Source of the DNA: Candidatus Poseidoniales archaeon
GTDB taxonomy: Archaea > Thermoplasmatota > Poseidoniia > Poseidoniales > Poseidoniaceae
Length of the DNA stretch: 36,656 nt
Reading direction: 5' to 3'
Assembly (NCBI GenBank): GCA_003602605.1
Contig: QQRW01000010.1
Location: 1 to 36,656, forward strand
In this document: positions 1 through 36,656 of the stretch, piece after piece
How the letters are laid out: each line of letters opens with the position of its first letter
Position numbering within the stretch: position 1 is the first letter of the stretch
Notes under the pieces: model-generated
The model's database searches: none
The model's input: the letters and a program-made list of their open reading frames with translations, nothing else
Told to the model about the DNA's origin: nothing
Translations under genes and position numbers: made by a program

Positions 1-423
1 CGTGTTGGACAGCCTTACACTGCCCCGCATGATGCGGCTCGCCGTGTTCTCGCTGAAGGGATTATTCGTTTGGGTATTAGCAACCAATCCGTTGAAGAAG
101 CACTTGACATGGATTCTGGTGATCTTCGAAAGTGGTACATGCACAATACAAGCCACTGGATTGGCCTTGATGTCCACGATGTAGGGATTTACAAACCGAA
201 CGGAGAACCAAGACTCCTGGAGGCTGGAATGTGCCTCACTGTGGAACCGGGGTTGTACTTCGGGGCGTGGCGTCCTGATGTCGATTGTCCGGAGCGGTAT
301 GCAAACATAGGTATTCGAATCGAGGACGATGTATTGGTGACTTCCGGCGATCCTGATGTATTAACGTCTGCCTGTCCTAAATCCATTGAGGATATTGAAG
401 CAATTACTTGTTCTCCATTCTGA
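1..423 (+). CDS. M24-family metallopeptidase / Xaa-Pro aminopeptidase, C-terminal part (truncated at window start)
   Basis: Frame 1 is open from base 1 (RVGQPYTAPHDAARRVLAEGII...). HNTSHWIGLDVHDVG and LTVEPGLYF...GIRIEDDVLVT match pita-bread aminopeptidase P motifs. Confidence 0.88.
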   Translation, partial: RVGQPYTAPHDAARRVLAEGIIRLGISNQSVEEALDMDSGDLRKWYMHNTSHWIGLDVHDVGIYKPNGEPRLLEAGMCLTVEPGLYFGAWRPDVDCPERYANIGIRIEDDVLVTSGDPDVLTSACPKSIEDIEAITCSPF

Positions 424-432
424 GGTGTAATC

Positions 433-1617
433 ATGTCATGGTCAACAATTCTTGAAAGGCAGGCCTTGTGGCATACGGATTCAGCCTCTCAGTATCGATT
501 GAGCCCTGAGGATGCCGTCGAATTGTACCAAAATGCACCCCTCCATCAACTCATGAGTGCCGCACTCTTACGACGGAATGCGATGCACGGCGATAGTAAA
601 GTTACTTATCTCATCGACCGAAACATCAACTACACAAATATCTGTACAATTAACTGCCAATTTTGTTCTTTTTATCGCCCACCGGGCCATGATGAAACAT
701 ACACTCAATCCGTTGATGAGATTTCTGCACGTATTCAAGAACTCGAAAATATCGAAGGTGTTCGAATTCTTATGCAGGGGGGGGTAAACCCCGATCTTTC
801 ATTTGAATGGTATGAAAACCTCTTGCGGGAGCTTTGTACACGTCACCCAACGATTGCAATTGATTGCTTCAGCCCCATTGAGATTGAAGGAATTGCGGAG
901 GTTAGCGAACTTTCAACACTCGAAGTTTTGACTCGTCTCAAGGCTGCAGGCATGCACGGCCTCCCCGGAGGTGGAGCAGAAATGCTGGTCGATGATGTTC
1001 GCAAGGATGTTTCTCCGAAAAAGGGGCTTCCTGCTAACTGGCTCAGAGTCATGGAAGAAGCTCAATCGTTAGGATTGACGACCAGTGCAACGAATGTCAT
1101 TGGATTTGGGGAGACACTTGAACAGCGCGTCGAACACATGAACCGTCTACGGCAGTTGCAAGACCGTTCTCTTGAACAGTATGGGATTGGTTTCACGTCC
1201 TTCATTGCATGGCCGGTTCAACTTGAGGTCAACAGTTTCGGTCGAAGGAACAGGGGTCAAAACAAAATTCAACTTGGCGCAGGCTCAACAGAATACCTTC
1301 GTCATGTGGCAGTTTCCCGACTCTTCCTCGACTCGATCCCGAATATCCAATCTTCATGGCCTACAATGGGCATTAAAACCGCCCAAATGGCTCTCTTCGG
1401 TGGCGCTAACGATGTCGGCTCAACTATGATGGAAGAAAATGTAGTATCTGCATCAGGTACCACGAAATTCAATGCTTCTGAAATTGAATTACAAAACGTC
1501 ATTCTGCGTGCAGGATTTTCACCTCAGCGTCGTGACAGTGATTATGTGTTCTTGGAAACACCTGTGTGTGGGACGCATCTCAGTGAACTGCATTCCCCGC
1601 CGCCTTCTCAGTTTTGA
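433..1617 (+). CDS. mqnC: Radical SAM cyclic dehypoxanthinyl futalosine synthase-like (MqnC)
   Basis: CTINCQFCSF is a CxxxCxxC radical SAM motif. MQGGVNPDL, GLPGGGAE and IQSSWPTMGIKTAQMALFGGANDVGSTMMEENVVSASG resemble MqnC more than CofG/CofH. Confidence 0.85.
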   Translation: MSWSTILERQALWHTDSASQYRLSPEDAVELYQNAPLHQLMSAALLRRNAMHGDSKVTYLIDRNINYTNICTINCQFCSFYRPPGHDETYTQSVDEISARIQELENIEGVRILMQGGVNPDLSFEWYENLLRELCTRHPTIAIDCFSPIEIEGIAEVSELSTLEVLTRLKAAGMHGLPGGGAEMLVDDVRKDVSPKKGLPANWLRVMEEAQSLGLTTSATNVIGFGETLEQRVEHMNRLRQLQDRSLEQYGIGFTSFIAWPVQLEVNSFGRRNRGQNKIQLGAGSTEYLRHVAVSRLFLDSIPNIQSSWPTMGIKTAQMALFGGANDVGSTMMEENVVSASGTTKFNASEIELQNVILRAGFSPQRRDSDYVFLETPVCGTHLSELHSPPPSQF

Positions 1618-1621
1618 ACCA

Positions 1622-4600
1622 CTATGAAGTTGTAGAATCGTAGTATACGACCCATATTTCGGCATGGATGTTACGCTCTCCGTTTCCTACACCGTCGGAT
1701 GGAACATACTCTTGACCATTGAATAATCCTCGATAAGTGAGATGGTTCACTCCGCCGTTCATATCACTCCAACCGGTGATGTCATACGTCCACTGTTTTA
1801 CATCTTGACCGGCACACCAACCCGCTCGGCCAAAGGGCCATGAACCAAATTGATTGGCCACGACACCGTTCTGAACTTCATTTTCGCAACCCTCATTCGA
1901 ATAGACAATTGGATGCCATTCGTATGTACTGAATCCATTCATCGAATAGTGGTGTTCATGGTCACAGAACTCAGCACAATTTGCATTATCCTTTCCGAAC
2001 CCATGGCCAGTTATTGTGGCCACGATTTGGACTTTTTCTGCCCATGAAGGTACAGTGAAATTGAGGTCACGCGTGTATTTTGATACATCATTATATGTTC
2101 CGTCGAATTGTCCGCCAGTAAATGCAAAATCAGCCGCAGTGCTGCGTAAACCGCTTCCCCAATTACTCAGCAATACAGTTATTGTGAGGTCGCCTTTGTT
2201 CGCTCCCCGATATTTGAATGTCCGATTATCATCGTTTTCCAACATGAAAAGGTATGGGGAGATATCTGTGAGCCATTTTCCTTCGCGGCCGTATGTGGTA
2301 ATCCACCTCATGAACTCCGTGCCGCATGCAGAGGTATTGTTGCGTTCACAAATTCGAAGGTTTGCTTCATAATCCCACTCATGACAACCTGCGTATGTTC
2401 CATCGCTTGTTTGATACCGATTCATCCGGTCAACGCATGCATGCTCATGATAGACTTCCATTGTGTCGTAGTCTGTGATGTTGCTAGGGAACTCAGCGCT
2501 CATTGATGAGGTGAAGCCACCCCCCCAGCCGCCCGTGTGACGGTCAAAATCCATTATCGTCACTTCTTGCACGCTAGGGTCAGACCTCCGTATCTCAACT
2601 GGGAATTCGGCATTCCATTGTGCAGGCTCATGAACCAAATGCATAGGATCATTGGTGGATGATGTCCAAGCATACAAACTCCCTGTTTCTCTCGCAAGTT
2701 GGAAACGGTCTATCCCCATGTACAACGGGGAGTTGAAATTAGAAATCATTTGCCCTAATCCTCCAGAAATGCTGTTTGCTCTTTGGTCGATGAAATGTAT
2801 TCGGCCATCCCATTCCTGCTCCTCATTTGGGTTAAGTGCATTTTCCACCGCCGTTTTACGACTCACGATATCGGTGTGATACGATGAATCAAAGGAGCCA
2901 TAGAACACATGAACATTATCTGGCATTGCTCGAAGAAACTGACCAGGGCTTTGGCCCCAAGTCGCAGAATTAGAGTTCCCACCAGAATCAGTATACTTGA
3001 ACAAGAAAAAATAAATCTCGTAACCCGTCCATTCCTGTTGGAAGTAAAATGTACCATCAAGCGTGGGTATTGAAAAATCAGGAACGGATTGCATAGGGCC
3101 GTCAAGAGCAGATGAACTCGTCCATGGAACCGCAGATTGAATGACGGCGCATCCATCAGCATCTATAGTCCATCGTTCCGGTGAGTTTGGGCAGAGGTCA
3201 ACGTTAGCGAACACACCATCAGCATCAATATCCGCACATCCTACAGCATTGACTGGTAATTGTGCGGGGGTTCCCGGGCACTGGTCGTCGAAGTCGTTAA
3301 CACCATCCACATCAGTATCACGTTGAACGGCAGCGCATCCATTTTCATCTACTTGGGTTGAATTGAGCGGAGTTTCAGGACATAAGTCGAGGGGGCTGCC
3401 TGTGCTGTTGACATCTTCAACAGAATCATTGTCGTCGTCAAGGTCTTCCGTTGAATCTGAGCAGCCATCGCCATCAAAATCAGTTGACGAACTACGAATC
3501 CAATCGGTTAATCCCTTCGGACATGAATCCATTTCATCTTCACGACCATCGTTGTCATCGTCCATGTCCTCATCAAGATCAGAACAACCATCGCTGTCCC
3601 AATCACTGAATGTGCTTGAACTCCAACCGATGAATCCCCGAGGGCATGAATCATCAGCATCGAGTATTCCATCGTTATCATCGTCATTATCTTCATCGGC
3701 GTCATGGCAGCCATCCGAATCATAATCGGCATTTGGGAAACTCACCCAACCAAATGAAGTTGGACAAAGATCATAGTCGTCGCCGACACCATCGTTGTCG
3801 TCATCTGTATCTTCTTGTAAGTCATGACAACCGTCTTGGTCTTGGTCACTCGCAAGCGATGAAGTCCATCCATCTGCAACACCATAACCATCCGGACAAC
3901 GATCATTTTCATCCGTGATTCCATCGCCATCGGTATCTTCGCCTTCATTCACAATGATAATTTGGGTCACAACTGTGTCATTTTTTTGAGCATGAGAGCC
4001 ACATTCAACATCGGTTTGGATGTCAAAAGACGATACTGATTCTGAGAGGTCGAGTAAGAGCTTCCAAGATCCATCATCCTTGACTACAGGTGATTTGATT
4101 GTACCCTCTTCGAGCACTATCTGAAGCGTGCATGTGGGAATATTGGCATGAATCACTGTCCCCTCATACCAAATGAGTCGTTGTTCATCAATTTCAATAA
4201 ATACCGGGGCTGTAAGAATTGGAGCATCTTCATCGACGGGCAGTACCGTAATCACGTGGGTAAGTCGCACAGGTTGCGGATCAATGAATTGAGCATTGTT
4301 CGTAGTGAAAAATTCGATTTGAATGGAATAATCTCCTTCCATCTCGGGAACAAAAGTAAGAAGGTATCCTTGCTGATTTTTCTCCCATTCATACAACAAA
4401 AGTGACGTGAATTGAGGCGTAAGAATTGTCGGCTCAACTCCCCATTCATCACCTTGGTTTGTTATCACTACCTGAAGGGCGACTGGAGTCCCATCCATTG
4501 GAACAGACTGGATTATTGCATCCCATGAAGCATTGACTGAAACCATACCAGTGTTTTCATTCCCTACATCAGTATTTTCAGATTCGATATCGGCATTTCC

Positions 4601-4663
4601 AAGGCAGCCTGAAGTAACTAGCAAACCGACAAGCAGAATGGCATAGAGTGTGCGCCTTTCCAT
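1622..4663 (-). CDS. Secreted lipoprotein with Ig-like N-terminus, thrombospondin type 3 (TSP3) repeats, redoxin-like segment and PNGase F-like C-terminal region
   Basis: The internal ATG at 4663 gives MERRTLYAILLVGLLVTSGCLG, a lipobox; the track ORF extends to 4732. DxDxDGxxDxxD/CP repeats follow, then CHEWDYEANLRICE...CGTEFMRWITTYGREGKWLTDISPYL and GHGFGKDNANCAEFCDHEHHYSMNG...FGSWPFGRAGWCAGQ, which resemble the N- and C-domains of peptide-N-glycosidase F. Confidence 0.8.
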   Translation of the reverse strand: MERRTLYAILLVGLLVTSGCLGNADIESENTDVGNENTGMVSVNASWDAIIQSVPMDGTPVALQVVITNQGDEWGVEPTILTPQFTSLLLYEWEKNQQGYLLTFVPEMEGDYSIQIEFFTTNNAQFIDPQPVRLTHVITVLPVDEDAPILTAPVFIEIDEQRLIWYEGTVIHANIPTCTLQIVLEEGTIKSPVVKDDGSWKLLLDLSESVSSFDIQTDVECGSHAQKNDTVVTQIIIVNEGEDTDGDGITDENDRCPDGYGVADGWTSSLASDQDQDGCHDLQEDTDDDNDGVGDDYDLCPTSFGWVSFPNADYDSDGCHDADEDNDDDNDGILDADDSCPRGFIGWSSSTFSDWDSDGCSDLDEDMDDDNDGREDEMDSCPKGLTDWIRSSSTDFDGDGCSDSTEDLDDDNDSVEDVNSTGSPLDLCPETPLNSTQVDENGCAAVQRDTDVDGVNDFDDQCPGTPAQLPVNAVGCADIDADGVFANVDLCPNSPERWTIDADGCAVIQSAVPWTSSSALDGPMQSVPDFSIPTLDGTFYFQQEWTGYEIYFFLFKYTDSGGNSNSATWGQSPGQFLRAMPDNVHVFYGSFDSSYHTDIVSRKTAVENALNPNEEQEWDGRIHFIDQRANSISGGLGQMISNFNSPLYMGIDRFQLARETGSLYAWTSSTNDPMHLVHEPAQWNAEFPVEIRRSDPSVQEVTIMDFDRHTGGWGGGFTSSMSAEFPSNITDYDTMEVYHEHACVDRMNRYQTSDGTYAGCHEWDYEANLRICERNNTSACGTEFMRWITTYGREGKWLTDISPYLFMLENDDNRTFKYRGANKGDLTITVLLSNWGSGLRSTAADFAFTGGQFDGTYNDVSKYTRDLNFTVPSWAEKVQIVATITGHGFGKDNANCAEFCDHEHHYSMNGFSTYEWHPIVYSNEGCENEVQNGVVANQFGSWPFGRAGWCAGQDVKQWTYDITGWSDMNGGVNHLTYRGLFNGQEYVPSDGVGNGERNIHAEIWVVYYDSTTS
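3130..3960 (-). repeat. TSP3 calcium-binding repeat block, degenerate units of about 40 aa
   Basis: Repeating protein pattern (D.DSDGC.D.DED.DDDNDG..D..DSCP.G...W.SS) within the 1622..4663 CDS, followed by shorter DxDxDG units. Confidence 0.85.
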
Positions 4664-4703
4664 GGTATAATTACATTCGATGAGAGACTTGAATGTTTGC
4701 CAT

Positions 4704-5849
4704 TCATATTGGGACTGATTCAGCACGGCCATCGTTTGTTGGTAGTGCTGAAATTTGGGAGCATGATTTCGGATGCATAACTGGAAGCGGCAACACCCAC
4801 AAGAGAGGCCCGCCTTTGGAACGTTTAATCCGGATGATGAGTTCCCAGTGAATTCGAATCAATTTGCTTGAAACTGTACCTGGCCATTCCATGGCGGGTG
4901 GGTCAAGGGTCATGACTTGCTCACTGAGTAAACATCGTCCACCGGTTTCCATACTACGCATTGGTCGTAGGAAAAGTCCACCTTTTACTTCTCGAGCTTC
5001 CATTGGGGCTTCTTCCCCACCTCCCGTACCGTCATCCAGACCGATTTGCCAGTGATGCGGCAATTCAGTCGTCAAACCTGCTGGAGGCTGCTTCGATTGC
5101 GCTACTCCGAGGGAACGAAAGATTTCTTCTCGAGCGGGAGGGAGTGCACCTACCCTCCATAGGACATCGATTTCTTTCCAGTCTTCACGAGTTTCGTCAA
5201 TAGATACTTTCAGCTTGAGCGGTTGACCAGCAATTGGTTGTTCAACCAGAGTTATTGATGGGTCGATTGGTTCTGATTTCAAGAAGTTTTGCTGTTGAAC
5301 CAAATCTGCCAAATTTGCACCAACTCTCAACGCAAGAGGGCCCAACAGAAGCGGCAATAATATTATTGCCAGCAGTGGATAATCCAGTAATCCAATACGA
5401 ACAGTACCTGTGCCAATTCCTTGTATGCCCAATGAATTGAGGAGTGGCTCAATGAACAGATACCCAAGTGCAATGAGAAGTACGACTACAGTTTTTGAGA
5501 TGAAATTTCGTATTGCTGCATGGATCGGGTTTGGAGTTAGATACCAGCCCTGTCTTTGTTCATTGACGATCAACGGTTTTTTGTTGTTTTCTAATATGTG
5601 TTCACTTCGTTCGTTCTCTTCGTCTGCGCACGGCTCCCCATCAATCAAATATCGCTGTTCTATGATCCATGAATCGTCGCTTCCAAGTTTGAAACTCGGC
5701 GCTAGATTTTCGACCGTGTTCATGAGATCACTACGTGTTCCAGTTTCGACAATCCTTGTTGAGGTTGCAATAGGCAGTTTTTCCGGAATAAACCGGTGTG
5801 GTTCAAATGGCGGGTACCGAATACGTTGTTCTACTTGTAATTCGGGCAT
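4704..5849 (-). CDS. Uncharacterised membrane protein with central hydrophobic helices
   Basis: 381-aa ORF with two hydrophobic stretches (TVVVLLIALGYLFI; LLAIILLPLLLGPLAL), colinear with flanking minus-strand genes. Confidence 0.7.
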   Translation of the reverse strand: MPELQVEQRIRYPPFEPHRFIPEKLPIATSTRIVETGTRSDLMNTVENLAPSFKLGSDDSWIIEQRYLIDGEPCADEENERSEHILENNKKPLIVNEQRQGWYLTPNPIHAAIRNFISKTVVVLLIALGYLFIEPLLNSLGIQGIGTGTVRIGLLDYPLLAIILLPLLLGPLALRVGANLADLVQQQNFLKSEPIDPSITLVEQPIAGQPLKLKVSIDETREDWKEIDVLWRVGALPPAREEIFRSLGVAQSKQPPAGLTTELPHHWQIGLDDGTGGGEEAPMEAREVKGGLFLRPMRSMETGGRCLLSEQVMTLDPPAMEWPGTVSSKLIRIHWELIIRIKRSKGGPLLWVLPLPVMHPKSCSQISALPTNDGRAESVPI

Positions 5850-5858
5850 AACAAAACC

Positions 5859-7073
5859 TCATCTAAACAAGAGTTTCGAACCCGCTCGAAGAGCGAGTTT
5901 ACGGAATGCTGGCACTTTTTTAACGAGCGCCAATCCGAGAGGTACCGGCTTTTCGATGTCACCGATTTCATTGATAAGTTCCAAAACATCTGGTCGAGCA
6001 AAATTCGAAAAGTGCTTGTCGAGTTCTGCATCACTCACATCACTCACAAGTAAATTACGTAGTGCACGTGCTTTTTCTTGATCTTTTTTCATTGCCTTGA
6101 AGTGCTTTGAACTAATCTTTGTGAGGTGTTTTTCCGATAAGTTATCATCGGAAATGGCCTGGCTCAAAGGTTTCAATATCCCGCTAATTTGACGGAAACC
6201 GGGGCCAATACCTCCCCCAGTAGTAGGTTTGGCCATTCCTGCAGCATCACCCAACAACAAGACTCTGTCTTTGACTGTATTCTTCACCATTCCACTTGGA
6301 ATGGGGCCACAATACCGTGCGACTTCCTTAATGTTCGAGAATCTATCCTTCCACAGCGGGTGACTTCGCAGATCGTCATAGCATTGTTCGACACTTCTGC
6401 CATTGAGACGATCCGGGGTCGACCAAACTCCGATACGATGGGTTCCAAAGCCAGATGGTATAACCCAAGCGAAGAAACCCGGGGCGATTTCTGACCCACT
6501 GTACATGTCAAGCCATCTGTTGTTCCCTTCATATCCGAGAACTTCTGCTTGGAAACCAATCATCATTTCCTTAGGCCGACCCATCTTAAAATGTCGACGA
6601 GTCCAACTATGTGCACCGTCGCAACCGATCAGGAGTTTACATGTCAGAGAGATGAGCTCACCTTTGGATTCTACTTCAAGAGTAACATTTTGTTCAGTGA
6701 CTTCAGCATTGACTGGTCGTGAATCAAGCCATAGTGTTGCACCTGCCTCCATACCCTGCTGAACCACACCTTGGTCGAATTTTTTACGACAGACCACATA
6801 AGTTCTCAATTTCCCATCGGTTCCAACTGGGACGAGTGTTCCACTTGGGCCATGAATTCTTGCTCCATCAACTTCTTCCAGCACAGAATCAAACAAGCCG
6901 ACCTCTCGTAGTGCTTTCGGAGTAACGAGTCCAGCGCACTGGAATGGACGACCAATTTCAGTATGCTCTTCAAGCATGAGGACACTGTGTCCGAGTGATG
7001 CCAAATGAGTTGCAGTTCGCCCACCTGTTGGGCCAGCGCCGACGATGATGACATCCCACACGGACTGCTTCAT
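5859..7073 (-). CDS. Geranylgeranyl reductase family FAD-dependent oxidoreductase
   Basis: VIIVGAGPTGGRTATHLASLGHSVLMLEEHTEIGRPFQCAGLV Rossmann motif, IGCDGAHSWTRR and VLLLGDAAGMAKPTTGGGIGPG, typical of archaeal geranylgeranyl reductases. Preferred ATG at 7073 (track start 7103). Confidence 0.87.
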   Translation of the reverse strand: MKQSVWDVIIVGAGPTGGRTATHLASLGHSVLMLEEHTEIGRPFQCAGLVTPKALREVGLFDSVLEEVDGARIHGPSGTLVPVGTDGKLRTYVVCRKKFDQGVVQQGMEAGATLWLDSRPVNAEVTEQNVTLEVESKGELISLTCKLLIGCDGAHSWTRRHFKMGRPKEMMIGFQAEVLGYEGNNRWLDMYSGSEIAPGFFAWVIPSGFGTHRIGVWSTPDRLNGRSVEQCYDDLRSHPLWKDRFSNIKEVARYCGPIPSGMVKNTVKDRVLLLGDAAGMAKPTTGGGIGPGFRQISGILKPLSQAISDDNLSEKHLTKISSKHFKAMKKDQEKARALRNLLVSDVSDAELDKHFSNFARPDVLELINEIGDIEKPVPLGLALVKKVPAFRKLALRAGSKLLFR

Positions 7074-7135
7074 GGTGTTGGTGCGTAGTCGGTTGAACAT
7101 CAACCTTCGCTCTCATTTTGGAGCAAAAGTACGTT

Positions 7136-9883
7136 CTAACGCTTTGCAAATTTGTAACCGATACTTTCATTTTTCTTCAAGTACAGTTTAGATGAAAATG
7201 GTTTTCCGGTTTTCTTTGACAAGAAATCATCGAAAGGTCCAATTTCACGCTTCTCAATCATGATTTTTGCTTCTTCACGGGTAATTTCTCGTTTTGATAC
7301 TTCCCTTAGAATTTGAATCGAGCATCCGGTTGAACCTGCCTCTGGCTGATAGTGTGTCTCGGTTTCCACAATGTTGACTTTGTGTGTTGGGCAAACAGCC
7401 ACAACTCCTTCAACGACTGGGAAACGTTTCGCATCTGCAGCAGCTTCTCTTGGCGGGAATTCAAATTTTATGCGAGTGTTGTCCAATACTAAGTAAGCCT
7501 TGAACGGCCGACCGCGCTTCGATATGAAATCTTCGAGTAATTCAGACTTACCGTTTTGGAGTATGTATTTAGCTTCTTCAGGACTGATTGGACGCTTGCA
7601 CATTTCTTTTGACACACCTCGGAACTTGCAATCATCATGATCACAGGCATACATTGTCTGTCCGATTCGAACGGTTCCATGGTCGCACAGTGGGCAAGCA
7701 CAGACTTCCTCATCTGTTGCACTCGATGAAGCCTCTCCGCCTCCGATGAACTCAACTTTTCCTTCGTCACTGATTTTTACTGAGGCGATGTATGGCTCTC
7801 CTGAACGGTTAAAAAATCCGTGAAGGTCATTGATTTGTCGATTTTCAAGCAATCGTTGAGCTGTAATTTGGTCAAACCATCGCCCAGAGGTATCCTTCCA
7901 GAAAACAAACGAGCACCCCTTGTCTCGGCCTTCGTTCTTTTCACACTGATAATTCAGTGTAGTTTCAATGATTTTCCCTGAACAAACGGTGCAGGAACCA
8001 ATCGAAGGTTCATTTTGATACAATTCAGATCGGTCGTGATTTTTTATTCGATCGACCATGATCCGAGTTTGTTCAATGACGGCGTTCATGTAATTCTCAC
8101 GTGGTTCATCTCCACGCTGAACGCGAAGCAATGATGATTCCATTTCCCCGGTCATTTCTGGCGATGTTATCCATTCGACTGGAATTTTACGCAGGACATC
8201 AATGATTCGGATACCGTGGGCAGTAGCACTTATGCTTCCAGCCCGGGAACGCTGAATGTATCCTCTGTCAACGAGTTTCTCAATTGTGTCTGCCCGTGTA
8301 GCAGGTGTTCCCAATCCTTTATCCTTCATCGCGTCTGCAAGTGCCTCGTCATCGACCTGTTTTCCTGCATGCTCCATTAAGCGTAGTAATCCAGCTTCCT
8401 TTAAGCGACCCTTGGGTTTCGATTTTTCTTCGGTGAATTCGTAGGATTCAATCTCTCCTTCACACGGGTTTGATGGTAGCACATTCCAATCATCCGGAAG
8501 TGCTTGCTTCTTTGGACGGACAGCACGCCATCCGGGTGTTTTGAGTTGGCGAACCTCCTTGGAGAATTGTTCACCTTCGAGTGTAGCTGTACGCTTTTGA
8601 ACATCCCAAACTGCTTCGGGGTGCCAGGATGCAAGGAAGGTACGTACGATGAGATCGTACAGTCTTTTGTGGTCTGCACTCAAATTTGAATCTGGTATCT
8701 TGCCTGTAGGAATAATTGCGAAGTGATCACTCACTTTGCTGTTGTCAAAGTTTCGCCCTGCATTTTTCATACCTTCATCCACTATGCGCTTTGAATGCGC
8801 ATTGTATTCATCTTGAGCGCCAAGTTGCCGAACAGTTTTAGCAATTTCTTCATGCATATCCTCGGGGAGATGTCTGGAGTCGGTACGAGGGTAGGTCGTC
8901 AACTTGTGAGAGTCATACAAATCCTGAGCAACACCAAGTGTTCTTTTTGCAGACCAACTAAACGAACTGTTTGCCTCGCGTTGGAGGGTCGTTAAGTCAA
9001 AATTTAGTGGCGGTTTCTCCTTTGCATCCCTTTGAGTTTGGCGAACAGTGGCTGGTTTTCCAGACTCGAGCAACTCCAGGAGTCGGTCATGTTCTGACTG
9101 TTCAACAATTCGATGAGGTTTGTAGTCCGGTTGATCTGGATCATCAATGTGGTTCTGTCTTTCCCACCGTCCAGTCCATTTTGCATCCCCAGACTTGAAC
9201 ACTGCCTCGAGTTGCCAATATGGGAGAGGTATGTGTCCAAGAACATTCAATTCATGTTCGACAATCATTGCCAGTGTTGCTGTTTGGACGCGACCCAATG
9301 AAATTGCAACACGTTCGTTTTTCTTGCGAGGAAGGAATGAGTTCGCCACTCGAGAGCCGTTCATGCCGATGATCCAGTCGGCTTCCGAACGAGAATATGC
9401 AGCATCGCGTAGGTCACTGTATTCATCCCCGTCAACTCGCGCGTCCCATGCCTGCTGTATCGAATCTTTTGTCATTGATTGCAGCCACATTCTCGATGTT
9501 TTGGTCTTGGATTTTGAGTGCTGAACAATCGTCCTAAAAATCAGTTCACCTTCACGAGCGGCGTCACAAGCATTGACAATCTCTTTGACTTCCTTTGATT
9601 TGATGAGTTTGTTGATTGCAGACAACTGTTTTTTTCCTCTTCCACCGATTGGCTTGTACTCAAATTTTTCTGGAATGTAGGGGAGACGGTCGATGGTTTT
9701 ACGCCAGTCTTTGAAAGCTTCATCGTAGTCGTCCATATACTTCAGTTGCAGCAAATGACCGATTGCCCAAGTGACGACGATGTCATTACCTTCCCAATGT
9801 GTGTCCTTTTTGGAAGAGGCTCCGAGAACCTTGGCGATGTCGTTTGCAACACTCGGTTTCTCGGCAATGATGACAACGCTCAT
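7136..9883 (-). CDS. topB: Type IA DNA topoisomerase, topoisomerase III-like, with Zn-binding and C-terminal repeat regions
   Basis: VVIIAEKPSVANDIAKVLG Toprim start, NACDAAREGELI, active-site Tyr context TTYPRTDSRHLP, CxxC-type Zn motifs and topo C-terminal repeats (EEAKYILQNGKSELLEDFISKRGRPFKAYL). Confidence 0.9.
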   Translation of the reverse strand: MSVVIIAEKPSVANDIAKVLGASSKKDTHWEGNDIVVTWAIGHLLQLKYMDDYDEAFKDWRKTIDRLPYIPEKFEYKPIGGRGKKQLSAINKLIKSKEVKEIVNACDAAREGELIFRTIVQHSKSKTKTSRMWLQSMTKDSIQQAWDARVDGDEYSDLRDAAYSRSEADWIIGMNGSRVANSFLPRKKNERVAISLGRVQTATLAMIVEHELNVLGHIPLPYWQLEAVFKSGDAKWTGRWERQNHIDDPDQPDYKPHRIVEQSEHDRLLELLESGKPATVRQTQRDAKEKPPLNFDLTTLQREANSSFSWSAKRTLGVAQDLYDSHKLTTYPRTDSRHLPEDMHEEIAKTVRQLGAQDEYNAHSKRIVDEGMKNAGRNFDNSKVSDHFAIIPTGKIPDSNLSADHKRLYDLIVRTFLASWHPEAVWDVQKRTATLEGEQFSKEVRQLKTPGWRAVRPKKQALPDDWNVLPSNPCEGEIESYEFTEEKSKPKGRLKEAGLLRLMEHAGKQVDDEALADAMKDKGLGTPATRADTIEKLVDRGYIQRSRAGSISATAHGIRIIDVLRKIPVEWITSPEMTGEMESSLLRVQRGDEPRENYMNAVIEQTRIMVDRIKNHDRSELYQNEPSIGSCTVCSGKIIETTLNYQCEKNEGRDKGCSFVFWKDTSGRWFDQITAQRLLENRQINDLHGFFNRSGEPYIASVKISDEGKVEFIGGGEASSSATDEEVCACPLCDHGTVRIGQTMYACDHDDCKFRGVSKEMCKRPISPEEAKYILQNGKSELLEDFISKRGRPFKAYLVLDNTRIKFEFPPREAAADAKRFPVVEGVVAVCPTHKVNIVETETHYQPEAGSTGCSIQILREVSKREITREEAKIMIEKREIGPFDDFLSKKTGKPFSSKLYLKKNESIGYKFAKR

Positions 9884-9939
9884 GGTTTTACATGCGACGG
9901 ACGAGGATACTTGAACTCTCTCATTTGTGGTCCATGGGC

Positions 9940-9959
9940 ACAGATACTATAGTATCTGT
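9940..9959. promoter_or_regulatory. Perfect 20-bp palindrome, candidate operator
   Basis: ACAGATACTATAGTATCTGT equals its own reverse complement. It lies in the gap between 9989..10426(-) and the topoisomerase start at 9883. Confidence 0.5.
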
Positions 9960-9988
9960 ATCATTCGAAGAGTAATTTTTTACTGTGT

Positions 9989-10426
9989 TTAGGGCGTATG
10001 GCGGAGTCTGTTTTTTGATTCATCCCAAGGCAATTCAGAATTCGGTCCTCCGCATCCAATGCAACCCGGGTAACCGGCTTCATGCAACTCTTTGCATGAC
10101 TCGAGAATATGTTTCCAGCCTTCATCAACATCCATTTTCACCCAACGTACCGTTAACTCCGGCTCTTGTAGACTGACGTGAGCTAAATGTTCGAAATCGT
10201 TCGATTCATTCCTCTTTTGGTAAACATCGATTGTATTCGATACCGAAGCAGTGAATTCAGGATAATCAATTTTGGCTGGCTGATAGTCACTCATTTCCAA
10301 AATTAATTGTTTCAAATCCTCATGGTGGCGATCCGGTAAGTGAATTATGAGTTGCTTACCCCTTAAGATGAGTCTTGAGGTCTCTCTGACCACGGGCCAC
10401 AGGGGGTTGTCTATCCGCACATGCAA
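9989..10426 (-). CDS. Hypothetical 145-aa protein with GCIGCGG (CxxC)
   Basis: Intact ORF filling the gap before the divergent pyrD. No family recognised. Confidence 0.6.
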   Translation of the reverse strand: MHVRIDNPLWPVVRETSRLILRGKQLIIHLPDRHHEDLKQLILEMSDYQPAKIDYPEFTASVSNTIDVYQKRNESNDFEHLAHVSLQEPELTVRWVKMDVDEGWKHILESCKELHEAGYPGCIGCGGPNSELPWDESKNRLRHTP

Positions 10427-10473
10427 CCCGAAGAGGCGGAAGTCTTGAAGGATACCGATTCAACCAGCACATC

Positions 10474-11601
10474 ATGGGCATAGGGTATCGCATTTTTGTC
10501 CGCCCGATGTTGCGTTTCCAAGATTCCGAGAAATCCCATTCCCGTGCGTTGAAGATTCTTCGTCTCCTGTCTTCGAATTTCGTGACAAGACCGTTCCTGC
10601 AACTCCTCTACCGGCCTCGAAAAGAAATACCCGTCGAATGCTTCGGTTCACTCTACAAGCACCCATTTGGTAATGCTGCTGGCCTTGACAAACGCGCAGA
10701 AGCTCTCCGTGGCTGGGACGCAATTGGTCTATCGTTCATCGAAATCGGTGGTGTGACTGAGCATGAGCAGGGTGGTAATCCGAAACCTCGGATGTTTCGC
10801 GCCAACTCTTCGAGGGCACTCGTCAATCGTATGGGTTTCAACAACCCTGGTTCGAAGAAAGTTGCATCAACGCTTGCGCAACACTTCACTAGGTATGGCA
10901 CTCCAAAAGTCCCAATTTGGGCGAATCTTGGCAAGTCTAAAACAACCGAGTTAGAGGATGCTCCTTCGGACTACGCAGCTTCTATGGAACGGTTGTGGGA
11001 ATATTGCGATGTTTTCGTGATTAATGTCTCTTCACCCAATACTCCGAATCTTCGAGAATTACAGCATGATGATGCACTTGAATCTATTGTCAAAGCCTGT
11101 CAACAAGTTAATCAGCAACTTTCTCATCAATCTGGCGATAAACAAAAACCGCTTCTGGTTAAAATCGCTCCTGATCTCACTGATGTGCAATTGAAAGCAG
11201 TGGTTCTAACTGCACGTTCTGCTGGTTGCGATGGGATTGTAGCAACGAATACAACCATTGATCGCCCAGAGAATTATCCTCCAAGTGAAGAATCAGTGTT
11301 TTCACAAACCGGGGGAATGAGTGGATCACCACTGACGCATCGTTCGACTGTCATGATTCATCAAATCTATTCGATGACAAACGGTGAATGGCCCATTGTT
11401 GGAGTTGGTGGAATCTCCAATGCAGAGGATGCTTGGGCCAAAATTGGGGCTGGTGCAACTTTGATTCAAGCTTACAGCGGATTTGTGTTTGAAGGCGCAT
11501 CTCTAACGAAATCTGTTGTCCATGGCCTCGATAAGAAGTTACGAGAGCATGGATTTTCATCTCTCGACGAGGCGGTGGGTTTTTCACACCGTGCAAAGTG
11601 A
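10474..11601 (+). CDS. pyrD: Dihydroorotate dehydrogenase, class 2 (quinone-linked) type
   Basis: N-terminal RPMLRFQDSEKSHSRALKILR resembles the class 2 membrane-association extension. FGNAAGLDKRAEALRGWDAIGLSFIEIGGVT, NVSSPNTPNLRELQ and IVGVGGISNAEDAWAKIGAGATLIQAYSGFVFEG are conserved motifs. Confidence 0.92.
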   Translation: MGIGYRIFVRPMLRFQDSEKSHSRALKILRLLSSNFVTRPFLQLLYRPRKEIPVECFGSLYKHPFGNAAGLDKRAEALRGWDAIGLSFIEIGGVTEHEQGGNPKPRMFRANSSRALVNRMGFNNPGSKKVASTLAQHFTRYGTPKVPIWANLGKSKTTELEDAPSDYAASMERLWEYCDVFVINVSSPNTPNLRELQHDDALESIVKACQQVNQQLSHQSGDKQKPLLVKIAPDLTDVQLKAVVLTARSAGCDGIVATNTTIDRPENYPPSEESVFSQTGGMSGSPLTHRSTVMIHQIYSMTNGEWPIVGVGGISNAEDAWAKIGAGATLIQAYSGFVFEGASLTKSVVHGLDKKLREHGFSSLDEAVGFSHRAK

Positions 11602-11614
11602 TGGAGTTGTCGGT

Positions 11615-12007
11615 ATGTTTTCTCGTCGTGTCCGAATGCTGTTGTTGGGCGGTGCCTTGACCCTAGGCCTACTCGGAGTACTTTTGATTCAAGCACCGGA
11701 ACCAACACGCTCTGTTGATGAAGTCATGGACACACCAACTGAATTCATCGATAAAGAAATTGCATTGCGGGGCGAAGTTGTCGATGGAAGTATTGATTCG
11801 AATGAGAGTGTTTTCATGTTGCATGGCCTGGATCATACGGTTCTAGTCGATTACCTCGATGCCTCTGTATCCAATGGTCTAGGTGACAACCGTACTGTAT
11901 ATGCGCAAGGCGTTCTTAGGTACATTGATGGCGACTATGTTTTCGAAGCTCAAATCATCAAAACATCGTGTCCTTCAAAGTATGAAGAAGAAACCCCCGT
12001 AGATTAA
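11615..12007 (+). CDS. ccmE: CcmE-like cytochrome c heme chaperone with CxxxY motif
   Basis: ATG at 11615 gives an N-terminal TM anchor (MLLLGGALTLGLLGVLLI), an OB-fold-sized domain (DKEIALRGEVVDGS...VYAQGVLRYIDGDYVFEAQIIKTSCPSKYE) and the terminal CPSKY motif. Confidence 0.75.
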   Translation: MFSRRVRMLLLGGALTLGLLGVLLIQAPEPTRSVDEVMDTPTEFIDKEIALRGEVVDGSIDSNESVFMLHGLDHTVLVDYLDASVSNGLGDNRTVYAQGVLRYIDGDYVFEAQIIKTSCPSKYEEETPVD

Positions 12008-12044
12008 TTTTCTAAACCATTCATGGGTTTCGTTCAAATAGAGT

Positions 12045-12330
12045 TGGCCTTAGGGCACATCGGGATAGGTGGGGAGCTAGGCGTACCCTGTACCACAAAT
12101 CGTCTTCACGGTGGACTGAACGCCTTTGGGCGGCGAAAGCGGCTCTTTGGTTTCTGCATGCGGACGTTGATGTCTCGCCCCCACATGACTCGGGTGCTGT
12201 GAACTGTTTCCGGAGGGAAACAGGAAATGGATAACCGGGGGAATAGGTCAGGCCGGGAACGGAGCAGCCCTACTCGGAGCCATGGGTGCTGTGGGGTATC
12301 GGGATGGAGGAAGTGTGTGGGTTAGGCCGG
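12045..12330 (+). ncRNA. ffs: Signal recognition particle RNA (archaeal 7S/SRP RNA), boundaries approximate
   Basis: Helix 8 signature GTCAGGCCGGGAACGGAGCAGCC at 12247-12269 (CCG-GGAA-CGG apical loop). Hairpin CTGTTTCC-GGAG-GGAAACAG at 12204-12223 fits helix 6. The 5' domain resembles archaeal SRP RNA, and terminal GGCCT/AGGCC can pair. Confidence 0.9.
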
Positions 12331-12378
12331 GGAGAGCGCACGTCCACCATTGGAATTCCCACTCCTTGAGGCATTTCG

Positions 12379-12657
12379 ATGGCTTTCGTCAACTTCTATT
12401 CAGTCATCCACTTTTTCATTTGGTCGACCTCAGGAAGATATTTTTTCCATCAGTGGAAATTTTTCTTCATCCTTAGTATCGGATGGGAGATTTTAGAGTT
12501 GTATCTTCCATTTGAATTTGCGGTTGAAGAACTCGGTAACAAGGTAATGGATATTGTTTTTAATACCGCAGGATTCTATATTGGAACACGATTGCGTTAT
12601 GATGGCTTGACGGATCAAATATCAAACACAACATCGCAAAACCATCCAGGCCCTTGA
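12379..12657 (+). CDS. Small VanZ-like membrane protein
   Basis: 92-aa ORF with aromatic-rich hydrophobic stretch and WEILELYLPFEF...NKVMDIVFNTAGFYIGTRL, resembling the VanZ-like pattern. Confidence 0.6.
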   Translation: MAFVNFYSVIHFFIWSTSGRYFFHQWKFFFILSIGWEILELYLPFEFAVEELGNKVMDIVFNTAGFYIGTRLRYDGLTDQISNTTSQNHPGP

Positions 12658-13115
12658 AAGTCAGGCACTTGTTCCCATGGAGAATATGCATTTTCTCCAG
12701 CCCGTAATTCCTTGAATTGTAACTCATGACTTGTCACAGCCTTTATTTCTACTTCACGCTCAATATGCTCGCTCTCTACCCAAGAAACATGGCCTGATGC
12801 AGTTACTTTTTCACTTCCCCACGTGAATGCAAGTTGGCAATCAACGAGCCATTGGTTATGTATTTCAGCACGGTATAGAATTTCCTCAAGCCATTGGATG
12901 AGCAGCAAATCCCATGATTTATCCTCGTTTTCATGCGGTGCTTCAATTTGCCATTGAGAGGTGTGTCGGATGTGTGAGTTGAGTGTTTTTTGCGCTTCGT
13001 CAGATAACAAGATATCTTGCATGCCGATTGATGCTTCTGTAAACAGTCTCGATGGGCTTGATGCAAATGCTCTCAATGCAATATCGGCGGTTGTTGGCCT
13101 CGGCCATGAACTCAT
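12615..13115 (-). CDS. Archease (RtcB-ligase activator family)
   Basis: TTADIALRAFASSPSRLFTEASIGMQDIL, WDLLLIQWLEEILYRAEIHNQWLVDCQLAF, EREVEIKAVTSHELQF and terminal DVVFDI match the archease pattern. Confidence 0.82.
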   Translation of the reverse strand: MSSWPRPTTADIALRAFASSPSRLFTEASIGMQDILLSDEAQKTLNSHIRHTSQWQIEAPHENEDKSWDLLLIQWLEEILYRAEIHNQWLVDCQLAFTWGSEKVTASGHVSWVESEHIEREVEIKAVTSHELQFKELRAGENAYSPWEQVPDFQGPGWFCDVVFDI

Positions 13116-13124
13116 AGGTACACC

Positions 13125-14186
13125 TCAACGTTTTGAAACCTGCAAGTTCCATGACATTTCACCGATACGATCGATGAGGTCTTCACGGCTTAGAACAAAT
13201 GATTCAGTTTTGTCTGCACCCAGAATACACTCACATGCAGCATTTGCTAGCAATGCCGTGTTCCTGACAGACATATTCTTTGAGATCGCCACTGCTATCG
13301 CGACTGCAGCAGCATCGATGAGGCCGATCATTTGCCGCAAATCATCGAGCGTACATGGTGCGTGAACAACTTCCTCATCCCTTGAGTAGATTGTGACTCC
13401 AGCCTCGCCTGAGAGCACAACAAGGTGATTCCAATCATGAGTCTCAATAAGTTGCATTGCAGCTTCACTTCCGGTCGATACACCAAGCCGTCTTCGCATC
13501 AATTCCAATCCTTGTGATTGGAATAAAATCCAGTTCACGCCGTGAGTTCTGTGCAGTCCGGTTAACTTAGGGTCGGCAATGATTGGAACGTTTTTTGCTC
13601 GTGCAGCCGCAATGACTCGATCTGCACCCGCATCGTTCACTACACCTTGGCCGTAATCCGATAGGATCACAACATCCGCTTTTTCAACTTCGTGAATTGC
13701 GTTGTCGTAGAGGGATTGAGATGCTTCCAATGGAACCGGATTATCATCCTCAACATCCCAGCGAAGCAACAATTGCTCATCACTTACAAGACTCTCTCGT
13801 GTGGCAAGCATTCGAGTTTTGACGGTTGTTGTTCTCCCGTCAATAATCGAAATACCAGCCGTTGACACTCCTTCTTCGTCCAATGACTGCAGAATATTTA
13901 GTCCAGCCCTGTCGTCCCCAACAACACCGAAAAGAAAACTCTGTAATCCCATGGATTTCAAACCCCTTCCAACATGTGCTGCTGCTCCCACATCCTCCTC
14001 GCGCATTGTCTCGCGTAGGACAGGAACTGGCGCACGAGAATTGAGGTTATTGGCGTATCCGTGTATGTAACAATCCATCATAATGTCACCGATAAGTACA
14101 ACTTTCGATTCACCAGTTTGTTTCAATAAACTCTTGAGATTTTTCAAGTCCTCATACACGGCCTCTTCTTCATCTGACATTCCCAT
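13125..14186 (-). CDS. PfkB-family sugar kinase homologue, RfaE/HldE N-domain-like
   Basis: VVLIGDIMMDCYIHGYANNLNSRAPVPVLRE, FGVVGDDRAGLNILQSLDEEGVSTAGI and LLLRWDVED. The usual GAGD motif is replaced by GLID. Confidence 0.82.
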   Translation of the reverse strand: MGMSDEEEAVYEDLKNLKSLLKQTGESKVVLIGDIMMDCYIHGYANNLNSRAPVPVLRETMREEDVGAAAHVGRGLKSMGLQSFLFGVVGDDRAGLNILQSLDEEGVSTAGISIIDGRTTTVKTRMLATRESLVSDEQLLLRWDVEDDNPVPLEASQSLYDNAIHEVEKADVVILSDYGQGVVNDAGADRVIAAARAKNVPIIADPKLTGLHRTHGVNWILFQSQGLELMRRRLGVSTGSEAAMQLIETHDWNHLVVLSGEAGVTIYSRDEEVVHAPCTLDDLRQMIGLIDAAAVAIAVAISKNMSVRNTALLANAACECILGADKTESFVLSREDLIDRIGEMSWNLQVSKR

Positions 14187-14217
14187 AATCGACCCTCAGT
14201 TCTTCGTTGTTCGTTCC

Positions 14218-15189
14218 TCATTTGATTGTATCGCGCAATTCTGCGAGTAGACTTGCATGCTGAACATCAGTAATGCCAAGCGTTTCGCGCAATGTTGAGA
14301 GCATTGCTCCCTCATCTTCTGTGATGACACCATCTTGCAGTGCTGTGATAAGTGTTGATCGGTAGGTGAGGTATTTTTCAGATACAATCGGAGATTTTTT
14401 GGCATCTTCCAGTAATTTGTCATGCGTTAATCTATCAAAACCATAGGCAATACGAACCGTTTCAAGCAACGCAATTTCGTCGTCAACAAGTTCCCCGTCG
14501 ACCATAGCTTGTCGGAGCATGTCAAGGTAAATTTCTTCTGGCGGCGGAGCTTTTTGTTCCTTTCGTGCCTCATCTGAGAGGCGGCGAACACGTTCCGGAT
14601 GCATTCCTAGAAAATCTACGACTTCGGAAAGCAGGTATTGTTCATCCTTTGTTATCTTGCCATCTTCCCAAGCCCTAGCAAATAATCTTCGAATGAGATT
14701 TTCACCTGCTTGCGCATCCAAAGATGCTACCCCTTCTGGATTTGAAACTGGAGATACGACTGGATTTTCATGAAACGTCATTCCCTCGTCGATAAAGGAT
14801 AACAGTTCAAGCGTTGCTTGTCCACCTTTTCGCAGTTCGGATAAGAGGGTCTTCTCACCATTTTTTGAGACAAATTGGCTTAGAATTTTTTCTCGGAGTT
14901 CACGAGCAATACTTCTTCCATTTGGGGTTAGGCCGTAGACTTGTCGCCTTTGCTTGGCCCCAGGGACATGTCGCTTTTCAGTCGTCAAGTCTCCACGCTG
15001 TTCTAGTCGCTTGAGCGTACGCGGTACGTGTTTACGCTGAACATGCACTGCAGCGGAGATACCAGCCTGTGTGAGTGCTGCGGGCGCTTCCCATGCGCCC
15101 TCGGGCAAATTATGGTCAAACAGGTGCAAAAGCATCCGTTCCTCTGTCGTTAACGACCCGAGATAACCGTCGACCATTGGACTCCCCAT
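14218..15189 (-). CDS. Winged-HTH regulator with C-terminal TerB-like helical repeats
   Basis: MarR-like N-terminus (LTTEERMLLHLFDHNL...GISAAVHVQRKHVPRTLKRLEQRGDLTTEKRHVPGAKQRRQVYGLTPNG) and repeated AWEDGKITKDEQYLLSEV / MVDGELVDDEIALLETV / LQDGVITEDEGAMLSTL units. The start is uncertain (track start 15252). Confidence 0.72.
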   Translation of the reverse strand: MGSPMVDGYLGSLTTEERMLLHLFDHNLPEGAWEAPAALTQAGISAAVHVQRKHVPRTLKRLEQRGDLTTEKRHVPGAKQRRQVYGLTPNGRSIARELREKILSQFVSKNGEKTLLSELRKGGQATLELLSFIDEGMTFHENPVVSPVSNPEGVASLDAQAGENLIRRLFARAWEDGKITKDEQYLLSEVVDFLGMHPERVRRLSDEARKEQKAPPPEEIYLDMLRQAMVDGELVDDEIALLETVRIAYGFDRLTHDKLLEDAKKSPIVSEKYLTYRSTLITALQDGVITEDEGAMLSTLRETLGITDVQHASLLAELRDTIK

Positions 15190-15263
15190 TTCATCGAAGA
15201 AGCGGGGGCACATATGCCCATCGGTAACCCTAAACTCAAATGTCGTGAACATGACGCATCTAC

Positions 15264-16376
15264 ATGGCGAGGCAGAATCGTAAGTTTACTCCGCGCCAAA
15301 GGACGACTCGCCCGCTTGGGACTCCCCTCACATCAAACCTGCCTCCAGTACAACCTCTTGATCCTCCTCAGATGAAGGATGGGGAATGGTTCATTTCCCC
15401 ACCGCTCTCATCACGACTGTATCAAAAGAGTGCAATCGGTATGATGCAATCCGATGAAAGTATTCGCGTTTCCACTGAAGAAATTTTGTTTTGCCATTGG
15501 CATCGTCACCTTCCACTGCCATCGGATACTTGGTTTGATGATGCAGTGAATTCAGACCCTGATGTCATTGCTCGTAGCATTCTTTTTGATACAGCGCGAA
15601 GTGGCGGAGAACTTCTCATACCTACGCAGAATGTTCCGGAAAAATGGGGTATTGAAGTACCACAATCCACCTGGGCGTTACGGTGGAATCGAGAGCAGGT
15701 TTTCTCGAAAGAAATGCCAGTTGCCCATGTCCGTTGGGCATGGACTACCGATGAAATTGATTGGAAGGAAATGGTGGATTGGACCTCCTGGGTTCACGGT
15801 CAAGGCATGCTGGCTGAATTTTTGGTTATCGACGAAGAGATGGATGTCACTATGTATTTGCTATCTCAAAGACAGCCCACGGGTCAACAACCCCTTTGGG
15901 ATTCTTTTTCTACCGACGAAAAGAATCAAATTTCCGAATTGTGGGAAAATCGAATAGCACGTGGCGATGGTTGGTATGTCCCCGATGCTCACAACTGGCA
16001 CTGGGATTCAATAGGTGTCGAACATCTTTCAGGTCGGCATTTACGCCACGAGGAAGGCCAACTCGTCCAAGCATCCATTGAGGGGGCTCGTCCGAGTCCG
16101 CAACACGACTTGTATGTTGACTTAGTCGAGCGTGGCGTGCTCTTACGCCCTGGTTTCAAATATGGCAGTCGTTGGAGGGTGTATGACACTCCCGTTGGAG
16201 ATGCTCACGCTCCGTGGTTGATTCAGCCGCACGAAGATGCCCCTCACACATGGGAGGCAGCATGTCTGGCCGTCCGTCTCTCTGAGGGTGTGCACAAAAT
16301 GTGGCTTTGTGCTCTACCCTTCAAGGATTCATGGTTCTATTTGCATATGCAACGGTGGCTGCCCGGTCGAAATTAA
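15264..16376 (+). CDS. endA: tRNA-splicing endonuclease EndA, two-repeat (alpha2-like) architecture
   Basis: C-terminal LYVDLVERGVLLRPGFKYGSRWRVYDTPVGDAHAPWLIQ...RLSEGVHKMWLCAL shows the Y/H/K catalytic context of tRNA intron endonucleases. The N-terminal half (LYQKSAIGMMQSDESIRVSTEEILFCHWHRHLPLP...) looks like a degenerate copy. Confidence 0.85.
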   Translation: MARQNRKFTPRQRTTRPLGTPLTSNLPPVQPLDPPQMKDGEWFISPPLSSRLYQKSAIGMMQSDESIRVSTEEILFCHWHRHLPLPSDTWFDDAVNSDPDVIARSILFDTARSGGELLIPTQNVPEKWGIEVPQSTWALRWNREQVFSKEMPVAHVRWAWTTDEIDWKEMVDWTSWVHGQGMLAEFLVIDEEMDVTMYLLSQRQPTGQQPLWDSFSTDEKNQISELWENRIARGDGWYVPDAHNWHWDSIGVEHLSGRHLRHEEGQLVQASIEGARPSPQHDLYVDLVERGVLLRPGFKYGSRWRVYDTPVGDAHAPWLIQPHEDAPHTWEAACLAVRLSEGVHKMWLCALPFKDSWFYLHMQRWLPGRN

Positions 16377-16377
16377 T

Positions 16378-18513
16378 TCACAAATCAATTTCCCGTCCCC
16401 ACGCGTCAGTTTCGTTTGGTTCAATTTGTGCCTCTAGTGATACAGTCTCGGCGTTCGATTGAGACTGTTCCGGCTTGATTTTTGGACGCTTTTCCAACAT
16501 AGCAAACAGTACCCATACTGCGCTGATGAGACCTGCGCATCCTAGTACTCGTCCGGGCGTTCTCCATTCGTCGAATGTACTGCGCTCTCCATCGAGGGCA
16601 GAATACTCAAGCTGTATACTCCACCTGTGTCCACTCTGTGAAATGAGAACGAGTTCACCATCTACTGACATTCGGTCTTGCAAAAGGCCGTTTGGTTCTA
16701 TTCGGATCTCAATCGAATCGTTTCCTGACAGGGTGACTCTGCTATCGATGTCGCCAATGCGTGACATAGGGCCGTCGAGTTCGGCGGTGAAAGTTTGCTC
16801 AGTATTTCCGAGTGATTTGATTGGAATGACAAGTGTCGATGGACTAAACGCCTGCATAATCCCAGTTTCGATGGATTCAAGGGGTATTCTTCCGAGTGTC
16901 AAAGTTTTAGTTTTGATGAACATTTTATCATCACCACAACTCATTTCGCCCTCAATCACAGCCTCAGCATTTGCAGTACCTGTTGATGAAAATTGCAGTT
17001 GTACCTCAGTTGTTCCCTGGGCCAATTGAGTTTCCTGATCGACAAATGTTCGACCATCGGAAACCGTCAGGTTGTGAGTGAACGTACAAGGTTGTTCAAC
17101 ACTCACTGATAGCGGGAAACTTTCACCGGGTAAGAGGACTCCTCCAAAATCGGGTGCATCAATGGCAAGTTCAGAACTGCAATTAGGTGCAGTGAAGTGA
17201 ATGTCTACGGTTATGTTGATCTCAACCGATGCTATCCAAGGAACCAAAAAACCATCATGATCGTAGATGAGGACACCTTCAGCACCAAAGGAACTTCCAT
17301 TTTGAAACACGTCGGATGCTTCACCAGAATTCACACCGTTGCGCAAATCTGTGCGACCATCTGCCTCAATGACCGTTAGCCACGGTTGATCGGGGTCTCG
17401 GTTCAGTTCATTTTGCTCTTCGTCTCCAACACTGCGGTCTTGGTACGTTACCAAAATGCCATATCCGGGGAGATGCTGGTCAAAGCCGGAATTTGATCTA
17501 TATTCAATCCACACATACTCATCTTCAGAGAGAGGGATTTTGAGGGATGTTCCGTTTTCGCTCATACCGTTCATACGTATGGTTGGTCCAATGCAAGGCA
17601 TTTGGGCACTTGCTGGCCATGTCAGGTCCATTGTTTGCGTTCGGTTTGCACCAAGCAGTTCGAGACTCGCCGACGTTGGGAGTGCGGGCCATACACCGCC
17701 ACCGTTCCAATTTCCACTTGCCATTATATCCCAGTCACCGATGCCTTTCCAATCGTTCAAGTGTCCAGCCTCGTGTACAGGATAGAGATCCATCGCACCC
17801 ATCTGGTGCATCATTTCATGCAAGATCGTTCCCATTCCACTGGAGCCGGTTCGAATACTCGCCATTGTGTAGTGTTCGACTTCTATACCGTTCTCAACCT
17901 CGATTGATGTGTCAAATCGAGTAAAGTGGCTCCAGATATTACTCGTTTGTCCAGGGCTTTCCTCTTGACCTTTGGACGTATGGAGTATGAGTAAACGGTC
18001 TACGATACCATCATCGTTGAGATCATATTCGTCCCAATCAGCATAACTCATTTGGTCGATTACGGCTTCTTCTGCTAATTTCATAGGTAGGAAATCACCG
18101 TTTGAATCCATATCTCTGTTACCATTTGTATCGCTGCCATAGTCAGGCAAAGAACCAGATGCTCGCGTAACTCGAGAGCTTACATCAATGTGGACCTGCG
18201 TGTTTGAACCGGACAACTGAGATAAATAGTCACGAGCGATATCATTGAGCAGGATTTCTGCTTGAGTAGGTCCAGAAGATTCTGAGGCGGGATGACTCTC
18301 GAAATCGATGACGAGGACGAGCCAGCGTTCTTTTTCTTGCAGTTGTAAGAGTGGAACTTCCTCCTCCTGGACAACAATCGTGTTTTCATTCACCCATTGT
18401 TCGAGGGTATCGTTGTTTGTGAAAGCCCACGAACTTGCGAGAAGTAAAGCAACGAGGATTGGCACACCAAACCTCGGACTCATGCTATGATGGAGAACAG
18501 TGAAGTGTTTCAA
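16378..18513 (-). CDS. Secreted M6-family metalloprotease with C-terminal membrane anchor
   Basis: HEMMHQMGAMDLYPVHEAG...GIGDWDIMASGNWNGGG is the M6 HExxHxxGxxD signature. Signal peptide PILVALLLASSWA and C-terminal TM CAGLISAVWVLFAM. Confidence 0.88.
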   Translation of the reverse strand: MKHFTVLHHSMSPRFGVPILVALLLASSWAFTNNDTLEQWVNENTIVVQEEEVPLLQLQEKERWLVLVIDFESHPASESSGPTQAEILLNDIARDYLSQLSGSNTQVHIDVSSRVTRASGSLPDYGSDTNGNRDMDSNGDFLPMKLAEEAVIDQMSYADWDEYDLNDDGIVDRLLILHTSKGQEESPGQTSNIWSHFTRFDTSIEVENGIEVEHYTMASIRTGSSGMGTILHEMMHQMGAMDLYPVHEAGHLNDWKGIGDWDIMASGNWNGGGVWPALPTSASLELLGANRTQTMDLTWPASAQMPCIGPTIRMNGMSENGTSLKIPLSEDEYVWIEYRSNSGFDQHLPGYGILVTYQDRSVGDEEQNELNRDPDQPWLTVIEADGRTDLRNGVNSGEASDVFQNGSSFGAEGVLIYDHDGFLVPWIASVEINITVDIHFTAPNCSSELAIDAPDFGGVLLPGESFPLSVSVEQPCTFTHNLTVSDGRTFVDQETQLAQGTTEVQLQFSSTGTANAEAVIEGEMSCGDDKMFIKTKTLTLGRIPLESIETGIMQAFSPSTLVIPIKSLGNTEQTFTAELDGPMSRIGDIDSRVTLSGNDSIEIRIEPNGLLQDRMSVDGELVLISQSGHRWSIQLEYSALDGERSTFDEWRTPGRVLGCAGLISAVWVLFAMLEKRPKIKPEQSQSNAETVSLEAQIEPNETDAWGREIDL

Positions 18514-18531
18514 TGCTTGGACTTACTGTTG

Positions 18532-19848
18532 TTACAACTGGCGAATTTGAATTGGTAATGAGCTAAGATGCACTTCTACACTGTTGGCTGTATGTTTGTC
18601 CAAATGAACGAGTATTTGTTGCGGCTCCAGTTGCATCCCCCAAGCATTTTCCTTACTGCGAGTGTCGAGTAGTAGCTCGATTCCCACCTGGTCCTTTACA
18701 GCAGCATACATTCGATTTGGTATACTTTGCTTCGACCATGGGTCTTCAAGACTCAATATTTTCAACTCAAACTCAGTAATTTCAAACGGAGAGGGTAGCG
18801 TACGATAGGACTGCAATCCCAGCATGTCAAGGCCGCGTAACTTACAACCGATCGAACGACAATTTTGTTTGAAATCATCTGGTAATGGTTCTGTAGTGCA
18901 ACCACTGACAATTACATCGGTAAGTCTGTGACTTAGAGCGGTTTCAATGACTTTTTCCTGTTCCTTGGTCGAGTGACAGAGAGTCGTCACAGGCAAAACA
19001 GCCATTGGTGACTTAGCATTTGGAGGAATCCTGTTCGCAGCACCGTCGCACGAACAGTCGACCAAGAGCATGTTCCGCACGCCACCATCAGCATCCATTA
19101 TCGGTTTTTTTCCGTTGAAAAGAGGAGGATTCGCTCGCAACCATCTCCGACTCCCTCGCTCGATAATCCCAATTGCAGATGCGGCGAGGATGATTGCAAA
19201 TCCACCGTATTCAGGTAGCGATGCTAACAAGAGCAACAGTACGATTCCATATACTCTAAATCTCCACCAATCAGCGGTTTCCCGGTGGAGCATCCCAAAT
19301 GCACCAGCGAGAACCATGGCGCTTAGGGCACATGCGACAATTACCTGAGTCCAAACGACAGCTACTGCCATTGAAAGCATGTGGACGGCATCATATCGGG
19401 CGTCCAACATCATCGATTCGTGTGTTTGATGGCCAGTTTGAAAGAGGAATGGAAACACAACTCCGATTGTTGTGAGGACTGCGAACCCTAAAATTAACCC
19501 GCCCCCAATAAACCAGGAAGCGACCCAACGCTGTTCGTTTGGGAGAAGACCCGGCCTTGCAAACTTCCACCCGTGATAAAATGCGATTGGAGTGGCAGTG
19601 GCAATACCGAGAATGGCTGCGCTCATCCAACGAACTGCGCTCCAACGTGCTGGGTCGTAGAGATTGAGACAGCCTGCGTCACAGGGGTTCAATCGATTGA
19701 GAAGGACATTCAATATTTGATCGATCTGAGTAAGCCAACCAACGGTGAATACAGTAGCTAGAAAGAAGACAAGAGTTGTTCTCGATGTGAGCTCATTCAA
19801 GTGCTCCTGGACATGCCTATCATGGTCCAATTCAAGTTGTAGTGACAT
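18532..19848 (-). CDS. tatC: TatC twin-arginine translocase subunit with a long C-terminal extension
   Basis: HLNELTSRTTLVFFLATVF, FYHGWKFARPGLLPNEQRWV and several further TM helices, then about 180 hydrophilic residues including DCSCDGAANRIPP. Confidence 0.8.
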   Translation of the reverse strand: MSLQLELDHDRHVQEHLNELTSRTTLVFFLATVFTVGWLTQIDQILNVLLNRLNPCDAGCLNLYDPARWSAVRWMSAAILGIATATPIAFYHGWKFARPGLLPNEQRWVASWFIGGGLILGFAVLTTIGVVFPFLFQTGHQTHESMMLDARYDAVHMLSMAVAVVWTQVIVACALSAMVLAGAFGMLHRETADWWRFRVYGIVLLLLLASLPEYGGFAIILAASAIGIIERGSRRWLRANPPLFNGKKPIMDADGGVRNMLLVDCSCDGAANRIPPNAKSPMAVLPVTTLCHSTKEQEKVIETALSHRLTDVIVSGCTTEPLPDDFKQNCRSIGCKLRGLDMLGLQSYRTLPSPFEITEFELKILSLEDPWSKQSIPNRMYAAVKDQVGIELLLDTRSKENAWGMQLEPQQILVHLDKHTANSVEVHLSSLPIQIRQL

Positions 19849-19883
19849 AGGATTCCCTCAGTTCCTTAGATGGAGTAGGAAAA

Positions 19884-20840
19884 TCAAACGAGATCTTTTG
19901 CCTGTGCAGGTGCACGTGCTTGAACAATGGTTCTGTAGACGCCGAAAAAGGCCCATAGAGTGAGCATACCTACGGAAAGAAGTATTTCCCAAGACTTTTC
20001 ATTGTCGACCGCCCAAGCAAATCCGACAAGCAGAATTGCAGAAAGGACTCCACGTCGGACACCTTGAGGTATTGCGAGGCTCTTGTCAAGGTGTTCTGGT
20101 CCGCCACCAAACTTTCGTTCATAGAACTCGCCTTGAATCACTGCTGCAACAATAATGATTGAGAGTGTGAAGAAGTAGTAGATGTTCCCTTCATCGAAGA
20201 ATTGGTGGGATAATTTCTCTTGTCGCTCTGCTTCAATAGCCTCAGGGTCTTCGACAGCGACGAAGAGAGACTCATAGTCTCCAACACTGATTGTACGTAG
20301 AGCAAGGTTTTCATCATTATCGTTTGTAGCTGTATCGGGTGGGCTAATTGAGAACGAGACGATGTTCCATGCATCTCCAGCATCAAAGTTTCCGTTGCCG
20401 TTAACCGCATTGCCCACGAGTTGGAAAGGAATGATTCCTACATCGGAACTTGGTGCAGTCCAAGTGACTACCCAGTCGTTGCCGGATGCGGACTGTGAAA
20501 GGGCACCAGGCTCCTCTGCAACGGATTGAGAGCCTTCCCCTGGTGTGAGTGCGCCGAGGTTGTAATCCCACAGCATGAAACCACCTTCAGCGTTCGAAGC
20601 GTGTTGGAGAGAAATGGTGAACTGGTACGATTGATCAAGGGTGTATGCCCTTGGAACGCCTGAAATAGATACAACCACTTCGCTCGATGCTGCCCCGTCT
20701 CCATGACAGGTACATCCTACCTCTACGGTGAGATTATCCCCGCTCTTCCATGGAGGGCCACCGGGCATTGCTAAGGCCGGAGCAATCAACAGCAGAGCAA
20801 TCAATCCAAGAATTAAGAATCGAGAGTTGCGCGATAGCAT
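19884..20840 (-). CDS. Membrane-anchored choice-of-anchor V-like protein with CxCHG motif
   Basis: Signal peptide FLILGLIALLLIAPALA, then EVGCTCHGDGAASSEVVVSISGVPRAYTLDQSYQFTISL...GGFMLWDYNLGAL and C-terminal TM helices. Track start 20864; ATG at 20840 preferred. Confidence 0.72.
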   Translation of the reverse strand: MLSRNSRFLILGLIALLLIAPALAMPGGPPWKSGDNLTVEVGCTCHGDGAASSEVVVSISGVPRAYTLDQSYQFTISLQHASNAEGGFMLWDYNLGALTPGEGSQSVAEEPGALSQSASGNDWVVTWTAPSSDVGIIPFQLVGNAVNGNGNFDAGDAWNIVSFSISPPDTATNDNDENLALRTISVGDYESLFVAVEDPEAIEAERQEKLSHQFFDEGNIYYFFTLSIIIVAAVIQGEFYERKFGGGPEHLDKSLAIPQGVRRGVLSAILLVGFAWAVDNEKSWEILLSVGMLTLWAFFGVYRTIVQARAPAQAKDLV

Positions 20841-20934
20841 GGTCCCACCTATTTGTTTCGACACACCGCCGCCCTTTGAACGTTCCTTTTCACCATGCCC
20901 CTATGGGGCATGAAACTCGACATCTAGGAGAACC

Positions 20935-22359
20935 TCATATTTCTTTGATGGCGGTGTTTAAATCGCCCATCATTGCCTTTCCGTCACCGAAAAGCATCAT
21001 GGTTTTGTCCATGTAGAAGAGGTCGTTATCGACGCCAGCATAGCCAACGGAGAGAGAGCGCTTGATGATCACAACGGTTCGTGCTTTGTCTGCATCAATA
21101 ATTGGCATTCCCGCCAATGGCCCTTCACCACTGCGGGCTGCTGGGTTTGTGGTATCGTTTGCTCCGATGACGAGTGCAACATCACATTCTGGGAATTCTC
21201 CATTGATTTCATCCATTTCTATGAGTTGTTCATATGGAACATTTGCTTCTGCAAGCAAGACGTTCATGTGACCGGGCATTCGACCTGCGACAGGGTGAAT
21301 TGCGTATTTGATCTCAGTTTCAAATTTCTCTTCCATGATGTTTGCAAATTCCTTGACTGCATGTTGGCATTGAGAGACTGCCATGCCGTATCCTGGTACA
21401 ATGATGACTTTCTGAGCGCCATCGAGCATCATGGCAACTTCATCAGCATCAGAGCCGACTTTGGTCCGTGTCAATGATTCCTTTTCACCATCGCCGCCAA
21501 AGGATTTGAACAGTACGTCGACGAGTTTTCTATTCATTGCTTTGCACATGATGAAGGTAAGAATGAGACCTGACGCACCTACCAATGATCCTGCAATGAT
21601 GAGGACAGAATTACCGATAATGAACCCTGTAAATGCTGCTGCAATACCCGAGAGCGAATTAAGAAGAGATACGACAACAGGCATATCTGCTCCACCAATT
21701 GGAAGGACCAGTATCACTCCGAGGATACATGAGATTCCGATGATTCCCCAAAGGTATTGTTCATTGGTGGGGTCATCGATGCTTGCTATAATAAGGGCAA
21801 TGACACCAAGGAACAAGAGAACCTTGACAGGATTGAGCCATGTAGGTCCCCATGTTGGTGTTCGTATCCACTTGCCGAATACTTCGATTCCACCTTTGAG
21901 TTTGTACATTGCCAAAAGTGAGCCGGTGAGCGTCATCCAACCGACGAGAGCAGAAAGTCCTGCAGCCACCATTGTTACGGTGATTTCGAGTCCGGTTGGG
22001 ATTCCGGATGGTTCTGCGATGTACTTTTGAATTTCAGATAATGCAACAAGCGCTGATGCTGCACCGCCAAAACCATTGAACAACGCAACAAGTTCAGGCA
22101 TTCCGGTCATCTCAACCTTGACAGCCATCCAATAACCAATCACAGAACCGAGTACGATACCTCCGGCGATTAATGTCCAGTCAACTACCCCATCTCCTGT
22201 GAGTTGCATTTGTACTACTGTCGTGATGACAGCAACGAGCATTCCCATGGCGCCGAGTTGATTTCCAAACGGTGCTGTCTTGGGGTGTCCGAGCTTTTTC
22301 AATCCAAAGATGAACAGAGCTGCCGAAATCAAATATCCAATCGATACCCAGTCTTGCAT
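20935..22359 (-). CDS. pntB: NAD(P) transhydrogenase beta subunit
   Basis: VIIVPGYGMAVSQCQHAVKEFA, HPVAGRMPGHMNVLLAEANVPY, VALVIGANDTTNPAAR and VIIKRSLSVGYAGVDNDLFY. ATG at 22359 preferred (track start 22389). Confidence 0.95.
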   Translation of the reverse strand: MQDWVSIGYLISAALFIFGLKKLGHPKTAPFGNQLGAMGMLVAVITTVVQMQLTGDGVVDWTLIAGGIVLGSVIGYWMAVKVEMTGMPELVALFNGFGGAASALVALSEIQKYIAEPSGIPTGLEITVTMVAAGLSALVGWMTLTGSLLAMYKLKGGIEVFGKWIRTPTWGPTWLNPVKVLLFLGVIALIIASIDDPTNEQYLWGIIGISCILGVILVLPIGGADMPVVVSLLNSLSGIAAAFTGFIIGNSVLIIAGSLVGASGLILTFIMCKAMNRKLVDVLFKSFGGDGEKESLTRTKVGSDADEVAMMLDGAQKVIIVPGYGMAVSQCQHAVKEFANIMEEKFETEIKYAIHPVAGRMPGHMNVLLAEANVPYEQLIEMDEINGEFPECDVALVIGANDTTNPAARSGEGPLAGMPIIDADKARTVVIIKRSLSVGYAGVDNDLFYMDKTMMLFGDGKAMMGDLNTAIKEI

Positions 22360-22360
22360 T

Positions 22361-22672
22361 TTAAGCACCTCCGCGCTTCTTTCCTGCAATCATGTTGAGC
22401 ATCCGGTTCGTAACAGCAAAGCCACCTACTACGTTGATCATTGCGAGTACGACTGCAACGAATGCGAGCAGTCCCGAAAGAGCAGTTTCTCCGCCATCGA
22501 AGGCTACATTTGAACCAATCAATGCCCCGATGATGCTGATGCCGGAAATGGCATTTGCACCACTCATGAGAGGCGTGTGCAATGTTGCCGGAACCTTCGT
22601 AATCAATTCGAAGCCGAGGAAGATGGCGAGTATGAACAATGTTACGTTTCCAATTAAAAATTCAGGGGACAT
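22361..22672 (-). CDS. pntAB: NAD(P) transhydrogenase alpha-2 subunit (membrane part)
   Basis: FELITKVPATLHTPLMSGANAISGISIIGAL...NVVGGFAVTNRML is a PntA C-terminal membrane domain. Lies between pntAA and pntB. Confidence 0.93.
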   Translation of the reverse strand: MSPEFLIGNVTLFILAIFLGFELITKVPATLHTPLMSGANAISGISIIGALIGSNVAFDGGETALSGLLAFVAVVLAMINVVGGFAVTNRMLNMIAGKKRGGA

Positions 22673-23832
22673 CAGAGAACACCTCCAAGGCGTGTTTGTT
22701 TTGGATGCAACGCACCCTCGTGGCAGAGCAGAACACCGCCCATGCCGTTGACATAGAAGTCAGAACCTTCCGGTGCACCGACTAAAATATCATCCTCATC
22801 ACTAATGATGAGTTCACCGTCTTTAACCAACGAAGTAATGAATGTGGTCAAGTTGTTTGAATACAACATGCTTGCAGTTGTTGCGAGTGTACCTGGAAGA
22901 TTCGATGTGCCAACGATGATCACGCCGTTTTCAGTGGTAATAATTTCACCTACTTTCGTGTCTTCACAGTTACCACCAACATCCGCATTCATGTCAACGA
23001 CCACTGCACCAGATTTGAAGTTCGCAATTGCGCTTGAAGGTACTGTAATTGGTGCTGGTCGTCCGAAAATACGCGCTGTTGTGACGATGATGTCAGCATC
23101 CGATGCTACACCGCATACAGTATCATTGACTTTTTGAATAAACTCTGGAGTGAGCGGTTTTGCATATCCTGATTCGTCTTCAAAGTCATCCATCCCATCA
23201 ACTTCGATAAATCTGCCACCAACCGATTCGATCTGCTCTGCAGCGGACTTCCGAACATCTGATGCGTAAACGACTGCCCCAAGCCGCTTTGCAGTTGCTA
23301 TAGCTTGTAGGCCAGCAACACCGCTGCCCATAATCACAACTTTGGCAGGGCGAACGGTTCCTGCTGATGTAGTCATCATTGGAATTCCTTTTGGCACTTG
23401 TGCAGCGCCGAGTAGAACTGCCTTGTAACCTGCCAAATTGTCTTGGCTTGAGTTTACATCCATTGATTGGGCTCGTGAAAGACGTCGAGGAATCATGTCC
23501 ATGGAGAGTAGTGTTACACCAGCATCTATGCATTCCTGCACATGTTCTGGATTTCTGAATGGGTCTGCTACGCAGGCTAACCGTGTACCTTTGGAAATTC
23601 CATCCAATCCTGGATAACGAATTGAGATGACAGTGTCACAAGAGAGCGCTTCTTGCCGGGAAACAACTTTTGCTCCTGCACCTTCATATTCAGAGTCGGC
23701 ATAGTTTGATGAAACGCCAGCTCCTTCTTCTACAAGTACTTCAAATCCAGACTTGAGCAACTTCTTCATGCTCATTGGAGTAATTGCAACTCTCGTTTCG
23801 CCTTCAGGTTCCATTGGTACTCCAATTTTCAT
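22672..23832 (-). CDS. pntAA: NAD(P) transhydrogenase alpha-1 subunit (soluble NAD-binding part)
   Basis: MKIGVPMEPEGETRVAITPMSMKKLLKSGFEVLVEEGAG and VVIMGSGVAGLQAIATAKRLGAVVYASDVR. Confidence 0.94.
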   Translation of the reverse strand: MKIGVPMEPEGETRVAITPMSMKKLLKSGFEVLVEEGAGVSSNYADSEYEGAGAKVVSRQEALSCDTVISIRYPGLDGISKGTRLACVADPFRNPEHVQECIDAGVTLLSMDMIPRRLSRAQSMDVNSSQDNLAGYKAVLLGAAQVPKGIPMMTTSAGTVRPAKVVIMGSGVAGLQAIATAKRLGAVVYASDVRKSAAEQIESVGGRFIEVDGMDDFEDESGYAKPLTPEFIQKVNDTVCGVASDADIIVTTARIFGRPAPITVPSSAIANFKSGAVVVDMNADVGGNCEDTKVGEIITTENGVIIVGTSNLPGTLATTASMLYSNNLTTFITSLVKDGELIISDEDDILVGAPEGSDFYVNGMGGVLLCHEGALHPKQTRLGGVL

Positions 23833-24041
23833 ACAACTGCCTCGTACCCCATTTCGTCGCTGTCAAGTAACTGGGGATGTTCCTTCCACATAGAGGAGGT
23901 TCTTAGAGAACACGCTCAATTCGGGTGATGTTGTTGTCCCAGATTTCGTGAATTGTTAGCTTTCCATATACAGCCATCAACATGATGAACCATGTTGCTT
24001 ATTGATGGTCGAGTGTTGGACGTAACATAGTGGGATACATT

Positions 24042-24980
24042 ATGGCAAATCACCGAAGAAAAATTGCAGTTATTGGAGCAGGAAATGTTGGAGCAACATG
24101 TGCATTTGTACTTGCACAAATGAAGATTGCAGATATTGTTTTACTCGATATATACGAAGGGTTCGCCAAGGGTAAGGCTCTTGATATGTCGCAGAACGGC
24201 CAAGTTTTGAATTATGATGGTTCGATTACAGGGACTTCTGACTACAATGACATTGCAGGTGCCAGTGTTGTTGTCGTTACATCCGGTTTCCCGCGACAAC
24301 CCGGGATGACCCGAGAAGATTTGATTGCAAAGAATGCTGGCATAGTTAAGCAAGTTGGGGAAGGGATTCGAGACCATGCACCCGATTCGACTATTGTCAT
24401 GGTAACCAACCCACTCGATTTGATGACCTATCACATGCAGAAGGTGACTGGATTCCCCGCAAACCGAGTCTGTGGTCAGGCTGGAGTTCTTGACAGCGCA
24501 CGCATGACACACTTTGTTGCCCAGGCAGTCGGATGTTCCGAAGAGGATGTTCAAGCAATGGTACTGGGAGGCCATGGCGACACGATGGTCCCACTTCCTC
24601 GTTTCACGACTGTTGGTGGTATCGCAATAACTCATCTTCTCGATGAGGAAACCATTGATGCAATCTGCAAGAGAACCGCTTCGGGCGGTGGAGAAATTGT
24701 CAAGTTGCTTGAACGAGGTTCAGCATTCTATGCGCCCGGTTCGGCAGCTGCGGTAATGGCAGAAGCAGTTCTCAACGATCGAAAGCGATTGATTCCTGCT
24801 TCAGCACATTTGACCGGACAGTACGGTCTTGAGGATGTCTACATTGGTGTACCTGTCATCCTAGGTGCTGGTGGCATAGAGCGTATACTTGAACTGGAGT
24901 TGTCCGACAGTGAACTTGAATCACTCCAAGGCTCTGGAAATTTCTACAAATCCCAGTTGAAGGAACTTCTTGGATATTGA
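24042..24980 (+). CDS. mdh: Malate dehydrogenase (LDH/MDH superfamily)
   Basis: KIAVIGAGNVGATCAFVLAQMKIADIVLLDIYEGFAKGKALDM, VTNPLDLMTYHM and GGHGDTMVPLPRFTTVGGI. ATG at 24042 preferred over the 24030 GTG. Confidence 0.94.
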   Translation: MANHRRKIAVIGAGNVGATCAFVLAQMKIADIVLLDIYEGFAKGKALDMSQNGQVLNYDGSITGTSDYNDIAGASVVVVTSGFPRQPGMTREDLIAKNAGIVKQVGEGIRDHAPDSTIVMVTNPLDLMTYHMQKVTGFPANRVCGQAGVLDSARMTHFVAQAVGCSEEDVQAMVLGGHGDTMVPLPRFTTVGGIAITHLLDEETIDAICKRTASGGGEIVKLLERGSAFYAPGSAAAVMAEAVLNDRKRLIPASAHLTGQYGLEDVYIGVPVILGAGGIERILELELSDSELESLQGSGNFYKSQLKELLGY

Positions 24981-25050
24981 AGGGTTCTGCTTCATCTATG
25001 TTCGTCAGTTATATCCGACTGCATTCATGGTGTGATGTACTGTTTTGCAT

Positions 25051-25701
25051 TCAGACCCTGCGTATGGCAAGAGAATGAGTTTTACCACTCGTTGTCGCAT
25101 CGTCTGGGTTACCTTCAACTCGAATGAGCGATTTACCCGTATTGTTTCGACTACGCATCCGAGTAAGTATTTCTTGTCCGACATAGCACCCTTTTGATTC
25201 ATGTACCAAATGATGTAATCCACAGTTAAATGGGTGGGAAGCGGATGTTATTTCATAACCGTGATGCGGTATAAGGTTGTCAATACGGTGTTCATGAAAC
25301 TCTTCCTCATCCATTGTTGCGTTTATGGAAATTGATGTGGGAGCTACAACAATCCACCCACGGAAAGTTTCTACAATGGTGACTTTTTCTGTTTCGGGGT
25401 ACCTTTCAACTGAAATGTACACTTTGTTGAACTCAGAAATATCCCGCATTTGTACATCTTGTTGTAATATTCGTGGATTAAGGTGATTGACGAGATCTTG
25501 TTTGAATTCGTTGTGACCTACTAACGCCACATTTTCTCCTACGCAAATCACTTCGACCATATCAATAATCTTCGCATTAGGTTTCGTGAATACAGTCGTG
25601 CATGTTCCATCGACTTTGTTGGTTGACAACCCATCTAGAAACTGCAGACAATCCTTACCTGAAAGAAGCAAGACATACGAATCGAGTTCAAGAACTCTCA
25701 T
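25051..25701 (-). CDS. YgfZ/GcvT-like folate-binding protein (Fe-S related)
   Basis: SKGCYVGQEILTRMRSRNNTGKSL matches the YgfZ K-GCYxGQE signature. ORF is short for the family. Confidence 0.78.
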   Translation of the reverse strand: MRVLELDSYVLLLSGKDCLQFLDGLSTNKVDGTCTTVFTKPNAKIIDMVEVICVGENVALVGHNEFKQDLVNHLNPRILQQDVQMRDISEFNKVYISVERYPETEKVTIVETFRGWIVVAPTSISINATMDEEEFHEHRIDNLIPHHGYEITSASHPFNCGLHHLVHESKGCYVGQEILTRMRSRNNTGKSLIRVEGNPDDATTSGKTHSLAIRRV

Positions 25702-25710
25702 GAACGGACC

Positions 25711-26109
25711 TCAAGCAAAAGATTCGCCACATCCGCAAGAAGATTCAGCGTTTGGATTGTTGATCTTGAATCCGCCGCCCATGAGACGATCAACATAGTC
25801 GATTTCTATACCATCGAGAAGATGACTGGATGCGTTCGGGACCAGAACTCTGAATCCATCAATGTTGATTTCTTGGCAACTTTGATCGGTATCCTCAACG
25901 ATTTGCAAGTCGTACATGTAGCCGGAGCAACCACCGGATAAAACACCGACGAGCAATGCCATGGAACGGTCATCGCCAAATGCATCAGAGAGCATTTCTT
26001 GTGCCTTATTTGATATGCTCAAATTAACATCGACTACTTCAGGTGTCATCAGTTGCACGGGGCTAGAAGTTTCGCATGTACCGCAGTCCATGTTATGCCC
26101 AAGCAACAC
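25711..26109 (-). CDS. A-type Fe-S cluster carrier (IscA/ErpA-like)
   Basis: LLVGVLSGGCSGYMYDLQIV...LDGIEIDYVDRLMGGGFKINNPNAESSCGCGESF has the HesB/IscA Cys and C-terminal CGCG arrangement. Confidence 0.9.
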   Translation of the reverse strand: MLLGHNMDCGTCETSSPVQLMTPEVVDVNLSISNKAQEMLSDAFGDDRSMALLVGVLSGGCSGYMYDLQIVEDTDQSCQEINIDGFRVLVPNASSHLLDGIEIDYVDRLMGGGFKINNPNAESSCGCGESFA

Positions 26110-26150
26110 TTCTCTATGAACCTGTTTCTTTTTTCATTACATTGAAGCAA

Positions 26151-28829
26151 TTAACGGTTCTTGTTTTTACGAATTTTTTCCTTTTGGAGTATTCCGCACC
26201 GTCGTATTTGTTCCTTTGCGCGCTTGACTTCTTCAGGAACGAGTCCACGTGGAATTGACTGTTCGAAGCATTTGATTGCATCGGGGTAACGCTCCATTTC
26301 GGCATATGCACTACCCATATTGTAGAGAGTTTTGCCTTGAACTTCCGCTGGGCGAATCAACATTGCTTGATGATAAGATTCAACACATTTCGGATATTCT
26401 TCCATGTAGTAAAATGCGTTACCTCTTCCGTTGAGGATTCGTATGAGCATTTCTTCGTTGCCAGTGAATGAAGGAAGTGCCCTGTCGAAGCACGAAAGTG
26501 CTTCTCTGAACTTCCCATCGGATATGAGACCTACACCTTGGTTGTACCATGCAATATCTTGGTTTGCCACCGAACTTGAGTCGACTTCTGCATTGGCAGA
26601 ACTCGAGACCAAACGTTGTGCATCTGCGGCCGCTTGTGTGAGGTCAAAAGATGACTGTGGCTCTTGGATGACTGCACTCGGTTCTGTGGCTCTCTGTTCA
26701 AGTAGAATTGCAGAGTCTGTGAGCAATGAAGATCCAGTACTTTGCGACTGTTGCGGAACTTCGGATGCAGGCGTCTGTAAGCCGAGCGCATTCATGTAGT
26801 AGTCAGCCTCCTGTTCGTTTGGATCTTGCACAGTTTGTACCGGTGGTGACTCAAGCATAGGTGGCGTATCATTCAATGGAGCAGGAACGGGAGCGGGCAC
26901 CGCTACGAATTCAGGGGCGGGTGCTTGAGGAGCAGGAGTCTCAAAGTTTGGTGCAGGACTCGGTGTACTTGCAACTGCAGATACGGACTCTGACAATTGA
27001 GTTGAGGTTTCCTTCTGCCCGGAAACAACTCCAAGGAGTGAATCAGCCTTTCGATGGCACTTTTCGGCAGTGGCCAAATCGCCAGCTGATTCGAGTGAGC
27101 GGGCTAATCCTCGCCAAATATCAGGATTTTCACCGTCCTGTTTAATCATTGATTTCCAAATTGTGACTGCTTGGACATCCTTCTTTGCAGCCGTATATGC
27201 TCTTGCGTGCATCGCAGTCTGGCCCGGACCCAAATATTCGATTGCTTCAGAAGCAAGATGCGGACCTTCTGGAAGTGTCGGTGGAATGCCTTGGACACTT
27301 TCCAAGACGTTTGCCTCACCTTCCGCGAGTTCGACAAGGATTCGAATGAACTCTGGACGAACAGGGTTCTTTGGTTCAATTCGAAGAACCGTGCGTGTCG
27401 CTTTCAGGAAATTTTCAACATCTCCAATCTCATGGCATAATTGACTGCACTTTACCGCAGCCTTGAGATAATCCGATTGTACATTCATCGCTTTCATGTA
27501 GCACTCAACTGCTTTGTCGGTTTCTCCGCGTCGTTGGTGTATGGAACCAAGGTTAAACCAACCAGTTCCTTGAGTTGGGTCAAGAGTTTGTGCGTGCTGG
27601 AGAGCAGATATGGCATGGTCATCAAGTTCTAAACGTGCCATTGCTCCACCTGCGATACGCCAAGCACCTGCGTGTTCAGCACCAATCGTTTTGAGATGCG
27701 GGCTAAGTAATTCCAGTGCACCCTTGGCGTCACCCGAACGAATCAAACTTGTTGCTTGTTCGACAAGATTATCGAGGTCGAGGGGCTCTTCCTCTACAAC
27801 TTCGATTATTGGTTCAGGAACGACAGGTGCTTGATTTTCTGCCTGTTCAATCACTTGCTGGATTTCTTGAGTTGCTGCAACTACGGTCGCAGCAGATTTG
27901 AGTTCTTGATACTCGAGATGTTGGTTTGAATCATCATCGTGATGGAGTGCCTCAGCGAGTACAGCTTCCTTGTCTGTAACGCCGGTTTCTTTCATCACTT
28001 TTTCCACTTCAACTTCATTGAAAGTTTGCGTAGGTTCTTGAATCGGCATTTCCTCTATTGGCATTTTTATTCCACTTTCAGCACATCTTGCTTTTACATC
28101 GAGGAGCATGGGATGGCCAGGGAAGAATTTGAGCGCTTTAACAGCCATCTCGTATGCTGCAGCATCATCACCAATTCGTTCGAGTAATGTGGCTATGTTT
28201 GCAGTTGCTGGAGCATTGTTCGGGTTGATGTCGAGGCATATTTGGAATGCTTGACGTGCTCCACGCGCATCTTGCTCAGCTTCGAGGAGTACGCCCCGGT
28301 TGAACCAAGCCATGTCACATGAAGGATCAAGTGCAATGGCCTTGTTGAATGCTGCTAATGCTCCTTTTGAATCGTTTTTTCGAGAACATTCTTCACCAAG
28401 TTGTAAAAGAAAATCGACAGTGTTTTCTTCATCAACATCTGGTTCATCTGGAACCTGTGCTTTCTTTTCCAGCCACTGCGTTGCAGCATTTTGAAGTTCA
28501 TTTTCGCTGAGGTAATTATTGTCGTTTTCATCCATGGTATGTGCGAATGCCAAGAACCCTTCTCGGTCCTGTATAGCATGCTGCTTAATGACGCGTTCCA
28601 GTACATTTTCGGAATACCCCATCTGCTTCACATCAACATGTTCGACCATGTCGCCAAGACCTGCTGAACGCAGTGCTGCAGCCATGGACTCTGCAACGGC
28701 ATCTGATACGGCATTTGTGTCGCTGGGAGAATCGCCTATCTCTTCCATGGTGTCACCGTACCAAAGCGGATAACCGACTGGCATAAGCATTGCTTCTAAT
28801 TGTCCTACATATTTTGACAGTATATTCAA
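26151..28829 (-). CDS. Large TPR-repeat protein with EF-hand-like loops (start codon uncertain)
   Basis: Many TPR units (e.g. AWFNRGVLLEAEQDARGARQAFQICLDINPN) and two EF-hand-like 12-mers, DENDNNYLSENE and DDDSNQHLEYQE. ATG at 28748 (MEEIGDSPS) is an alternative start. Confidence 0.78.
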   Translation of the reverse strand: MNILSKYVGQLEAMLMPVGYPLWYGDTMEEIGDSPSDTNAVSDAVAESMAAALRSAGLGDMVEHVDVKQMGYSENVLERVIKQHAIQDREGFLAFAHTMDENDNNYLSENELQNAATQWLEKKAQVPDEPDVDEENTVDFLLQLGEECSRKNDSKGALAAFNKAIALDPSCDMAWFNRGVLLEAEQDARGARQAFQICLDINPNNAPATANIATLLERIGDDAAAYEMAVKALKFFPGHPMLLDVKARCAESGIKMPIEEMPIQEPTQTFNEVEVEKVMKETGVTDKEAVLAEALHHDDDSNQHLEYQELKSAATVVAATQEIQQVIEQAENQAPVVPEPIIEVVEEEPLDLDNLVEQATSLIRSGDAKGALELLSPHLKTIGAEHAGAWRIAGGAMARLELDDHAISALQHAQTLDPTQGTGWFNLGSIHQRRGETDKAVECYMKAMNVQSDYLKAAVKCSQLCHEIGDVENFLKATRTVLRIEPKNPVRPEFIRILVELAEGEANVLESVQGIPPTLPEGPHLASEAIEYLGPGQTAMHARAYTAAKKDVQAVTIWKSMIKQDGENPDIWRGLARSLESAGDLATAEKCHRKADSLLGVVSGQKETSTQLSESVSAVASTPSPAPNFETPAPQAPAPEFVAVPAPVPAPLNDTPPMLESPPVQTVQDPNEQEADYYMNALGLQTPASEVPQQSQSTGSSLLTDSAILLEQRATEPSAVIQEPQSSFDLTQAAADAQRLVSSSANAEVDSSSVANQDIAWYNQGVGLISDGKFREALSCFDRALPSFTGNEEMLIRILNGRGNAFYYMEEYPKCVESYHQAMLIRPAEVQGKTLYNMGSAYAEMERYPDAIKCFEQSIPRGLVPEEVKRAKEQIRRCGILQKEKIRKNKNR

Positions 28830-28853
28830 AAACCCCCCTCATAAGTCCACCGT

Positions 28854-29411
28854 ATGAGTGATGCGAAAATACGAATCCTTGGCCTATCCGGAGAGTACAG
28901 ACCTACATCGAAAAGTGGAATGATGGTGACTCATGCCCTCGATTATGCGCGTTCGAAAGGTGCTGATGTAACGTTTTGGGATTGCAACGAAAAACCATTA
29001 CCATTCGTCGGCGAAGATGGCTGTTGGGACAACGCAAATGTCAAAGAATTTCAAGCACTCGCTTCAGAATCCGACGCTTTTCTTGTTTGCTCACCAGAAT
29101 ATCACGGCACGATGTCAGGCGTCATGAAAAATACCTTCGACTGGCTTTACGACAAGCATGTTGGCGGGAAACCTTTCGGACTTATGAGTACACTCGGAGG
29201 AATTCAAAATGCAAACACACTCAATCACATGCGTATCATGTTGCGATGGCTCCATGCTTGGCCAGTGCCAGAACAGTTGTCTGTTGGCCATGTCAAGGAA
29301 GCTTTCGATGCCGATGGGCAATTTACGGATCCTAAAACCGTTGAACGCTTGCATGGACTTGTAGACTCAGTTATGCGAACTGCTGAGATGATGAACTCTC
29401 GAGACCAGTGA
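28854..29411 (+). CDS. NADPH-dependent FMN reductase family flavoprotein
   Basis: ILGLSGEYRPTSKSGMMVTHAL and AFLVCSPEYHGTMSGVMKNTFDWLY. Confidence 0.88.
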   Translation: MSDAKIRILGLSGEYRPTSKSGMMVTHALDYARSKGADVTFWDCNEKPLPFVGEDGCWDNANVKEFQALASESDAFLVCSPEYHGTMSGVMKNTFDWLYDKHVGGKPFGLMSTLGGIQNANTLNHMRIMLRWLHAWPVPEQLSVGHVKEAFDADGQFTDPKTVERLHGLVDSVMRTAEMMNSRDQ

Positions 29412-29415
29412 TTCC

Positions 29416-30150
29416 ATGAACGACGCACGCCCGTTTTTTGACGACGAGTTCGGTGGCCGCTATATTCTGGTTGAACCCGGGGAATTTGAGATGGGAGACC
29501 TGAAGGGGACTCGTTCAGAGCAACCACCTCGTTTAGTCTCAATTACTGAGCCTTTTTTCTGCGGCGAACGACCTGTTACTCAAGCACACTGGCAGGCCGT
29601 TATGGAAGTAAACCCATCTCGCTTCACCGAAGGATGGGCTGCAGGCCTTCGTCCCGTCGAACAAATATCTTGGGACGATGCTCAAGAGTTTACTCTTCGG
29701 CTCAATGAAATGGATAACGGTACTGAACGCCTTGGGTTTACAGGTGTATGGCGATTGCCAACAGAGTCTGAATGGGAATACATTGCAAGAGCAGGTACAT
29801 CATCACGATGGTCGTTTGGAAACCGTGATTCCGATTTGAACGATTATGGTTGGCATGCAGGCAATGCCGGTGCAACAACTAGGGAAGTAGGGCAAAAAAA
29901 AGCCAATCCATGGGGATTCCTCGATTTACACGGCCAAGTGAGTGAATGGTGCCAAGACCATTTCTCTCCGGATTATTCACAACATACCTCTCAGCAAGAT
30001 GCTTTCTCCAGTGATTCATTACGACGCGTCCATAGAGGTGGCTCATGGTTCACTGAATCGGACTCAACTCGTTGTTCTTCTCGAGGTTCTGCTTTGCATC
30101 ATCAAAAATCGGACGGTATTGGGTTGCGTCTCGTTTGGCAACCACTTTAG
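29416..30150 (+). CDS. SUMF1/formylglycine-generating-enzyme-fold domain protein
   Basis: FEMGDLKGTRSEQPPRLVSITEPF, RPVTQAHWQAVM, RLPTESEWEYIARAG, NPWGFLDLHGQVSEWCQD and HRGGSWF. Confidence 0.88.
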   Translation: MNDARPFFDDEFGGRYILVEPGEFEMGDLKGTRSEQPPRLVSITEPFFCGERPVTQAHWQAVMEVNPSRFTEGWAAGLRPVEQISWDDAQEFTLRLNEMDNGTERLGFTGVWRLPTESEWEYIARAGTSSRWSFGNRDSDLNDYGWHAGNAGATTREVGQKKANPWGFLDLHGQVSEWCQDHFSPDYSQHTSQQDAFSSDSLRRVHRGGSWFTESDSTRCSSRGSALHHQKSDGIGLRLVWQPL

Positions 30151-30172
30151 TGCCTGGATATGAGGAACATAT

Positions 30173-30520
30173 ATGCCCGTCTTGTATCATAATCCGCGTT
30201 GTTCAAAATCTCGGCAAGCTGCACTGCTTTGCGCTGACTCTCCTCTTGATATTGAGATACACCACTACCTCTCTCAACCATTGGATTTCGACACTCTTCA
30301 TTCGATGCTGACCCGTCTTGATGGTGACGTAGGTGAATCGGTACGATGGAAAGACAATGGGCTCAAACTCATCGACACAACGAATGTTGACCGCGGAAAT
30401 ATTGAGTCGATTGCTCGTTTTTTGGCTGAACATGGACAATTTATGCAACGCCCGTGGCTTGATGACGGCACAATTACAGTTATTGGGCGTCCTGTTGAAC
30501 GGTTGAATCGTCTGCTGTAA
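30173..30520 (+). CDS. ArsC/Spx-family thioredoxin-fold protein (arsenate reductase-like)
   Basis: YHNPRCSKSRQAALL, IARFLAEHGQFMQRPWLDDGTITVIGRPVERLNRLL. Confidence 0.83.
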   Translation: MPVLYHNPRCSKSRQAALLCADSPLDIEIHHYLSQPLDFDTLHSMLTRLDGDVGESVRWKDNGLKLIDTTNVDRGNIESIARFLAEHGQFMQRPWLDDGTITVIGRPVERLNRLL

Positions 30521-31028
30521 TTCCTGAACGTTCACTTTCCGACCTTGGCTCAATATCGTATCCACGACGTTCATCTGTATCGACTAAAGTTTGATTTTTT
30601 GGAGTTTCACCGGGTGATATCGACCATTTTCCCGTAAATGGTTCGCTAAGAAAGGTCATGAGGTTACGTGTTTTGAGCGCATCTATTCCAGCTGCAGTTC
30701 TGTCGACTGGGGGCGCAATTTCTTCGTTAAATGTAGCATCCATAGCTGAACACACCTCTTGAAAACTACGCGAACCATCACACAGTTCCCAAAGCATACT
30801 GTTCATTTGATCCAGTGGCCGACGTACTTCTCGGGGCGCCCGCATGACCTTCGCTAAAATCCGTTCAAAGCGAGTAAATCTTTTTTCTATCCGTAGGACA
30901 ACAAGCATCCCGGTGACACCATCCTGTTCAGTATGAGGGCCTGCCTCTCCAGTCCGAGCCCACCATACTGGCAATCTACACGGGTATGTGCCAGCATAAC
31001 GATGGGTGTCACTGTCTGCTAGTTCCAT
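30480..31028 (-). CDS. PqqD-like peptide-binding domain protein
   Basis: REVRRPLDQMNSMLWELCDGSRSFQEVCSAM fits the PqqD fold pattern. Unusual N-terminal extension. Confidence 0.6.
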   Translation of the reverse strand: MELADSDTHRYAGTYPCRLPVWWARTGEAGPHTEQDGVTGMLVVLRIEKRFTRFERILAKVMRAPREVRRPLDQMNSMLWELCDGSRSFQEVCSAMDATFNEEIAPPVDRTAAGIDALKTRNLMTFLSEPFTGKWSISPGETPKNQTLVDTDERRGYDIEPRSESERSGITADDSTVQQDAQ

Positions 31029-31038
31029 TCAACTCCCC

Positions 31039-31218
31039 TCAAAATTCGGTAAAAGTCCACACGACCATGACCAACATTGCAGCCACTCCGGTAAAAGCAA
31101 CCAATCGTGTTTCTTCAAGACGCTCTGTAAAGTTCCTTAGAAACCATGTGCCAACCCCACACATAGCAATTACTGCCCATAGAAGATACCATGCGGCAGG
31201 ATATGCTGCAGACTCCAT
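31039..31218 (-). CDS. Small hydrophobic two-TM protein (59 aa)
   Basis: MESAAYPAAWYLLWAVIAMCGVGTWFLRNFTERLEETRLVAFTGVAAMLVMVVWTFTEF from an internal ATG at 31218; fills the gap before the next CDS. Confidence 0.5.
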   Translation of the reverse strand: MESAAYPAAWYLLWAVIAMCGVGTWFLRNFTERLEETRLVAFTGVAAMLVMVVWTFTEF

Positions 31219-31244
31219 ATTACAACCCTCATGTCCCGTGGTTG

Positions 31245-34200
31245 TTACTTTTTCGCATCGAGGTACTGCTGCCCATAATACTGCCACTGCTCCATAGTCC
31301 AGTTAGGCGGTAGGCCTTCGGGCGGTAATTCAGGGCCAACATTTGTCCCTAAAGTCGGCATTGTCACTTGAGTTGCTGTTGAAATCGGTGGGCCTCGAGA
31401 TACCTCTTCGCTGAACATTTCCGGTATGTCCTTGGAAATGTTTTCATCTTCTGGAGATTCATCGAAGCCTTGGCGCTTTCGCAATAGGAGCGTCAATAGT
31501 ATAGCTGCAAACAGGAATCCAGCAATTGCAGTAGCCAAAACTTCAGCATCCATCCCCAACTCGTCTGCTTGCACATTTTGGAATCCGAATGTCTGTTCTC
31601 CGTTCCAAAATAGTGCTCCATCTTCGGATTCCACAGCGATTACTATTGTTCCATCAGTTGGACCGTCCAATCGATGGAGTTCACAACGAACATCCGTTGT
31701 TTGCAAGGTCATGTGACCCGGCTCAAACTCAAAAGTGCGCCCTGTTTCGTTCACTAAAATTCCGAGGCACACAATTTGCCATCCATCAGGCTTGGTAATA
31801 CCGAGGTGGAACGATTCGGTTTGGCTCGAGGCAGAGGAAAGGTTTACCCAGAAAGGAACTGGAATGCCAGACATTTTTGTCTCGTTTGATTTCTGGCTCA
31901 ACTCCACGTCAAGGACTCGTTGTGAATCGACGAGGATTAACACATCATGGATCAATTCAAAGGGAGTTTTATCACCAGTATCACCGGCAATAACTTCGAA
32001 ACTTACCACGATTCTGCTGTTGAGTGTCATGGTGTCCGGAATTAGTAAATCGACAGTAATTTTCATTTCTTGCCCAGGCGACATGGTGAATGTGCTCAAT
32101 TCATTGAGCGGTCTCGAAGCTCCAGACTCGCCTATGCTCAAGAAACTCATCAGTCCTTCATTTGGCGGAGATGATGATACACTTGCTTTAATTTTGAAGG
32201 AATCGTCAACAGCATTACCGAGATTCACTACTGTAATGTTTACAGATGCAGCCCCTCCCACTGCCGCAGTTGTTTCTGTGAGATTAGACACAATTGCTGG
32301 GATTCTAACTGATGCAGTGATTGCATCAAACTCGATTGAATTATCTTCATCCATTGACTCGATCAACCCATCACTGCTATCTACGCGGAATGAGAGCGTA
32401 TGTATCTCTCCGGCGCGTTCTTCACTCGGCAAAAGAATCATAATTTGTACATTGCGAATGTCTTCATTATCATACGGTGCAGACAATTGTATTGGTCCGG
32501 TATGGTTCATCCCTCCAATTCGTATCCACCATGTCCAAGAGTTTGGAAGTGAATTTGTTGAGATGATAGCATTAACTGGCCCATTGCCATTATTCTCAAC
32601 ATCGAGGTTCACTTTCACTGGAACGCCAGGCATTAGCTTCATCGGTGCCTCGTTGAGGGATAATCGCAAATCACTAACGGTTCGAACTTTAATTCCACTG
32701 AAGGCTAAGCCCTCGAAGTTCATTCCACTGCGATGTGATGTGATTGTAGGAGTAATCGTTGGTGCGCTGTCGCCTGCCTGTGCCGTAATTGGCGAAGTAA
32801 TATCAATTCGAAATGTAGTCGTAGACTCACTGTTCACTACCGCCGCCTGGGTAGGAGGCGATTCAATTACCCAGTTTCCTTGGTTTAGATATGAAAGGTC
32901 GATGGCAAATATGTCTTGTCGACTTGCATTGTTCCATATTGTGTATTCAACAGTGATGGTTCCGCCGGCATCGACTTCCCACTCACGGTTGAATTGTTCA
33001 TAGGTCATCCCTACTTCCGCATCACTTACCATCGATGCTGAGACATCAATATCCTGGGCATGTGTGCGCATCGTAATGTTCTGTGATTTTGCTAACAAGG
33101 TGAATTCAAACATCGAATCTGGAATGGCATTCTGTGGGACTGTAAGTAGGAACTCTACGTGGACAGGCGTGTCTGGCCTGACAAGCACATCCTCGCTTTG
33201 CGTCCATCCAAAATTAACACTCCAGCCAGCCCCTAAGTTTGAATCCTCAATACTTAATTCGAAAACATCTGTTGCTTCACCCTTGTTTTGTATTTCCACA
33301 GAAAACGGACACGAACTCCCAGGCGCGCATGAAGGTGGAAATTCTGGCTGAACAATATACGGTTCACGATCCGGCATCACTTGAAATTGCAGCGGCAAAG
33401 TCGTGTTTACTGCGGAATATTGGCTCGATACTCCACGGAATGTCATTTGAGAAAAACCGGATGTAGCATTCTCATCCGGCCTAATTTTAATGTCAATCAG
33501 TTTTGATTGCCCCGGTGAGAGCAATACACCTGATTGTTCATTGATTGATACGCCATTTGGGTTTGCATAATACACCTCCCAATTCACTGGTAAACCGAGT
33601 ATTTCGGGCAGAACAGAATCTGAAATGTTACCGGCATTTGTCACTTCAACGCGTACAGTACCCCATTGCCCGGGAGTAGAACCTATTGTTGAAACACCGT
33701 TTGATGCGAGTGAATATTCCTCTGGTCGTACTTTTTGGTCGTATACAAATACCAATTCATCCAAATAGTATCCGATATCTGTGGTCGTGGCGTCTGATTC
33801 AAACAAAAACCGGAACTGTGTTTGAGAGTGGTAGTGCTCCTGTGGGACTGGAATCAATGGCGATACAATACCCCTGTCGTTGACTGTAAAGGTTCTATAA
33901 TCTTGACCGTCATCGAAGTTTTGGTCAACCGTTCCTTGAACAGTCGTAAGGTCAAACCATCCACCCATGGCAGTTTTTACCTGCACCTTGAGGCGATCAT
34001 TAGTTGCTGCACTTCCCGTGTAAAAGAAACTTAGACCGTTGGTTCGTGTCGGACTGGAAACAGCATCTGACATATCGATTACGGGAGTTGTAAGAGATGT
34101 TGCTAAATTGTTCGAATACGATGATAATTCACCGTTACCTACATGGCAACTGCTGCCCAAAGAGAGACCAGTATCTGAGCTAATTCCCCATTCCGCACCA

Positions 34201-34781
34201 GCAGTCCAACCGGATAATGAGTCGCAGTTGAAGTAAGAGCGAGCAACAGTAAACGTCGATGTGTATTCATCATTCATTGGCTCGTCGTCGACAACCGTTG
34301 ATGTTGTCCGGACGAGGAGCGTATGATTACCCGAATAAGTGGGCGTGAATGTTTTCGAAACTGTATTCGAATTGCCCCCGGTTAAGGAAGACAACTGGAG
34401 TGTGTAATTAACGGTTTCAAACAGCGCATACTCGTTATGCAGGACCTTAATGTTCACATCAATCGTTCCTGAACTTGATGTACCTTTATTCTCAACGAGA
34501 ACTTCAAGTTGAATTGGTACATCAACGACTGCGTCGACCACATACAGTTCTTGAGGACGGTTAAATCCGATTACAGGGTAGTTCGATGAGAACATTCGAT
34601 ACTTTTCCTCGTCACCAGAGGTGGTATACGAAAAGGAAACTTCAGTCACGGTTACGTCGACGCCTGTCGCTTTTGCTGATGACTCAAACTGTGATGAGTG
34701 ATTAAACTCGATTACGCTCTCTGATGGAATATTTCCACCAGCAAAAAGTAACAAAATCAAACACGCTAGTATTCTCTTCAT
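31245..34781 (-). CDS. Giant secreted membrane-anchored surface protein with CARDB/Ig-like repeats
   Basis: Signal peptide MKRILACLILLLFAGGNIPS (ATG 34781), repeated 'ENNGNGPVNAIIS'/'NLGNAVDDSF'/'NKGTSSSGTIDV' CARDB-type motifs, C-terminal TM ATAIAGFLFAAILLTLLL and a cytosolic tail. Confidence 0.82.
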   Translation of the reverse strand: MKRILACLILLLFAGGNIPSESVIEFNHSSQFESSAKATGVDVTVTEVSFSYTTSGDEEKYRMFSSNYPVIGFNRPQELYVVDAVVDVPIQLEVLVENKGTSSSGTIDVNIKVLHNEYALFETVNYTLQLSSLTGGNSNTVSKTFTPTYSGNHTLLVRTTSTVVDDEPMNDEYTSTFTVARSYFNCDSLSGWTAGAEWGISSDTGLSLGSSCHVGNGELSSYSNNLATSLTTPVIDMSDAVSSPTRTNGLSFFYTGSAATNDRLKVQVKTAMGGWFDLTTVQGTVDQNFDDGQDYRTFTVNDRGIVSPLIPVPQEHYHSQTQFRFLFESDATTTDIGYYLDELVFVYDQKVRPEEYSLASNGVSTIGSTPGQWGTVRVEVTNAGNISDSVLPEILGLPVNWEVYYANPNGVSINEQSGVLLSPGQSKLIDIKIRPDENATSGFSQMTFRGVSSQYSAVNTTLPLQFQVMPDREPYIVQPEFPPSCAPGSSCPFSVEIQNKGEATDVFELSIEDSNLGAGWSVNFGWTQSEDVLVRPDTPVHVEFLLTVPQNAIPDSMFEFTLLAKSQNITMRTHAQDIDVSASMVSDAEVGMTYEQFNREWEVDAGGTITVEYTIWNNASRQDIFAIDLSYLNQGNWVIESPPTQAAVVNSESTTTFRIDITSPITAQAGDSAPTITPTITSHRSGMNFEGLAFSGIKVRTVSDLRLSLNEAPMKLMPGVPVKVNLDVENNGNGPVNAIISTNSLPNSWTWWIRIGGMNHTGPIQLSAPYDNEDIRNVQIMILLPSEERAGEIHTLSFRVDSSDGLIESMDEDNSIEFDAITASVRIPAIVSNLTETTAAVGGAASVNITVVNLGNAVDDSFKIKASVSSSPPNEGLMSFLSIGESGASRPLNELSTFTMSPGQEMKITVDLLIPDTMTLNSRIVVSFEVIAGDTGDKTPFELIHDVLILVDSQRVLDVELSQKSNETKMSGIPVPFWVNLSSASSQTESFHLGITKPDGWQIVCLGILVNETGRTFEFEPGHMTLQTTDVRCELHRLDGPTDGTIVIAVESEDGALFWNGEQTFGFQNVQADELGMDAEVLATAIAGFLFAAILLTLLLRKRQGFDESPEDENISKDIPEMFSEEVSRGPPISTATQVTMPTLGTNVGPELPPEGLPPNWTMEQWQYYGQQYLDAKK

Positions 34782-34834
34782 CGGGCCCAATCTCAAATAT
34801 TCCTTCAATATATATGAGGGAATTGGGTGATGAA

Positions 34835-35650
34835 TTATGATTTTTCGAGTGATTCTACAACTTGCTGTTCAGACTTTTCGAGTTTAACCCGGTCTTTCTT
34901 TTCCTTGGCTTTCGCAGCAAAATAAACGGTGAATGATGGGATAAGTACCATGGAGAAACAACCGATAACCGCTGCGAGTGCCCACAGGAATTCGGTTCCT
35001 GCATCGACTGAAAATACAGCAATAGTGTCGAACTCTTCATTGACAGTAATGAGAGTAATGTCTGGGGAGGTGAGCCGTTCACCGACTTCAATTATCTCGA
35101 TTCGAATCGTCGATGGTACGTGATTATATTCTATCAATTCACGGGCTTTGACAGTTGCATCGGCAATATTATCGCCGTAAACAGTGCCATTGTTTCTCCG
35201 TGCTGGGTCATATGATGTGAGTGCATTGATGCGGACCGATTCCCCGTTAGAGTTGACTTCATGGGTCGAGTTTTTCTGACACTGTTCGGCACAGCTGAAT
35301 GCTTGGTCTGATTCTATGCCAAGAAGACGGTGGCTGTAGAGGCCGGCCGCGTTAATAAGTCGAACCTTTGAGTTGTCGGAAAGATCTGATGCGACGAGGT
35401 ATACCCACGTCAAGTTCGAACCATTTGCTGGAACATCCCATGCCCATGTGGTTGTATTCGAAGACTCTTGATAGATTCTTGTCGGCTCATCAATGACGTG
35501 GTCTGTTTCTTCTGCGTCAGTTGTGTACAGATAGTACGATGGCGACACTGTAGCGCCATAGACGGCGTATGAGAGAAGCAAAATAAGCGTAATCGAGAGC
35601 CCCATGAGGGTGCGTAAAAGGTTGGGATTCTGCGCCAAAGCCTTCTTCAT
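34835..35650 (-). CDS. Membrane protein with N- and C-terminal TM helices and an extracytoplasmic domain
   Basis: TM LMGLSITLILLLSYAVYGA near the N-terminus and FLWALAAVIGCFSMVLIPSFTVYF near the C-terminus, with a charged tail. Confidence 0.7.
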   Translation of the reverse strand: MKKALAQNPNLLRTLMGLSITLILLLSYAVYGATVSPSYYLYTTDAEETDHVIDEPTRIYQESSNTTTWAWDVPANGSNLTWVYLVASDLSDNSKVRLINAAGLYSHRLLGIESDQAFSCAEQCQKNSTHEVNSNGESVRINALTSYDPARRNNGTVYGDNIADATVKARELIEYNHVPSTIRIEIIEVGERLTSPDITLITVNEEFDTIAVFSVDAGTEFLWALAAVIGCFSMVLIPSFTVYFAAKAKEKKDRVKLEKSEQQVVESLEKS

Positions 35651-35798
35651 TATTCAGTCCTACTTGGCACTCCAACTTGAACCCTTGTTCGACACATTTT
35701 TCGTTTGACGGCGTTGAAACCAATAGGTTCTGATGGTGCACTCCACCCGTTCTCTTCATATAGGGGAGTTCGGTCGGCAAATTGCTCGGTGTCTTATC

Positions 35799-36293
35799 AT
35801 GACGACTCTTTACGATATACCCGCTGAAATCCTTAACCCAGCTCTTGCAGCGCGACTCGAAGAAACAAAGAGCGTTTCAACGCCAGAATGGGCAGAATTC
35901 GTCAAGACAGGTGCTGACCGTGAACGCCCTCCATCACAAACAAACTGGTGGTTCCTGCGTTCAGCGGCCATCATGCGTAAGGTTGCACGTGAAGGACCAG
36001 TAGGTGTAACCCACCTAGCTCAAGCATTTGGCGGCCGCAAGGACAACGGTGCAGGACCAAACACTCCAGGCGTCGCATCTCGCCACATTATTCGCACATC
36101 ACTGCAACAACTCGAAGATTCCGGCCTTGTCGAAAAAGTGCCAGGTCGAGTCGTTGAAGATGAAAACGGCGATTCCCTTCAACTCTACAAGGGACGTCAA
36201 ATCACTGCAGCCGGTCACAAGATGATTGATGGCGTCGCCCACGAGTGCCGACCAGCCGCAGAAGAGCAATACCCAGGACTTTCCAAGTACTGA
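35799..36293 (+). CDS. rps19e: Ribosomal protein S19e
   Basis: MTTLYDIPAEILNPALAARLEE...WWFLRSAAIMRKVAREGPVGVTHLAQAFGGRKDNGAGPNTPGVASRHIIRTSLQQLEDSGLVEK. ATG at 35799 preferred (track 35733). Confidence 0.95.
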   Translation: MTTLYDIPAEILNPALAARLEETKSVSTPEWAEFVKTGADRERPPSQTNWWFLRSAAIMRKVAREGPVGVTHLAQAFGGRKDNGAGPNTPGVASRHIIRTSLQQLEDSGLVEKVPGRVVEDENGDSLQLYKGRQITAAGHKMIDGVAHECRPAAEEQYPGLSKY

Positions 36294-36316
36294 AGGGCGT
36301 GAACGAGGTGGCAAGC

Positions 36317-36656
36317 ATGGTATCAACTCAAGATGACGAGTTGAATCATATTCGAGAGCAGCGACGCCTCGCCCTTCAAAAGCAGCTTGAACAGCAAGCA
36401 GCGAAACAGGCTGATGCTGAAGTCAAAGCCCAAGAAGCTCAACGGATTTCTCAAAGCCTAGATGCGGCTATGAAGAAGTTGCTTTCCCCTGAAGCACGGT
36501 CTCGACTTTCTGCGATTTCCATGGCAACACCTGAACGTGCTGAAAGGATTAAACAATCCATCGTCCAACTCCACGGTCAAGGCAAACTCACTTCCCTTAT
36601 GACCGATGAACAATTGAAACAATTGCTCCAATCACAATCCAAGAGCCGCCGTAGTG
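36317..36656 (+). CDS. PDCD5/TFAR19-family DNA-binding protein (truncated at window end)
   Basis: Open frame MVSTQDDELNHIREQRRLALQKQLEQQAAKQADAEVKAQEAQRISQSLDAAMKKLLSPEARSRLSAISMATPERAERIKQSIVQLHGQGKLTSLMTDEQLKQLL. Follows S19e as in many archaea. Confidence 0.92.
   Translation, partial: MVSTQDDELNHIREQRRLALQKQLEQQAAKQADAEVKAQEAQRISQSLDAAMKKLLSPEARSRLSAISMATPERAERIKQSIVQLHGQGKLTSLMTDEQLKQLLQSQSKSRRS

What the first reader, a model, noticed from the sequence alone, without database searches (positions are those of the whole stretch)
1622..4663. Archaeal lipoprotein joining TSP3 repeats to a PNGase F-like (peptide-N-glycosidase) region
The C-terminal ~300 residues carry paired PNGase F-like hallmarks: EWD...E..RWITTYGREGKW..DISPYLFML for the N-domain and GHGFGKDNANCAEFC...QFGSWPFGRAGWCAGQ for the C-domain. 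They sit on a lipobox-anchored, Ca2+-binding TSP3 stalk. A surface deglycosylase would fit an organism feeding on marine glycoproteins, and PNGase F is best known from bacteria. Motifs are seen directly; enzymatic function is inferred.
Basis: partly seen in the sequence, partly recalled or inferred. Interest (0 to 1): 0.72.

Follow-up and report, generated by a model that had tools for sequence, protein, structure and literature searches.

The report
Archaeal surface N-glycan-stripping enzyme, animal-like
Abundant ocean archaea carry a cell-surface protein whose working end is almost certainly an enzyme that cuts sugar chains off proteins, and its nearest studied relative is the fish enzyme Ngly2 rather than the familiar bacterial PNGase F.

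Summary
PF09113 scores 3.7e-20. PF09112 alone is not significant, but both halves align to solved PNGases. The closest is zebrafish Ngly2 (acid PNGase, PDB 9lwg; profile E=1.4e-62, Foldseek 2.3e-28); PNGase F is far weaker (E about 1e-10). The residues proven essential in Ngly2 are present (D764, E898), and W763, H887 and R946 are also kept; all are invariant across the aligned archaeal, bacterial and fish sequences. PNGase F's E118 is absent, as in active Ngly2, so its loss does not refute activity. The gene lies at one chromosomal site across both Poseidoniales families (146 of 293 genomes; clean empty site in five of six sampled lacking genomes), under strong purifying selection. Best reading: an active, surface-tethered, Ngly2-like PNGase that strips N-glycans from environmental glycoproteins or glycopeptides before proteolysis. 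Substrate, pH optimum and role are inferred. It is neither classical PNGase F (no E118) nor a full Ngly2 (no PA domain). I found no report of this family in archaea in the held papers.

The parts
1622..4663 (-). whole gene: 1013-aa lipoprotein, TSP3 stalk + thioredoxin-like + PNGase
4604..4663 (-). signal peptide and lipobox (residues 1-20, ...LLVTSGC)
   Evidence: sequence; same in relatives
3944..4603 (-). poorly conserved N-terminal region (residues 21-240), weak Ig/filamin-like match (E=0.09)
3149..3937 (-). TSP3-type Ca-binding repeat stalk (residues 243-505)
   Evidence: PF02412; ten DxDxDG motifs
2594..3091 (-). thioredoxin/redoxin-like domain without cysteines (residues 525-690)
2114..2575 (-). 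PNGase N-terminal half (residues 697-850)
   Evidence: alignment to Ngly2 and PNGase F
1733..2095 (-). PNGase C-terminal half (PF09113, residues 857-977; homology runs to about 1010)
2372..2374 (-). D764 = PNGase F D60 = Ngly2 D421 (catalytic)
   Evidence: mutant data PMC12753239
2003..2005 (-). H887 = Ngly2 H546 (PNGase F W191 position)
   Evidence: PMC12753239
1970..1972 (-). E898 = PNGase F E206 = Ngly2 E555 (catalytic)
1826..1828 (-). R946 of the RAGWC motif, invariant
4704..5849 (-). upstream neighbour of unknown family; left border of the conserved site
433..1617 (+). CofH/MqnC-type radical SAM gene, convergent neighbour; right border of the conserved site

Best explanation
The gene encodes an active, cell-surface-tethered peptide:N-glycanase of the Ngly2-like branch of the PNGase F superfamily. 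A lipobox anchors it outside the membrane, a calcium-stiffened TSP3 stalk holds it away from the cell, and a redox-dead thioredoxin-like domain (a dimerisation/scaffold module in Ngly2) precedes the two jelly rolls of the PNGase. D764 and E898 hydrolyse the GlcNAc-Asn amide, releasing the N-glycan and turning Asn to Asp. The likely role is to strip N-glycans from environmental glycoproteins or glycopeptides so that secreted peptidases can digest them. Shown: domains, fold similarity, conserved catalytic residues, fixed site, purifying selection. Inferred: anchoring, activity, substrate, pH, role.
For: PF09113 E=3.7e-20. Profile vs PDB: Ngly2 1.4e-62 over both PNGase halves plus the Tx-like domain, PNGase F about 3e-10. 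Foldseek of the model: Ngly2 2.3e-28, PNGase F 1.4e-12, then other PNGases. D421/E555 of Ngly2, whose Ala mutants are dead (PMC12753239), are D764/E898 here and identical in every aligned sequence, as are W763 and R946; H887 is identical in all but PNGase F itself. 146 of 293 order genomes carry it, at one syntenic site in 20 sampled loci as far as each reaches. dN 0.12-0.28 with saturated dS. Poseidoniales are described as proteolytic (PMC6461757), and a secreted-type M6 peptidase lies in the window. No GH20, GH38 or GH92 was found in this 86%-complete genome, so use of the peptide fits better than use of the glycan.
Against: No biochemical test. E118 of PNGase F, where E118Q leaves 0.1% activity (PMC9102325), is absent; Ngly2 lacks it too but is active. 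Ngly2 H422 is Tyr here, and the PA domain said to shape the substrate cleft is missing. The gene is not in a glycan or protease operon; its neighbours are housekeeping genes. The mean pLDDT of the model is 76.6, with poor loops at about residues 888-898 and 920-953, which include active-site segments.
Confidence: 0.78

Rival explanations
1. An active PNGase whose substrates are the archaeon's own N-glycoproteins (surface-layer or envelope remodelling and turnover) rather than food.
For: The genome encodes an STT3-type oligosaccharyltransferase, so it probably N-glycosylates its own proteins; the enzyme is tethered to its own surface.
Against: STT3 and PNGase are not coupled: 7 of 8 PNGase-lacking genomes keep STT3 and one PNGase-bearing genome (G030) shows none. 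The gene is cleanly absent from many genomes, mostly genera with smaller genomes.
Confidence: 0.15
2. A catalytically dead PNGase fold kept as a glycan-binding adhesin on a thrombospondin-type stalk, used for particle attachment.
For: TSP3 stalks are common in this genome, and thrombospondin genes in Poseidoniales have been linked to adhesion (PMC6461757). E118 is missing.
Against: Both proven catalytic acids and the conserved active-site Trp and Arg are invariant in archaea, bacteria and fish; a lectin would not need D764 and E898 together.
Confidence: 0.07

Closest known systems
Zebrafish Ngly2, acid PNGase (PDB 9lwg; PMC12753239)
   Same: Tx-like domain without CXXC followed by a two-domain PNGase; catalytic Asp and Glu; His at the H546 position; no E118 equivalent; 34-36% identity in the PNGase part
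   Different: Ngly2 has a PA domain inserted in the Tx-like domain, H422 (Tyr here), is lysosomal, and has no lipobox or TSP3 stalk
PNGase F of Elizabethkingia meningoseptica (PDB 1pgs/1pnf/3pms)
   Same: two jelly rolls; W59, D60, E206, the RAGWC Arg and several Cys kept
   Different: no Tx-like domain; has E118, W120 and W191, here Tyr, Gly and His in the HMMER register; E about 1e-10 only
Deinococcus radiodurans 'peptide-N-glycosidase F-related protein' WP_010889584.1
   Same: lipoprotein-type start, PF09113 2.9e-35, 35% identity
   Different: carries a PA domain; archaeal Tx-like profile does not match it; no TSP3
Uncharacterised Myxococcota-type Tx+PNGase proteins (L057-L069 and others)
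   Same: Tx-like domain without PA, then PNGase; same catalytic residues; nearest prokaryotic kin
   Different: about 500-600 aa, short linker where the archaea have a TSP3 stalk

Membership tests
PNGase F superfamily (PF09112 + PF09113) | C-terminal jelly roll, PF09113 above cut-off | tested here: met
   72.6 bits vs cut-off 25
PNGase F superfamily (PF09112 + PF09113) | N-terminal jelly roll, PF09112 above cut-off | tested here: inconclusive
   No PF09112 hit, but phmmer/hmmsearch alignments to PNGase F and Ngly2 span it and bacterial relatives reach 1e-5 to 1e-3
PNGase F superfamily (PF09112 + PF09113) | catalytic D60 and E206 | tested here: met
   D764, E898, invariant in all rows
Classical PNGase F (type I) | E118 at the active site | tested here: not met
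   Non-acidic residue (Tyr818 by the HMMER register); the same strand in Ngly2 is also non-acidic
Ngly2 (fish acid PNGase) | Tx-like domain lacking CXXC before the PNGase | tested here: met
   Profile match to 9lwg residues 82-202 (i-E 0.0015); no Cys in 184 aa; Foldseek thioredoxin hits
Ngly2 (fish acid PNGase) | PA domain inserted in the Tx-like domain | tested here: not met
   No PF02225 and no room: Tx-like domain is contiguous
Ngly2 (fish acid PNGase) | H546 and H422 near the active site | tested here: inconclusive
   H546 kept as H887 in all archaea; H422 is Tyr/Phe in archaea
Ngly2 (fish acid PNGase) | PNGase activity only at acid pH; homodimer | not testable with these tools
   needs purified protein
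TSP3 (PF02412) repeat proteins | tandem acidic calcium-binding repeats | tested here: met
   25.0 bits at cut-off 25, six stretches; ten DxDxDG

The most novel reading that the evidence does not exclude
Marine Poseidoniia strip N-glycans from algal or animal glycoproteins at their surface with an animal-type PNGase gained long ago from bacteria. This would be the first archaeal member of the PNGase F superfamily, and a PA-less natural variant that keeps H546 but not H422, which would show directly what sets acid versus neutral activity and access to folded substrates.
Probability: 0.5. Interest if true: 0.62.

Novelty: new variant of a known kind. Interest (0 to 1): 0.52.

Why it matters
Poseidoniales are the most abundant planktonic archaea in ocean surface waters (PMC6461757) and feed on protein; how they handle glycosylated marine protein is not known to me. 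A surface PNGase gives a concrete, testable step. It also extends the newly named Ngly2 group, described in animals and a few bacteria with no mention of archaea, to archaea and to a wide set of Myxococcota-type bacteria. That supplies natural variants (with and without PA, with and without H422) to test the proposed cause of the acid optimum, and possible new deglycosylation reagents.

Tried and rejected
Chance motif match: rejected by the E-values. Contaminant bacterial contig: rejected, because the gene is in conserved synteny with archaeal housekeeping genes across two families. Phage-borne or mobile gene: two scans of IMG/VR gave no relative and PLSDB gave only one Deinococcus replicon. 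Redox function of the Tx-like domain: rejected, no cysteines. A glycan-utilisation locus: no glycosidase next to it, and no GH20, GH38 or GH92 in the genome. Pfam PF09112 as a stand-alone test was uninformative. The tree could not fix the exact bacterial sister of the archaeal clade: one-clade support was 91/84 in one run and 65/92 in another, with long branches for Ngly2 and PNGase F. Literature searches on PNGase in archaea or Marine Group II gave nothing relevant.

Full report
Observation. The ORF at 4663..1622 (-) is intact and encodes 1013 residues. Its upstream in-frame ATG (4732) falls within the preceding gene, which ends at 4704; the start at 4663 gives a lipobox signal peptide, as in relatives. 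Pfam finds N-glycanase_C (PF09113, 3.7e-20, residues 857-977) and TSP_3 repeats (25.0 bits); PF09112 is not hit. All 20 relatives scanned hit PF09113, one hits PF09112 weakly (0.095). The quoted motifs lie at 760-797 and 885-952.

Domain layout. Residues about 525-690 form a thioredoxin/redoxin-like domain: AlphaFold2 gives most of it high confidence, Foldseek hits thioredoxin-family proteins, and it has no cysteine in the window protein and none or at most two, not conserved, in relatives. The whole is: lipobox, variable N-terminal region, TSP3 stalk (243-505, ten DxDxDG motifs), Tx-like domain, PNGase N and C halves (697-1010).

What it is. The best solved match is 9lwg, zebrafish Si:dkey-256h2.1 (phmmer 5.3e-41; profile 1.4e-62; Foldseek 2.3e-28). 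That protein is Ngly2, the acid PNGase characterised in 2025 (PMC12753239): Tx-like domain without CXXC, a PA domain inserted in it, then a PNGase domain; D421A and E555A are inactive. The 9lwg chain numbering is offset by 25 from the paper's, so D421 and E555 fall on CAHWD and CGEFC. Here they are D764 and E898. W763 and R946 are also invariant in every aligned sequence, and H887 (= H546) in every one except PNGase F itself, which has Trp. PNGase F matches far more weakly (about 3e-10) but over both halves.

The E118 test. D60 and E206 are kept. E118 is replaced by a non-acidic residue, Tyr818 in the HMMER register; MAFFT places it differently but also at a non-acidic residue. In PNGase F, E118Q leaves 0.1% activity, against less than 0.01% for E206Q and none for the aspartate mutant (PMC9102325). 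But active Ngly2 also lacks an acid there, and in type II PNGases the position is glycine, with another glutamate taking over and room made for core alpha1,3-fucose (PMC9522356). So E118 loss argues against 'type I PNGase F', not against activity.

Distribution and history. PF09113 is present in 146 of 293 genomes of the order, in both families, mostly in frames of about 1000 aa, and in four sampled genomes of a third family of the class, again with a lipobox and TSP3 repeats where read; none of the other Thermoplasmatota listed with a match lay outside this class. Twenty sampled loci share the order topoisomerase, FAD oxidoreductase, 381-aa protein, PNGase, CofH, M24 peptidase, as far as the loci reach; L045, L049 and L051 lack a detectable copy of one or more flanking genes. 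In five of six lacking genomes examined, the 381-aa gene and CofH are direct neighbours, a clean empty site; in the sixth a different 305-aa ORF sits there. In the second family, absence is concentrated in genera with smaller genomes. This points to an old gene at a fixed place, with losses. dN of 0.12-0.28 against saturated dS shows strong purifying selection.

A scan of GTDB contigs with an Ngly2-led profile found 254 relatives. The best 80 are Poseidoniales plus mostly Myxococcota-type bacteria, with one Anaerolineae, one Sumerlaeota and one Oligoflexia. Nearly all the bacterial ones examined match the archaeal Tx-like profile as one contiguous stretch, that is without a PA insertion; Anaerolineae L056 and Deinococcus WP_010889584.1 carry PA, and in the second tree they group loosely with Ngly2. 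The archaeal sequences form one group (91/84; 65/92 in a second run) beside these bacteria, so ancient transfer from bacteria is likely, but the donor is not resolved.

Mechanism and role. The chemistry follows from Ngly2 and PNGase F: amidase cleavage of GlcNAc-Asn. Anchoring and stalk imply action outside the cell. TSP3-like stalks are common in this genome. The order is described as proteolytic and dependent on external amino acids (PMC6461757). GH20, GH38 and GH92 were not found in this 86%-complete genome, so the gain is more likely access to the polypeptide than sugar. Own glycoproteins are a live rival, because the genome has STT3, but STT3 and PNGase are not coupled across genomes.

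pH prediction. The authors of the Ngly2 paper suggest H422 and H546 explain the acid optimum. The archaeal and nearly all bacterial proteins keep the second but have Tyr, Phe or Arg at the first. Seawater is near pH 8, so a neutral-active enzyme would point to H422 (or the PA domain) as the acid determinant. This is inference.

Novelty. It belongs to the PNGase F superfamily by fold and catalytic residues, but is neither classical PNGase F (no E118) nor a full Ngly2 (no PA, no H422). The Ngly2 paper does not mention archaea, and searches of the held papers found no PNGase of this family in archaea. The library is incomplete, so that is not proof of first report.

Noticed in passing
own genome G000:C21:146307-147122 (L136) and relatives: The STT3 oligosaccharyltransferase match of Poseidoniia lies in very long open frames (mostly 2100-3277 aa; 3225 in this genome), suggesting a giant AglB-like protein.
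   Followed up: partly
L138:6866-7783: In genome G027 a different 305-aa ORF occupies the PNGase site between the 381-aa gene and CofH.
   Followed up: no
L084: Contig labelled 'uncultured Rhodobiaceae bacterium' carries a Poseidoniales copy nearly identical to archaeal ones; probably a misbinned contig.
   Followed up: partly
4704-5849 (-): A 381-aa protein with no Pfam family that is the usual upstream neighbour of the PNGase gene, and is kept in genomes that lack the PNGase.
   Followed up: partly
16378-18513 (-): 711-aa M6-type (immune inhibitor A-like) peptidase next to a TatC gene; fits a protein-degrading lifestyle.
   Followed up: no
31245-34808 (-): 1187-aa surface-type protein with CARDB/NEW3 Ig-like domains.
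   Followed up: no
L057-L130 (bacterial loci): A broad family of Myxococcota-type Tx+PNGase proteins, many with lipoprotein-like starts, apparently uncharacterised.
   Followed up: partly
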